This document shows, one piece after another, positions 1-64,000 of a stretch of 64,000 bases of DNA (position 1 is its first letter; each line of letters starts with the position of its first letter). Position numbers and translations under genes: made by a program. The DNA comes from an uncultured Clostridium sp. (GTDB taxonomy: Bacteria; Bacillota; Clostridia; TANB77; CAG-508): NCBI GenBank assembly GCA_930989765.1, contig CAKNNA010000002.1, positions 26,000 to 89,999 of the forward strand. The letters are read 5' to 3'. The notes under the pieces are model-generated. The model was given only the letters and a program-made list of their open reading frames with translations. It was not told the DNA's origin and made no database searches.

Positions 1-1365
1 CGTTAATATATCCGTTGTACCTAATCCTAAACTTAAATCACAGTTACCAATTATTTCATCAGATATTTTATTAGGATAGCGATTGTCGAGTTGACCGTTT
101 ATTTTGGGTTATTGGTATTAAAGAAAGTCCGGCGACTTCTGACAGTACTAATCTTTTTATTAAAATCAGGTATTTGTCCGTATATTAGCAAACTCATCTA
201 AAAAACAGAAAACATCTATATCACATTTTCCATTTGGTCTTGAATCTGCAAATCTAACTAACTTGATAAAAAGAAATGTATAAAATAAAGAGCTTAAAAA
301 ATCGTAAGCTCCATTCATATCATCTGTTACAACATAGTAAATGCAAGGCTTTTTAGCAGGTAAAGTCAAATCAATATCACTAGCAGAAGTTAATCGTTGT
401 AAATCTTCATTTTGAAATGTCTGCAATCTAGTTCCAAGACCAGTAATAACACTTGCTTTTATAGTATCACTACCACTTGCAAATATATTGTAACTCATTT
501 TAGCAGGATGCTCATTCGGTAATCCTTTGAACATGGCATCTATTTCATTTATATCGCCACCTGCAATTTTTTTATAAATGTTTGTTAAATTATTTTGGTC
601 AACAAGTATTTGTAAAAAATAAAAAAGAAATGCTTTTAGTAAATTTTCTTCAGCTCTTGGCCAAAACTCATCTTTTCCACTTTTCTTTTGAGTATTCGAT
701 ATAATGACATTTGCACTTGTTTGAACATCATTTATATTTTCATTTTCAGCAAGTGGGTTCCATCTATCACTATGTCTCATATCTTTTAAGTTAAATACTT
801 TTACTACATATCCTATATTTCTAAAATAACCTGAAGTAGTCCTATATATTTCTGCTTTTGGATCTGTTACGATGATAGATTTTAGATATTTAGATAGTTC
901 CAATAGATTGGTTAATAGAAAAGCTGTTGTTTTCATACTGCCAGAACTTCCAAATACACATATATTTTTATTAAAGTAAGTATCTAATGGTAATTTTACA
1001 ATATTGCCTTCAAATCTTCCCAATATAATACCAGGAATATCATCTATTGTTAATACCTTTTTCATTTCTTCTAACTTCATCCAATCTGATGTACCATAAG
1101 TTCCATTTTCAGGTTTGAAAATAACGCCTTTATTTTCGTTTTTACCTTTTGAGACAACAAGTAATATGTCTAATATAATTAAAATAGAAATAAGGGCAAT
1201 TGTGAATGAAATAATGGCATATAATTTGTTGCTAAGGAAAATATTTTCATTAAAGCATATATTTAAAATTTCAATATATTTTTTTACATTTGTAATAATA
1301 ACGATATTTAGTATAAAAAACAAAAATAAAAATATATAAAAATATACTTTTTTATTCATATACAA
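1..1365 (-). CDS. VirD4/TraG-type coupling protein, C-terminus beyond window; three +1 shifts at in-frame CGG (178-180, 129-131, 95-97)
   Basis: Walker A-like FGSSGSMKTTAF, FCFLDEFANI; reading resumes as GQIPDFNKKISTVRSR-GLSLIPITQNK-GQLDNRYPNKISDEIIGNCDLSLGLGTTDILT when the C of each CGG is skipped. Confidence 0.85.
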
Positions 1366-2269
1366 ATTTCTCTTTATCTATATAATTTTCCAAATCAACA
1401 ACAAAATAATTGCAATTCGGAAGTTCTTTAACTAACATTTCTTTTATTTCATAATTGCAAAAAATATCAGCATTTTTATTCTTGTTTTCTTTTAAGAAAG
1501 ATTTGATTCTATTTATTTTTTCAGTATCAAAAAAATAAAAGGTAGAAATATATCTGTTTTTATAGTCAGTGTATTCACAAAAACTATATTCTGATAAATA
1601 TATATCATTCCTTTTATATTTTGCTTTTATAATATTATACCAATCAATATTATGCAAGTATTTTAATTTTTCTCTATTTTCTTCAGTATCTTTAACAATT
1701 AATAACTGATTCATTCCAAATGTAAATTGATTTATTTTTATTCTATTCTCATCATTAGTTAAAATTATTATATTTTTATATGTTTTTTCTTTTTGTAAAT
1801 CGTATATAAGCAATCTTAAATATTTGTCATTGTGTTCTTCTGTAAGGTGATATGTAAGGTATTCCATTCCATTTATCTCTAATACACCAATAAACTTTCT
1901 TGATGTAATTGTAAATTCTTCTTTATTTTTCATGGAAAATGAAGGTATAAATTTTACATTAGCACAGTTGTAATAAAAAGCTGCCATTTTACTAATATAT
2001 AGTAGTCTAGGCAAGTATTTTACATTTCGATTTAATTTGTTATATTCAAATTTAAATAGTCCAGCAAATTCAATCCCTAATTCATCCAATACAAGATGAT
2101 GTGATTTTGTTCTTTTCAAATATCTTTTAGCCACCAAATTACTAATTCTTTTTTTATAATATTTCTGTGTATTAAAAAAATATTTTGAATCTTTTACATC
2201 CAAATATTGATACTTTGATATAAATTCTAATAAAGAAATTTCTTCTGGTCCATTTGGAAAATTGCTCAA
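1352..2269 (-). CDS. replication-relaxation-like protein of a conjugative element
   Basis: N-terminal winged-helix-like pattern (LLEFISKYQYLDVKDSKYFF...RISNLVAKRYLKR), position beside coupling protein. Confidence 0.5.
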   Translation of the reverse strand: MSNFPNGPEEISLLEFISKYQYLDVKDSKYFFNTQKYYKKRISNLVAKRYLKRTKSHHLVLDELGIEFAGLFKFEYNKLNRNVKYLPRLLYISKMAAFYYNCANVKFIPSFSMKNKEEFTITSRKFIGVLEINGMEYLTYHLTEEHNDKYLRLLIYDLQKEKTYKNIIILTNDENRIKINQFTFGMNQLLIVKDTEENREKLKYLHNIDWYNIIKAKYKRNDIYLSEYSFCEYTDYKNRYISTFYFFDTEKINRIKSFLKENKNKNADIFCNYEIKEMLVKELPNCNYFVVDLENYIDKEKFVYE

Positions 2270-2471
2270 AAAAAATCACCTCCTAATAAAACATTTAATA
2301 ATTCTATGAGTTGAACTTGAAGGGAAGTGATGCGACAGCTTCGCTCTCACATCCTTACCACCACCAAACCAAATAGGGATTACAATTTATGAAAGTATTG
2401 ATTTTAAAAGATTTTTTAATTTTTTTGATGTCGCAAAAAATCAAAAAATTTTTTTACCCAAAACCCTACTT

Positions 2472-3059
2472 TTAGAACTCTACTTTTTTCAAAAATTGCT
2501 CCATTTTTTTACCATCCAATACATAAATAATTGTGTGTGGAATTTCAGAAAATTCTCCTTTGGCACAATAAAACATTTTCGACATATTATCATCTTGTAT
2601 AACTCCACTTATTATTAAAGCATCTGCAATTGGTTTTACATATTTATTATCAATGTCCCAACCTTGTATGTTATCACATACTTTGATATATATAAAAACT
2701 TCATTAGAAAATAGTCCTTTATATTGCTTGGTTATTTCTGCAACATTAAGCAATATTCTCTTATAAGTGTGTGTCTTTAAATTCTTGAAACTTGGCAATG
2801 TTTCAGGTACATATATTTTCAACACATCATCTTTTAAATCCGTTTTGTAATTATCATCAACACTTTTAATTTTTTCATATTCAAATTCAACATTTTTATT
2901 ATATTCTTTTACCTCCGACAAGAGATTATATCTTGCCTTTTCAAAATTCAATAAAAAACTTTCAATTTGTAGGTCTGTTAAACTATTACTATTTAAAGTA
3001 TTTTCTATCTGTTTATTTAAAATCTTTAATTGTTTATTTATTCTTTCATTTATAATCAT
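2472..3059 (-). CDS. RusA-like/DUF6100-like protein
   Basis: WDIDNKYVKPIADALIISGVIQDDN resembles RusA-type D-N-K-DAL-DD motif. Confidence 0.45.
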   Translation of the reverse strand: MIINERINKQLKILNKQIENTLNSNSLTDLQIESFLLNFEKARYNLLSEVKEYNKNVEFEYEKIKSVDDNYKTDLKDDVLKIYVPETLPSFKNLKTHTYKRILLNVAEITKQYKGLFSNEVFIYIKVCDNIQGWDIDNKYVKPIADALIISGVIQDDNMSKMFYCAKGEFSEIPHTIIYVLDGKKMEQFLKKVEF

Positions 3060-3115
3060 AAAAAAGTCCTTTCATTAGTAGTATTGAAGGGCAAAAAAAT
3101 AAGGAAGCAAACACA

Positions 3116-3388
3116 TTATTCTTCAGATTCTAAAAATTCTTCATATGCTTCAAATATAGCATCCGTTAAATCTTTTCTAATTTTACGATTTAGTGGGTGG
3201 GCAGTATCTCTAAAATTTCTATCACCATTTAAAACTCTTCTTGAAGGCATAGAAATAAATTTTCTACCATCTTTTTCTATAAGTGTAATTCCTCTAATCA
3301 TAAATTGTTTGTCTAAAATAACATTAGCATAGGCCAATACTGGACCTCTTTGTTTTGCTTTATAAATTTTAACATTTGTAATTTCCAT
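3116..3388 (-). CDS. SpoVG family protein
   Basis: MEITNVKIYKAKQRGPVLAYANVILDKQFMIRGITLIEKDGRKFISMPSRR. Confidence 0.85.
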   Translation of the reverse strand: MEITNVKIYKAKQRGPVLAYANVILDKQFMIRGITLIEKDGRKFISMPSRRVLNGDRNFRDTAHPLNRKIRKDLTDAIFEAYEEFLESEE

Positions 3389-3449
3389 AATTTTAATCCT
3401 CCTATAAATTTATTTTGAAGGGCAATTTATAAGAAGTTACTAACTAAAT

Positions 3450-6032
3450 TTATTTACCCGTTCTAGGCAATGTCTTTGGCTTTTCTGGTTCAGGTATTCT
3501 AATTATTGTATGGAACTCATCTTCATCATCTAATTTTACATCTAAATAATCAGCAGTAATATATGTATGATTTTCAATTATTTGATTATTTTGTAAATCG
3601 TCATTTGCTGTAACTATTATTTTTGTACCTTCATTTTTGAATCCTTTTTCAACTGGATTTTCAAATACAAATCTAACTTCTGTTACATATTCGTTTTCAG
3701 CTAATTCTAATGTATTGCTATCTAATAGTATTTCAGAACTTTCATTTGTATTGCATGTTTTAATTGTTTTCCAATTTGAATTGTTATTTGTTATATATTG
3801 TACTTTATATGTATTGTCTTTGTTAAATGTACCTGTTGTAATACTTTTTGCTCTAACTTCTGATGGAAGAATATCTCCCCAAATAAAATTAGTTACAGTA
3901 TCATTTGATTTATTTTGAATATCAAAATTATATGTAATATCTTTTCCTGGCTCAGTTTCTACAGTTCCAGTCTTTTCAACATCTACAATTAAATTTACAA
4001 CATCATTTTCAATATCTAATACAACAGTTTGTCCTTTTTGTGTAATTTCAAAATCAAATCTATTATTTTCTGGGAATATATAATAATCATTTTTTGAGGT
4101 TTCAACTGCATACCATTTTCCAATAGGTAAATATTTTAATTCTCCATAACCATTTTGAATATTTATTGTTCCAAACTTTTCATCTGTTTCAGCATTAAAT
4201 ATGTCAAATGTTATGTTTGAAAGTTTATCTCCAGCTTTATCTCCTGTATATTGATTATCTTCAGCAGCTGTTTTATTTATTTCTACTTTGTTTTCATAAA
4301 CTGTTGTAGGTGTACAGTCTTTATCTTCAACAGTAACTCCGATATATGTACCACCAACTACTACACAATTTTTGAAAGTAGAATTTACTTCTAGTCCTTC
4401 AATTACTTTAGCTGCAACTGTTATGTCTTTTGTGCTTTTAAAGTTAGATTTAACACTGTCAAAAACAAGTGCAAATTTAGTTATATATTCATCTTCATCA
4501 AGTTTCTCTTTTGTAAAATCTATTGTATTATCTTTTGTTGTACTTAAATTAGTTGCTATTGTTTTTGTATTTTCTTTATTTGTTGTATATGTTACTTTGT
4601 ATTTTAAATCTTCGTTATATGTTCCTGTTGTAATACTTTGTAAACGAACTTCACTAGGTAAACTATCTTCAATTCTAAAGTCTTCAAGTCTTACAGAAGA
4701 TGCATTATGAACATTTGAAATTTGATAATTTATAACTTCATTTCCTTGTCCTTGAGTGTCTCCATCTTTTTCAACTTCTGTTTCTAATGTTACATTATCA
4801 TTTTCTATTTTAATTATTACTTTTTGTCCATCATAAGTAAGTTCAAATTCATATTCTGCTCCTTCTTTACCTATTTGATAGTAGTCAGAAGCTTTGAGTT
4901 CAGTCAATCTATATTTTCCAAGTTTTAATTCTGCTATAACTTTTCCTAATTCATTTGTATAGAATTGTTTTTTATAAGTTTCAACTCCATCAATTCTTTC
5001 AATTTCAATAAGTGTATTTTCAAGTCCACTTCCTGCTGGTAATCCACTATATTCATTGTCGTTTTTAGAAACTTTATCTACTTCTATTTCTCCTGTTGGC
5101 TCTGTATATATCATTTTTGCATTTGTAGTTGTAAATACAAATGGATCTGATACAGTTGCATAGTCTTGCCATTCAGGATTTGGAGATTTACAATAAAAAA
5201 CAGGGAAAGTTTCTACATTTCCTGTTGCTGTAATATCTATTGAAACATCTTTTGTTATATTTTTTCTAGGTACAATGACCTTAAATTGTTCACCTTTTGC
5301 GAACTCACTTTTCTCATTATTGTTCATATCTGTTAATTTACTTCCTGCAGGTGCTTGCTCTCCATTCATATATATACGAATATCTTTTGAATTTATTGGA
5401 GAATCTACTTTAAATATTTGTGAAATATATGTGCTATCTTTATCATCAACACTTGCGTTTTTAATAGTACTAATATTTAATACAGGATCAATTCTTGTTT
5501 CTGTACCATTTCTACCATAATCAACTAATTCCTTAATTTTAGCAACAATTCGATTACCAATTTCATCTGCTCCTTGATAATTATTTACATCTCCGCCATC
5601 TAGCACACGATATACTGCTTGTTTTGTTGCAAAGAATGCATCTTTTGGATCATCAAATCCTAAATTGCCACCATAAGGATATCCTTTTAATAAAACTCTA
5701 TAAACTGCTGGGTTGCTCATTGCTTCTTCTATAGTTACATCATAAGATAGTGTATCATCTACACCAGGTTTATCTTTATTAAGACAATATGCAGGACGGA
5801 AAACACCATTGTCATAATATCCTACATAATGAGTAATAATATAAGAATAAACACCATTTCCAAAATTATATTTTACATGCCTTGCACATTCTCCTAATTC
5901 TACTATTTCTACTTTATCTCCAATGTTTGCAGCCTGTACCTGTGAAAATATTGGAAATATAGTTGTACATAACATGGTGATTAAAGAGAATATACAAAAA
6001 ACTTTTTTTAATAGTTTATTTTTCATAAACAA
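3450..6032 (-). CDS. thioester/SpaA-like surface adhesin with terminal LPRTGK
   Basis: signal peptide, Cys (YCLNKDKPG) and TKQAVYRVLDGG (TQXA-like), repeated Cna-B/SpaA-like and DUF11-like modules, C-terminal LPRTGK-stop. Confidence 0.8.
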   Translation of the reverse strand: MFMKNKLLKKVFCIFSLITMLCTTIFPIFSQVQAANIGDKVEIVELGECARHVKYNFGNGVYSYIITHYVGYYDNGVFRPAYCLNKDKPGVDDTLSYDVTIEEAMSNPAVYRVLLKGYPYGGNLGFDDPKDAFFATKQAVYRVLDGGDVNNYQGADEIGNRIVAKIKELVDYGRNGTETRIDPVLNISTIKNASVDDKDSTYISQIFKVDSPINSKDIRIYMNGEQAPAGSKLTDMNNNEKSEFAKGEQFKVIVPRKNITKDVSIDITATGNVETFPVFYCKSPNPEWQDYATVSDPFVFTTTNAKMIYTEPTGEIEVDKVSKNDNEYSGLPAGSGLENTLIEIERIDGVETYKKQFYTNELGKVIAELKLGKYRLTELKASDYYQIGKEGAEYEFELTYDGQKVIIKIENDNVTLETEVEKDGDTQGQGNEVINYQISNVHNASSVRLEDFRIEDSLPSEVRLQSITTGTYNEDLKYKVTYTTNKENTKTIATNLSTTKDNTIDFTKEKLDEDEYITKFALVFDSVKSNFKSTKDITVAAKVIEGLEVNSTFKNCVVVGGTYIGVTVEDKDCTPTTVYENKVEINKTAAEDNQYTGDKAGDKLSNITFDIFNAETDEKFGTINIQNGYGELKYLPIGKWYAVETSKNDYYIFPENNRFDFEITQKGQTVVLDIENDVVNLIVDVEKTGTVETEPGKDITYNFDIQNKSNDTVTNFIWGDILPSEVRAKSITTGTFNKDNTYKVQYITNNNSNWKTIKTCNTNESSEILLDSNTLELAENEYVTEVRFVFENPVEKGFKNEGTKIIVTANDDLQNNQIIENHTYITADYLDVKLDDEDEFHTIIRIPEPEKPKTLPRTGK

Positions 6033-6060
6033 TACCTTCTTTCCTTTTAAATTTTAATAC

Positions 6061-6093
6061 AAAAAAATAGGCTCTTTAAAACCTATTTTTATA
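6061..6093 (-). terminator. hairpin terminator upstream of adhesin / after 6101 gene
   Basis: aaaaaaataggctctttaaaacctattttt. Confidence 0.55.
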
Positions 6094-6100
6094 ATTATAT

Positions 6101-6835
6101 TTAATTTCCAGCCCAGTCTATGTAATACTTAAATTTTTCTTGATTACCTTCAACAAATTTTTCTACATAATAATAAATCGTTCCAAAACTTACTTTGCCA
6201 ACAGCAATTTTAATCTCCTCTGTTCTATATGGGTAAAAAACCTGGCCTCTTTTTTCGTAGACATATTTGAGATTTGGTTTTATCTTCATAATATCGTTTA
6301 GATAACTTTCTATCTCATCATCATATTCTTCCTGTGTTATTCTATCTATAGTTTGTGTAGGTTTTTTACTATCAGTATTTGTAGAAGTAGTTGGTGGATT
6401 ACTTGCTGGTGGGGTGGTAGGTTTACTTTCATTACTATTTCCATTTGCTGTAGGTGTTGTGTAACTGGTATTTTCTTTTGTATCTGTACTTTTATTTTCT
6501 TCTGTTTTTCCTTTTTCAGATTGTATCTTATCATTTTTATTTTGGTTGTTTTTTTCTGTATTTTCTTTAGTTTCCATATTGTTTCTCAATGTTTCTGATT
6601 TTTCATCTATTGTGTTTTCTTGAATAACATTTTCCACCTGATTATATGGAATCTCATTTTCTTCAGGCTTAATTTCAGCAATAGTATTAGTTTCCTTTAT
6701 ATTGTTTTGTTCCATTACATCAGAAAGTGTTTCTATATCAGAAATTTTTTTCTTATTTCCAATATAGCTTATTAATAATAATACACTTATTACTAAAACT
6801 AATAATCCAATAATAATAAATATTTTTTTCTTCAT
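6101..6835 (-). CDS. membrane-anchored hypothetical protein with N/T/K/E-rich linker
   Basis: N-terminal TM helix, low-complexity linker, folded C-terminal region; long ORF in collinear operon. Confidence 0.6.
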   Translation of the reverse strand: MKKKIFIIIGLLVLVISVLLLISYIGNKKKISDIETLSDVMEQNNIKETNTIAEIKPEENEIPYNQVENVIQENTIDEKSETLRNNMETKENTEKNNQNKNDKIQSEKGKTEENKSTDTKENTSYTTPTANGNSNESKPTTPPASNPPTTSTNTDSKKPTQTIDRITQEEYDDEIESYLNDIMKIKPNLKYVYEKRGQVFYPYRTEEIKIAVGKVSFGTIYYYVEKFVEGNQEKFKYYIDWAGN

Positions 6836-6901
6836 AAAACATCACCTCTTTTTTAGGGTAACATTTTTTTGTACAAAAAGGAATGTTGAAGAGAAAAAAT
6901 T

Positions 6902-7573
6902 TTAAAGTACCTCTAACGCTTGAACACAAAGCCTTTGAGTTGGTTGATTTCTTACACAAGTTATAATTGTTATTCTATTATCTTCTGTTTTTTCCAACAT
7001 AGACCAATCTGTTTCTTCTATTTGTTTAATTGTTGTTATTGTATATTCTTTATTTCCAAGACAAGAAGAATATTTTATGATATCTCCTTCTTTGACATTT
7101 TTCAAATTAGCTAAAAATCTAGAAGTGTTATGTCCCGCTAAACAAACATTACCTTGCAAAATATTGCTATGTTCGAAAAGACCAATTCCTTGTGCTAATG
7201 ATTCCTGAGTTGTCCCTTCTATTACAATATCTTTAAAATTAATAGATGGTATTTCTAATGTTGCAATAGCATTAAGTGTTTTTGTACTATCTGATTCTGA
7301 TTCGACAGGAGTTCCTGCTATTTTTTGATAGTTTTCAGTTGTATATTCTGTAACAATATCTTGTCTATTGTCATTATTATATATGTTATAAATATTATTT
7401 ATATTGTCTTGTATATGCTTATGTTGTATGTATTTATATGCACAAAATATACCTGTAAACAATACAATTAGACATAATAGAATAATAAGTGAAATCTTTA
7501 TAATTTTTTTTGTCTTGTCTTTCAAAAAAATTTCCTCCTTTCTTTTAAATTTAAAATAAATCCTCCTTTCCAA
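6902..7573 (-). CDS. sortase
   Basis: TLEIPSINFKDIVIEG, CLAGHNT, TIITCVRN...QRLCVQA sortase His/Cys/Arg motifs. Confidence 0.85.
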   Translation of the reverse strand: MERRIYFKFKRKEEIFLKDKTKKIIKISLIILLCLIVLFTGIFCAYKYIQHKHIQDNINNIYNIYNNDNRQDIVTEYTTENYQKIAGTPVESESDSTKTLNAIATLEIPSINFKDIVIEGTTQESLAQGIGLFEHSNILQGNVCLAGHNTSRFLANLKNVKEGDIIKYSSCLGNKEYTITTIKQIEETDWSMLEKTEDNRITIITCVRNQPTQRLCVQALEVL

Positions 7574-7584
7574 AATAAAAAGAC

Positions 7585-7959
7585 TTAGATATTTTCTAGT
7601 CTTATCATCTCTTTTATATATTTTGAAACTTTGGAAAATGGATTAGGATTTGTAATTCTATTACAAACATCCTCCAAGTCAAAAGGATCAAAAATTATGT
7701 CATAAATACCAAGCATAAGTGCATCTTTTAATTCCTTTACTTTTTCATTTTCCAAAATAAGAATAACTTGTATATTTTTTTCTCGGACTTTAAACATAAA
7801 GTCTTTGAAATTATATTTATTAGGTTGAATTGTAGCAATTAGAGTAGTTGCATCTTTTTCTTCCAATACATAGTCTGGATAATATACAATTCTACTATCA
7901 TCTATTTTTTTACTTAAATCTCTATCTAATTGCTCATTATCTGTAAAAATTAATACCAT
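7585..7959 (-). CDS. receiver-like hypothetical protein
   Basis: ORF with receiver/CpaE-like alternating pattern; in operon. Confidence 0.4.
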   Translation of the reverse strand: MVLIFTDNEQLDRDLSKKIDDSRIVYYPDYVLEEKDATTLIATIQPNKYNFKDFMFKVREKNIQVILILENEKVKELKDALMLGIYDIIFDPFDLEDVCNRITNPNPFSKVSKYIKEMIRLENI

Positions 7960-7977
7960 TTTTTTAGTTTCCTCCTT

Positions 7978-9192
7978 TTATTCAAAATAGTCTTCAGGAT
8001 TTGCAAAATTTCCATTGATACGAACTTCAAAATGTGCATGAGGTCCTGTCGAATATCCAGTACTTCCAACTTTAAGAATTGGCTCTCCTTGTTTTACAAC
8101 TTGATTTGTCTTGACAAGTATTTCCGAACCATGTGCATATAAAGTAACTATGCCATTACCGGTGATCTATCATTACCATATTGCCATAAGCATTATTATA
8201 AACGGCTTTAATTACTGTTCCATCTGCCATAGCAACAAAATTTGCACCTACTGGCGCACCAACATCTGTACCACTATGCAATTTATATACACCGAGTTAT
8301 AGGATGTGTTCTCATACCAAAATGAGAGGTAATATTTGTATATCCAGGTATTGGCCATGTAAACATACCAGTTGGAACTAGACCTGAGCCATCACTAATG
8401 ATAATTGAATTAGATGAATTTCCTTGTAGCCAAGCTGTACTTTCTTCACCTTCATAATAACCATTAGCTGCTTGAATAATTACTTGAATATCAGTATCAA
8501 GGTCATCTTCTCTTATCCTTAATTTATTCTTTAAGTATGTTCTTAATCTTTCGTATTTTTCCCCAATTAATTCTTCATTTGTAAATACTTTTCCTGTTGT
8601 TTTAGTATCTCCATTTTCTATTGTTTTGGATTCGTAATTATATTTATAATGTCCGTATTATTGAATCACTTTCTACAAGTATATAATGTGTTTCTTCTCT
8701 TTTAGTAGTAGTTTCTTTTCCATCCTTGTCTTTAGTAGTAGTTTCTATTATTACAGTATCTTTTTCATATTTAAAAGTACTTTCAAAATTACTTGCTACT
8801 TGGTTTAACAAATCTTTGTTAATATCCTTATTATCTGTCATATTATGAAATGCCATTATTGCGTAAAGATGAGACCATTCTATTAACTTATCATTTTCTC
8901 TGTTATCCACATCTAGTAAGTTATTTGTGGATTCAGTTCCAATATAATTATGGCAAGTGTTTAAATATTCTGATTTTTCTATACATAAATTTCTAATTTC
9001 TGCTTGCTCTGGTGGTAGGTCAGAACTATCTGTTTGAACTTCTTGTACAAAGATTGCATCTATAATCGTACAAATTGCAAAAAACAAAAGACCAATAATA
9101 AGTATAAAAGGTAGAAAAGGCTTAATAACTTTAAAAGCGACTTTTTTTATTTTATTTTTCGCTTTATTTTTAACTTTGTTCTTTATGCTCAT
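7978..9192 (-). CDS. conjugation-associated M23 peptidase (lysozyme/peptidase-like), three +1 shifts at CGG (8653-8655, 8292-8294, 8159-8161)
   Basis: Reconstruction [15 protein letters not shown]...[70 protein letters not shown]...[24 protein letters not shown]. Confidence 0.85.
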
Positions 9193-10668
9193 TACTATCA
9201 CCACCATATTTTTGGTTTTCTGCCTTGTCATTTGCTAATTTATTAACATATTCTGTGTTTTGAAAATTATTTTTTCTTTTTATATTATTTCTATGACTAT
9301 AACTATCAAAATTTCCTTCAGCCATTTTTGCACCAACCCCAAGATATGCAGTTGTTGCCTTAGCACCACCTTTAACAATATTTGTAGCGACAGATTTAGG
9401 ACTGATTTTATTTCCATTGCTTAAACTATTTTTACTTTCTCCGTTTGACTTAGGAATACTAACTGTATTTTTTTCTTTTGAAATGACATCTCTAATAGGA
9501 TTTACATTACCATTGTAATCTTTTTCTGCACTCAAATTCATAGTAGGATTTACTATTGCTTTTGCTCTTGATACAAGACCTTGTAAACCACTACCAGAAT
9601 TGTTGCCATTTGTGTTGCCATTATTATTTTCTGTTGAAGGTGTTTTAAATTGTTCTTTTATAGCTGCTAAACCAAAACCAGCCATTGCTCCCATACCTAT
9701 TACACGATTTGTCATTTGTTCATTATCAACACCTGCAATTCTTGAAGTTAAATTTTGTAAGCAATTTTGTAAAGCATCTGCTAAAGGTAATATCATCATT
9801 GCCCAAATTAAAGAAACTGCCCATCCTCCACCACTTGGAAGAAATGCAAGGTAGATAAGGAATAAAAAGCAGTATATAAATTGCATAAATATATTCATTA
9901 TAATTTGACCACCCCATACTGCAGCTGCTGTAACATTTTTATTTATTATCCATAAAGCTGCTGCTATTGGTGTAAAAATTGTAAATATAATAATTGTAAA
10001 TTGTCTTACAATAAACTTTATATTTAACTTAACAAACAAATATATAAACATTGCTATTACTAATGCAGTTGTTATAGCATTTCCTGTTTTTATACTTGTG
10101 AGCATACTATCACCAAGAGATGCGTCTAATGTGCCAGTATTTGCAGCAGTTACAAGTAAATATACTAAACTATTATTTATATATAGCAAAAATTTAATAA
10201 ATAATGGGGCAAGAGCTATTGCAACTCCACCAAAACATAATCTCATTAAACTTTCTTTAGCTTCATTTTTCTTTGCTGTATTAGTACCAGCATTCATAAT
10301 TTTATATGACAGAATAAAAACAGCAATTAAAATTAAAGTTCCAGAAATTATTGCAAAAACTTTGTACCAATTCATCGTTTTATTCCACAATTCACTAGTA
10401 AAAGGGGATAAATTATCACTATTTTGTTTGTTATTGAAAATCAGTTCATCATAGTCTTTAAATCCTACATTTGCATCTTCTCCAGTTGTGAAATCAAAAA
10501 CTGTTTGTGCAATACCACCGTATACATTCTGCAATTATTTTTTCAAAAAGGCTACCGATCTTCTTGCTTTACTTGTTCTTTGAAATCCACATCTTCTGCA
10601 AAACAAAACGGAGATAATAAAAAGATTAGAGTAATTACTATTACAAAACTTTTTATTACTTTTTTCAA
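9170..10668 (-). CDS. VirB6/TrbL-like conjugal membrane protein, two +1 shifts at CGG (10555-10557, 10518-10520)
   Basis: TTG start after ggaggcaataat; signal peptide then EDVDFKEQVKQED-GSLFEKIIAECI-GGIAQTVFDFTTGED; multiple TM helices. Confidence 0.8.
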
Positions 10669-10716
10669 ATTATTGCCTCCTACTTTAAATAATAGGGCAG
10701 TAGGAAACACTATATT

Positions 10717-12536
10717 TTAGGTAAATACAAATTGTTCTTCATAAGGTGTTATTACAAATTTGATTGCAGTAACACTATTATTTAGACTTATAATGCATTG
10801 ACCAGGACTAGCAGCAGTTAAGAAATTTTTTGTACCTTCAGATAAATTAAAAAATTCTACTACTGCATCCACACTACCAGGACTTTGCTTAAAGATATAT
10901 CTTGTTGAACATATATTAATGATTGTTCTTCCGTTCATCACAGCCGTAAAAATTCATCAATAAATTGACTTCCGAATAAATAAAGGAACATTATATTTAC
11001 GGCCTCTACGAGCCACATTCACTAAAAATTCAGCTGATTCCTGATATTTTAAAAATAACCATGCTTCATCACATACAATTATTTTCTTTTTTTCTCTATT
11101 TTTTAGTACATATTTTTGCCAAACCCATGTTAATATTACAAAACTAGAATATAACTTGGTAAATTCATCTTTTACTTCTGACATATCAAAACAAATTATA
11201 TCTTCACTTGATAGAATTTTACTTTCACAATCAAACATACCGCAATGAATTGCCTTTCAAAAAAGGAACTAATATATTTGATAGTTCTTCACAATTACCT
11301 CTTTCTTTCAACTTTTTTTGAAAATCTGTAAGAGTTGGCATTTTTTTAGGTATCCTTCCTATAGCATATTTTCCATTGTCTAGTTTTCCACCTTTTTTTT
11401 CAAAAAGTGAATTTACATCACTTGTAATGCCTTTTTCTGCATATAATTGATTTACAATTACCTCAATTTCTGTGTTTTCAGTTCCTGTTAATGTCCTTCC
11501 ATAATTCCTACAAATAGTTCCAAGTAATGCTCTTATCTCTGCAACTTTATCTAAAATATTTATAAATTGCTTATTTCCTTTTTTATCAGGTTCTATTTCA
11601 AAAGGATTTACTCCTGCTGACTTTCCTTGTTCAATTTTTATAACTTTTCCTCCAAGCATTCGAGTAAGGTTGGTATATTCTCCTTCAACATCAATAAAAA
11701 AAGCACCGCAACCTGTTGTTGCAATGTTTCTTGCAGTTAATGTTTTTAGAGCGACACTCTTTCCACCACCAGAAGTACCACATATAAATACATGAGGGTT
11801 GGGGAGAGTGGGAGGACCAATAAATGTATCTACATATACGGGTGCATTTGTGTACATATTTCTTCCAATAAAAATACCTCTATCATGTGAAAGATTAGGA
11901 TTTGATATAGGAATAAGTGTAGCAATGCCGACCTGCGACCATATTTCTTTCGTAATTAGGAATAGGAACTTCTCCAGTAGGTAATATTGTTTTTAATCCT
12001 TCAACTTGCCTAAAAGTTAATGTTCTTATCATAGCCGTTTTTTTGTTTAATTCACTTTCTAATATCTTTGTCTTTTCATTTAAATCTTCTAAAGTTTCAG
12101 CATTTACTGATATGAATATTGTAGCAAAAAAGAGTTTATCTTGATTAGTTTGTATAAGCATTCGTAAATCTTCTAAATCTCCAATTTGTTTTTCTAATTC
12201 TGGAAGATGTAAGATATTTCCCTGTCGACTATATGTAGCATATTCAGATTGACTTTGAACTAATTTTTTTGTTAATTGATTGATTACATTTCCATTGCTT
12301 GAAGGCTCAATTTTTACAGAAATATTTATATTACCTATATGAAATAGATCATCAAGCCAACTTACCCAAGTTTGTTCCGGATAAATTGTCATTGCAAAAA
12401 TTCTTGTATATTTGTTATATCCTAAAACTAAATAATCTTTTCTTTCTTGTAATGTTTCAGGTAATAAAATATCTGCCATTGTAGGAATATTATTAAATAT
12501 GTTTATTTCTTTTTGCTTTTTGTTTTTTCCCAACAT
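10717..12536 (-). CDS. VirB4/TraE-type conjugation ATPase, five +1 shifts at CGG (11928-11930, 11240-11242, 10972-10974, 10944-10946, 10931-10933)
   Basis: Walker A ICGTSGGGKSVALK, Walker B-like KIIVCDEAWLFL; four ORFs merge to one continuous protein when C of CGG is skipped. Confidence 0.88.
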
Positions 12537-13236
12537 ATAAATTTTTACCTCCTTCCTTTAAGTTGCTAATATTTATAGCAGAATTTTTATTTAATTCTCT
12601 ATAAATCAAATTATATAAGTCATCTTCGTTTAATATCTCACAAACAATTTTAGCTCTAAGTAAATTTCCTGTAAAAGATAATGACTTCCTATTTAATTCT
12701 TCAATAGCTTTTTCATATGTACCATCATAACTGATAATTGCATAATTCTTTACAACAGAAATAGTCCTGTTTTCCATAAGATTTTGTAGATAGTCAATAA
12801 GATATTCTTTATATTCTCTAATTTTTGTGTTGTTTGTTTTATTTTGTTTAATTAAAGATATAACCTTGCTTGTATCAATAAATTCTGTTGTAGAAAAAAA
12901 TTGAATAGGATAATCTATTGCTAGTGCTGTTTGAATAAGTACATTTTCAATGGAATCTTGTTCAGAATTTGAAAGCATATTATAATCAATATTTCCTAAT
13001 TTAATTACATTTGAATATCTATTACCTAAACAAATAATATTATCTTTAATTTTTATCTGCAAAATATCTGTTAATTGTTTTTTTCCTTTTTTATTACTTT
13101 TATCTTTATCTTTTGTTTCTGCACTATGCTTTGGTGCATTTACATTTTTCTTTTTATTGTTTAAATAAATAACTGTACCTATGATAAATAGAACAGTTAA
13201 AACTAAAAATATAATCATTATTACCATTTTAAACAC
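12493..13236 (-). CDS. membrane-anchored conjugation-operon hypothetical protein
   Basis: N-terminal TM, location between PrgI and VirB4 genes. Confidence 0.55.
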   Translation of the reverse strand: MFKMVIMIIFLVLTVLFIIGTVIYLNNKKKNVNAPKHSAETKDKDKSNKKGKKQLTDILQIKIKDNIICLGNRYSNVIKLGNIDYNMLSNSEQDSIENVLIQTALAIDYPIQFFSTTEFIDTSKVISLIKQNKTNNTKIREYKEYLIDYLQNLMENRTISVVKNYAIISYDGTYEKAIEELNRKSLSFTGNLLRAKIVCEILNEDDLYNLIYRELNKNSAINISNLKEGGKNLYVGKKQKAKRNKHI

Positions 13237-13514
13237 CTCTTATATACAAAATATTTCTTGCGAAAGAGATATTTAATGAAATAAAAAAAGAACTTATCAA
13301 AGTTCTGCTCACCAATTTTCAAAAAAGTACACAATAAAAAGAAACTTATAATAAAAAAGATAAGTAATATTTTTAATGCTATTGGTAATGGTGTAGCAAA
13401 AAGAGATAGGCTAGATGCACCAAGCATTAAATAAACAACTTGTCTTAAACTTAAATAACCACCAAAAATTTTTTCTTCCCTTTTTATATCAAAAGGAACT
13501 TTAAATACTCTCAT
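13221..13514 (-). CDS. PrgI family protein
   Basis: MRVFKVPFDIKREEKIFGGYLSLRQVVYLMLGA, two TM helices. Confidence 0.8.
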   Translation of the reverse strand: MRVFKVPFDIKREEKIFGGYLSLRQVVYLMLGASSLSLFATPLPIALKILLIFFIISFFLLCTFLKIGEQNFDKFFFYFIKYLFRKKYFVYKRCLKW

Positions 13515-13524
13515 AAATAATCAC

Positions 13525-13917
13525 CTATCCACCAAGTAAATTTCCAGAATTATTTGTTGCAATATTTATGATTATACCGGCAATTATTAAAGATGCTCCT
13601 AATATAACACCTCCACCACATATCCAGGCTAAACTACCAATACTTTCAGCTCTTTTTTGAGGGTTATTTGAGTTTGCTATCATTTTTATTGCTGCTATAA
13701 CTACACTAGCAAATATAAGTACTCCACCAAGAGGCATTGCTATACTTGTAATTACTCTTTTTATATTTTCAGTTGCTGTTTCTACCTCTGCAGTTCCAAT
13801 AGTTGTACCACCTTCTGTCGCAAAGCACATATTAGCTTTTATAGCAAACAATGTAATCATAGTTCCAATTGCTTTTATTTTAGGAACTAAATGCTTTTTT
13901 CGATTTTTAAAATTCAC
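13525..13917 (-). CDS. VirB2/TrbC-like pilin-type protein
   Basis: signal region plus two hydrophobic helices, glycine-rich turn, position upstream of PrgI. Confidence 0.65.
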   Translation of the reverse strand: MNFKNRKKHLVPKIKAIGTMITLFAIKANMCFATEGGTTIGTAEVETATENIKRVITSIAMPLGGVLIFASVVIAAIKMIANSNNPQKRAESIGSLAWICGGGVILGASLIIAGIIINIATNNSGNLLGG

Positions 13918-13974
13918 TAAATATCATCTCCTTATAAATTATTTGGACAAATTTTAAGGAGAGTTACTATACAC

Positions 13975-14223
13975 TTAAATCAAATTCTTAAAATATATAA
14001 AGGTAGGTGGAATTGATAAGAAAAAAATTATTCCTATCAATAAACTAGGAATAGCTATTAAGAATTTTGATTTCATCTTTTGTGATTTTATCAAACACCC
14101 TATTGCTAGTAACATTAGAGATATTATCAGTAAAGATACTAATATTATCAAAGTAATTTTAAAACCTATAAATAGGGTGGAAGATACAATATTTTCAATA
14201 TTATTCATATAACTATCTAACAT
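13975..14223 (-). CDS. small membrane protein of the element
   Basis: two TM helices; collinear ORF. Confidence 0.45.
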   Translation of the reverse strand: MLDSYMNNIENIVSSTLFIGFKITLIILVSLLIISLMLLAIGCLIKSQKMKSKFLIAIPSLLIGIIFFLSIPPTFIYFKNLI

Positions 14224-14238
14224 ATAAACATCTCCTTT

Positions 14239-15010
14239 TTAGGTGCTATTGTCAGTATATTTATTAATAATAGTTTTTTTGTAGTATGATAAAAAATTAT
14301 CTATATCATAACTTTTACAAAGATTATATAAATTTATTAAATCTTCTCTTTTTACTCTTGCTAATATGTTTTGGAAATTTTCTATTTCTAATTCATATAG
14401 GGTATATAAGATAACCTTTAGCATTTCTTTTTTATCATCTTTTAGAGTATTAAATATTTCTTCAGTATAATTAAATTCTAATTTATCTACTATTTCATAC
14501 AAGTTTTGAGGTATTTTGTCGCTTTTACTTATTATTAAATTAAATATATTATTCATCATCTTATTATCTATATCTATCTCTCCGTAACAGATTTGTTACA
14601 GGCTCGTTACTATTTGTTACTTCACTGTTACATTGTAACATTTTATATTTTTCTCTATGTTTTCTAACTCTTGCAGCGCTTGATCCTTCACTACCTATTA
14701 AGTCTTGCATTTCTGATAGCATAAGTGTATTTTCATCAAAAAATTCGATAGATTTTGTTTTTTCCAATGCTGTTAATAATAATTTAATAATATTTACATC
14801 TTCATCGAGCGTTAAAGCAATTTCTTCGGCCATACTATCGCATAAATGTTCATATACAAAAATTCCTTCACTTTTAAGAAGTTTTAATTGTAATTTTAAA
14901 TAAACTAATAGTATCTTATCTCCATCAGGTAATTTACGAAGGAATTTACTTGTTTTGTTATCAAAAAAAGAATCATATAATTTTAACCAATAATACCTTT
15001 TTTCTTTCAA
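14239..15010 (-). CDS. phage-type replisome organiser (Phage_rep_org_N-like) fused by +1 shift at CGG (14582-14584) to the downstream ORF
   Basis: MKEKRYYWLKLYDSFFDNKTSKFLRKLPDGDKILLVYLKLQLKLLKSEGIF...; skipping C gives NSNEPVTNLL-GEIDIDNKMMNNIFNLIISKSDK, joining ORFs 14564-15010 and 14239-14559. Confidence 0.7.
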
Positions 15011-15012
15011 AA

Positions 15013-15270
15013 TTATTCCTCCTCATCCTTCATAAAAGTTTTTTCATCTATGTCTTCAATTCTCATAATGGTATCTATAAGGTTATTTTCCATTTGTTGA
15101 TTTTTTAATTGCAAATTAGCAATTTCTTCTAATAATACCATATCATCACCAAAACCATTTACCTCAATATTACCTTTGGAATCAATGGTAATTGAAATTA
15201 ATTCATGTCCTTTTTTTACAAGTATTGCAATTTCTTCATTGCTTTTTGCTATAATTTTGCGTATCTTCAA
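15013..15270 (-). CDS. small hypothetical protein of the element
   Basis: collinear ORF with upstream ggaggtgattt RBS. Confidence 0.5.
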   Translation of the reverse strand: MKIRKIIAKSNEEIAILVKKGHELISITIDSKGNIEVNGFGDDMVLLEEIANLQLKNQQMENNLIDTIMRIEDIDEKTFMKDEEE

Positions 15271-15519
15271 TATAAATCACCTCCTTATCTGACTTTGCTC
15301 CTGCAATAATACAGGCATATAAAAAGAGGCTAACATTAGCCCCTACAATTAAACCAATTATAAATTGTATCATTTTAAATCATTCCTTCTTATAAAAAAT
15401 AGTACATTTAAGTTGCACTATTTTAAGATTTTATGTTCTACAATATGCAAGAAAAATTTAGTCGAAATTGGGGAATATGCACCAAATTCAACCTAAAAAA
15501 TTCCCCATTTTTGTAATTT

Positions 15520-15575
15520 TATAATAAATTATAATAAACTTTGGTAAACCTTAATAAACTATAATAAATTTCTTA
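15520..15575. repeat. short direct AT repeats (ATAATAAAYT) near element end
   Basis: ttataataaattataataaactttggtaaaccttaataaactataataaatt. Confidence 0.5.
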
Positions 15576-15668
15576 AAATCTTCAAAACCACTTGTAAACA
15601 CTACTTTTGTATGATAAAATGTTCAAAAGAAAGCATTTTGAGATTTATAACTTTATGTAATGTCGCGT

Positions 15669-15716
15669 CGACTCTTAATCAGAAGACCCCCAGTTCGAGT
15701 CTGGGATGGCGGACCA
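15669..15716 (+). other. truncated 3' half of tRNA-Lys(CUU): putative att site at ICE boundary
   Basis: gactcttaatcag anticodon arm, cccagttcgagtctggg T-arm, atggcggacca acceptor 3' strand; matching 5' acceptor and D-arm absent upstream. Confidence 0.75.
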
Positions 15717-15734
15717 ATAAAAGAAGGCATCTTA

Positions 15735-15815
15735 AAATGTCAAAAAGGACGGAGAAAAATGGCAATTTTTCTCCGTCCCTTTCAATGTACATTTTGACAC
15801 TTTAGGACATCTTTT
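15735..15815. repeat. foldback palindrome (ggacggagaaaaat..atttttctccgtcc family)
   Basis: inverted repeat with aaaatgtca/tacattttgaca flanks. Confidence 0.7.
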
Positions 15816-15914
15816 TAAAATTACACAATCTAATATAAAAAAGTAATAAAACACAAATTACTAGAATAAATTAATAATAAATGTAAAATGATTATGCAAA
15901 TTAGTAAAAATCTA

Positions 15915-15943
15915 TTGACACAAGAAAATTAAAAAGATAAAAT
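15915..15943 (+). promoter_or_regulatory. sigma-A-like promoter upstream of corA
   Basis: TTGACA-N17-TAAAAT. Confidence 0.5.
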
Positions 15944-15966
15944 AATAATATTAAAGTAAAGGTGGG

Positions 15967-16926
15967 GTGAGAAAAATGCTAAAAATATACAATACAGACA
16001 TTGAAACAAATGAATTCGAAGAAATAAAAGAATTTAAAAAAGGAAGTTGGATAAATTTAGTAAACCCATCGGAAGCAGAAATAAAAAAAGTATGTGAAAG
16101 TGTACAAATACAAGAAGACTTTATAAGAGATGCACTAGACGCTGAAGAAAAAGCAAGAATAGATGAAGAAGAAGAAGATAACACAATATTAATAGTAGTA
16201 GATGTACCAATAATAGAAAAAAATGAAGAAAACGACATATATTCAACAATGCCACTTGGAATGATAATAGTAAGAGACGACTTCTTCATTACAGTATCAT
16301 TAAGAAAAAACAAAATAATAGAAGATTTTGAAAAAAGAAAAATAAAATACTTCCAAACATACAAAAAATCCAGATTTATATTTCAAATATTATACTTAAA
16401 TTCATCATACTACTTAATGCATCTAAAACAAATAAATAAAGAAACAGAAATAGCAGAATATATTTTAAAAAATTCAATGAAAAATAAAGAATTATTAAAA
16501 TTACTAAGTTTAGAAAAGAGTTTAGTATATTTTACAACATCACTAAAATCAAATGAACTAGTAATGGAAAAAACCATGAGAGGTAAAATAATAAAACTAT
16601 ATGACGAAGATGAAGACATACTAGAAGATGCAATTACAGAAAATAGACAAGCAATAGAAATGGCAAAAATATATAATGATATTTTAAATGGAACAATGGA
16701 TGCATATGCATCAATAATATCCAACAACCTAAATGGAGTAATGAAAACTCTAACATCAATAACAATAGTTTTAGCAGTACCAACAATGATATCGAGCTTC
16801 TGGGGAATGAATGTAAAACTTCCGTTTGAAAATAATCAATTTGGATTTGCAATAATGGTATTTTTTGCAGTAGTAACAACACTTATAGTTACATGGTGGT
16901 TAAAAAGAAAAGATATGTTTAGTTAA
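15967..16926 (+). CDS. corA: CorA-family magnesium transporter
   Basis: C-terminal WGMNVKLPF (GMN motif) and two TM helices. Confidence 0.9.
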   Translation: MRKMLKIYNTDIETNEFEEIKEFKKGSWINLVNPSEAEIKKVCESVQIQEDFIRDALDAEEKARIDEEEEDNTILIVVDVPIIEKNEENDIYSTMPLGMIIVRDDFFITVSLRKNKIIEDFEKRKIKYFQTYKKSRFIFQILYLNSSYYLMHLKQINKETEIAEYILKNSMKNKELLKLLSLEKSLVYFTTSLKSNELVMEKTMRGKIIKLYDEDEDILEDAITENRQAIEMAKIYNDILNGTMDAYASIISNNLNGVMKTLTSITIVLAVPTMISSFWGMNVKLPFENNQFGFAIMVFFAVVTTLIVTWWLKRKDMFS

Positions 16927-17011
16927 AAACATTTTTTAAAAATTTTGTATAATAAAAAAATCCATAGAAACAAAAATATAATTAAAATATGAAGAAGAGT
17001 TCTAAAATACT

Positions 17012-17242
17012 AAAAGAGACGATAATGTCTTGAAGTTAAGACTAAAAGTATTGATATATCTTAAAATGCAGTGACGCACAGTTTGGGAGGATGCAAATTA
17101 GTATAGACCAGTCCAGCGCAACTTCTCAAATTTTGAATCTATTACTATAGTTATTTATATGATATGTCCGACCAGCAAGGAACGGAATTTTAAGATATAT
17201 CAATACTTTTAGTCTTAACTTCAAGACATTATCGTCTCTTTT
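17012..17242. repeat. foldback element with 56-bp inverted repeat arms and ~119-bp centre
   Basis: arms 17012-17067 and 17187-17242 are perfect reverse complements by eye. Confidence 0.85.
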
Positions 17243-17265
17243 AGGACACTCTCTTCTTTAAAAAA

Positions 17266-18501
17266 TTAATTATCAATAATACTATGTATATTTTCAAGCT
17301 CAATTTTTAAAGTATTATATAAATCAGTACTAATAGCAGATTTATTACCACTTTCATATTCTTGTATTGCACTATTTATATCAATAAGTTTAAATTTATG
17401 CACACCAACCTTAGAGTTTTTATAAATATAAATAGGAGTATAAGAAACTTCATCAATTTTTAAACCATTTTCAAAATCATAAGTAAGAGACAAATTCAAA
17501 ATAATAGAATTTCTAGTATTTTTATAATTTTGGTCAGCCGTAAAATTACCTAAAGCATAAGAAACAAAACAAGTTTTAATAGAGCCATCTTTCATAGTAA
17601 CTTCCCTTGTCTCAAAAGGCTGAATAACATGAGGATGATTACCAATAATAATATCAACTCCTTCAGTAAACAAAAAATCAGCCAAATTTTCTTGCTCAGA
17701 ATTTGAAGAAGTAGAATACTCAGTCCCCCAATGCATGCAAGCCACAATAACATTAGCACCTTCAGTTTTTGCAGTATTAATCTGTGATGAAATAAGCTCT
17801 TTATCAATCAAATTCACACAAAAATCTTTACCAGAAGGAATAGGAATACCATTTGTACCATATGTATAATTAAGAAAAGCAATTTTTACATCATCAATAA
17901 CTTTATATAAAATTTTAGATTGCTCATCTAAAGTTTTATAAGTACCAAGATGCGAAAGACCATTTTCATCTAAAACATCAATAGTCCTAGATAAGCCAGA
18001 AAAGCCATAATCTAAACAATGATTACCAGCAGTAGAAACAATATCAATTCCAACATTTTTAATAGCAGAAGCTAAGCTATCAGGAGTATTAAACCTAGGG
18101 TAATTACTATACCCAATACTCTCTCCGGCAAAAGAAGTCTCTAAACTACAAAGTGTAATATCAGCAGGTTCAATATACTTTTTAACATCATCAAAAACAT
18201 AATTAAAATCATAAGTACCATTATAACTATTATAAGCATCAAAATATTGAGTATTATGACACAAAATATCACCAGTAGCAACCAAATTAAAACTAACAGG
18301 TTGCTTTTTTTCAATATCAGAATCAATTAAAACATCATTAGAAGAATTTCCAAAACTATTAGAATCAGCCAAATTATTATTTAAAGAATTATCATTTACA
18401 AAAAAATTAGAAAAATCAAAAAAATTTATAAAAACAAGAAAAAGAACAATAACTAAAAATAAAACAACCAAAAAAACTCTTTTAAACTTAGAAACTTTCA
18501 T
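17266..18501 (-). CDS. CapA family (poly-gamma-glutamate capsule type) protein
   Basis: NLVATGDILCHNTQ, LETSFAG, TAGNHCLDYG, HWGTEYS, GNHPHVIQP. Confidence 0.88.
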   Translation of the reverse strand: MKVSKFKRVFLVVLFLVIVLFLVFINFFDFSNFFVNDNSLNNNLADSNSFGNSSNDVLIDSDIEKKQPVSFNLVATGDILCHNTQYFDAYNSYNGTYDFNYVFDDVKKYIEPADITLCSLETSFAGESIGYSNYPRFNTPDSLASAIKNVGIDIVSTAGNHCLDYGFSGLSRTIDVLDENGLSHLGTYKTLDEQSKILYKVIDDVKIAFLNYTYGTNGIPIPSGKDFCVNLIDKELISSQINTAKTEGANVIVACMHWGTEYSTSSNSEQENLADFLFTEGVDIIIGNHPHVIQPFETREVTMKDGSIKTCFVSYALGNFTADQNYKNTRNSIILNLSLTYDFENGLKIDEVSYTPIYIYKNSKVGVHKFKLIDINSAIQEYESGNKSAISTDLYNTLKIELENIHSIIDN

Positions 18502-18681
18502 AAAAACCTCCCCAAAACATATATTTAATCAAAATTTACCATAATAAAAAAATTTTTTCAATATAAGAATAAAAAAAACAAAAATGAACAAAATAATACA
18601 AAATAAACAATAAATTAATAAACAAAAATTAATTTAAATAAACACAAATTATGTATAAAAAGCGAAAGGAAGGAGAAAAAA

Positions 18682-18870
18682 ATGAAAGTTATAGATAAAA
18701 TAGCATTAGTGCTAATTATAATAGGTGCAATAAATTGGGGGCTAATAGCACTATTTGAATTTGACTTAGTAGCAACACTATTTGGAGAAATGTCAATGAT
18801 ATCAAGAATAGTTTATGGACTAGTAGGATTATCAGGATTATGGGGAATCAAATTATTATTTGATGACTAA
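18682..18870 (+). CDS. DUF378 family small membrane protein
   Basis: MKVIDKIALVLIIIGAINWGLIALFEFDLVATLFG. Confidence 0.85.
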   Translation: MKVIDKIALVLIIIGAINWGLIALFEFDLVATLFGEMSMISRIVYGLVGLSGLWGIKLLFDD

Positions 18871-18971
18871 TGGTTAATCAGGGACAGGTCCCGAGTGACC
18901 AAAAATGGTTAATCGGGACCTGTCCCCAATTAACCATTTTTGGTCAGTCGGGACCTGTCCCCAATTAACCA
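18870..18971. repeat. foldback repeat containing gggacaggtccc units
   Basis: ggttaatcagggacaggtcccgagtgaccaaaaatggttaat paired with attaaccatttttggtcagtcgggacctgtccccaattaacc. Confidence 0.8.
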
Positions 18972-19052
18972 AATCCCAAACAAAGCATTGCAAATAAAGC
19001 GAAAATAGTGTATAATACCAAAAGTAAAAAACATATCGCAAGGAGGAAGTAA

Positions 19053-20636
19053 ATGTTAAGTGCAAATGGAGTTACAGTAAGATTTGGAAAGAGAGTTTTA
19101 TTTGAAGATGTTAATATAAAATTTACAAAAGGTAATTGCTACGGAATTATTGGTGCAAATGGAGCTGGAAAGTCTACATTTTTAAAAGTTTTATCAGGGG
19201 AAATAGAGCCAAGTAAAGGTGATGTTACACTTGATAAAGGAGAAAGATTATCTATTTTAAAACAAGACCACTTTGCTTATGAAGATTATACAGTTATGGA
19301 CACAGTTTTAATGGGAAATAAAGAACTTTATGATATCATGAAAGAAAAAGAAGCAATATATGCTAAACCAGATTTTTCTGAAGAAGATGGTATGAAAGCT
19401 GCAAAGCTTGAAGAGAGGTTTCAAGAGTTAGATGGTTGGAATGCAGAATCAGATGCTGCAATGATCTTAAATGATTTAGGAATTATACCAGATACACACT
19501 ATAAATATATGAAAGAAATTGAAGCAAGGGAAAAAGTTAAAGTATTACTTGCACAAAGTTTATTTGGAAATCCAGATGTATTATTATTAGATGAGCCAAC
19601 AAATGACTTAGATTTAAAAAGTATAAATTGGCTACAAGAATTTTTAATGAACTATGAAAATACAGTAATTGTTGTATCACATGATAGATATTTTTTAAAT
19701 AAAGTTTGTACATATATAGCAGATGTTGATTTTGGAAAAATAAAAGTATATCCTGGAAACTATGACTTCTGGTATGAATCAAGTCAGCTTGCATTAAAAC
19801 AAGCAAGAGAGCAAAACAAGAAAAAAGAAGAGAAAATTAAAGAATTACAAGACTTTATAGCAAGGTTTAGTGCAAATGCCTCAAAATCTAAGCAAGCAAC
19901 TTCAAGAAAGAAAACATTAGAAAAAATAGAGCTAGAAGAAATAAAACCATCAAATAGAAAATATCCATATGTAGACTTCAAACCAGATAGAGAGCCAGGA
20001 AAAGAAATTTTACAAGTAAAAAATATTTCAAAAACAATAGATGGAGTAAAATTACTAAATAAAGTTTCATTTACAGTAAAAGAAGGAAATAAAATAGCAT
20101 TTTTAGCAGAAAATGAACTTGCCAAAACAGTATTATTTCAAATAATTGCAGGAGAAATAGAACCTGACGAAGGAAATTTAATATGGGGAACAACAATTAC
20201 AAAAGACTACTTCCCAAAAGATAATAATTATTTATTTGAAACAGATGAAAATATAACAGACTGGCTTAGAAAATACTCAAAAGACCCAGATGAAACATAT
20301 GTAAGAAGCTTTTTAGGAAGAATGCTATTTTCAGGAGATGAAGCTTTAAAAGAAGTAAAAGTTTTATCTGGAGGAGAAAAAGTAAGATGTGTACTTTCTA
20401 AAATGATGCTTTCAGGAGCAAATTTCTTAATTTTTGATGAGCCAACAAACCACTTAGATATGGAAAGCATAACAGCTGTAAATGAAGGAATGAAAAAATT
20501 TATTGGAAATATTTTATTTACATCACATGACCATGAACTAATGCAAACTGTAGCAAATAGAATTATTGATATAAAAGAAAATGGTGAAATAATTGACAAA
20601 GAATGCACATATAACGAATATTTAGGAGTTGAGTAA
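19053..20636 (+). CDS. ABC-F family ATP-binding protein
   Basis: two ABC domains: GANGAGKST, LLLDEPTNDLDL, LSGGEKVR, FDEPTNHLDM. Confidence 0.93.
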   Translation: MLSANGVTVRFGKRVLFEDVNIKFTKGNCYGIIGANGAGKSTFLKVLSGEIEPSKGDVTLDKGERLSILKQDHFAYEDYTVMDTVLMGNKELYDIMKEKEAIYAKPDFSEEDGMKAAKLEERFQELDGWNAESDAAMILNDLGIIPDTHYKYMKEIEAREKVKVLLAQSLFGNPDVLLLDEPTNDLDLKSINWLQEFLMNYENTVIVVSHDRYFLNKVCTYIADVDFGKIKVYPGNYDFWYESSQLALKQAREQNKKKEEKIKELQDFIARFSANASKSKQATSRKKTLEKIELEEIKPSNRKYPYVDFKPDREPGKEILQVKNISKTIDGVKLLNKVSFTVKEGNKIAFLAENELAKTVLFQIIAGEIEPDEGNLIWGTTITKDYFPKDNNYLFETDENITDWLRKYSKDPDETYVRSFLGRMLFSGDEALKEVKVLSGGEKVRCVLSKMMLSGANFLIFDEPTNHLDMESITAVNEGMKKFIGNILFTSHDHELMQTVANRIIDIKENGEIIDKECTYNEYLGVE

Positions 20637-21204
20637 ATTGCTAAAAAAAGTAAAAATACAAGAATTTAAAGATTTATACAGAAAACATATTGTAAAAGAC
20701 TTTCCAAAAACAGAAAGACCAAATTTAAAAGGATTTAGAAGAAGAATATTAAAAAATAATGAACAAGTATTTATTTTTGAAGAAAACGAAATAAAAAAAG
20801 GATATTGCTTAGCATCAGAAATAGGAGAATATATACTAGTCACATTTTTAGCAGTATATAAAGAAAATAGAGGTCAAGGCATAGGAACAAAAATATTAAA
20901 AGAACTAAAAGAAAAATACGAAAACAAAAAAGGAATTCTACTTGAAGTAGAAAACCCAGATTTTGCAGAAAATGATAAAGAAAAAGAAATACAACTAAAA
21001 AGAATCAAATTTTATGAAAAATCAAAATTTGAAATTGTACCAAACTTAAATATAAAACTATTTTTTGTTAATTTTAAAATTATGATTTATCAAGCACAAA
21101 AACAAAAAATCGAAAAAGAAGAAATTATAGATAGTTTATATAAATACTATCAAAAAAATATAGGGAAAAAAATATTTGAATTTATGCAAGTTGAAACAAA
21201 GTAA
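20629..21204 (+). CDS. GNAT family N-acetyltransferase
   Basis: YILVTFLAVYKENRGQGIGTKILKELKEKY. Confidence 0.8.
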   Translation: MSKLLKKVKIQEFKDLYRKHIVKDFPKTERPNLKGFRRRILKNNEQVFIFEENEIKKGYCLASEIGEYILVTFLAVYKENRGQGIGTKILKELKEKYENKKGILLEVENPDFAENDKEKEIQLKRIKFYEKSKFEIVPNLNIKLFFVNFKIMIYQAQKQKIEKEEIIDSLYKYYQKNIGKKIFEFMQVETK

Positions 21205-21267
21205 AAATATACGAAAAAAGTAAATAAAAAATATTTGACTAAAATACTAGGGATTGTTATAATAGGA

Positions 21268-21292
21268 CTGTGAAAACACAGTTCTTTTTTAA
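21268..21292 (+). terminator. intrinsic terminator
   Basis: gactgtgaaaacacagttctttttt. Confidence 0.7.
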
Positions 21293-21321
21293 AGAAAATA
21301 AAACAAGAAAGGAAAACCAAA

Positions 21322-23505
21322 ATGGATAAAATAATAAATCAAATTGCAGAAGAATTAAATATAAAAGAAAAACAAGTAGAATCAGCAGTAAAACTAATAG
21401 ATGAAGGAAACACAATACCATTTATAGCACGTTACAGAAAAGAAGTAACAGGAGGCCTAAGTGACGAAACTCTAAGAGATCTAGGGGAAAGACTAAACTA
21501 CTTAAGAAACCTAGAAACCAGAAAAGAAGAAATAATAAAATCAATAGATGAGCAAGGAAAACTAACAGACGAAATCTTACAAGCAGTCGCAATAGCAAAA
21601 ACACTAGCAGAAGCAGAAGATATATATAGACCATACAAACAAAAGAAAAAAACAAGAGCAACAGTTGCAAAAGCAAAAGGACTAGAGCCTTTAGCGAATA
21701 TAATATTAGAACAAAAAGAAACAAAACCAATTGAAGAAATTGCAAAAGAGTATATAAATATAGAAAAGCTTTCAGAAGAAGACATAAAAAACAAAGACAA
21801 AGTAGTAAAAACTGCAGAAGAAGCAATCACAGGAGCATTAGACATAATTGCAGAAGACATATCAGACAATGCAAAATACAGAAAAGAAATAAAAAGGCTA
21901 TGCTACAAAGAAGCACAAATAGTAACAAAAGCAAGCAAAGAAGAAGAAAAATCAAACTATGAAATGTACTATGAATACAAAGAGAGAGTAAAATACATAC
22001 CAAGCCACAGAATTCTAGCAATAAACAGAGGAGAAAAAGAAGAATTCTTAAAAGTAAAAATAGAAAAACCAGAAGAAAAAATATTAGAATATATGGAAAA
22101 AGACATAATAAAAGGAGACACCCAATTTACTGAAATGCTAAAAAGCACAATACAAGACAGCTTCAAAAGACTAATAGAGCCATCAATAGACAGAGAAATA
22201 AGGGGAGACCTAACAGAAAGAGCAGAAGACAAAGCAATAAAAGTATTTGGTCAAAACTCAAAACAACTATTACTTGGAGCTCCAATAAAAGGAAAAACAG
22301 TAATGGGGTTTGACCCAGCATACAGAACAGGATGCAAAATAGCAATAATAGACGAAACAGGAAAACTATTAGACTACACAACAGTATACCCAACAGAGCC
22401 ACAAAATGATGTAGAAGGAGCAAAAAAAGAATTACTAAAACTAATAGAAAAAGACAAAGTAGACATGATAGCAATAGGAAATGGAACTGCATCAAGAGAA
22501 TCAGAAATGTTTGTCGCAGATATGATAAAAGAATCACCAAGAACAATACAATATGTAATAGTAAGTGAAGCAGGAGCATCAGTATATTCTGCCTCAAAAC
22601 TTGCAACAGAAGAATACCCAGACATAAATGTATCAATAAGAGGAGCGATATCAATAGCAAGAAGGCTTCAAGACCCACTAGCAGAACTTGTAAAAATAGA
22701 CCCAAAAGCAATTGGAGTTGGACAATACCAACACGATGTAAATCAAAAAAAGCTACAAGAAAGCCTAACAGGAGTTGTAGAAGACAGTGTAAACAAAGTA
22801 GGAGTAGATGTAAACACAGCAACACCATCATTACTTTCATATGTATCAGGAATAAATATGACAATAGCAAAAAACATAGTAAAATATAGAGACGAAAATG
22901 GAAAACTAAAAAACAGAAAACAATTACTAAAAGTCCCAAAATTAGGGAAAGTAGCATTTGAACAATGTGCAGGATTCCTAAGAATCCTAGATGGAGATAA
23001 TCCTTTAGAAATAACCGCAGTACACCCAGAAAGCTATGAACCAACAGAAAAACTACTAAAAAATCTAGGATTTAACAAAGAAGATTTAAAAAGCAAAGAA
23101 AAACTAGCAGATTTAAGAGAAAAACTAAAACAAGTGGATATTAAAAAAACAGCACAAGAACTAGAAATAGGAGAAATGACTTTGCAAGACATAATCTCAG
23201 AACTATCAAAACCAGGAAGAGACCCACGTGAAGACATGCCAAAACCAATTTTAAGACAAGATGTATTAAAACTAGAAGACCTAAAAGAAGGAATGATTTT
23301 AACAGGGACAGTAAGAAATGTAATAGACTTCGGAGCATTTGTAGATATAGGAGTAAAACATGATGGGCTAGTCCATATTTCAGAAATGAGTGATAAATTT
23401 ATAAAAAATCCATCAGATGTAGTTTCAGTAGGGGATATTGTCAAGGTAAAAGTTATAAAAATTGATAAAGAAAGACAAAAAGTAGGACTTTCTATGAAAG
23501 TATAG
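21322..23505 (+). CDS. tex: Tex-like transcription accessory protein (S1 domain)
   Basis: PFIARYRKEVTGGLSDE, GFDPAYRTGCK, IGVGQYQHDVNQ, C-terminal S1 domain. Confidence 0.93.
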   Translation: MDKIINQIAEELNIKEKQVESAVKLIDEGNTIPFIARYRKEVTGGLSDETLRDLGERLNYLRNLETRKEEIIKSIDEQGKLTDEILQAVAIAKTLAEAEDIYRPYKQKKKTRATVAKAKGLEPLANIILEQKETKPIEEIAKEYINIEKLSEEDIKNKDKVVKTAEEAITGALDIIAEDISDNAKYRKEIKRLCYKEAQIVTKASKEEEKSNYEMYYEYKERVKYIPSHRILAINRGEKEEFLKVKIEKPEEKILEYMEKDIIKGDTQFTEMLKSTIQDSFKRLIEPSIDREIRGDLTERAEDKAIKVFGQNSKQLLLGAPIKGKTVMGFDPAYRTGCKIAIIDETGKLLDYTTVYPTEPQNDVEGAKKELLKLIEKDKVDMIAIGNGTASRESEMFVADMIKESPRTIQYVIVSEAGASVYSASKLATEEYPDINVSIRGAISIARRLQDPLAELVKIDPKAIGVGQYQHDVNQKKLQESLTGVVEDSVNKVGVDVNTATPSLLSYVSGINMTIAKNIVKYRDENGKLKNRKQLLKVPKLGKVAFEQCAGFLRILDGDNPLEITAVHPESYEPTEKLLKNLGFNKEDLKSKEKLADLREKLKQVDIKKTAQELEIGEMTLQDIISELSKPGRDPREDMPKPILRQDVLKLEDLKEGMILTGTVRNVIDFGAFVDIGVKHDGLVHISEMSDKFIKNPSDVVSVGDIVKVKVIKIDKERQKVGLSMKV

Positions 23506-23557
23506 ACATTACCGTTCCCACTAGCACTTTAGTAAATTAATTATTATATTAATAAAA

Positions 23558-23600
23558 AAAAACAAATGATACATATAAAAAAGAATCATTTGTTTTTTTA
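23558..23600. terminator. bidirectional hairpin terminator
   Basis: aaaacaaatgat..atcatttgttttttt. Confidence 0.7.
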
Positions 23601-23620
23601 AATTTGTTTTTTTTAATATA

Positions 23621-24682
23621 TTAATATTTCTTTTGAATTTCCTCAATCTCATCAAAATGATTTTCTAAAATGTCAATAAAAACATCATCAATACTAGGAT
23701 CAAACTGAGTACCTCTACCCCTCATAAATTCAGATAATATTTTTTCTTTTGGTAAAGAATCACGATAAGCCCTACGAGAAGACATAGCATCAAAACTATC
23801 TGCAATAGAAGCAATACGAGCTAAATAAGGAATATCTTCTCCAACAAGCCCACTTGGATAGCCTCTTCCATCATATCTTTCATGATGATGTTCAACTATT
23901 GGCAAAATATCTTTAAAAATAGTTGCATTAGAAAGAATATGTACACCAATATTTGGATGTTGTTTTATTTGAGAATATTCATCATCAGTTAGTTTGTCTG
24001 CCTTTTGCAAAATACTATCAGGCACACCAATTTTTCCAATATCATGAAATAAACCACCAATTCTTAAAGTATTTAAATCCTGCTCAGATAAACCTAACTT
24101 TTTACCAATTAAAACAGAAATTTCTGAGACCCTATCAGAATGACCCCTTGTATAAATATCTTTTGCCTCTATAGTATATCTCAAAGTCTCAATAGACTCT
24201 AAATAAGCATGTTCTAATTTTTCATATGTATCAGTTAATTGACTATTAATTTTTCTAATTTGATTCATTTGTTCAATTGATTTAATACCAGATTCAATCA
24301 AAAGTAACAATTGATCAAACTTATCACTTTTCTCACAATAACCTTGAATATCTAATCTTTTAATAGTTTCAAGTGGAGGAGCCAAATCTTTATGCCCTGT
24401 TAGTAATAAAATATATAAATCTTTATTAAATTTACGAATCTCTTCTACGACCTGATCCCCATGGAATGGAGTCATAATAAAGTCTAGAATCATCAAGTCA
24501 AAATGCTGCTTTTTTACAAGCTCAATTGCTTTCATAGGGTCAGTAACACCTGTAAAGTTATAACCTGAACGTTTTAAGAAAATTGATAAAGAATCAACAA
24601 TTCCTTCTTCATCATCGACAGCTATAATGTTATATTTAGCATTTTCGACATTTTCTGACATATTTTGAACGCCCTTTCTCAT
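23621..24682 (-). CDS. response regulator with HD-GYP domain
   Basis: receiver VDDEEGIV...LILDFIMTP; HDIGKIG...HHERYDGRGYPSGL. Confidence 0.92.
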   Translation of the reverse strand: MRKGVQNMSENVENAKYNIIAVDDEEGIVDSLSIFLKRSGYNFTGVTDPMKAIELVKKQHFDLMILDFIMTPFHGDQVVEEIRKFNKDLYILLLTGHKDLAPPLETIKRLDIQGYCEKSDKFDQLLLLIESGIKSIEQMNQIRKINSQLTDTYEKLEHAYLESIETLRYTIEAKDIYTRGHSDRVSEISVLIGKKLGLSEQDLNTLRIGGLFHDIGKIGVPDSILQKADKLTDDEYSQIKQHPNIGVHILSNATIFKDILPIVEHHHERYDGRGYPSGLVGEDIPYLARIASIADSFDAMSSRRAYRDSLPKEKILSEFMRGRGTQFDPSIDDVFIDILENHFDEIEEIQKKY

Positions 24683-24798
24683 AATCTGACCTCCATTATT
24701 AAATTTATAGTTATTATATAGATAAGTTCAACAAAAATCAAGTATTTTCGACAATTTTTATTGTCCATTTGGGTATCCATTTGGGGACGTCCATTTGT

Positions 24799-24895
24799 GT
24801 CCATTTGGGGACAGTTACATTTTGGACATTTTGCCAAAAACTGTTAATAACAAATTCTAACAAAATGTCCAAAATGTAACTGTCCCCAAATGGAC
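24799..24895. repeat. 35-bp inverted repeat (gtccatttggggacagttacattttggacattttg)
   Basis: arms 24799-24833 and 24861-24895. Confidence 0.85.
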
Positions 24896-24896
24896 A

Positions 24897-26948
24897 TTAA
24901 TTATTAATCAAAGGTATAATAATATAAAATGTTGTTCCTTCACCTTTTTTACTATCAAATTTAATATCACCACCAAAGTGAGCCTTTATAGTAGAATATG
25001 ACATATATAAACCTAAACCAGTGCCATTTTTACCTTTTGTTGTAACCATCTCACTAAATAGCTTTGATTTTACATTTTCATCAAGTCCTGTTGCATAATC
25101 TCTAACCACAATTATTAAATTATTATTTTCATCTTTAGAAACTGATAAATCAATATTTTGCTCTGTTTTACCTTCATAAGCTTGAATAGAATTAGAAATC
25201 ATATTATTTATAACTTGTACTAAACTATTTATATCACCATGTAATATTGTATGATTATCTACATTAATAGAAACATTCAAATATATTAAAGCATTTTTTA
25301 ATTCATGTTTCATTAAAATATTAACTCTTTTAATTAATTCTTCTATATCAAAGGTAATATTATCAGCTTCAGAAAGTGTTACTGCTTGTCCTTTTACGGC
25401 TGTTATAACATCAGACATATAACTTGTATAATCTTTAACCTTTTCAAGCCAAGAGTCCATATCTTTTGCAATTTCATGATGGTCAGTAGAAGTTACTTGA
25501 GGATCATCAATAGAAGAATCATATTCAGAAACTAAATCCTTTAAACCTTCAACAGCACCAGAAATAGACATTATAGGAGTTTTTAAGTTATGTGCTATTC
25601 CACCAATTAATTGACCAAGGGAAGCCAAGCGTTCTTTTTCCATAAGCATACTCTGGTTTTCATGAATTTTTTCTATATTTTTAATAGTTAATTCTTGAAT
25701 TTTATTGTAATAATATGATAAGTCACCAAATTCATCATTAGAAACGATAGGTAATATTCTATTTTTATCTTGTGATTCTGCATCTAGAATATCTTTTAAA
25801 CTTGCAGTTGTCTTAATTAAATTATTTGATATATTTCTAGACCAAATATATAATAATATAGAATATACTACTAAAATTATAAGTATCAATTCAAAATAAT
25901 AAATAAGTAATTCAGAATCTATAACAGGATATTTAAAACCAAAATACCAAGTATTGCCTTGAGAATCTTTCATATCAACAGTATAAAGTTGTTCATCTAC
26001 ACCAAAAGCTTCGTAAAGAATACCACCTGTTTTTTCATAAAAGAAATCCCTATATTTCAAAACAAAATCACTTATAGATCCATTAGGATTAGAAACATAT
26101 ATTTCTTCATCATTTGGAGTTATTATAAAATAATAATCAGAACTTGATTGTAAAGGAATTGAAGATAAAATGTCTTTTAATCCTTCAAGAGAAACATCTT
26201 CAGTATCAATTTTTGCCATTTCTATATAAGCCTTGTAGTAATTAGCAGTTGCAAAACCCTCTTGTTGTACAGCCTTTGAATATCCAATTAAAGAAATTAC
26301 AATTAAAATAACAGTAATAAATGGAATCATCTGAAATAGCAAATTTTGAGAATTTGTTATACGATATCCAATATTTTTTTCATATGTTTTGCAAACATCA
26401 TAAGTAGATAATATAACACTATAAAGCATTTTTTGAGTTCCTATTAATAAAATCATAGAAATAATAGAAGCTATAACTATAATCATTAAAGTAAACTTCA
26501 ATATAGCAAAAGACGAAACAAGCATAATAAAATTAAATAAAATACCAATTGCAATTATTAAAATCATTTGTACAAAAAATACTTTATATGGAATATTTAT
26601 ACAATCTCTTCTAACATCTCTAATTTCAGAATATGATATTTTTTTATTTGAGTAATATTTTTGTAGATACTTAAAAATCCTTTTCATTAAAACAAAAAAT
26701 GATAAAGTATGTAAAAATACACACAATACATAAGCAATCATATATTGCTGAATATGTGTAAGTTCAGGCAACTCTTTTTGAAAAGCAATTGTCTCTGAAT
26801 AAGGCGGAAAGTTTTGAACAAGAGGCATTATATAATACACCAAACATACGGCAACAGCATCTACAACTAAAACCATTAGTAAAAACTTAAGTTTAAAATT
26901 TGTTACTTTCTTTTTTACATTATTTGTTTCTTTAACCAAGTTTAACAT
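24897..26948 (-). CDS. membrane sensor histidine kinase
   Basis: multiple TMs, HAMP-like, GQLIGGIAHNLKTPIMSI H-box, NMISNSIQAYEG N-box, GTGLGLYMS. Confidence 0.92.
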   Translation of the reverse strand: MLNLVKETNNVKKKVTNFKLKFLLMVLVVDAVAVCLVYYIMPLVQNFPPYSETIAFQKELPELTHIQQYMIAYVLCVFLHTLSFFVLMKRIFKYLQKYYSNKKISYSEIRDVRRDCINIPYKVFFVQMILIIAIGILFNFIMLVSSFAILKFTLMIIVIASIISMILLIGTQKMLYSVILSTYDVCKTYEKNIGYRITNSQNLLFQMIPFITVILIVISLIGYSKAVQQEGFATANYYKAYIEMAKIDTEDVSLEGLKDILSSIPLQSSSDYYFIITPNDEEIYVSNPNGSISDFVLKYRDFFYEKTGGILYEAFGVDEQLYTVDMKDSQGNTWYFGFKYPVIDSELLIYYFELILIILVVYSILLYIWSRNISNNLIKTTASLKDILDAESQDKNRILPIVSNDEFGDLSYYYNKIQELTIKNIEKIHENQSMLMEKERLASLGQLIGGIAHNLKTPIMSISGAVEGLKDLVSEYDSSIDDPQVTSTDHHEIAKDMDSWLEKVKDYTSYMSDVITAVKGQAVTLSEADNITFDIEELIKRVNILMKHELKNALIYLNVSINVDNHTILHGDINSLVQVINNMISNSIQAYEGKTEQNIDLSVSKDENNNLIIVVRDYATGLDENVKSKLFSEMVTTKGKNGTGLGLYMSYSTIKAHFGGDIKFDSKKGEGTTFYIIIPLINN

Positions 26949-26961
26949 CTCCTTTGTAATT

Positions 26962-29900
26962 TTAAAATTTATCTCTTAATAAGTTTAATATAAATTTAAT
27001 ATATTCTATATCAATAGGTTTCCAATGTAAACCAATAGAATTTAAATTAGACACAGTTCTGTCTAAGGAAAAACTATTTAAATTACTTGCAAGTAAATAT
27101 TCCTTAGTATATTCATTTGTATATTTACCTAAAGCCTGCATAAAATTATCCTCATCAACACATTTAATAGAAATTCCAAGCTCTAAGAGTAATTTCTTAA
27201 AATCAGAAAAAGTAAACATATTAGAATTAGCAATATGATAAATAGTATAGTTTAAATTTTCTTTAAGTAAAGCAAAAACAAAATCAGAGCATTCATCAAC
27301 AGGACTAAGTTCTAAAGGCATAGACATAAAGTCAAATGGAATTATGCCATAATCCACAATAAATTTTAAGGCAGATAAAAATACATTTTGTTTTGCATTT
27401 TTTTGGAATACACCATCTTTAAGTCTAGGCATAATATTACCAACTCTAAAAATATTAGCATTTAAGCCAGATTTTTGTATAGCACATAAAATGTTTTTCT
27501 CAGCTTCAAATTTACTAATTAAATAAGGATTATTATCTAAATTTTGATGTATATATAAACTATCTTCATCAAATATATTTTCATTAATAGCATTTCCCTT
27601 AAAACCAACAATTGAAAGGGTAGAAATATGTGCCAAAGAAATCTTATCAGAACAAAACTTTATAAGATTATCAACACTTTCTACATTATCTTTTCTAATT
27701 TGAGTAGGTTTTACAAAATGGCGAACATTAGCAGCTGAGTTAATAACTGCGGTTACTTCACTTTTTATATGTTCATAAGTAGAAATATCTAATCCTAAAT
27801 ATTCTTTAGTTATATCACCATTTAAAATAGTAACTTTTTCTTTAATTAAATCTATTAAATTAGAATCAGATGAAAAATAAAATTTTATCATTGAAGCTAA
27901 ACGTTTATCACCTGACAAATTAATTTTATTACGTATAACACAATATATTTTTTTTGTATCTTTATTTAAAAGCAAATTTTTCAAAAGATGAATACCCAAA
28001 TATCCAGTAACACCAGTAATTAAAACACATTCTAAAGAAAATGGTTTGGTATCGTTTTTAATTACTGCATCTGAAATATGAGATAAATCTAACTTTAGTA
28101 AAGTTGCAGAATTTTTATTATCAATAAAATAAGCTAAATCCTTAATATTAGAATTATTATAAATATCTTGTATAGTTATTGGATATTGATTTAAGCTACT
28201 ATAAAAACTAGTCAAAGCTAAAGAATCTATGCCTAAATCATCTATAAAATCATCAGTTACAGAAATAGTTTCTAAATTAACAAATTTTTTCAAAATTGAT
28301 AATATATTTTTTTCTGTTTTTGTAGTAGGAGCAACAATAGTGTCCATAGAATGTGAAATATAATCTTTAGCATATTCTAATAATTTTTTTCTGTCAATTT
28401 TACCAGAAGAATTTCTAGGGAAATTTTTTAATTCTATAATCTTTTTAGGTCTCATATAAAAAGATATATTATTATTTATATAATTCTTGACATTGTATAA
28501 ATTAATATTCTTCTCTTTTTTTACAATAAAAAGTACAATAATTTTTGTATTTTTAAATGGTACAGCAATTGGATAAGTATCAAAATTATCTCCAAGTAAA
28601 TTTTGAATTTTATTTTCTACCTCATTTAATGCAACAAGATAGCCACCATTTACTTTAACAACATCATCATCTCTTCCTAAAAATTCAATTTCACCATTAA
28701 AGTTAATTTTTGCTAAATCGCCAGTCCTATAAGCATGAACATCTTTATTAACAAAAGGATGAAAAATTCGAACAAATTTTTTAGTTGTCTGTTCAGGTAA
28801 ATTCAAATAACCTTTTGCAATATTTGTTATAGAATTATCATCTTCGTATATTATAAGCTCACCTTTAACATTAGGAGGCAATATTTCAAAATTTGAATTT
28901 ACAACAGCAAGCCTAGCACCATAAATTGGTCTACCTATAGAAGTATAATTATTAGAAACTTCATTAGTAGTAATCATCTTACAAGTTGTAAACATAGTAG
29001 CCTCTGTAGGACCATATAAATTCAAAATTTTTAAATTAGGGTAAGCATTAAGTAAACTAGAAATAGTATTTGGCTTTAATGTTTCTCCTCCAGAACCTAA
29101 AATACGCAAACTAGATAAATTTGCTATACCACGCATATTTTCTAAAGCTATATGTTCAAGCCATTTTGGAATTAAAAATGAGCGAGTTACTTTATGTTTT
29201 TCTATTATTTCTAATACTTTCATTGGATTTAATTCATCATGTTTTTCAACTAAAACAAGTTTTCCACCAAAAAGTAAAGCAGTATATATATCAATTCCAG
29301 AAGCATCAAATGAATATTTTAATAAAGACATTGATACATCTTGAGAACTTGCATGAAGAATAGGGTCTTTACTAATAGAATACATTAATGAACATATATT
29401 TTTATGCATTACCATAGTACCCTTTGGGTTTCCAGTTGAGCCAGAAGTATAAATTATATAAGCTACATCTTCTGGTAAAATATTTATAGCAGTATTAATT
29501 GTTTCTGACAAATTAATAACATCTAAATTATAAATTGGAATAGAAACATCTATACAAGTACTAACACTAGAATTTGTCAAAATACAAAAAGGGTTACAAT
29601 CTGATAATATATATTTAATTCTGCTTTCATTTTCATCAGGTAATATTGGAACATAACATCCACCAGCCTGCATTACAGCAAACATAGATACTATCATATC
29701 AATACTTTTATCAAAGAACAAAGCAACAGGAGAGCCTTTTTTAATGCCTTTTTGTATCAAGAAATTAGCAAGCCTATTAATTTTTTTTGCTAAGTCTTCA
29801 TAAGTAATGGAATTATTACCACAAACAATTGCCGTATTATCAGGAAATTTGCAAGCCATTTTAGAAAACATATCTATAACAGAAAAATTGCAATTTGGTA

Positions 29901-31227
29901 AAGTACCAAAATTAAACAAATTATTAAAATAAGGCTTAACAAATTCTGGCAATAAATTTAATTGTTTTAAAGCTACTGTTCCAGATAAAACTTGATTAAT
30001 TATATGAAAAATTATTTCATTCATTTGAATTATATCCTCTTTTGAAAAACAAGAAGTCCAATAATCATAAGAAAGTAATCTTTCATGATTTGGAAGAGTT
30101 AGATGAATAGTAAGAGGATTATTTTGTGTATTTAAAAAATACCAACAAAAATCTCCGGTGTCACCATTTGGCATTTTATATTCTAGTTCATTCACTTGGT
30201 ATGAAAATCCTATTTCATACAAATTTGAATTATCATTTGAAGAATTATTATAAAAAGATTGTATTTTATGATAAGGAAAGTGACAATGTTTATAAATAGA
30301 AAAATTAGAAGATGCAATATTCTTACATAATTCTACAAAGCTAGAACACTCTGCTACATTAATATTTAATGGAAGAGTAGAGACAAAAAGACCAGCACAC
30401 TCCATTTCTCCATATTTTTTTTGACGATTTAAAAAAGGAGTGCCAAAAACTAAAGAATCCCTACTATATATCTTAGAAAAATATATAGCAAAAATTGCTA
30501 AAAAGAAAGTATATTCTGTTATCCCATTAGAGTTACAGAAAGTATCTATTCCAGCAGAAATATTTTTTGGAATAGAAAAATTTAATCTATTTGAATTTTT
30601 ATTAAAAACATTATATGAAGAAAAAATTTTATTTGAATTTATGTAAGAAACATAATCTTCCCAAAATTTAGAGTCAAGCATATAATGTTTACTATTTAAA
30701 TAATCATGTTCACGGTTAATAAAATCTAAATATGCAGGTTTAGTATAATTATCTAAAGATTCACCATTTAGTAATTTAGTATAAATCTCTTTTATTTGTT
30801 CTGATACCTTAGTCATACTCCAACCATCTGCGATTATATGGTGAGTTTTATAAAAGATATATGTATATTTTGGAGTCAGTACAATTGAAAAAGAAACTAA
30901 TAAATCAAATGATAAAGGTAATCTTTTATAATATTCTACATATTCTGAAATATCTTCTGAGTCAAATTTTTTAACCTCAAAAGTTCTTTCTGGAATTTCA
31001 GAATAATATTGGAAAAAATCAGAGCCTTTTTTTTCAAAGTGCAATTTAAAAACATCATTTTTTTGAAGAATAATGTTTAAAGTTTTTTGTAATAAATCAG
31101 TGTCTAAGTTACCTTTTAATCTTAAAGTTGCAAAAATATGAGTTACTGCTTCATTTTCAGAGCTTACATTTTGTAATTCTATAATATTCTTTTGTGGATT
31201 TGTTAAATTATAAAGAACCTTTTTCAT
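26962..31227 (-). CDS. single-module NRPS with terminal thioester reductase (C-A-T-R)
   Basis: HHIIADGWSM (C), YIIYTSGSTGNPKGTM (A), LGIDSLALTSF (T), VLITGVTGYLGIHLL (R). Confidence 0.93.
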   Translation of the reverse strand: MKKVLYNLTNPQKNIIELQNVSSENEAVTHIFATLRLKGNLDTDLLQKTLNIILQKNDVFKLHFEKKGSDFFQYYSEIPERTFEVKKFDSEDISEYVEYYKRLPLSFDLLVSFSIVLTPKYTYIFYKTHHIIADGWSMTKVSEQIKEIYTKLLNGESLDNYTKPAYLDFINREHDYLNSKHYMLDSKFWEDYVSYINSNKIFSSYNVFNKNSNRLNFSIPKNISAGIDTFCNSNGITEYTFFLAIFAIYFSKIYSRDSLVFGTPFLNRQKKYGEMECAGLFVSTLPLNINVAECSSFVELCKNIASSNFSIYKHCHFPYHKIQSFYNNSSNDNSNLYEIGFSYQVNELEYKMPNGDTGDFCWYFLNTQNNPLTIHLTLPNHERLLSYDYWTSCFSKEDIIQMNEIIFHIINQVLSGTVALKQLNLLPEFVKPYFNNLFNFGTLPNCNFSVIDMFSKMACKFPDNTAIVCGNNSITYEDLAKKINRLANFLIQKGIKKGSPVALFFDKSIDMIVSMFAVMQAGGCYVPILPDENESRIKYILSDCNPFCILTNSSVSTCIDVSIPIYNLDVINLSETINTAINILPEDVAYIIYTSGSTGNPKGTMVMHKNICSLMYSISKDPILHASSQDVSMSLLKYSFDASGIDIYTALLFGGKLVLVEKHDELNPMKVLEIIEKHKVTRSFLIPKWLEHIALENMRGIANLSSLRILGSGGETLKPNTISSLLNAYPNLKILNLYGPTEATMFTTCKMITTNEVSNNYTSIGRPIYGARLAVVNSNFEILPPNVKGELIIYEDDNSITNIAKGYLNLPEQTTKKFVRIFHPFVNKDVHAYRTGDLAKINFNGEIEFLGRDDDVVKVNGGYLVALNEVENKIQNLLGDNFDTYPIAVPFKNTKIIVLFIVKKEKNINLYNVKNYINNNISFYMRPKKIIELKNFPRNSSGKIDRKKLLEYAKDYISHSMDTIVAPTTKTEKNILSILKKFVNLETISVTDDFIDDLGIDSLALTSFYSSLNQYPITIQDIYNNSNIKDLAYFIDNKNSATLLKLDLSHISDAVIKNDTKPFSLECVLITGVTGYLGIHLLKNLLLNKDTKKIYCVIRNKINLSGDKRLASMIKFYFSSDSNLIDLIKEKVTILNGDITKEYLGLDISTYEHIKSEVTAVINSAANVRHFVKPTQIRKDNVESVDNLIKFCSDKISLAHISTLSIVGFKGNAINENIFDEDSLYIHQNLDNNPYLISKFEAEKNILCAIQKSGLNANIFRVGNIMPRLKDGVFQKNAKQNVFLSALKFIVDYGIIPFDFMSMPLELSPVDECSDFVFALLKENLNYTIYHIANSNMFTFSDFKKLLLELGISIKCVDEDNFMQALGKYTNEYTKEYLLASNLNSFSLDRTVSNLNSIGLHWKPIDIEYIKFILNLLRDKF

Positions 31228-31506
31228 GTTTTTTACCTCTCTAGATTAAAATTTTATTAAAAATATTATACATTGTAAATAAGAAAAAATCAATTTTTTT
31301 AGGGAAAAATAAAAAAATTTGGAAATCTTTGTTGTAAATTGGAAGTTAATATTATAAAATAGGAAAAAAAGGTTACTATTTAAGCCAAAACAGATTATTA
31401 AAATTAAGTAAAGACTATAACTTAGAAAATAAAAAAACATTTTATATATTTCATATTTGCCAAAAAAAGTTTAAATGGTAACCAAAAAAAGAAAGAAGGA
31501 AAAAAG

Positions 31507-33258
31507 ATGGCAAAAAATGAAAATAGAAAAGTTTATGAATCAAGAAAAGTTAAAAACTACAGAGAACTTGTAGAATACTCATGTAAAGAATATGCAAACA
31601 ATATTGCATATAAATACAAAAAAGACTATACTGCAAAAAAAGTAGAATACATAGAAAAAACATACAAACAAACAGGAGAAGATATTAAATTTTTAAGTAC
31701 AGCATTACTTAATTTAGGGTTAGAAAACAAAAAAATAGCACTAATAGGAAATAATAGATATGAATGGTGCATAAGCTATTTTGCAATTACTTGTGGAAAT
31801 ATGGTAGTTGTACCTTTAGATAAAGCATTACCAGAAAACGAGATAGAAAATTTGCTAAAAAGAAGCGGAGCAGAAGCAATAATATGTGATAAAAAATACA
31901 TACCAGAAATAATAAAATCAAAAGAAAATAATATAAAAATTATAATAAGTATGGACAACATAGAAAACAAAAACGAAGCTAAAACAAAAGATAACAATAA
32001 AACAATATATGAAATTGAAAAATTACTAAAAAAAGGAAAAGAGCTAATAGAAAACAAAGACACTAAATATGAAAATATAAAAATAGATGAAGAAAAAATG
32101 TCAATCTTGCTATTCACATCAGGAACAACTAATGTACCAAAAGCTGTAATGTTATCACAAAAAAATATATGTTCAAACATAAATGACATAGCATGTTGGG
32201 TAAAATTATACAAAACAGATACATTACTATCATTCCTACCAATACACCACACATTCGAATGTACAATAACATTTCTATATGGATTTTATAGTGGATGTCA
32301 AATAGCATTTTGTGATGGACTAAAACACATACAAAAAAATCTAATAGAATACAAAGTATCAGTATTTGTTGCAGTACCATTAGTATTAGAAACAATGTAT
32401 AAAAAAATATTAAAAACAATAGACGAAAAAGGCAAAACAAAACTAATAGAAAAAATGATAAAAATATCAAGTACATTATTAAAATGCAAAATAGACTTAA
32501 GAAAAATAATATTCAAACAAATACTAGAAAATTTTGGAGGACACTTAAGAGTAGTACTATATGGTGCAGCACCAATGAATAAAGAAACAATAATAGGATT
32601 CAATCATTTTGGAATAGATTTAGTACAAGGATATGGCCTAACAGAAACATCACCAGTAATATCAGCAGAAACAGACAAAGAAAAAAGACCAGGCTCAGTC
32701 GGCCTTGCACTACCAAGCTTAGAAGTGAAAATAGAAAATCCAGACGAAAAAGGAGAAGGAGAAATAACAGTAAAAGGACCAAGTGTAATGATGGGATATT
32801 ACCAAAATGAAGAAGAAACAAAAAAAGCATTAAAAAACGGATGGTTTAAAACAGGAGACTACGGATATATAGATAAAGAAGGATTTATATATATAACAGG
32901 TAGAAAAAAAGACATAATAGTTCTAAGAAACGGAAAAAACATATACCCACAAGAAATAGAATTCTTAATAAACAAAATTCCATATATAGAAGAATCACTA
33001 GTATATTCAAGAGACAAAAGCAATACAGATACAATGTTATGTGCAAAAATAGTATATAATCAAGAAGAAATAGAAAAAGTATTTGGAAAACAAGAAGAAT
33101 CAGTATATAAAGAAAAAATATGGGAAGAAATAAAAAACATAAACAAAGAATTGCCAGTATATAAACATATAAAAAACATAACAATAACAAAAGAGCCATT
33201 AATAAAAACCACAACACAAAAAGTAAAAAGATATGAAGAACTAAAAATGGTAAAATAA
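31507..33258 (+). CDS. long-chain acyl-CoA synthetase (AMP-binding)
   Basis: ILLFTSGTTNVPKAVMLSQ, GYGLTETSPVIS, KTGDYGYIDKEGFIYITGRKKDIIV. Confidence 0.9.
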   Translation: MAKNENRKVYESRKVKNYRELVEYSCKEYANNIAYKYKKDYTAKKVEYIEKTYKQTGEDIKFLSTALLNLGLENKKIALIGNNRYEWCISYFAITCGNMVVVPLDKALPENEIENLLKRSGAEAIICDKKYIPEIIKSKENNIKIIISMDNIENKNEAKTKDNNKTIYEIEKLLKKGKELIENKDTKYENIKIDEEKMSILLFTSGTTNVPKAVMLSQKNICSNINDIACWVKLYKTDTLLSFLPIHHTFECTITFLYGFYSGCQIAFCDGLKHIQKNLIEYKVSVFVAVPLVLETMYKKILKTIDEKGKTKLIEKMIKISSTLLKCKIDLRKIIFKQILENFGGHLRVVLYGAAPMNKETIIGFNHFGIDLVQGYGLTETSPVISAETDKEKRPGSVGLALPSLEVKIENPDEKGEGEITVKGPSVMMGYYQNEEETKKALKNGWFKTGDYGYIDKEGFIYITGRKKDIIVLRNGKNIYPQEIEFLINKIPYIEESLVYSRDKSNTDTMLCAKIVYNQEEIEKVFGKQEESVYKEKIWEEIKNINKELPVYKHIKNITITKEPLIKTTTQKVKRYEELKMVK

Positions 33259-33287
33259 AGAGCCATAGTTGCCAATGGTTGTCAATG

Positions 33288-33502
33288 GTTGCCAATGGGG
33301 ACGGAGATAAATGGCAATATTTGGGGTGAACTTTGGGGACGTTCCTTAAAGTTCATTTTCTTGCATATCCCAAGATAGTAGTTAACTTAGAAATTGCTAT
33401 TTTGGCCAGTTGATCTGGAAATATACGCAAAAAATGAACTTTAAGGAACATCCCCAAAGTTCACCCCAAATATTGCCATTTATCTCCGTCCCCATTGGCA
33501 AC
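33288..33502. repeat. long foldback with ~70-bp arms
   Basis: gttgccaatggggacggagataaatggcaatatttggggtgaactttggggacgttccttaaagttcatttt and its near-perfect inverse. Confidence 0.88.
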
Positions 33503-33595
33503 CTTTGGAACTTTTTTACAGTTTTACGTTTGTATTAAAAAATTCTCACATATGCAGTTTAAAAAAAGAAAATAATGTAAATAATAAAACAAGAG

Positions 33596-34741
33596 GTGTT
33601 TATTTTGAAAAGAAGAAAATATCAGAAAAAAAATTACTTAAAAAGAGTAATAATTGGGTTTATAATAGCAGTAATTATATGGATTTTAGCAATATATTTA
33701 TACATAACATATCAAAATATAGAAATAAATAATAATAATTATCAAACCGAAAAACTACAATCCACAGAAAGTAAACAAACTGTGGAAAATGTAAAAGAAA
33801 ACAGCACCAAAATTGCAGATACTTTAGAAAAAGTACAAGAAAGTGTTGTTGGAATATCAAAACTAAAAAATGTAGGTGGCTCAATATTTTCATCAAGTGA
33901 TGAAGAAGAATTAGGTCTTGGAACAGGAGTAATTGTAAGTGAAAACGGATATATATTAAGTAATGAACATGTAACAGGTGAAAAATATAGTAGATGTTAT
34001 ATAACTTTAGAAAATGGAAAAAATTATAATGGAACAGTCGTGTGGAGTGATTCTAGCCTAGATTTGTCAATAACAAAAATAGAAGCAAATAATTTAGTAG
34101 CAATATTACTTGGAGATTCAAGCAAAATAAGAGTTGGAGAAACAGTATATGCAATAGGAAACCCTATAGGATTCGAATTCAGAAGGACAGTAACATCAGG
34201 AATAATAAGTGCAAAAAATAGAAGTATAAAGATAGAAGAAAATAATTCACAAAGTTATATGTCAGACTTAATACAAACAGATGCTACAATAAACCCCGGA
34301 AATAGTGGAGGACCATTAATAAATCCAGATGGAGAAGTAATAGGAATAAACACAGTAAAAATATCTTCAGCAGAAGGAATAGGTTTTGCAATACCAATAA
34401 ATGTAGTAAAAAATGTAATAGAAAGTTTTAAAAATGAAGGAAGTTTTGATCAAGCAACACTTGGAGTATTTGCATATGACAAAGATGTAATAAAATATTT
34501 AGACTCTAATCTAAATTTTGATGAAGGAATTTACATTGCAGAAATAAACAAAAATAGTCCAGCAGAAAAAGCAGAATTAAAAGTAGCAGATATAATTTTG
34601 AGCATAGATAATATAAGTTTAACAACTATGAACGAATTAAGGGAATATATATATAGTAAAAAACCAGGAGATACTGTGACTTTAAAGATAAAAAGAGGAA
34701 AGATAAACAGAGAAAAAAATGTAACACTTGCAAGAAAGTAA
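33596..34741 (+). CDS. HtrA/DegP-like trypsin-PDZ serine protease
   Basis: NEHV, DLSITKIEA, NPGNSGGPLIN, C-terminal PDZ; TTG start possible at 33602. Confidence 0.9.
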   Translation: MFILKRRKYQKKNYLKRVIIGFIIAVIIWILAIYLYITYQNIEINNNNYQTEKLQSTESKQTVENVKENSTKIADTLEKVQESVVGISKLKNVGGSIFSSSDEEELGLGTGVIVSENGYILSNEHVTGEKYSRCYITLENGKNYNGTVVWSDSSLDLSITKIEANNLVAILLGDSSKIRVGETVYAIGNPIGFEFRRTVTSGIISAKNRSIKIEENNSQSYMSDLIQTDATINPGNSGGPLINPDGEVIGINTVKISSAEGIGFAIPINVVKNVIESFKNEGSFDQATLGVFAYDKDVIKYLDSNLNFDEGIYIAEINKNSPAEKAELKVADIILSIDNISLTTMNELREYIYSKKPGDTVTLKIKRGKINREKNVTLARK

Positions 34742-34760
34742 ATCATTAACAATAAAAAGA

Positions 34761-34800
34761 AGATGTACAAAAATGATAAAAAATTTTAGTACATCTTTTA
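34761..34800. terminator. hairpin terminator
   Basis: aagatgtacaaaaatg..ttttagtacatctttta. Confidence 0.6.
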
Positions 34801-34890
34801 TAATTATAATATTTAACTTCACAATTAGAAAATAAATATTATTAGAAACTAGGATTTTAAATCAATAAAAAAGCCCAAAAACCAAATCAT

Positions 34891-35571
34891 TCAAAATTGT
34901 CCATATTTTCTTAAAGTTTCTCTGCTTATATTTAATATTTTTTCCATACTTCTATAAGATACATTAAAATGTCTTAAGTATTTTACAATAATACTTAATT
35001 CATGTTTATTTTTTAGTAAATTTTCTATATTGATATTATTTACATTTATATAATTTTTTATAATCTCATCATTAGTTTCATTATCTACATCTATAAAAAT
35101 ATCTTCTGTTTGAATATTATCTGGCATATATTGTCGATTTTCAAGATAATTTGAAAACTTATAGTCCTCACGTTTTAAACAAATTCCAGCCTTCACAGGA
35201 TTATTATAAATATAATTCATACAAGAATAAAATTGTTTTTCTGTATAAATTCCTTCACTTTTATATCGATCTCTAAATAAATATCCTACTCTATCATATT
35301 TTCTATTATAGTACTTTGCATATTTAGTATTTAACCTTTGCATGAATTTACTCAAAATTTGCGTATTGTTAGTATGTATAAGTAAATGGGCATGATTATT
35401 CATAATACAATATGCTATAACATTGACATCTAGAATTTGTTCTAATTCTTTAATTTTATTGATATAATAAATAATATCGATTTCGTAATTAAAAATATAA
35501 CTTTTATTTAGCCCTTGAACCATAATATGAAAAAAAGGTGTTTTATTAATATTCCTAGGGGACCTTGACAT
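34891..35571 (-). CDS. REP-associated-type Y1 transposase (RAYT-like)
   Basis: FFHIMVQGLNKSYIF, YCIMNNHAHLLI (HUH-like), FMQRLNTKYAKYYNRKYDRVGYLFRDRYKSE, YIYNNPVKAGI. Confidence 0.88.
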   Translation of the reverse strand: MSRSPRNINKTPFFHIMVQGLNKSYIFNYEIDIIYYINKIKELEQILDVNVIAYCIMNNHAHLLIHTNNTQILSKFMQRLNTKYAKYYNRKYDRVGYLFRDRYKSEGIYTEKQFYSCMNYIYNNPVKAGICLKREDYKFSNYLENRQYMPDNIQTEDIFIDVDNETNDEIIKNYINVNNINIENLLKNKHELSIIVKYLRHFNVSYRSMEKILNISRETLRKYGQF

Positions 35572-35645
35572 AAATCTCTCCTTTACTAAATTTTCCCCTT
35601 ATCTATAATAACACATCTTTTTTTGTTTTTAAAGGTTTTTTAAAA

Positions 35646-35690
35646 AATTGCCATTTATCTCCGTCCCCAATGGCACAATAAAAACAATAG
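35646..35690. repeat. solo half of palindrome family (ttgccatttatctccgtccccaatggca)
   Basis: near identical to right arm at 33472-33500. Confidence 0.75.
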
Positions 35691-35815
35691 AAAGTTGTTT
35701 TGCAGATGCAACAAATAATTTAGAAGAAATACTAGTCCACAAAAAGGAAAACGAAATAACAGGAGCACCATGGGGAGCAGTAAAAGGAATGAAAGTTGTA
35801 AAATGGGTTGGATAA
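35669..35815 (+). pseudogene. C-terminal gene remnant
   Basis: open reading GTIKTIESCFADATNNLEEILVHKKENEITGAPWGAVKGMKVVKWVG-stop lacks start, begins in palindromic repeat. Confidence 0.45.
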
Positions 35816-35877
35816 AATCAATTCGAAGATAAAAATATGATGACAAAACAAAATATCCAAAATAAATTTAAGAATAA

Positions 35878-35917
35878 AAAAGTAGAAGTTTTAATAAAAA
35901 TAAAACTTCTACTTTTC
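35878..35917. terminator. hairpin terminator
   Basis: aaaagtagaagtttta..taaaacttctactttt. Confidence 0.65.
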
Positions 35918-35921
35918 TTGG

Positions 35922-36284
35922 TTAAACAAAACTTGAATCAAGATTTTGCTTAAATTCTTTCATATTATTGTAATTATTAATCAAAGTATCCATTTGGTTG
36001 ATAATTTTATTGGCTTCTTCAATAGAAGATACATTTTTAAGCTTATAAATTAAATTTTCAAAATAATCTAAAAGCTCATATTCTCCCTCAGAAGTAAACT
36101 CAAGCCTCCAATATGAAAAACTTTCGCCTAAAGATAAAGCTTGGGTAAAATTAGAAACATTAGCACTTTCTAAATTGTGCGTATATGAAAGAACATTGCG
36201 AGTTAAAAAAAATAAACTTATCAATAAAAAAATGCTAATAATAATAAAAAAAGAAAACCGACAAGTATTTTTTTCTTTCTCCAT
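35922..36284 (-). CDS. small membrane-anchored hypothetical protein (contains the only apparently sense in-frame CGG)
   Basis: MEKEKNTCRFSFFIIISIFLLISLFFL; RBS agaaagg. Confidence 0.65.
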   Translation of the reverse strand: MEKEKNTCRFSFFIIISIFLLISLFFLTRNVLSYTHNLESANVSNFTQALSLGESFSYWRLEFTSEGEYELLDYFENLIYKLKNVSSIEEANKIINQMDTLINNYNNMKEFKQNLDSSFV

Positions 36285-36428
36285 ACAAACCAACCTTTCT
36301 ATATTTAATAACAAAATTATAGCATGATAAAATTTAAAAGTCAACATAATGCATAATATAATCATTGTCATTTTGATCCATTACTAACAATTGCTGTTCA
36401 GTTAAGAAAAATATTTGCTGCTTACTAT

Positions 36429-36474
36429 TTTGGCTATTCTATTAAATTAAAATTTCTTAATTTAAATAGAATAG
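36429..36474. terminator. hairpin
   Basis: ggctattctattaaattaaaatttc..aatttaaatagaatagcc. Confidence 0.5.
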
Positions 36475-36513
36475 CCATCCCCAACAATGACAATTCAAAT
36501 AAATAAAAAAGTA

Positions 36514-36542
36514 TTGACAAATTTAACTAATAAGTGCTATAT
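36514..36542 (+). promoter_or_regulatory. sigma-A-like promoter upstream of XRE regulator
   Basis: TTGACA-N17-CTATAT. Confidence 0.45.
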
Positions 36543-36572
36543 TAACTACAAAGAAAAAGAAAGGGTGATAAT

Positions 36573-36896
36573 ATGGTACTTGATTATAAAGCTATTGGCA
36601 AAAGAATAAAATTAGTTAGAAATGATAAAAATATTTCCAAAAACGATATTGCAAAACAATTAAAAATAACAGAAAATGATTTAAACAAAATAGAACAAGG
36701 AAACATAGAAATCAATCTAGTAAACATAGTTAAACTTTCAGAAATTTTAGATATTAGCATTGACTATTTAGTAAAAGGAATAGAAAAAAAAGAAAACTTA
36801 AAAAAAGAATTTGAAAAAATATTAGATAAATGTACAAAAAAACAAGAAGAATTCATACTTGAAATTGCAGAGTTAACTACACAAATGAACTTATAA
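36573..36896 (+). CDS. XRE-family HTH regulator
   Basis: IGKRIKLVRNDKNISKNDIAKQLKITENDLNKIEQGNIEI. Confidence 0.85.
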   Translation: MVLDYKAIGKRIKLVRNDKNISKNDIAKQLKITENDLNKIEQGNIEINLVNIVKLSEILDISIDYLVKGIEKKENLKKEFEKILDKCTKKQEEFILEIAELTTQMNL

Positions 36897-37028
36897 TTCA
36901 CTAATTAATAAAATTATAATAAAAAATTTTTATCACAAGTAAAAAAATTTATAACTTTACAAAAAATAAAAAATATTATAAAATCACTAAAAATAGTAAC
37001 AAAACAAAAACAATAATAGGTGATATAA

Positions 37029-40000
37029 ATGTATTTAAAAAGATTAGAAATGCAAGGATTTAAATCATTTGCAGATAAAACAGTATTAGAATTTAAAAGT
37101 GGAATTACAGGAGTAATTGGGCCTAATGGCTCTGGAAAAAGTAATATATCAGATTGTATTAGATGGATATTAGGTGAGCAAAGTATGAAATCCCTAAGGG
37201 GAGCAAAATCTCAAGATGTAATATTTGCAGGAACACAAAACAGAAAATCACTAGGTTTTGCAGAAGCATCACTTGTTTTTGACAACCAAGATGGAAAATT
37301 ACCAATAGAATACCAAGAAGTCACAGTAACAAGAAAACTTTACAGAAGCGGAGAAACAGGGTACTATATAAATAAAGTTCCATGTAGACTAAAAGATGTA
37401 CTAGAATTATTTATGGACACAGGAATTGGAAAAGATGGATATTCAATAATAGGCCAAGGAAAAATAGACGAAATTTTAAGCAACAAATCAGAAGATAGAC
37501 GCCATATATTTGAAGAAGCAGCAGGTATTGTAAAATATAGAATAAGAAAACAAGAATCTGAAAAGAAACTAGAACATACAAAGCTAAACTTACTTAGAAT
37601 AAATGATATTCTAACAGAAATAGAAACAAATTTAGAGCCATTAAAAATCAGTTCAGAAAAAGCAAAAACATATTTAAATTTAAGAGAAGAGTTAAAAAAT
37701 ATAGAAATAGGAGTATTTTTATACAATATAGATAAATACAAAGAGCAAATTGCAGAACTTACAAAAGATGAAGATATAATGCAATCACAATGTAATGATG
37801 AAGAAGGTAAACTTGAAAAAATAAAAATGCTAAAAGAAGAGCTAAAAAGCCAAATAGATGAAATTACAGCAAAAATAGAAGAAATTTCAGGTTTAGGGTT
37901 TGAAAGCAAAAAGGAAATAGAAGTACTAACATCAAATATAAATGTAGCAAAAACCAAAATAACAAATAACAAAGACAATATAGAAATGTTTAAAAAAGAG
38001 ATAGAAGTAAATACTGCAAAACTAAAAGAATTAGAAGAAGAAAAAAATCAAAAAGAAGAAAAGAAAACAAACTTAAAAGAAAATAGAAAAAGATTTGAAG
38101 AAGAGTTAAACCAAAAAGAAAAAGAGCTAGAAGAAATAACAAAAACACTGTCTGCAAAAGAACTAGAAATAGAAGAAAATAAAAAGAAAATAGAAAATAT
38201 GCAAGACAAAAAATATGAAATTCAATCAAATCTTAGCACAAAACAAGCAAACTTCCAAAATAATGAAAAAAGACAAAATCAAATAAAACAAGAAATAGAA
38301 ACAAACATAATAGAACAAGACAAAATAAGAATGCAAAAAGAAGAAATATCAAAAGAATTTTATGAAATAGAACTTTCAAGAAATAACAAAATAAAAGAAA
38401 AAGAAGAAATAGCAAATAAAAAAGAAGAAGCCGGAAAAAAACTAAAAGAATATGAAATATTAAAAAATAACCTAGAAAATGATTTAAGAATAAAAATATC
38501 AAGACAAAAATTTCTTATAGAAACAGAAAAAGAAAAAGAAGGATACATAAAAAGTGTAAAACAACTGCTAAAAGATTGCAAAACAACAAAAGAGCTAGGT
38601 GAAGGAATGTGCCGGAGTAATTGCAGAAATAATAGATGTAAAAGAAGAACTTCAAACAGCAATAGAAATAGCCCTAGGTGCAAGTATGCAAAACATAGTT
38701 ACAAAAACAGAAGAAGATGCAAAAAAATTAATAGAATACTTAAGGGTTAACAACTTAGGAAGAGCATCATTTCTACCTATATCATCAGTTAAAGGAAAAA
38801 AATTAGAAAAATTTAAAACACTAAAAAAAGGTATAATAGGAATAGCATTAGATTTAGTAAAATATGATAAAAAATACGAGCAAATAATGCAAAGCTTACT
38901 TGGAAGAACAGTAATAGTAGATGATATGAATACAGCAATAATGCTTGCAAAAGAAAATAACTATTCATTTAGAATAGTAACAAAAGAAGGAGACATAATA
39001 AACCAAGCAGGGGCAATTACAGGAGGCTCTATTAGCAAAAAAACAGTAAATATTTTAGGAAGAACAAAAGAAATAGAAAGACTTGGAAACGAAATAGAAG
39101 ATTTAAAAGCAAAAATAGAAAAAATAGAAAAAGACGAAGAAGAATATACAAATCAAGTAGAAGGCACACTAGAAATTGCAGAAAATATAGAAAGCAAATT
39201 ACAAGAAATAGAAATAGAATATGCAACTAAAAAACAAAAAATAATTTTAGTTGATGAAAATATTGAAAAAATAGAAAAAAGAATAAATATTTTAAAACAA
39301 GAACAAGAAGAAATAAAAAATGAACAAGAAAAAATAATAAATATGCAAAAAGAAATGCAAAATGAGCAAGAAGAAATAACAGCTAATCTAGAAATATTAT
39401 CAAAAAAAGTAGCAGAATATTCTGAATTAAACAAAGAAAGCCAAGAATATATAGATAATTTAAATTCTGATATAACAAACTTAAAAATATCTGTTACATC
39501 ATTTGATGAAAGCAAAAATTCAATAGAAGAAATACAAGAAAGAATAGAAAAAGAAATAGAGCAAAGCAAAAAAAATATTGAAAACAAAAATCAAGAAATA
39601 GATAAATCAACTAAAGAAAATATAATGCTAGAAAACGAAATTAATAAAACCTACGAAAAAATAGAAAACATTAAAGAAGAAGTATCAAAAAGCAGTTCTA
39701 AAATAGAAAATTTGAAACAAGAAAGACAAGAAAAAAATGAAAAAATATCAAAACAAGAAGAAGAAATAACAGAAAAATTTAATATAATAGAAGACTTAAA
39801 AGCAAAACTTGTAAAACTAGATGTAAGAAAAACAAAACTTCAAGAAGACATAAATGAAATTATAAATAAAATGTGGGAAGAATATGAACTTACTCCAAAT
39901 ACTAAAACAGAATATGAAAAACCAACAAATGTCCAAGAAGCAGTAAAAAAAGTAAATTATTTAAGAGAACAAATAAAAAACTTAGGCAGTGTAAATATAG

Positions 40001-40575
40001 ACTCAATCGAAGAATACAAAAACTTAAAAGATAGATATGATTTCATGAGTGAACAAAGATTAGATTTAGAAAGCACAATGAGTAAATTAAGAAAAATAAT
40101 CTCAGAAATGACACAAATAATGAAAGAACAATTTAAAGAAAAGTTTAAAATGATAAACAAAAACTTCAATGACAGCTTTAAAGAATTGTTTGGAGGAGGA
40201 AAAGCAGAATTAAAACTAGAAGACGAAGAAAATCTTTTAGAATGTGGAATAGAAATAACAGTAGAGCCACCAGGAAAAAAATTACAAAGTATGACTTTGC
40301 TTTCAGGTGGAGAAAAAGCACTAACTGCAATAGCACTATTATTTGCAATTCTAAGAATTAACCCATCACCATTTTGCGTATTAGACGAAATTGAAGCAGC
40401 ACTTGATGATGTTAATGTTTACAGATATGCAGAATACTTAAAAAAATTTGCCAAAGACACACAATTCCTAGTTATTACTCATAGAAAAGGAACTATGGAA
40501 GTTGCAAATACAGTTTATGGGGTAACTATGGAAGAAAGCGGTATTTCTAAGTTATTATCTATTAAACTAAACTAA
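37029..40575 (+). CDS. smc: chromosome segregation protein SMC with one +1 shift at CGG (38613-38615)
   Basis: MYLKRLEMQGFKSFADKT, IGPNGSGKSNI, C-terminal LLSGGEKALTAIALLFAI, FCVLDEIEAALDD; shift gives KELGEGMC-GVIAEIIDVKEELQTAIEIALGASMQNIV. Confidence 0.93.
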
Positions 40576-40647
40576 GTATATTATTTAGAACTTTGGGGAT
40601 GTTCCTTAAAGTTCATTTTTTTGTGATTCGTGGTCTTAAAATAGACC

Positions 40648-40858
40648 GCTGGAAAAAGACAATATATATAATTTAAAAATATAAACGGCTCCTTCCATAG
40701 CATAAGAATTTCTAAGTAATTTTTTTGGCACCCTTTCTGCATAATTTTCGTATAACGAAAATTTCCGAACATTTTCCAAAAAAATTACCTAAGAAATTCT
40801 AATGCTATTCCAGTCGCACATTTATATTTTTAAATTATATATATTGTCTTTTTCCAGC
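40648..40858. repeat. nested-stem structured element, copy A
   Basis: shares cggctccttccatagcataagaatttct...gctattccagtcgcaca core with 57008-57224; arms covary. Confidence 0.85.
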
Positions 40859-40970
40859 TTCTCTATATTTTTAATTTATACTCATTATTTATATTGATAA
40901 GTGTAAATTTAATATTATTCAATTTATAACAGTCATTTTTCTCCGTTCCCATTGGCAAGATAGGATATTC

Positions 40971-42020
40971 TTAATCCACAATATCCATAAACTCATACTT
41001 TCTAGCATAATCTTTATTTACATCATCAGCCAAATAAACCTCTGATTTATTACTTTTCAAAAATTCAACTATTTGGTAAACATCAATCCAAATTTCATTA
41101 GGGCTATCGACCTGAGATTCATCAAAAATTAATTGCATTCCAAAATGTAAATGTGGAACATTAATATTATTTACATTTTCTTTTATACTATAACCAGTCA
41201 TGCCAAGATAACCAATAACATCACCAGCATTTACAGTATCACCTTCTTCCAAAGAAGAAACATAAGGGTGGTCTTTTCTTAAATGTGCGTAGTAATAATA
41301 TCTTTTTTTATCAAAACTCCTAATGCCAATACGCCAACCACCATACTGATTCCAACCAAGATGTTCAACAATCCCGGATTCTACAGCAACAATTGGAGTT
41401 CCAATACTACCCATTAAATCATTTCCCAAATGAGTTCTTTTGAAACCGTAAGACCTAGAATTACCAAAATCATCATAATGAGAAAAACCATAATTTTTAG
41501 CAATGGGAAGAAATGCTTTTAAACCATATTTATTTTGAAATTCTAAAATTCCTGCTTCATTTAAAGTTTGGATGGAATATTCACCAATAAATCCACCCAA
41601 AACAGCAGAGTATGCTTCATAATAATAATCGTAATATTTCATGGACTGAGTAATACTTGAAATTGTTTTGCCATTTTGTAGTTCAAAGACTAATTCATCT
41701 AACTGAGCTTTTTTAAAATTTTTAAAATTACCAGAGTTTTTAGCAGCTAAAATTGCCAAAAGTTCTATCCAATTATATTTAATTTCAGAATTATTACTAT
41801 GTGAATCAATATCGAGTTTAGCAGTCAATTTCATAGCTTCACAAGGTACATTAAAATCTACCCATTTGATAAAATCTTTTTTTGAGGCTTCATTTTCTTC
41901 ATTATTTTCAATAGCTGTATCTGCAAAAGTAAAATATAAAAAAGTGGAAATTAGTAGAACAATTATTAAAATAGATATAAAAATAGACCTAAAATTCACT
42001 TTAAAAGAAAAAACAAACAT
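40971..42020 (-). CDS. M23 family metallopeptidase
   Basis: RTHLGNDLMGSIGTPIVAVESGIVEHLG, YYYAHLR, VPHLHFGMQL. Confidence 0.9.
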   Translation of the reverse strand: MFVFSFKVNFRSIFISILIIVLLISTFLYFTFADTAIENNEENEASKKDFIKWVDFNVPCEAMKLTAKLDIDSHSNNSEIKYNWIELLAILAAKNSGNFKNFKKAQLDELVFELQNGKTISSITQSMKYYDYYYEAYSAVLGGFIGEYSIQTLNEAGILEFQNKYGLKAFLPIAKNYGFSHYDDFGNSRSYGFKRTHLGNDLMGSIGTPIVAVESGIVEHLGWNQYGGWRIGIRSFDKKRYYYYAHLRKDHPYVSSLEEGDTVNAGDVIGYLGMTGYSIKENVNNINVPHLHFGMQLIFDESQVDSPNEIWIDVYQIVEFLKSNKSEVYLADDVNKDYARKYEFMDIVD

Positions 42021-42263
42021 ATAATAAAGCCTCCTATAAAAAAATTAAAAAATAACATAAAGTTATAAGCAAATTTATAAAATAATAAAGTAGCTATAAA
42101 TAATATATGAAACAAAAAAATAAATAGAATAGGGATATATATATTAGGGATACGAATATTACAAAAATATTACAAAAATATTACAAACAAATTAAATTGC
42201 TCGAGAAATGTTGTAAAAAATAAAAAACTATAATATAATGAAAAAGAAAAATATTTTAAACAA

Positions 42264-43145
42264 ATGAGGGGAGATAAAATGAATTTGAAACTAAATAATA
42301 ATTTAAAAATTTTGTTTATAACAATTTTATGTATGTGCATTTTATTAGGACTTACAACAGAAATTAAAGCTGCAACATCATTTACGACAAAACTTACAGC
42401 ATCAAAAAGTCAAGCAGTTGCAGGAGATGAAATAACAATAGGAATAACAATATCAGATATAAATGTAGGAAATGGAATACAAGCAATTCAAGGTAAATTA
42501 ACATATGATACAGAAAAATTAACATATAGCAGTATAACTGCAAGCAATGGTTGGGGATCACCTGTTTATAACCCAGAAAATGGAATGGTTGTTGTAGAAA
42601 GTTCAAACTATGTAACACAAGAACAAGAAATAATGAAAGTAACATTTAAAGTAAAAGAAGGCGTAGAAGCAGGCTCAGCAAAAATTCAATTCCAAGAAGT
42701 ACAAGCAAGTGATGGCGAAATCATGGCAGATGGATCTACATCAGTGACATCAATAGATATAAAATTAGCAAGTTCAGAGGAAGATGAAAACAATAACACA
42801 AATGATACAAACCAAGCAGGAAATAATGGCACAAACGATACAAATCAAACAGGAAACAATAACACAAACGATACAAACCAAGTAGGAAATAATAATACAA
42901 ATGATACAAATCAAGCAGGGAATAACAACATAAATAATACAAGCCAAACAGGAAAAAATAATTCAAACAACAATAGCTTAAGAAATAATTCATCAAACAA
43001 TGGAAGCTTAAACAAACAAACTACAGCAAATAATTCATTACCAAAAACAGGTATAAGCAATACTATTGCAATAATAGCAGTAATAGTTGCAATTATTGGA
43101 ATTATAAGTTACTTAAGATATAAAAAATATAGAGGAATAAAATAA
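42264..43145 (+). CDS. LPXTG-anchored single-cohesin protein
   Basis: cohesin-like AGDEITIGITISDINVGNGIQAIQGKLTYDTEKLTY; Asn-rich linker; LPKTG-TM-positively charged tail. Confidence 0.82.
   Translation: MRGDKMNLKLNNNLKILFITILCMCILLGLTTEIKAATSFTTKLTASKSQAVAGDEITIGITISDINVGNGIQAIQGKLTYDTEKLTYSSITASNGWGSPVYNPENGMVVVESSNYVTQEQEIMKVTFKVKEGVEAGSAKIQFQEVQASDGEIMADGSTSVTSIDIKLASSEEDENNNTNDTNQAGNNGTNDTNQTGNNNTNDTNQVGNNNTNDTNQAGNNNINNTSQTGKNNSNNNSLRNNSSNNGSLNKQTTANNSLPKTGISNTIAIIAVIVAIIGIISYLRYKKYRGIK
42790..42965 (+). repeat. tandem coding repeat NNNTNDTNQxG
   Basis: ~33-bp unit aacacaaatgatacaaaccaagcaggaaataat repeated about five times. Confidence 0.85.
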
Positions 43146-43154
43146 TATAATCTA

Positions 43155-43205
43155 AATAGTGCTAGTAAAGCAAAAGTGAAAAAAAGCTTTACTAGCACTA
43201 TTTAC
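43155..43205. terminator. strong hairpin terminator
   Basis: aaatagtgctagtaaagc..gctttactagcactattt. Confidence 0.8.
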
Positions 43206-43548
43206 ATTTTTCATAAAAAATATAGACTATTACTTTAAAGAGGAGTTAACTAAATTAATATATAAAAACATAGAAACAAAGTAAATAAAAAAGTTCTATG
43301 CTTTTTTTAGCAGTAAAAAACCTAGAATCCCGGTAAAATAACACAAAAATTGTGTATATGTAATCTAAATGTAACAAAAAAATAAAATTTGAAATAAAAG
43401 AAAAGAAACTGTAAATATCCGTAAAGTAGAAAATAAAATATAAGGTTTAAGTAGAAAAAAGAACAATTGAAAAAAATATATAAATATGAAATAATTTTGG
43501 CAAAATAAGTAAAATAAAAACCTTGTAAAATAAGAGGAGGAACTAGCA

Positions 43549-45351
43549 TTGAAAAAAAAATTGAAACAATTCGCAATAATAATTATTATGCTTTTTAGTA
43601 TAATTACAATTCATGAATCAAAAAGCCAAGCAGTAAGCAATTTAAACGACATTCAAAATAGTATACAATTGAATAATTCAGTTCCAATAACAAATGTAAA
43701 AAAACAGCTAAAGCAAATGCCATCAAAATTTATAAAACAAACAGGCAATGGCATTCAAAATAAATTTAATTTAAGAGAAAATATGGATATCGAAATAAAA
43801 GACCAAGGAAATACAAATAATTGTTGGATTGCATCAACAAATACATCACTAGAAACAGTTATAAATAAAACAAATGGGACAAATACTGTCTTACAAGAAA
43901 AAAATGTAGAAGAAGCAACAGATGATTTATATGTAAAGACAGATGGAATGGGAAATGCGCTAATGGTATTAGGTTACTATACATCAGGAAATGAGCCAAT
44001 AGACACAAATAACAATAAAGTAAATGTAGATGTAGACGAATATAGAGTATTTCCATCAATATACAAAAATAAAACAGAAGAAGGTAATTTAGAATATACA
44101 AATACAACAGCATTTTTTGGAAGAGAATATTATACAGAAAGCCAAGTGGAAGAAATAAGGAATGAAATAAAATATCACATATTAAACTATGGAGCAGTAA
44201 CTGCAATAACAAGTAGTTCATCAATGCAATATTACAATAATTCATCATACTATTGTGATAATTTACTATCAAAAATAGACCATCAAATAACTATAATAGG
44301 TTGGGATGATAATTACCCAATAGAAAATTTTAACAGTAACCATAGACCAAGTAAACCAGGTGCATATATAGTACAAAATTCATATGGAGATGAAATTTTT
44401 GATGGAGGAATAATGTACATATCATATGAAGATGCATTTATAGAAGGACAAGTAATAGGAGTTACAAAAGTTGAAAATAAAGATTATTTAAATTTATATC
44501 AACACGATGAATTAGGAGTAAATGGAAGTATGGGATTTACTCAAGACATATATGGAGCAAATGTATATAAAAGAGATACAAGCCAAACAGAATATTTAGA
44601 CAAAATAGGTATTGCAGTTTTAGCAGATACTAAATGTGAAATATATGTAAACCCTAGAAGCTCTGAGCTAGATAAAGATAAATTAAATAAAATAGGAGAA
44701 ATAACACTAGATGCAGGTTACAAAACATATAAACTTCAAAATCCAATAAAATTAACAGGAGAAGAATTTGCAATAGTCGTAAAATATGAAGCAAATGAAG
44801 ATAATATAGCATATGTAGGTATAGAATATAATGACAATGCAGCTTGGCAAAAAGCAGAAAATTCCAGCAAAGAAAGCTATCTATCAACAAATATGCAAAA
44901 CTATGAAGATATGACAACACTTGGGGAAATAGCAGAAAATGTAGAAACGGCAAACCTTTGTATAAAAGCATTCACAACTACAAAATCTAGAAATTATATA
45001 ATTACAGATGAATATGTAAAAAACATAAAACCAGAAACTACAATAGAAGAATTCAAAAATAACTTAGAAAAAACTATAGAAATAGAAAACGAAGAAGAAA
45101 CAAATTTAATAAAAACTGGAATGAAGGCAAAAATAGATGGAAAAGAATATACATTAATAGTTGTAGGAGATATAGATTGTGACGGAAAATTAACACTAAT
45201 TGATTTAGCAAAAATAAAACAACATTTAGTTGAAATAAACAAATTAGAAAATGAAAGATTGCAAGGAGCAGATATAAATTTAGACAATGAAATAAATCTT
45301 GTCGATTTAAGTAGAATAAAACAAGCCTTAGTAGGTTTAAAGGAAATATAA
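43549..45351 (+). CDS. C1A papain-like peptidase with C-terminal dockerin
   Basis: DQGNTNNCWIAS, DHQITIIGWDD, YIVQNSYGDEIFDGGIMYISYED; dockerin GDIDCDGKLTLIDLAKIKQHL...ADINLDNEINLVDLSRIKQAL. Confidence 0.88.
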   Translation: MKKKLKQFAIIIIMLFSIITIHESKSQAVSNLNDIQNSIQLNNSVPITNVKKQLKQMPSKFIKQTGNGIQNKFNLRENMDIEIKDQGNTNNCWIASTNTSLETVINKTNGTNTVLQEKNVEEATDDLYVKTDGMGNALMVLGYYTSGNEPIDTNNNKVNVDVDEYRVFPSIYKNKTEEGNLEYTNTTAFFGREYYTESQVEEIRNEIKYHILNYGAVTAITSSSSMQYYNNSSYYCDNLLSKIDHQITIIGWDDNYPIENFNSNHRPSKPGAYIVQNSYGDEIFDGGIMYISYEDAFIEGQVIGVTKVENKDYLNLYQHDELGVNGSMGFTQDIYGANVYKRDTSQTEYLDKIGIAVLADTKCEIYVNPRSSELDKDKLNKIGEITLDAGYKTYKLQNPIKLTGEEFAIVVKYEANEDNIAYVGIEYNDNAAWQKAENSSKESYLSTNMQNYEDMTTLGEIAENVETANLCIKAFTTTKSRNYIITDEYVKNIKPETTIEEFKNNLEKTIEIENEEETNLIKTGMKAKIDGKEYTLIVVGDIDCDGKLTLIDLAKIKQHLVEINKLENERLQGADINLDNEINLVDLSRIKQALVGLKEI

Positions 45352-45385
45352 ATTTACTAAATTGCAAGGTTAAAATAAGAGGTGG

Positions 45386-48300
45386 ATGGATATGAAAAAA
45401 ACAAAAATGTCAAAATCCTTAGAAAAAGTATGCACACAAAGACATTTGAAGAAGAAAAATAATTTAATATCAAAAACAAATAAAATCTCAAAAAGTAATA
45501 TACTAGCTGTTATTATAATAATGGTTTTGACTATAATAAAAATTTCACTACCATTAGAAAGCTTAGGAGCTGACGAAACAGCAGACCTTGAAATTTCAAG
45601 TAAAGAACAATTAGAAGCTTTTAGGGATTCTGTTAATAGTGGAGAAAGCTATGAAGGAAAAACAGTAAAATTAATGGCAGATATTAATTTAAATGGGACT
45701 TCATGGAATCCAATAGGAAACGAAACTTACTCATTTGATGGCACATTTGATGGACAAGGATATACTATAAGCGGAATGCAAATAACAAATCCAAATTATA
45801 CTTATGTTGGATTGTTTGGTAATAGTTATAAAATAAAAAATCTAAAAATAACTAATTCTAGTATAAGTACAAATTTTACTACACCAATTCAACAAAATGT
45901 AGGAATTATTAGTGGAAAAATAATTTCTATGGAAAATTGTTATACCGAAGGTTGCAAAATAACAATTCAAGATATAGAACTTCCAAATGAAACAGTAAAT
46001 ACAGTTGCATTTTATATTGGAGGACTTGCAGGAAACATGAGCAAAGGAGGCATATATGATAATGAATTATATGCTAAAAATTGTGTAAATAATACGGTAA
46101 TAGATGTTAATAATATACAAAATAGATTAGTAAATACATATATTGGAGGAATAATTGGATCAGGAACAGGAGAAATAACAAATTGTATAAATAATTCAGA
46201 ATTAAGTATTGATACATATGCAAATAGTATAGGTGGAATTATAGGAGTTTTTCAAAACGGAAGTATAAAATATTGTTATAACATTGGAAATATTACAGCA
46301 ATTGGACAAGGATCAAATTCTACATCAGGAACAGGAGGAATTTCAGGAGTAGTAAACAGTAATATGGATGTAACAATTTCAAACTGTTATAATAAAGGAA
46401 ATATAAGTTCAAAAGGTAAGGAAGATAATGTTAAAAATGGAGGGACAGGAGGAATAATCGGAAATAGTCGTGGAGAAAAAATAAAAGTAAGTAATAGTTT
46501 TAATACAGGCCTAATATCAGGAACAGGAAATCAATACACTGATCAAGAACAAGGGGGAATAACTACAACAGGTGAACTAGGAGTAGGTGGAATAATTGGA
46601 AACAATGGAGGAAAAGACGGAAACCCTATAGGCTCACAAATAGAAAACTGCTATAATATAGGAGAAATTTCAGGAGACGATAATAATAAAAATTTTAAAG
46701 GTAATATAGTAGGAAGCAATAAAAACAAAGGAACAATAAGAAATTGCTATTATAAACAAGGAAGCCAATATGGAGGATATGGAGAAAATCTAAGCACAGA
46801 AACAGTAGAAATTACAACAAAAACAGAAAGTGAAATGAAAACAGAAGAATTTGTCAATTTGCTTAATGCTGGAGGAAATGAATTCTATCTAGACACAAAT
46901 AACACTAACGACGGATACCCTATTTTTAAAGATATAACACCACCTAGCCTAATAGTAAAATACAGTGAAACAAACACAACAGACCAAGATGTAACAGTAA
47001 CAATAACATCAAACGAAGAATTGCAAGCTTTAGAGGGCTGGACACTATCTAGCAATAAATTAACACTTACAAAAACATATCAAGAAAACACAGAAGAAAC
47101 AATAGAAGTAAGTGATTTAGCTGGAAATAAAGTAAGTGTAAAAATAACAATAACAAATATTTTCAAAAATACAACCATAACATTTAAAGATGTAAATTTA
47201 TATAATGCAATTAAAACATCACTAGAAGGAAAGCTTGTATCAAAAGATGATAATAATTTGCAATTAACAATATCATATCAAAATTTAGAAGAAGTAAAAA
47301 AATTAGAACTAATACAAAAAGATATACAAAATATTGAAGGATTAGAGAATTTTAGCAATTTAGAATATTTAGATCTAAGCAATAACAATATAAACAACAT
47401 AGACAGTATATGCGGACTTCAAAATATAAAAACATTAAATTTAAACAATACAAAAGTAACAAATGAAGGAATAACAAAGATATCAAACTTAACAAACCTA
47501 GAACAATTAGCAATAGGTTATACTAAAATAACGAATCTTGAACAAATAACAAGCTTAAACAAATTGAAAACTCTAACAATAAAAGGAAACAATGTAGAGA
47601 ATATAGCACCAATATCAAGCTTAGAAAACTTAGAACAATTAAATATATCATACAACAATTTAAACAATATAAAACCACTTGCAAATTTAACAAAGTTAAA
47701 AGTATTATGGTGTGAAGGAAACAAGTTAGAAACAATGGATGAAATACTAAATATGGTAAATTTAGAAGAGCTATATTTAAGTGGAAATAAGCTAAAAGAA
47801 ATTGCAGATATAGAACAATTAACAAAATTAACTAGCTATGATTTTTCAAATCAATCAATAGAATTAGATGTAATTGGAACTCCATATGACGAAGTAAAAA
47901 TAGCATTACCAAATATTATAAAACAAGCTCAAGATGAAACAAGTAAACTTTACTCAGAAGAAAAAGAAAAGATACAAGGCATAAATTGCCAAGTAAATAT
48001 AGAAGAAAATACAGTAACATTAAAACCAATTGATGCAGCATATATTACAATACAAGTAATAATAAATGGAGGAAAATTAAATGGAAGTACAATAACACTT
48101 CCTGGAACAACAATAGATTATGGAGTAATAGATGAACAAACTGGTATTTTTACACCTATAAGCAATAACATAAAAATAAATGAAGATGTAATAGCAAAAG
48201 TAATAACAAATAGTACAGGTGTAATATTAGGAAAAGAAACAGAACACACATTTATAGAAAATGATGAATACCAATTTTCAATAACAAATGCACAAGGAGA

Positions 48301-50458
48301 AGAAGAATACTTACTTGCAACTGTAGACTTCATAGATAAAATAACACCAGAATATACAATAGAATATAGTACAAAAGAACCAACAAATGGAAATGTAAGA
48401 GTCACAATAAAAGTAAATGAACCATTAGAAGATTTTTATTATACAGAAGATGAAGAAGGTAACATCATAAGAGATTGGGAAATATCAGAAGATAAAATGA
48501 CAATATCAAAAGAATTTGACAATAATATAGAAACAACAATATTAATATCAGATGAAGCAAATAATGCAGTAGAAATACCAATAAATATAACAAACATAAA
48601 AAAAGAAAAACCAGAAGCTGCAAAATTAATAATAAAATACAATAATTCAGAAGGAGAAAACTATATAAATAGTAGTTGGACAAATAAAGATATATATATA
48701 TCAATTGATAACACCAGTATAAAAGAAGGTCTTACAGCAACATATACAATAAACAATAGTGAAGAATATAATCAAGAACAAACAATAACACAAGAAGGAA
48801 AATATACAGTAAAATTAATAACAAAAGATAGCGTGGGAAATAAGAGCGAAAATACATATCAAATCAATATTGATAAAACAAATCCAGAAATAGGAAGTAT
48901 AACATTTCAAGAAAATAGTATAAGTGGAGAAGAAATAGAAAATAATCAAATAACAAATCAAAATGTATATATATCTTTTAAAGAAGGACAAGACATCTTA
49001 AGTGGACATAAAGAAACAGTATATATAATAGATGGTAAAACACAATATGATGAATCATATATCTTAAGAGAAAATGGAAATCATAAAATAGAATTAATAA
49101 CAAAAGACCTAGCGGGAAATGAAAGTAAAGAAGAATATAATATAACAATAGATAAAGAACAACCAATATTAGAAATTAACTATATAAAAAATGTAGACAA
49201 TACTGTAACAGTAAATATATCTGCTAATGAAAAAATAAAAAACATTTCAGGATGGAATATGAATGAAGAACAAACAGCAATTTATAAAACATATATTGAA
49301 AATACGCAAGAGACAATTACAATAGAAGACCTAGCAGGAAATATTAAAGAATTAGACATACAAATAGAAAATATAGAGAATGTAGAAGGATTAATATCAC
49401 TAGTAGATTATAGTACAACAGAAAAAACAAACCAAAATGTTATAGTAAGTATCATAGCGAACAATGAATTAGAAGCAATAAATGGATGGAACCTAGACAG
49501 CACAAAAAGAAAAATATCAAAAGAATATGAAAAAAATATAACAGAAAATATTCAAATTCAAGATATATATGGAAATACAAATGATGTGGAAATATCTATA
49601 AATAATATAGACAAAGAAGCACCTATAGTAGATATTTCATATAGCAATAAGCAACCTACCAACAAAAATGTAACTGTAACAATAACAGTAAATGAAGAAG
49701 TAGAAGAAATAAGTGGTTGGAGACAAGAAGGAAATAAATTAACAAAAACATATGAAACAAACACCAATGAAATAATAAAAATAAAAGATAAAGTAGGCAA
49801 TATAAAAGAAGAAAAAATAACGATAGAAAATATTGATAAACAAGCACCTATATTGCAAATAGACTATAATACAACTGAAGAAACAACCAATCCAGTAATA
49901 GTAAAAATAACTGCAAATGAAAAGATAAGAAAAATAAATGGATGGGATATAAGTTCTGACGAAATGAAATTAACAAAAACATATAATGAAAATACAAAGG
50001 AAAATATCACAATACAAGATTTAGTTGGAAATACACAAGAAATCATTATAAATATCCAAAATATAATAGAAAAACAAGAAGAACTAAAAACAAATTATGA
50101 TATATCAGAACAAGGATATATAAAAAAAGTACTACCAAATACAACACTAGATGAATTCAAAAACAATTTTAACAAGCAAATAGAAATACAAGATACAGAT
50201 ATAATAAAAACTGGAATGATTTGCAAAATAGAAGGAAAAACATACACAATAATTGTAACAGGAGATATAAATGAAGATGGAAAAATAAATATAATGGATC
50301 TAGTAAAAATAAAAAGACATCTAGTAAATCTAAAAGATAGTATACTTTTAAATGAAAATTTAAAAGCAGCAGATATTAACTTAGATGGAGAAATAAATCT
50401 ACTAGATCTAGTAAAAATAAAAAGAATTATTACAGGAATAGAAAATATAGAAGAATAA
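45386..50458 (+). CDS. giant LRR/Ig-like/GLUG-repeat surface protein with C-terminal dockerin
   Basis: LRR block LEYLDLSNNNINNIDSI...; repeated ITxENIDKQAPIL Ig-like modules; GDINEDGKINIMDLVKIKRHL...ADINLDGEINLLDLVKIKRII. Confidence 0.85.
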   Translation: MDMKKTKMSKSLEKVCTQRHLKKKNNLISKTNKISKSNILAVIIIMVLTIIKISLPLESLGADETADLEISSKEQLEAFRDSVNSGESYEGKTVKLMADINLNGTSWNPIGNETYSFDGTFDGQGYTISGMQITNPNYTYVGLFGNSYKIKNLKITNSSISTNFTTPIQQNVGIISGKIISMENCYTEGCKITIQDIELPNETVNTVAFYIGGLAGNMSKGGIYDNELYAKNCVNNTVIDVNNIQNRLVNTYIGGIIGSGTGEITNCINNSELSIDTYANSIGGIIGVFQNGSIKYCYNIGNITAIGQGSNSTSGTGGISGVVNSNMDVTISNCYNKGNISSKGKEDNVKNGGTGGIIGNSRGEKIKVSNSFNTGLISGTGNQYTDQEQGGITTTGELGVGGIIGNNGGKDGNPIGSQIENCYNIGEISGDDNNKNFKGNIVGSNKNKGTIRNCYYKQGSQYGGYGENLSTETVEITTKTESEMKTEEFVNLLNAGGNEFYLDTNNTNDGYPIFKDITPPSLIVKYSETNTTDQDVTVTITSNEELQALEGWTLSSNKLTLTKTYQENTEETIEVSDLAGNKVSVKITITNIFKNTTITFKDVNLYNAIKTSLEGKLVSKDDNNLQLTISYQNLEEVKKLELIQKDIQNIEGLENFSNLEYLDLSNNNINNIDSICGLQNIKTLNLNNTKVTNEGITKISNLTNLEQLAIGYTKITNLEQITSLNKLKTLTIKGNNVENIAPISSLENLEQLNISYNNLNNIKPLANLTKLKVLWCEGNKLETMDEILNMVNLEELYLSGNKLKEIADIEQLTKLTSYDFSNQSIELDVIGTPYDEVKIALPNIIKQAQDETSKLYSEEKEKIQGINCQVNIEENTVTLKPIDAAYITIQVIINGGKLNGSTITLPGTTIDYGVIDEQTGIFTPISNNIKINEDVIAKVITNSTGVILGKETEHTFIENDEYQFSITNAQGEEEYLLATVDFIDKITPEYTIEYSTKEPTNGNVRVTIKVNEPLEDFYYTEDEEGNIIRDWEISEDKMTISKEFDNNIETTILISDEANNAVEIPINITNIKKEKPEAAKLIIKYNNSEGENYINSSWTNKDIYISIDNTSIKEGLTATYTINNSEEYNQEQTITQEGKYTVKLITKDSVGNKSENTYQINIDKTNPEIGSITFQENSISGEEIENNQITNQNVYISFKEGQDILSGHKETVYIIDGKTQYDESYILRENGNHKIELITKDLAGNESKEEYNITIDKEQPILEINYIKNVDNTVTVNISANEKIKNISGWNMNEEQTAIYKTYIENTQETITIEDLAGNIKELDIQIENIENVEGLISLVDYSTTEKTNQNVIVSIIANNELEAINGWNLDSTKRKISKEYEKNITENIQIQDIYGNTNDVEISINNIDKEAPIVDISYSNKQPTNKNVTVTITVNEEVEEISGWRQEGNKLTKTYETNTNEIIKIKDKVGNIKEEKITIENIDKQAPILQIDYNTTEETTNPVIVKITANEKIRKINGWDISSDEMKLTKTYNENTKENITIQDLVGNTQEIIINIQNIIEKQEELKTNYDISEQGYIKKVLPNTTLDEFKNNFNKQIEIQDTDIIKTGMICKIEGKTYTIIVTGDINEDGKINIMDLVKIKRHLVNLKDSILLNENLKAADINLDGEINLLDLVKIKRIITGIENIEE

Positions 50459-50512
50459 CTTTTATAAATCTATAAATTTGTAGACAAGTAGAATATAAAA
50501 AAGGAGAAAAAA

Positions 50513-53500
50513 ATGTTTATTAAAAAAATAAAAAATAATATTAATTTAATATTGATTGTATTTTTATTTCTGCTACTAATATATCCAAATCTTAGTAAAG
50601 CAACAGAATTTAGTTCACTACTAGATAATAAGATAAGAGCAAATAGAGCACTTGATATATATAATTCTTTAAAAGTATGGAATAATGGAAGTAGTATCAG
50701 TGCAAGTCATTCAGTAACTTTAATAAACGGATATGTAAAGACAGTTTTTAAAGCAACTCAAGATGGAGTAAGTTTAGGACAGAAAACTTCGACAACTGGA
50801 GGAGTAACTTTTGCTAAATCAAAATCACCAGGTAAACATACTATAACTGTAACAGCTAAAGCATTTCGAAAAAGTGGAAAAAGCACTGTTAGTTTACAAC
50901 TTAAAAGTAAATCATATACTTATACAGTAGCATCATCAAGTGGTGGAACAACAAAACCTACAACACCTCCAGAAGATACACCATATAATCCAACTCCAAT
51001 AATACCAGCAGATACAACAAGTCCAACAACAAATATAACAGCAGATGTAGGGCAAAATACTGAAACAAATAGCTCGCAAATCAATTACACAATAACATTT
51101 TCAGAAACAGTAACAGGCTTCGAACAACAAGATGTAACAATAAATAAAGGAAAAATAACAAATTTTTCAGGTCAAGGAACAACATATAACCTAACAGTAG
51201 AAACAGATACAGATACAAACTACACACAAACTGTACAAATAAACGCAAATGTATGTCAAGACGCAGCAGGAAATGGAAATACAGCAAGCAATAGCTACAG
51301 TATAAACATAGACAGAATAAAACCAGAAGTAAAAATTCTAGGAAACAGTGAAAAAGAAGCAGTAACAGAATACATAAAACAAATATACCAAAACACACTA
51401 TCAAGACAGCCACAAGAAAGCGATATACAATCACACTTAATGGTATATGTAGGAGCAAAAGACCTAACTAAATTATCAAAAGATATAATAGCAAGCCAAG
51501 AAGCAAAACAAAAAATAACAAATAATACAGATTATGCAAAAGCAATGTATAAATCTATATTAAACAGAGACCCAGACTCAACAGGGCTTGAAAACTGGAA
51601 ACAAAAAATTGACGAGCAAGGAATAGAAAAAACAATAGAAGAATTTTGTACATCACAAGAAGTACAAAATGTATTTAAACAAATAAAAGAAAAAGCAAAA
51701 ACTAATATAATTTTAAACAAAAATGATGAACTAACAATAGTATTTGGAGCAACAGACGAAAAATATAATAGTTCAAACATAACAGCAAATGACATAATGG
51801 TAAAAACAGGAGAAACGGTAATAACACCAAGCAAAAAAGAATTAACAAAAACCCAAAAAATAGACAAAGGAGAAGCATACATATTAACACTTGGAGGAAT
51901 AACAGGAAATGGAGAATTATCAATAACAATACCAACTGCAAAATTCCAAGATGTAGCAGGAAATGTAAATGATGAAAAAAGTAGTAGTGAACAAGAAGAA
52001 ACCAAACTAAATGTAATAGTAGACAATACAAAACCAGAAGTAAAGAAAGCAAGTCTAACAGGTGCAAATGGAAACGGATATGTAAAAAATGGAGATACAA
52101 TAAAACTAAACCTAGAATTTTCAGAGCCAATAGCAAGTGGACTTAAAGTAAAAATAGCAGGAAGAGATGCTACGGTTCAAGGTTCAGGCACAACATATAC
52201 AGCAAGCTTACAAATCCCATTAAAAGAAATAAGTCTTAATGAAGGAGAAATAAGTATAGAAATAAGTGGTTACACAGATGAATCAGGACTAGTAGGAGAT
52301 ACTATCACAAAAACAACAGACAGTAGTAAAATAATATATGACAGAACAGCACCAACAATAAATTCAATATCACCAAATGGAAACACTACATGGCAAAAAG
52401 TACAAAAAACAGTAGTATCTGCAAGTGATAATCTAACTTCAAATGACAAAATAATAGGAAAATATGTATTTGTACCAGAAGGAGAGTCAGTTGCAGACAT
52501 CGAAAATATATTCCAAAATAACAGCGAAATAGTAAAACAAGATGGAACAGGAAAATATATTTTATATATCCAAGTAGAAGACTTAGCAGGAAACACGCGC
52601 CTAGCAGTAACAAATCCATTTTATCTAGATAACCAAGTTACAGAAGCTGGAAAAATAAAAATAACAAAAGATTCTAAAACAGGAGAAGAACTAGTTCCAA
52701 CAGAAAAAACAGATACAGAAGGAAATAAATACTATGAAATAACTTATACAAATAAAAATTTATATATAACAAAAATAGATGGAAAAGATGATGAAAGTGG
52801 ACACAAAAGCACTATATATGAAGTAAATAAAATTTTAGCAGATGGAACAAAAATATCAGTAGGAACACCTAGTATAGAAGATACAATAATAGAAACAGCA
52901 GGAGATTATGAAATAATAGTTACAACAAAAGACAACTTAGATAATATTGCTAAAAGAAAATACAAAATTCATATAGACAGAAGCGGACCACAAATAACAA
53001 TTACTCCAAATGGAAATAGTGGATATGAAAAAACAAAAGTTGTAACTGTAAATGCTCAAGATATATCAGATGTAAATACTCAAATTTCATACTCTATAGT
53101 AAAAGAAGGAGAAGAGCCTACATATAATAAAACAGTAGTAAATGGGGGAACAATTAATATAAGTGGATTAACAGGAAAATATTATATATATGTAAAAGCA
53201 CAAGATAAATCAGGAAATGAAACAATAGTAAAAAGTAATCCATTCTATTTTGACAATAGTGTAACAACCATAGGAAGTCTAGAAATGAAAGAAAATGACA
53301 AAGACGGAAAAGAATATGTAGACAATACCTTTACAAAAGAAAATGTATACTTAAAAATAAAAGACCATGGAAAAGACGAAGAAACAGGAAGTGCAACATC
53401 AACATATAAAATAGTAAAACAAAATGAACAAGGTAATGATACAGTAATAGGAGAATACACAAACGAAAGTACAGTTTTACAAGAAGAAGGAATATATAAA

Positions 53501-56152
53501 ATAACACTAACAACTAAAGACTCATCTGGAAACCAAGGAAGTAAAACATACACAGTAAAAATAGACAAAACAGCACCTACAATAAAATTTGAAGGGCTAG
53601 AAGACTATGTAACAATAGGTGCAATAACAGTAAAAATAACAGATGAAAAAATATCAGCAAGTGGAGTAAATAGAGAAAGTCTTAAATATTACTGGACAAG
53701 AAGTACAAAAGAACCATCAAAAGAAGATTTTGAAGGAACAGATGATAAAGGATTTAGAGGTAAATTAAATGGAGAACAATCACTAGTAAAAGTACCAGAT
53801 AATATTTCAGGAATATGGTATTTATGGATACTTGCAGAAGATAATGTAGGAAATATATCAATAAAAAGCAATGTAAAAATAGAAGATGATGGAAATGTAT
53901 CATATGTAGACAATGAAGCACCAGTTGCAGGAACACTAGAAATGAAATTAGAAAATAATGAAGGGGAAGAATATATACAAGATACATTTACAAACAAAAA
54001 TGTATGGATAAATTTACAAAATGGATATGATGCAGATAGTGGAGTAAAACAAAATACATATATTATAAAAAAAGACGGAAACACTATTAAACAAGACCAA
54101 ACAGGAGAAAACACACTTACAGAAACAGGAATATATGACATCATAATAACAACAATAGACAACCAAGAAAATAGTAGTACAAGAGAATATAAAATAAAAA
54201 TAGACAAAAATGGTCCACAAATAGCATTTAATCCAAATGGAAATGAAGCTTTCTATAAGAAAAATGAAATACAAGTGCAAGTAACAGAGCCAGAAACAGA
54301 AAGTGGAGTAAATGAAGCTTCTATTGTAATTAAATGGATAGGATATAATCCAAAAACATATAAGTCAATAGATGAAGTTATTTCAAAAATAGAAGAAATA
54401 CAAGAAAATGTGCAAGAAGAAAAATTAAAAGAAGAACTAGCAAAAATAGAAATATACTATGAAGATGCAAAACAAGAAAACGGAAAAATACAAACACCAG
54501 AAAATGCAACAGGAATATATCACTTATATGTATATGCAGAAGACAATGTAGAAAATAAAACAATAAAAATCTCAGAAAGTTTTTCATTAGACAACAAAGA
54601 GCCAACAAAACCAGATGCATATGCAACAATAAAAGTACAAAAAGGAACAAAAGAAGAAGAAGTAAATTACTATGAAGAAACAACAAATAAAACAGTATAT
54701 GTATATGCTAAAAACAGTGAGTCTTTAAGCAAAGTAGATAAATATGAATATTCTATAACAACAGATGGAGGACAAACTTGGTCAGACTGGGAAGACTGTA
54801 CTGCAAAAGAAGATGATGAAATTTATGGTAAAATAGAAGTTCTAAATCATGGAAGGCAAATAGTAAAATTTAGAGGAATAAGTATACTAGAAGATGGAGA
54901 AAATATAGGAATAGAATCAGAAGAAATAGTAATAAACCAAGACATAGAAGGACCAAAAGTAGAATTTGCAAATACAGATGATGGAGAATCTGGAAACCAA
55001 GAATATCAAATTAAAGCAGAAGTAAGAGTAACAGTAATAGACGAATCTGGAATAGATGAAAATTCATTAAAATATACTTGGGTAAAATTTAATACAAAAG
55101 AAGAATATGAAGAATTTATAAATGGAAATAAAACAATAGAAGAACTAAAAGAAAAAATGATGGAAAATAGCAAAAGTTTTGCCAATGGAGAGCCAATAGT
55201 AATAAAAAATAGTGAAAAAGGAGTTTACAGTCTATTCATATATTCAAAAGATACCTTAGGAAATGAAACTGTAAATATAAGCAATCCATATTACATTTAT
55301 AAAGATAATCAAGGACCAAATATTACATTTAATAATACTCAAGATGGAGGAAATGGAAATAGTAAATGGGAAACCACAGCAAAAGTAAATGTAAATGTAA
55401 CAGACGAATCTGGAGTAGATGAGAATTCTCTAAAATATGAATGGGTAATATTTAATAGCAAAGAAGAATATGAAACCTTTATAAAAGAAAACACAGAAAT
55501 AGAAAAATTAAAAAACAAAATGCAAAACCAAACAATGTTTTTAAATGGACAAGAACTAATAATAAGTAGCGAAGAAAGAAAAATATATAGTTTATTTGTA
55601 TATGCAAAAGACACAGTAGGAAACGAAAATATAAGTATTAGTAACCCATACTATATAGGAAACTCAAAACAAGACGAAGCAAGCTATGAAGTTAAAGAAA
55701 ACTATATAATAAATGTAATTCCAGAAACAAAAGTAGAAGAATTTATAGAAAAAGTAAAAAATACTATAATAGGAGAAAATTATAATTTATATGATAATAA
55801 TAAAGAACAAATAAAATATGATTCAAAGGAAAATCAAAACAATAATAGTGACAAAACAAAAGACAATCAAAACGAGAATCTAAATTCCAAAACTAATTTT
55901 GTTGCAACAGGTGATATACTAAAAGTAGACGAAAAAGAATATACCGTAATAGTTTTAGGAGATTTAAATTCAGATGGATTATTAAATGTAATAGATTTAG
56001 CAAAACTAAAAAAATATATAACAGAAATAGAAAACTTAGATGAAAAATATAAACTTTCAGCAGATATTAACCAAGACGAAACAGTTAACATCATTGATTC
56101 AGTAAGAGCTAAGCAATATATTACAGGCTTAAGAATATTTGAAGAAAACTAG
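50513..56152 (+). CDS. giant Ig-like repeat protein with DUF4214-like domain and C-terminal dockerin
   Basis: IKQIYQNTLSRQPQESDIQSHL...YKSILNRDPDSTGLENWK; GDLNSDGLLNVIDLAKLKKYI...ADINQDETVNIIDSVRAKQYI. Confidence 0.85.
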   Translation: MFIKKIKNNINLILIVFLFLLLIYPNLSKATEFSSLLDNKIRANRALDIYNSLKVWNNGSSISASHSVTLINGYVKTVFKATQDGVSLGQKTSTTGGVTFAKSKSPGKHTITVTAKAFRKSGKSTVSLQLKSKSYTYTVASSSGGTTKPTTPPEDTPYNPTPIIPADTTSPTTNITADVGQNTETNSSQINYTITFSETVTGFEQQDVTINKGKITNFSGQGTTYNLTVETDTDTNYTQTVQINANVCQDAAGNGNTASNSYSINIDRIKPEVKILGNSEKEAVTEYIKQIYQNTLSRQPQESDIQSHLMVYVGAKDLTKLSKDIIASQEAKQKITNNTDYAKAMYKSILNRDPDSTGLENWKQKIDEQGIEKTIEEFCTSQEVQNVFKQIKEKAKTNIILNKNDELTIVFGATDEKYNSSNITANDIMVKTGETVITPSKKELTKTQKIDKGEAYILTLGGITGNGELSITIPTAKFQDVAGNVNDEKSSSEQEETKLNVIVDNTKPEVKKASLTGANGNGYVKNGDTIKLNLEFSEPIASGLKVKIAGRDATVQGSGTTYTASLQIPLKEISLNEGEISIEISGYTDESGLVGDTITKTTDSSKIIYDRTAPTINSISPNGNTTWQKVQKTVVSASDNLTSNDKIIGKYVFVPEGESVADIENIFQNNSEIVKQDGTGKYILYIQVEDLAGNTRLAVTNPFYLDNQVTEAGKIKITKDSKTGEELVPTEKTDTEGNKYYEITYTNKNLYITKIDGKDDESGHKSTIYEVNKILADGTKISVGTPSIEDTIIETAGDYEIIVTTKDNLDNIAKRKYKIHIDRSGPQITITPNGNSGYEKTKVVTVNAQDISDVNTQISYSIVKEGEEPTYNKTVVNGGTINISGLTGKYYIYVKAQDKSGNETIVKSNPFYFDNSVTTIGSLEMKENDKDGKEYVDNTFTKENVYLKIKDHGKDEETGSATSTYKIVKQNEQGNDTVIGEYTNESTVLQEEGIYKITLTTKDSSGNQGSKTYTVKIDKTAPTIKFEGLEDYVTIGAITVKITDEKISASGVNRESLKYYWTRSTKEPSKEDFEGTDDKGFRGKLNGEQSLVKVPDNISGIWYLWILAEDNVGNISIKSNVKIEDDGNVSYVDNEAPVAGTLEMKLENNEGEEYIQDTFTNKNVWINLQNGYDADSGVKQNTYIIKKDGNTIKQDQTGENTLTETGIYDIIITTIDNQENSSTREYKIKIDKNGPQIAFNPNGNEAFYKKNEIQVQVTEPETESGVNEASIVIKWIGYNPKTYKSIDEVISKIEEIQENVQEEKLKEELAKIEIYYEDAKQENGKIQTPENATGIYHLYVYAEDNVENKTIKISESFSLDNKEPTKPDAYATIKVQKGTKEEEVNYYEETTNKTVYVYAKNSESLSKVDKYEYSITTDGGQTWSDWEDCTAKEDDEIYGKIEVLNHGRQIVKFRGISILEDGENIGIESEEIVINQDIEGPKVEFANTDDGESGNQEYQIKAEVRVTVIDESGIDENSLKYTWVKFNTKEEYEEFINGNKTIEELKEKMMENSKSFANGEPIVIKNSEKGVYSLFIYSKDTLGNETVNISNPYYIYKDNQGPNITFNNTQDGGNGNSKWETTAKVNVNVTDESGVDENSLKYEWVIFNSKEEYETFIKENTEIEKLKNKMQNQTMFLNGQELIISSEERKIYSLFVYAKDTVGNENISISNPYYIGNSKQDEASYEVKENYIINVIPETKVEEFIEKVKNTIIGENYNLYDNNKEQIKYDSKENQNNNSDKTKDNQNENLNSKTNFVATGDILKVDEKEYTVIVLGDLNSDGLLNVIDLAKLKKYITEIENLDEKYKLSADINQDETVNIIDSVRAKQYITGLRIFEEN

Positions 56153-56216
56153 ATAAAATTCATAAAAAACTATTTTTTTCAAATAATTTAAATTACAAAA
56201 AAGAAAATAAAAACAA

Positions 56217-56266
56217 AAAGGTCTTAAAAGCAAAATTTAAAGTAAATAGCATTTAAGACCTTTTTT
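56217..56266. terminator. hairpin terminator
   Basis: aaaaaggtcttaaa..tttaagacctttttt. Confidence 0.7.
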
Positions 56267-56438
56267 ACATTATGTATATGTGTCAATGATGTGAAACAAA
56301 CATTTATAAAAAATTTATAGTTCCATTGAATTTACTTAAGACTTCTATACAATTTTAAATTAGCTGTGAATTATAATAAAATAATATGATATAATATATA
56401 AAAAAAGGAGGTAGCCATTATAATTTGGCGAAATAAAA

Positions 56439-56897
56439 ATGAATAAATATATGGAAAAAGCAAAGCTTGAAGCAAAAAAAGGAATACAAAAAAACGAAGG
56501 AGGACCTTTTGGAGCCGTAATAGTAGATAAAGAAGGAAATATAATTGCAAAAGGCAATAATAAAGTACTATTAAAAAAAGACCCAACAGCACATGCTGAA
56601 ATAGTAGCAATAAGAAATGCATGCAAAAAATTGAACACACATGATTTATCAGACTATATATTATATACTTCATGTGAACCTTGTCCTATGTGCCTATCTG
56701 CAATAATTTGGTCAAATATAAAAAAAGTATATTATGGTGCAACTAAACTAGATGCAGCAAATATTGGATTTAGAGATGATTTGATATATGAGCATATAAA
56801 AGGGAATAAGAAATTAATTGACTTAGAAGAACTTGACAGAGATATGTGTTTAGAAGTATTTGAAGAATATAAGAAAAATAATGGGGTGATTTATTAG
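56439..56897 (+). CDS. guanine deaminase-like nucleoside/nucleobase deaminase
   Basis: GPFGAVIV, HAEIVAIRNAC, TSCEPCPMCLSAI. Confidence 0.88.
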   Translation: MNKYMEKAKLEAKKGIQKNEGGPFGAVIVDKEGNIIAKGNNKVLLKKDPTAHAEIVAIRNACKKLNTHDLSDYILYTSCEPCPMCLSAIIWSNIKKVYYGATKLDAANIGFRDDLIYEHIKGNKKLIDLEELDRDMCLEVFEEYKKNNGVIY

Positions 56898-57007
56898 GTT
56901 ATAGTTTTTATTTTTGGGATAAAACATGTTTTGGTGGTAGAATTTGTAGTTTAAATAAGAGCTGTAAATTAAACTTACAAGTTACTATTCGCGGACAAAA
57001 ATACACC

Positions 57008-57224
57008 GCCTTAAGTGAGTTCAATATATATAATGTTAAAAATATAAACGGCTCCTTCCATAGCATAAGAATTTCTAAATAAACTTTTTGGCACCCTTTC
57101 TGCATAATTTTCGCATAACGAAAATTTCCGAACATTTTCCAAAAAGTTTACCTAAGAAATTCTAATGCTATTCCAGTCGCACATTTATATTTTTAACATT
57201 ATATATATTGAATTCACTTAAGGC
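57008..57224. repeat. nested-stem structured element, copy B
   Basis: same core as copy A with different but self-complementary arms. Confidence 0.85.
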
Positions 57225-57537
57225 TTCTCTACATTTTAAAATTGTTCGTGAATTGTAACTACTAGCAAATATTATAAAGAAAAGTTAACATAAGTATTGA
57301 TTAATTTTAAAAAATATGATAAAATAGAAGCCAATAGTTTAAATAAAAAATTCACAAAAACAAAGCAAGCATAGTAATACAAGAAAAAATAACACATATA
57401 ATTAAAAAAAGTGAATTAAAAAATAAAACTTTTAGTTTTGCAAAAAGATGGCTTAAAAAAGAAATTACAACAAGACTTAAATAAAAAGATTTAAGTTAAA
57501 AGCAATAAAGCAAGGTAAAAGTTATTTTTGTATATGA

Positions 57538-60093
57538 ATGGAGAGAATAAAAATGGAAAAAAGACTATTGTGTAAATTTTATTTAGATAAAGAAAAAGAC
57601 ATAATAATAACAATATATAAAATATCAGAAGATGAAGCTATGTATATTTTAGAGACTCCAAACCATAATACAGGAAATTTAATAACAAATTTAGCAAAGG
57701 TATGCAATTTAGAAACAGTAAAAAATGAAAATGATATGAAAATAATAAAAGGAATAATTCCAGCAAGTATAAATGGAGATAATAAAATACTTTATATATT
57801 AAGGCTTGGAGGAATTAAAATTGCAAATATCTTTGAAGATGGTAAAGTAGAAATAAAAGCAACTATTCCAGCAATAACAAAAACACTTATGTCACAAACA
57901 AAAGAATATAACCTACCAATAGAAAAAACAATAATAAAATCATACATATTAAAAAAATTAAAATTTAGAACAGACTTGCATACACATATGAGTGCAAACT
58001 TAACACCTGATTGTTTAATAGCACTTGGAATAAGTCACCAAATAAAATACCCATTATATTATATAAAAAAATTAAACTTAAAATTAAGTAAAAAACAAGA
58101 AGAAGAAATTTTAAAGCAAAGAGAAAAAGTTGAAAAAGAATATGCAAATTGCACCTTGCAAGGAAAATACTTTATAAGAAAAATAGATGACAATACATTT
58201 ATAAATTTTGCAGATTTTATATTAAACAATTTAGAAAATGCAGAATATAATATCTCTAAAATAAGAGCAAGTCTTGCAATTTTAAAAGATGGGCAGGCAG
58301 TTTTTACAAACCTTGAAAAGGTATATATATATAGATATGTTTTTACAAAAGGAATAGAAAGTGAAAATAAAATAAAGTTAGAAGCAGAAAAAATAGAAAA
58401 AATACCAGAAAATGATATTAAAAAAATCTTAAACAAAATGCAAGAAGACAAAAAAATAGAAAGTAAATATAAAAACAACACACTAATGCAAGACAAACTA
58501 TTATGGATAGGAAGAGAATATCAAAAACAAGGAATAAAATATGTAGAAATAGCAGATACAGTTCTTACAAAAAAAGGAATGCCAGCAATTAATTTTTTAA
58601 AGCAAGTACATGAAATAATGCCAAAAATAGAAGAAGAAACAGGAGTGAAAATCAGATTTTTAGTAGCAATAAGAAGAATACCTCTTACAATCATAAAAGA
58701 ACAAGTGGCAGACAATAACTACTTAAGAGAAAACTTAGATGTATTAAAAGCAGTAGCAAAAAGCCCATATGTTGTAGGAAGTGACTTTATAGGAGAAGAA
58801 ATAAATGATATTCAAGAGTTAAAACCTGCAATAAAAGAAATTGTAAGATATGTAGTAGAAAGCGATCCAAGTTTTACAATAAGAATACATGCAGGAGAAA
58901 ATGATAGCCTAAGAGATAATGTTGAAAAATCAATTGACTGTATATTAGAATCACTAAATAAAAATGAAAAAATTCCATACTTTAGATTAGGTCATGGGTT
59001 ATATACGCAAGATTTAGAAACAGAAAAAGGAAAAAAACTAATCAAAAAAATGCAAGAAACAGGAGCAGTACTTGAATTCCAATTAACATCAAATGTAAGA
59101 TTAAACAATTTAAATAATTTAAATAAACATCCACTAAAAAAATATTTAAAAAACAATATAAAATGTGTACAAGGAACAGATGGATGTGGATTTTATGGAG
59201 TAGACACAATATCAGAACAGCTTGCACTTCAAAATTTACTAGGGCTTACTAACACAGATTTTGAAAAAATGAGAAAAGTAGAAGAAGAAATTATAAAAAG
59301 AAGTGAAAAATATTTTATAGAAAAAAGTAAAAAGTTTGAAGAATTTTTAGCAGGTAGAACTATAGAAGAAGCAATACTTGCTGAAGAAGAAAAAAATGAA
59401 GCCTTAAGCAAAAAAAATAAAGTAAGTTTAAGGACTAAAATAGGAATAGACTCCAAAGAAATGCTAAAAAATAAAATATCAGAACTACCAACAGACAAAG
59501 TGCCAATTATAATTGCAGGAGGAAGCTTTAATGCACAAGAAAGAGAAACAAAATTAACAAAAGAAGGTAAAGAAATACTAAAACAATTAGTACAAAAAGT
59601 AAACAGCCAAAAAGCATATTTTGTAATAGGACACCAAATGCAAGGATATGAAAAAGCACTTATTGATGTAGCAAAAGAACTAAATAAAAAAATAGAAATA
59701 GATGCAATAATTCCTAAAACAATAACAGAAGAACAAGGAAAAAACTTGCAAAAAGAAAATTTAGACAGAATAAGAATTTCAACAGAAACGGAAGCATCTG
59801 GTATATACAAAAGTTTTAACTATGAAATATTTGAAAGAAGAAAATCAGTAGTAGTAGCATTTGATGGAAATTCACCAGTATCTAATTTAGTTCAAGAAGC
59901 AAAAAATGGAAAAGGAAAAGCAAAAATATATGTTAATGAAGAATCACTTACTTTAAAAGAAAAAGCAAATTCATTAACAGGATATGTAATACCATTTAAT
60001 TTAAGAGAGAATATAGTAGAAAAAATATTAGAAGACAACCCTGAAATTACTGATTTGAATGAAGAAAATATAAACTTAAAAAGGAAAAGCTAA
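57538..60093 (+). CDS. adenosine deaminase-like protein with C-terminal Rossmann-like (possible SLOG-like) extension
   Basis: DLHTHMSANLTPDCL, IRIHAGEND, RLGHGLYT, TSNVRLN, GTDGCGFYG; C-terminal VPIIIAGGSFNAQ...AYFVIGHQMQGYEKAL. Confidence 0.75.
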   Translation: MERIKMEKRLLCKFYLDKEKDIIITIYKISEDEAMYILETPNHNTGNLITNLAKVCNLETVKNENDMKIIKGIIPASINGDNKILYILRLGGIKIANIFEDGKVEIKATIPAITKTLMSQTKEYNLPIEKTIIKSYILKKLKFRTDLHTHMSANLTPDCLIALGISHQIKYPLYYIKKLNLKLSKKQEEEILKQREKVEKEYANCTLQGKYFIRKIDDNTFINFADFILNNLENAEYNISKIRASLAILKDGQAVFTNLEKVYIYRYVFTKGIESENKIKLEAEKIEKIPENDIKKILNKMQEDKKIESKYKNNTLMQDKLLWIGREYQKQGIKYVEIADTVLTKKGMPAINFLKQVHEIMPKIEEETGVKIRFLVAIRRIPLTIIKEQVADNNYLRENLDVLKAVAKSPYVVGSDFIGEEINDIQELKPAIKEIVRYVVESDPSFTIRIHAGENDSLRDNVEKSIDCILESLNKNEKIPYFRLGHGLYTQDLETEKGKKLIKKMQETGAVLEFQLTSNVRLNNLNNLNKHPLKKYLKNNIKCVQGTDGCGFYGVDTISEQLALQNLLGLTNTDFEKMRKVEEEIIKRSEKYFIEKSKKFEEFLAGRTIEEAILAEEEKNEALSKKNKVSLRTKIGIDSKEMLKNKISELPTDKVPIIIAGGSFNAQERETKLTKEGKEILKQLVQKVNSQKAYFVIGHQMQGYEKALIDVAKELNKKIEIDAIIPKTITEEQGKNLQKENLDRIRISTETEASGIYKSFNYEIFERRKSVVVAFDGNSPVSNLVQEAKNGKGKAKIYVNEESLTLKEKANSLTGYVIPFNLRENIVEKILEDNPEITDLNEENINLKRKS

Positions 60094-60130
60094 CACATGG
60101 ATATTTATTAAGAAAAGATTCAACTAATTA

Positions 60131-60170
60131 AGAGGACCTTAAGTATAATTAATTAAATCGGTCCTCTTAA
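60131..60170. terminator. hairpin
   Basis: aagaggaccttaa..ggtcctctt. Confidence 0.6.
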
Positions 60171-60277
60171 ACAATTTATTAAAAATACATATATAAAAAT
60201 ATAGAAACTAAGAAATAATTGTTTCATTTTTTAAATAATGATATAATAAAAAAAATAATTTTTAATGGGGATAATAA

Positions 60278-61811
60278 ATGAAAAGGCTTATATACTTTTT
60301 AGGATTAATATTTTTGAGTATAATTATCATTTTAAATTTAGTATATACTGCAAACTTAAGTAGTAGAGAAAGTATCAATATAAGTAATAACAATTTTTTA
60401 TATAATACCTGTATAATACTAACAGCTTTAGGTATATTTTTAATTACAACAATTATTGACAAATATTTATACAAAGAAAATAAAACAAATAGTAAGTTAA
60501 GGAAATATTTATTTTGGGGAGTATTAATTATATACATAATAATTAATATTAGATGGATAAAACTAATAAAGCCAAAAGTTATAGCAGATTCTTTACAAGT
60601 ATATAATCTAGCTACACGGCCTTTATACAGGAAATATAGAAGAAACACTGCAAAAAGTAACATATTTAGGAAGCTCTTTATTTGAATATATACAGGCATA
60701 TACTCAGCAAATACCACTTGCATTTATATATAATATAGTTTTCAAATTTATTACAAATTCAGTAAAAGTATTAAGGATATTAAATTTACTCGGAAATGTA
60801 TTAATCATATTTGCATTATACAAAATAAATAAACAAATATCTAAAAAATATAAAACAAACAAAACACTATTATTTACACTAATATTTACATTTATATCAT
60901 TAATAATGCTCACAACATTTATATATGGAGACACTTTAAGTTTAGCATTATGTTTGATTTCCGTTTACTTCATGATGAAATATGAAGAAAATTATAAAAC
61001 AAGATATTTTATATATTCACTTTTAGCAATAATTTTTGCATATATGTTCAGAATGAATAGTCTAATTTTCATAATTGGAACTGTAATATATATGATATTA
61101 AATGTAGTTTATAATTTAAAAAAGGATAGTTATAAAAAAAATGGATTACAGATACTAGTAATATTAATATACATTATTATATCTATAATGCCAACAACTA
61201 TTATAAAAAATTATTATATAAATAAATTCGGAATGGATAAAGAAAAAAGCTATCCTACAATAAGTTATATTTTAATTGGAATGGAAAAATCTTGGCGTGC
61301 AAATGGATGGTATAATGAAAAAATTGCACAAAAAGCAATATCTAATCCCGAGATTGTAAAAGAAGAGTATATAGTAAAAATAAAAGATAGATTAAAATAT
61401 TTTATGCATAATTTAGATTATACATTTAGTTTTTATACCAATAAATTAGCATCTATGTGGACCGAAAATACATATTCGGCTATAAGAAATAATATAGGAA
61501 AAAACAATAAAAAGATTAATAATTGGATTTTTAATTTAACTCTTTATCAGAAGGCTGTATTAATATTAATTTGCATATGTTCAATAATAGTATTAATACA
61601 AAATAGAAAAAATTTATCTTTAGAGCTTATTTTTTTAATTAGTATTTTTGTAGGTGGATTTTCATTTTATGTATTTTGGGAAGCAAAGTCTAGGTATATT
61701 ATTCCATATATAGTGGTGCTTATGCCAGTTGCAAGTATTTGCATTAATACTAAGGGAGTACATAGAGTTTTAGTGAATAAATGTATGTTAAGAAAAAATG
61801 ATATAGATTAA
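60278..61811 (+). CDS. polytopic membrane protein, GT39/GT-C glycosyltransferase-like, one +1 shift at CGG (60617-60619)
   Basis: reconstruction IADSLQVYNLAT-GLYTGNIEETLQKVTYLGSSLFEYIQAYTQQIPLAFIYNIVFKFITNSVKVLRILNLLGNVLIIF joins ORFs 60278-60685 and 60906-61811. Confidence 0.75.
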
Positions 61812-61855
61812 TATAAATGGTAGATTAGAATAAATGAATTTATATAAAATAATAA

Positions 61856-61882
61856 AGACGAAGAAATGCTAGTTCTTCGTCT
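61856..61882 (-). terminator. hairpin terminator downstream of tRNA-Arg
   Basis: aagacgaagaaatgctagttcttcgtctt. Confidence 0.7.
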
Positions 61883-61959
<77 letters not shown>

Positions 61960-62127
61960 ATATTTAAAATAAATAATTGATTTAGTGAGAAATATTGTTT
62001 TTGAAGTAGTTTAGACTATATATATTATATATAAAAAATAAGAATTTTTCAATAAATTTTAAAAAGTTTTTAAAATTTGTTGCAAAAAATAAAAAATAGT
62101 GGTATACTATATTAGTCGAATGTACTT

Positions 62128-62203
62128 CGAGGTGTAGCGCAGTTGGTAGCGCGCGTGGTTTGGGACCATGAGGTCGCAGGTTCGATCCCTGTCACCTCGA
62201 CCA
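62128..62203 (+). tRNA. tRNA-Pro(TGG)
   Basis: CGAGGTG/CACCTCG acceptor, anticodon arm CGTGG-TTTGGGA-CCATG, T-arm CAGGTTCGATCCCTG, CCA encoded. Confidence 0.95.
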
Positions 62204-62441
62204 TATTTAAAGATTTTTGAAGAAATTTTAAAAAATTTCATAAAAGTCTAAAATGAGAAAAAGCAGATGTCTGTAACAATACAGCACCTGTTTTTAATTT
62301 TATCAAATTCTATAAAATGCCTTAAAATGCTGAAAAAATTTCAAAAATAAATTTCAAGAATTATTTTTTATCTTAAAAAAATTTCCAAAAAATTTCAAGA
62401 ATAGCTATCCCTTATCCATACTGGATTAGGAGGAATTTACA

Positions 62442-63032
62442 TTGTTAACTTTTGTACCACATAAAATAAGTGAAGACTTCAAAATAGTTGAATTTTATCG
62501 TGTTAATAAAGATCTTTGCGAAAATGAATTATACAAAGACTTAAAACCTACATCAATTTTATTATATGCACTTTTATGTGACAGATTATCTATGTCTTAT
62601 GCAAATGAAAATAAAAGTAATATTTCAAAAAATAAGTTTCATTATTATGATGAAGATGAAAATGTATTCGTAATATTTACTAGAATCGATTTAGAGAAGA
62701 AATTGCATATTGGTAAACAATCTTTATGTTCTGCATTCAAAGAACTTGTTAAAGCTAATTTGATTAAAGAAATAAGACAAGGTAAGAATAAGCCTAACAA
62801 AATTTATGTAGGAAAAACTATATCAGAAATAAATAACGAATATGTAAATTGGAGGGTTGAAAAACAAACTTCAAGAGTTCCGATTTCAAGCTGTCTTGAA
62901 GTATTAAAAACAGACACTAATAAAAATAATATATTTATTAAAAAGAATAGTTATTTAAATTATCAAGGAAGAGATTATTCTGATATGGATTGGAGCAAAT
63001 TATATGCAAATTATAATTTTGAAAATGATTAA
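62442..63032 (+). CDS. RepA_N-like replication initiator
   Basis: FYRVNKDLCENELYKDLKPTSILLYALLCDRLSMS...FTRIDLEKKLHIGKQSLCSAFKELVKANLIKEIRQGKNKPNKIYV; TTG start. Confidence 0.8.
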   Translation: MLTFVPHKISEDFKIVEFYRVNKDLCENELYKDLKPTSILLYALLCDRLSMSYANENKSNISKNKFHYYDEDENVFVIFTRIDLEKKLHIGKQSLCSAFKELVKANLIKEIRQGKNKPNKIYVGKTISEINNEYVNWRVEKQTSRVPISSCLEVLKTDTNKNNIFIKKNSYLNYQGRDYSDMDWSKLYANYNFEND

Positions 63033-63050
63033 TTTTATAGGAGGTTTTGT

Positions 63051-63419
63051 ATGGAAAATTTAAGAGAAAAATTAGAATACCATCAAGAAAAAGATTATTT
63101 AATACCTAATATAGCAATTAAAAATAATTTAGATAATTATCAAATTGGGAAATATGGATATTTAAGGCTTGACTATCTAAAAAAGTATAAAAGTGGTTAT
63201 TATACAGAGTTAATGATAGAAGGAACATTACCAGAACACATTGTAGCCATTGATAAAGAAGCAAGTGTTCAAGTGAAAAATATAGTTAAAAGCTTAGCTA
63301 AAGCTAATAATGTTGATGAAATATTAAAACAAAGTAACCAATTTGAATGGATAAGATTAATGAATAATTTTAAAAATAGTGCTGAGGAAATTGTTTTAAA
63401 AGAATTAATTTATAATTAA
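63051..63419 (+). CDS. mobile-element hypothetical protein
   Basis: ORF with RBS aggaggttttgt. Confidence 0.6.
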   Translation: MENLREKLEYHQEKDYLIPNIAIKNNLDNYQIGKYGYLRLDYLKKYKSGYYTELMIEGTLPEHIVAIDKEASVQVKNIVKSLAKANNVDEILKQSNQFEWIRLMNNFKNSAEEIVLKELIYN

Positions 63420-63439
63420 ATATTAGGAGGAATTTTAAA

Positions 63440-63733
63440 ATGTGCAATTTTAGAGAACTAAATGATGATATATTAAGAGAATGGCTAAATATTCGAGAAC
63501 AAGAGGTATTTTGTACTTTAACACCTGAAGATAAAAAGCACCATCTATATTTTGATGAGCTATCTGAAAATATTTTAAAGAATGTACCTAAACAAAATCA
63601 AAAGTATGTCAAAAAGCAATTGGATAAACTTAATAATAATTTTATGGATTATCTTTGCTACTGGAACGAAAAGTATTATAGGAATGGTTTTGTTGATGGA
63701 ATACAGATTACTATAGGCTGTATAAAAACATAG
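63440..63733 (+). CDS. mobile-element hypothetical protein
   Basis: ORF with RBS taggagg. Confidence 0.6.
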   Translation: MCNFRELNDDILREWLNIREQEVFCTLTPEDKKHHLYFDELSENILKNVPKQNQKYVKKQLDKLNNNFMDYLCYWNEKYYRNGFVDGIQITIGCIKT

Positions 63734-63762
63734 AGAAGTGAGCATATATGCTCACTTCTAAA
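63733..63762. terminator. bidirectional hairpin terminator
   Basis: agaagtgagcatatatgctcacttct. Confidence 0.75.
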
Positions 63763-63776
63763 AGTGTTTAATATTT

Positions 63777-64000
63777 TCAATTTTCAAAATAAAATGCATA
63801 TCTAGTATTATCTCTTATAAAACGTTCTTTATAATTTCCATTACTAGCAGATTTAACAACTTTTCTCCAAAATTCTTGAGCTCGTTTATTTTTTAATAAA
63901 GTCCTTATTTCCCATTTTCCTTTATACTTTTTAAACATTTCATTAGCCATGAACGTTCCTGCTCCGTGTTTTCTATATTTATTTAAAACAAAGAATTCTG
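63777..64000 (-). CDS. GNAT family acetyltransferase (N-terminus beyond window)
   Basis: EFFVLNKYRKHGAGTFMANEMFKKYKGKWEIRTLLKNKRAQEFWRKVV. Confidence 0.75.
   Translation of the reverse strand, partial: EFFVLNKYRKHGAGTFMANEMFKKYKGKWEIRTLLKNKRAQEFWRKVVKSASNGNYKERFIRDNTRYAFYFEN

Follow-up and report, generated by a model that had tools for sequence, protein, structure and literature searches.

Two long hairpins in the genome of an uncultured Clostridium sp. differ from each other in the sequence of their stems, while each remains complementary to itself. The question raised by this locus is whether such paired change reflects selection on a folded structure or the copying of one arm from the other. 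The window, the whole stretch of 64,000 nucleotides analysed here, contains both hairpins where a sequence-only reading had placed them (40648-40858 and 57008-57224), and the differences on which that reading rested are confirmed: the outer arm blocks are not the same (GCTGGAAAAAGAC versus GCCTTAAGTGAGTTC), nor are the inner helices, and each is self-complementary within its own copy. The most probable answer, held with reasonable confidence, is that the hairpins are non-autonomous fold-back MITEs whose arms are homogenised by template switching around selected unpaired motifs.

Anatomy of the two hairpins

Copy 1 folds at -96.3 kcal/mol (z -16.7) and copy 2 at -93.5 kcal/mol (z -15.8), and with such z scores, equalled by none of 200 shuffles in either case, the window hairpins are far from chance. 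They are the only full members of the family that a covariance model finds within the window (133.8 and 132.5 bits). The coordinates first assigned to them are correct, but the elements are longer than was then described, since copy 2 carries terminal repeats further out (Table 1). The terminal repeats of copy 1 are degenerate, and its similarity to copy 2 reaches approximately 40622-40885; the 8-bp duplication flanking copy 2 is no longer recognisable (3/8 match). Also outside the original limits lies an asymmetric motif pair common to both copies, AATAnACCGC / GCTTCTCTA, which in its copy 1 form is found in three further copies (L018, L020 and L021).

The outermost 13 bp of the left outer arm of copy 1 are copy-specific, and a single-base insertion in copy 2 (g/c) is matched in both arms. 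Inside the arms of the window copies, ATAGCATAAGAATTTCTAA and TAAGAAATTCTAATGCTAT form a helix, and an inner helix that is particular to each copy, an internal loop and a tip hairpin are also present; the inner internal loop is the best-conserved part of the element family.

Table 1. Coordinates of the two elements in the window, and copies elsewhere that illustrate arm and core behaviour
Feature	Position or loci	Strand	Remarks
Copy 1, nested hairpin	40648..40858	+	orientation set by GGCACCC...GAACATTTTCC core
Copy 2, full element with terminal repeats GTTACTATTCGCGG ... CGTGAATTGTAAC	56981..57259	+	
Copy 1, left outer arm	40648..40685	+	partner 40821-40858; 38 nt, 100% complementary
Copy 2, left outer arm	57008..57048	+	partner 57184-57224; 41 nt, 98% complementary
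Copy 1, inner internal loop, left strand GGCACCCTTTC	40727..40737	+	right strand GAACATTTTCC at 40767-40777
Copy 2, inner internal loop, left strand GGCACCCTTTC	57090..57100	+	right strand GAACATTTTCC at 57130-57140
Copy 1, outer asymmetric motif AATAGACCGC	40640..40649	+	opposite GCTTCTCTAT at 40857-40866
Copy 2, outer asymmetric motif AATACACCGC	57000..57009	+	opposite GCTTCTCTAC at 57223-57232
Spacer (core) inversion between arms	L215/L231, L230/L242, L155/L253		locus pairs
Copy-specific arms, near-identical cores	L162, L163, L165, L167; L068, L072		in G001; in G091

Distribution of the element family

The host genome is low in GC, comprises 1.78 Mb in 87 contigs and encodes LPXTG and dockerin proteins. 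A covariance-model search of this genome and its relatives, the check that the sequence-only reading had called for, brought many further copies to light. The model, built from 35 copies, gives 13-14 matches in the host genome (~13 copies, the window pair included), where BLAST detects approximately 10 full or partial copies. Matches extend to 74 of 100 genomes in the genus, some of which hold at least 31 scored candidates, and to 56 of 146 genomes in the bacterial family, spread over 21 of its 39 genera, while none of the 397 genomes sampled from the rest of the phylum matches. The prospect that the pair would have no other copies is thereby excluded, as the element is multicopy in the host genome, the genus and the family. 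The copies read for this study, 203 distinct ones from 48 genome groups, are part of a much larger number.

Searches of Rfam at curated and relaxed thresholds returned only generic plant-miRNA-like hairpin matches far below cut-off. Plasmid and phage records yielded no match by BLAST, and no viral contig carries the exact loop motif; with no match in those records, a plasmid, phage or viral-contig origin was rejected. The copies apparently represent an undescribed group of small mobile DNA hairpins that is family-wide in uncultured AT-rich bacteria.

Covariation of the arms

In the alignment of 35 copies, 92.3% of cells pair, and the covariation score is 0.479, compared with 0.055-0.105 when the partners are slid. 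Double-changed cells number 212 in the core alignment against about 10 G·U cells, G-U pairs making up ~1% of paired cells there and 2.7% in the arms. The outer arms vary from copy to copy, even where the cores within one genome are near-identical, and yet they match within each copy; perfect runs, compared over 96 non-redundant arm pairs, have a median of 20 bp and top values of 98, 91 and 87 bp.

Changes in place can be followed between orthologous insertions. Across 15 such pairs, 25 columns have changed identically in both arms, where ~0.14 would be expected if the arms were independent, and 47 columns have changed in one arm. Although the four-way alignments have flaws and re-insertion may account for a few of the loci, the excess is still very large. 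Such matched changes could in part be re-insertion or conversion from another copy. Moreover, the core is reversed relative to its flanks in two of seven orthologous pairs from sister genomes G053 and G082, the arms being otherwise almost identical, and in-place core inversion is also seen in G049 compared with G076 and G037.

The earlier proposal, that the covariation implies either selection on structure or a copying mechanism templated on one arm, can accordingly be divided: the covariation is real and family-wide, and for the arms it is the copying that is favoured, on account of the few G-U pairs, the matched orthologous changes, the core inversions and the perfect runs of up to 98 bp, whereas the loops still need selection. 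Polymerase template switching between inverted repeats is described as leading to both arm homogenisation and spacer inversion (PMC8604942), and a second report describes template switching as able to create and maintain hairpin stems (PMC8794818). The most likely reason that the arms stay complementary while changing fast is the recopying of one from the other, and their covariation looks to be mainly DNA copying and not RNA selection. Covariation is usually taken as proof of a functional RNA; here much of it appears to arise from a mutation process on DNA palindromes, in a family in which empty sites and in-place inversions are visible, and the copy set could serve to gauge how closely template switching imitates RNA covariation.

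An unlikely alternative is that the element encodes a functional structured RNA, either a dispersed small RNA or an intergenic mRNA element, with helices kept by compensatory mutation and mobility only secondary. Strong covariation around conserved unpaired loops is the classic pattern of such an RNA, but it loses its diagnostic value if one arm serves as the template for the other. Arm mismatches comprise 92 G-T and 53 A-C, a mild wobble excess on the + strand (p = 0.0015) that leaves room for selection on the folded strand too, and co-orientation with tandem genes is weak (48 versus 24, p = 0.006), falling to 32 versus 21 (p = 0.17) under stricter gene calls, so that this bias depends on the gene-length cut-off. 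Neither lean is predicted by pure DNA copying, and together they leave space for a strand-specific role. The scarcity of G-U pairs nevertheless speaks against a structured RNA, as do the flipping of the core in place between sister genomes, the difficulty of keeping perfect copy-specific stems of such length pair by pair, and the lack of an Rfam match. Moreover, in some copies (L143/L168) one arm alone has decayed, which indicates that pairing is not maintained everywhere; broken pairing, which the sequence-only reading had set down as evidence against its claim, is confined to some decaying copies.

One intergenic neighbourhood holds a copy in seven species (L005, L022, L075, L143, L168, L172 and L065), with unrelated arms and cores that are sometimes inverted; either one old insertion has been rewritten where it stands, or the site is a hot spot for insertion.

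Insertion and the search for a transposase

Many copies carry the terminal inverted repeat GTTACAATTCACAGC at both ends, and 20 of the 69 elements bounded by such ends are flanked by perfect 8-bp duplications, where ~0.3 would be expected from a control rate of 0.48%; the signal is present at length 8 and at no other length. In addition, three insertions in G053 can be compared with empty sites in the sister genome G082 (L218/L255, L224/L257 and L222/L259), which contain neither the core nor either arm. Mobility, proposed at the outset as something to be checked, is established by these empty sites and duplications: core and arms go in together, and, as with cut-and-paste transposons, an 8-bp target duplication flanks copies that have retained ends of the GTTACAATTCAC type. 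Of 205 copies, 187 are not inside open reading frames.

Between its terminal repeats the element measures 230-480 bp and is dominated by its palindrome, which makes it too short to hold a transposase gene. No autonomous copy with the element's ends was found, small contigs and contig ends included. The IS1595 transposase is absent from all 12 genomes tested, and those of IS256 and IS66 are rare (two genomes each); with no matching partner, movement by any of the three was rejected. RAYT genes are present in 10/10 genomes tested, one of them inside the window. Y1 enzymes are not known to give target duplications and so do not explain one of 8 bp. Some subfamilies end otherwise, with the REP-like AGGGGACGTTCCTT in G001 and G066; like the failure to find an autonomous partner, these other ends count against the MITE explanation.

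It is decidedly improbable, though worth weighing, that the family consists of DNA read as a folded single strand, in the manner of integron attC sites or REP hairpins, and that the 8-bp duplications belong to the ends of one subfamily. Conserved unpaired motifs within variable stems would suit this explanation, as would the REP-like ends of some subfamilies and the presence of RAYT genes in every genome tested, RAYT transposases being known to act on single-stranded hairpins (PMC8266576). Against it, exact duplications of 8 bp suggest ends of the double-strand cut-and-paste kind, and the RAYT gene of the window has a different REP upstream.

In G018, L278/L279 have the ends and arms of L275/L277 but no core. 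The idea that the arms are derived from the host, the core entering the centre of existing palindromes (terminators, REPs or short MITEs) or duplicating its target in inverted form, can draw on these core-less palindromes and on identical cores with unrelated outer arms within one genome (G091, G001), but it is very improbable, because the arms are missing from the empty allele at three insertion sites and therefore travel with the element, which rules out copying from target DNA, because copies at different sites in G064 and G035 share arms, and because loss of the centre explains the core-less palindromes equally well.

A set of elements of 60-89 bp (L282, L283, L286, L287 and L288) has GTTACAATTCACAGC ends and no hairpin core, and several of them have 8-bp duplications.

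Conserved unpaired loops and a probable mechanism for arm homogenisation

Conservation per column reaches 98% and 95% in the two strands of the inner loop and ~90% in the AAGAAnTTCTAA helix, and lies between 49% and 76% in the other helices. At least two forms of a second loop are seen, CGGCTC.../...CAATCACATTCG and TCGTTCAAG.../...TTTCAATTC, and this loop is also combined with other inner cores (L284, L285 and L293), so that the family looks modular. None of the 158 copies with the asymmetric inner loop is homogenised, a biased test in that copies were found partly via this motif; a pattern for the homogenised loop has 12 matches, and the five listed look like chance matches in AT-rich coding sequence. 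As homogenisation should erase mismatched loops and the loops persist, something probably reads them. Candidates are the transposase, a protein of the host and some role of the transcript or folded strand itself, and what recognises these invariant unpaired motifs is a testable question.

In the fold-back MITE explanation, which is the one preferred here, the element would be a MITE whose entire length is an interrupted palindrome, moved by a transposase that we infer to be supplied in trans. Replication through so long a palindrome would occasionally switch template between the arms, a step for which the indirect evidence is strong; each switch would recopy one arm from the other, so that complementarity is kept while the sequence drifts, and would sometimes flip the core between the arms. 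Two unpaired motifs, GGCACCCTTTC/GAACATTTTCC and CGGCTC/CAATCACA, appear to resist homogenisation and so would be under selection. As to what recognises them, the best guess, and the weakest step, is either a host protein or the mobility machinery, acting on the hairpin when it is extruded or single-stranded. A further-reaching version, offered tentatively and rather less likely than not to hold in full, would treat the family as modular mobile hairpins whose identity resides in the unpaired motifs of the folded strand, whose double-stranded arms can vary freely and are continually rewritten from each other by template switching, whose core flips in place between two orientations, and whose folded DNA or RNA, and not the arm sequence, is read by transposition or a host process.

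Two further observations concern the surroundings of individual copies. Upstream of L006 (G000:C35:8291-8372), a 33-bp unit with the outer motif (TTTAAAATTAGGCCGC) forms three tandem repeats just outside the copy. L065 and L066, both in G013, have lost the right outer arm and run into one identical, unrelated hairpin-rich sequence, which suggests exchange between element families.

Relation to known systems

The best explanation of the element is a mobile palindrome, a variant of the bacterial MITE that is restricted to one bacterial family. Like bacterial hairpin MITEs such as Correia/NEMIS, ERIC and RUP (PMC2229807), it is small, multicopy, intergenic, non-autonomous and foldable, with terminal inverted repeats and a target duplication. 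It differs from them in outer arms that are copy-specific, extend to ~110 bp and evolve in concert, and in a core whose conserved, mismatched loops extend across an entire bacterial family. REP/BIME sequences with RAYT (TnpA-REP) share with it intergenic palindromes, conserved stem irregularities, the presence of RAYT genes and, on some copies, REP-like ends (PMC8266576). REP hairpins, however, are much shorter than 230-480 bp, carry GTAG and have no 8-bp duplication, whereas the GTTAC-type ends of this element carry such duplications.

The likeness to template-switched inverted repeats (PMC8604942) and RNA hairpins (PMC8794818) lies in arm homogenisation, multi-base matched changes and spacer inversion; those cases are described in yeast genes and RNA genes, and here the process would recur on a mobile element family. 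Integron attC sites (PMC3053210; PMC8266576) are alike by analogy, in that they are folded hairpins in which unpaired bases matter and stems are variable. In contrast to attC, no cassette array is seen, the copies are scattered with target duplications, and the ends GTTACAATT do not fit the GTTRRRY of attC core sites (RYYYAAC/GTTRRRY). The eukaryotic fold-back transposons Galileo and Tm1 (PMC4168063, PMC3169594) resemble the element by having very long inverted repeats that make up much of their length; compared with them, the present element is bacterial and much smaller and has a conserved mismatched core.

Other features of the window

The SMC gene occupies two overlapping frames (37029-38750 and 38599-40575), whose products match profile positions 1-520 (N-terminal) and 523-1181 (C-terminal), respectively; the split is a frameshift or an assembly error. 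A 225-bp palindrome with 77-nt arms (97%) and REP-like TGCCAATGGGGACGGAGATAAATGGCA and GAACTTTGGGGACGTTCCTTAAAGTTC lies at 33283-33507, ~1.4 kb from the RAYT-type transposase gene at 34891-35571 on the - strand (NF047646, under the curated cut-off), and its REP recurs upstream of that gene, near 35645. At 17010-17244 lies a nested hairpin whose 63-nt arms (97%) enclose a mismatched centre of another kind (GCAGTGACGCACAGTTTGGGAGG / GTCCGACCAGCAAGGAACGG); it may be one more element built like the two copies described above. Long palindromes at 24793-24901 and 18871-18971 carry GGGGACAG/CTGTCCCC and GGGACAGGTCCC motifs, and the host genome as a whole is rich in long hairpins.

Follow-up and report, generated by a model that had tools for sequence, protein, structure and literature searches.

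A single-cohesin wall protein and dockerin-bearing neighbours as a probable two-part surface anchor in an uncultured Clostridium

To our knowledge, cohesin-dockerin pairs have been studied almost only as parts of cellulosomes. A dockerin is made of two F-hand repeats, and where an adaptor protein carries both a cohesin and a dockerin, the specificity of the one is usually not that of the other. In C. difficile, the protease Cwp84, by which the S-layer precursor SlpA is cleaved, is attached to the wall via CWB2 (PF04122) repeats. Gln, Cys, and His are the residues of its active site (PMC4089489). In R. flavefaciens, ScaE is an LPXTG-anchored protein with a single cohesin, which binds the X-dockerins of ScaB, of CttA, and of a cysteine peptidase (PMC5301203). 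A part for some dockerins in structuring the cell surface has also been suggested (PMC2930009). How, then, does a cohesin locus from an uncultured Clostridium compare with these systems?

The stretch analysed here (the window) consists of 64,000 nucleotides of a metagenome-assembled genome, which comprises 87 contigs with an estimated contamination of 5.96%. Its relatives are also metagenome-assembled genomes of uncultured Clostridia, several of them from gut samples. The four ORFs that an earlier note had placed here are all found at those positions, and, as it said, the cohesin gene is followed by those of three secreted proteins that end in dockerins. The features are as follows.

6902..7573, minus strand: sortase gene, candidate anchoring enzyme for the cohesin protein (C2:32913-33257, E 3.4e-21)
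42264..43145, plus strand: cohesin-LPXTG protein, 293 aa; signal peptide, one cohesin, Asn/Thr-rich linker, sorting signal
42390..42758, plus strand: cohesin module, predicted all-beta (Pfam E 1.9e-12; pLDDT 96; nearest structure 2vo8)
43035..43145, plus strand: LPKTG sorting signal, hydrophobic helix, basic tail (TIGR01167, aa 258-288)
43149..43208, plus strand: 23-nt inverted repeat with a loop of 14, then T-rich sequence; probable terminator of the cohesin gene
43549..45351, plus strand: secreted papain-like (C1A) protease, 600 aa; TTG start preceded by AGGAGG
43759..44430, plus strand: Peptidase_C1 domain of the protease (Pfam 2e-10; Cwp84 4d59/4ci7 E 5e-16)
44494..44976, plus strand: Cwp84-type lectin-like domain of the protease (PF18560, Lectin_like; Pfam E 2.1e-25)
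44989..45348, plus strand: X module and dockerin of the protease (Dockerin_1 E 9e-9; predicted pLDDT 93.6; 2ccl_B match at 0.8 A)
45386..50458, plus strand: secreted LRR/Ig protein, 1690 aa; Gly-rich repeats, internalin-like LRRs, Ig-like repeats, X-dockerin
about 47294-47815, plus strand: internalin-like LRRs of the 1690-aa protein (LRR_4 E 2.6e-19)
50093..50455, plus strand: X module and dockerin of the LRR/Ig protein (Dockerin_1 E 1.1e-10)
50513..56152, plus strand: secreted Ig/DUF4214 protein, 1879 aa; Big_12, DUF4214, long Ig-like region, X-dockerin
51011-51307, plus strand: Big_12 of the 1879-aa protein (Pfam E 2.5e-13)
51482-51676, plus strand: DUF4214 of the 1879-aa protein (Pfam E 1.4e-12)
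55685..56149, plus strand: X module (with an Asn-rich insertion inside) and dockerin of the Ig/DUF4214 protein (Dockerin_1 E 2.2e-9)

The ATG at 42279, which has GGGGAG before it, is a likelier start of the cohesin ORF than 42264. Since the 23-nt inverted repeat lies between the cohesin gene and the three-gene run that begins with the protease, these are probably two transcription units. No Rfam element was found close to the locus, and a promoter scan there gave a result no better than chance. Elsewhere in the window, the SMC gene (37029-40575) is divided by a frameshift near 38610 into two overlapping ORFs; because SMC is usually essential, this split is probably an assembly error.

We consider it likely that the cohesin protein and its X-dockerin clients make up a two-part, interchangeable surface anchor. 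A sortase, of which the genome encodes nine, would fix the LPXTG cohesin protein to peptidoglycan so that one cohesin socket is displayed, and the three neighbouring secreted proteins would bring matching X-dockerin plugs, as probably would a beta-helix-like protein encoded elsewhere. Calcium-dependent docking would then keep the clients at the surface, one per socket. There, the protease would most likely trim proteins of the cell's own surface, or else host and dietary proteins close by, and the LRR/Ig clients would most likely serve as adhesins or spacers.

The first component was described before as an LPXTG-anchored protein with a single cohesin, and this description holds at the level of sequence: the cohesin profile (PF00963) scores 48 bits against a curated cut-off of 24.1, and the LPXTG signal (TIGR01167) 20.6 bits against an NCBIfam cut-off of 15.9. 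Both features that liken it to ScaE, namely the single cohesin and the LPXTG sorting signal, are therefore present. Its AlphaFold model (pLDDT 96.1) is a beta-sandwich with the cohesin fold; the alignments used for modelling held window sequences and relatives' sequences only, and each chain was folded singly. The nearest known structure is 2vo8, a non-cellulosomal cohesin of C. perfringens, with which 130 residues align at Z 17.7 and rmsd 1.9. Type I cellulosomal cohesins follow at Z about 15, and ScaE 2zf9, taken as the type III comparison, lies under both at Z 10.9.

As to the plugs, the earlier note had read a duplicated dockerin at the end of each secreted protein. Each has one dockerin; as two F-hand repeats make up a single dockerin, the duplication was a misreading. 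Two calcium-loop F-hand repeats are present in each of them, and the PF00404 scores are 35.9 bits for the protease, 42 for the LRR/Ig protein, and 37.8 for the Ig/DUF4214 protein, against a cut-off of 22.9. In the model of the protease X-dockerin (pLDDT 93.6), the dockerin superimposes on that of C. thermocellum, 2ccl_B, with Z 12.2 and rmsd 0.8 over 62 aligned residues. The module shared by the three proteins before the dockerin proved to be real, and 15 further sequences outside the window carry it. Apart from the dockerin, no Pfam or NCBIfam family matches this X module, and the structure-search matches of the X-dockerin model land on the dockerin part.

The recognition residues distinguish the dockerins within the genome. 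Those of the window form a cluster with a dockerin encoded far away, that of the beta-helix-like protein (C1:49305); all four are hydrophobic at positions 10/11 and have Lys at 17, while the codes elsewhere are SV/QR at an autolysin locus and IK/LQ at a locus on contig 1 (C1). The beta-helix-like protein (L014:1622-3988, C1:47121-49487), which has a weak tail-spike match besides its window-type dockerin, is encoded in a surface polysaccharide cluster with UDP-galactopyranose mutase and a sugar transferase, and SLH-domain proteins lie directly upstream. The same is seen beyond this genome, where several dockerins that are not linked to a cohesin group with the cohesin-linked type of their own genome or of close congeners. 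A further dockerin type, ASDYVLIKNYIMG, is found in proteins of about 500-590 aa (L100, L102, L105, L112, L115, L118, L124), none of which was found adjoining a cohesin.

The protease is the best-defined client. Its match to Cwp84 of C. difficile (4d59, E 5e-16) extends over protease and lectin-like domain alike, so that a C1A protease with Cys/His/Gln and the lectin-like domain of the Cwp84 type are both present, and Gln86, Cys92, His245, and Asn277 are invariant among eight aligned homologues. At the place of the CWB2 repeats of Cwp84 stands the X-dockerin, and PF04122 has no match anywhere in the window genome. An S-layer substrate was also considered: SLH proteins are present in this genome, but no link between them and the protease emerged. 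In congeners, the same pair of protease and lectin-like domain ends in LPXTG (L063, L065, L067, L068, L071), and one of these (L068, genome G254) is from a genome in which neither cohesin nor dockerin was detected. To judge from such comparisons, the dockerin appears to behave as one of several exchangeable anchors for the protease module. The nearest relative of the window protease (L127 / L194; genome G258, C70), with 56% identity in the best segment, is encoded by a gene broken by several stops, next to an intact cohesin-LPXTG gene.

Do the cohesin and the dockerins belong together? We compared 80 loci with a homologous protease. A cohesin gene lies within 6 kb in 12 of the 14 loci whose C1 protease bears a dockerin, compared with 2 of the 66 without it (Fisher 1.3e-10), the latter including distant taxa that may be wholly cohesin-free; in both of these two exceptions the protease gene is broken or truncated. 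In most relatives the order is the reverse of that in the window, where the cohesin gene lies upstream: it follows the protease gene at a distance of about 15-120 nt. Across the 12 protease loci, divergence of the cohesin is correlated with that of the dockerin (Mantel p 0.0002). After removal of protease divergence the correlation is weaker (r 0.33, p 0.057), so that shared ancestry explains part of it. Among 59 congeners, 50 have both modules, three have neither, and six have one only (p 0.0096). Four of these genomes contain dockerins with no detected cohesin, so that some dockerins may serve another purpose. It is from such congeners, and from the recurrence of the ASDYVLIKNYIMG-type class away from cohesins, that one could argue that the window dockerins are not partners of the window cohesin at all, being instead calcium-stabilised C-terminal caps, dimerisation modules, or ligands of another cohesin. 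We regard this as improbable, as the protease with its dockerin is tightly linked to the cohesin and the window code differs from that of the other dockerins in the genome.

The window locus is not the only one with a cohesin in this organism. The earlier note spoke of a miniature system, which was too modest: the genome has four cohesins at three loci and eight dockerins, three of the cohesins and five of the dockerins lying beyond the window, and in the family 201 of 243 genomes encode cohesins. Contig 16 has a locus made up of a cohesin gene, a sortase, a dockerin-bearing autolysin, and a second cohesin protein, which recurs in most genomes inspected, the dockerin of its core reading SV..QR in every such locus read. 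The core cohesin gene of this locus (L016:6106-7198, G000) has its cohesin in a first ORF and its LPXTG tail in an overlapping second; because congeners have one ORF, the split is probably a frameshift or an assembly error. The locus on contig 1 has a cohesin-Big_2 protein flanked by two dockerin proteins, of which one carries transglutaminase and BspA-type LRRs.

Relatives display more elaborate arrangements. ORFs of about 1250 aa such as L103:3025-6804 join transglutaminase, Ig-like, cohesin, and dockerin in one chain and recur next to a cohesin-LPXTG gene, so that head-to-tail polymerisation is conceivable. In L131 and L186, five genes encode in order a membrane-anchored cohesin, a large protease-dockerin, a cohesin-dockerin adaptor, a second protease-dockerin, and a cohesin-LPXTG protein, which resembles a two-tier proteolytic scaffold. 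Six dockerin ORFs in L122 (genome G269) and four in L119 (genome G170) stand in series, several with BspA-type LRRs, with a cohesin-LPXTG gene at the end.

These arrangements bear on whether the window proteins form a surface complex, as the earlier note supposed. The surface-bound part of that proposal stands, but the complex does not: the four cohesins are on four separate ORFs, none is repeated within an ORF, and no polypeptide with several cohesins or with a cohesin plus a dockerin was found in the window genome. This argues for one client per anchor and leaves a joint complex unsupported here. A true multi-protein complex, in which the protease and adhesins on one scaffold couple adhesion and proteolysis, is in our judgement unlikely, if slightly less so than the absence of partnership discussed above. 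It would fit the three clients of one code adjoining one cohesin gene, the longer series in relatives, such as L122 with its six dockerin ORFs and a cohesin, and the relatives' proteins with both modules (L103, L131, L186), which could link into chains, whereas nothing found in the window genome is able to hold two clients.

Is the two-part anchor then derived from a cellulosome? The idea that it is a remnant or side branch of one draws on the identity of the module families and on LPXTG-anchored single cohesins being included in Ruminococcus cellulosomes (PMC2930009, PMC11557425). We think it very improbable. Outside their dockerins, all eight dockerin proteins encoded in the genome are without a match to a plant-wall hydrolase (cellulase or hemicellulase) catalytic domain, and the best structural match of the cohesin is to those of C. 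perfringens. The polyvalent scaffoldin by which a cellulosome is recognised was not found in the window genome. GH48 had no match in the 59 congeners, a result that leaves its absence unproved because no control genome held GH48. The absence of any glycoside hydrolase, as previously claimed, is true of the locus and not of the genome, in which two dockerin proteins are SagB-type glucosaminidases. Domains, sorting signal, predicted folds, and loci all support a surface-bound, non-cellulosomal system based on cohesin and dockerin, with the protease included.

It is tempting to extend this to the entire family, a group of uncultured gut Clostridia with small genomes, although only tentatively, with chances a little short of even. 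There, cohesin and dockerin may be a general means of surface display without a cellulosome, in which several mutually orthogonal pairs per genome serve proteases, autolysins, and adhesins, and the recurrent protease-cohesin pair is a dedicated unit. Clustering of the dockerins by code fits several orthogonal pairs per genome, common descent explaining part of it. If so, gut Clostridia would have a common means to mount such proteins on the wall, new orthogonal binding pairs would become available for protein engineering, and one protease module would be found on three anchors: CWB2, LPXTG, and dockerin. The suggestion of a cell-surface role for dockerins (PMC2930009) would also become directly testable. 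A literature search for this lineage together with dockerins, under a lineage name that was a guess, found nothing, and the searched passages of the survey in PMC11557425 make no mention of protease-cohesin gene pairs or of this lineage of gut Clostridia with small genomes.

Among the systems described so far, ScaE of R. flavefaciens is alike in its single cohesin, its LPXTG wall anchor, and its X-dockerin clients, which include a cysteine peptidase (group-4 dockerins), if the window cohesin binds its neighbours as we infer; LRR and transglutaminase dockerin proteins also occur in R. flavefaciens (PMC5301203, PMC2930009). Unlike that organism, the window genome has no cellulosome; the window X module is a short one that fits no curated family, and ScaE resembles the cohesin model less than type I cohesins or those of C. 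perfringens do. Cwp84 of C. difficile shares the order of C1A protease and lectin-like domain and a position at the surface, which for the window protease is predicted, but it is held by CWB2 repeats where the window protease has its X-dockerin. The cohesins of C. perfringens GH33 and GH84 enzymes (2vo8, 2jh2, 2w1n) are the closest solved structures and are likewise in non-cellulosomal use; they are, however, part of the enzyme itself, whereas the window cohesin has a protein of its own, which bears a wall-sorting signal. The "scaffoldin-containing", presumably non-cellulolytic microbes of PMC11557425 have cohesins and dockerins without the plant-wall enzyme set and cell-associated single-cohesin proteins, as here. 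The window system is probably a cellulosome-free form of a known type of anchor, broader and more regular than the earlier note had seen.
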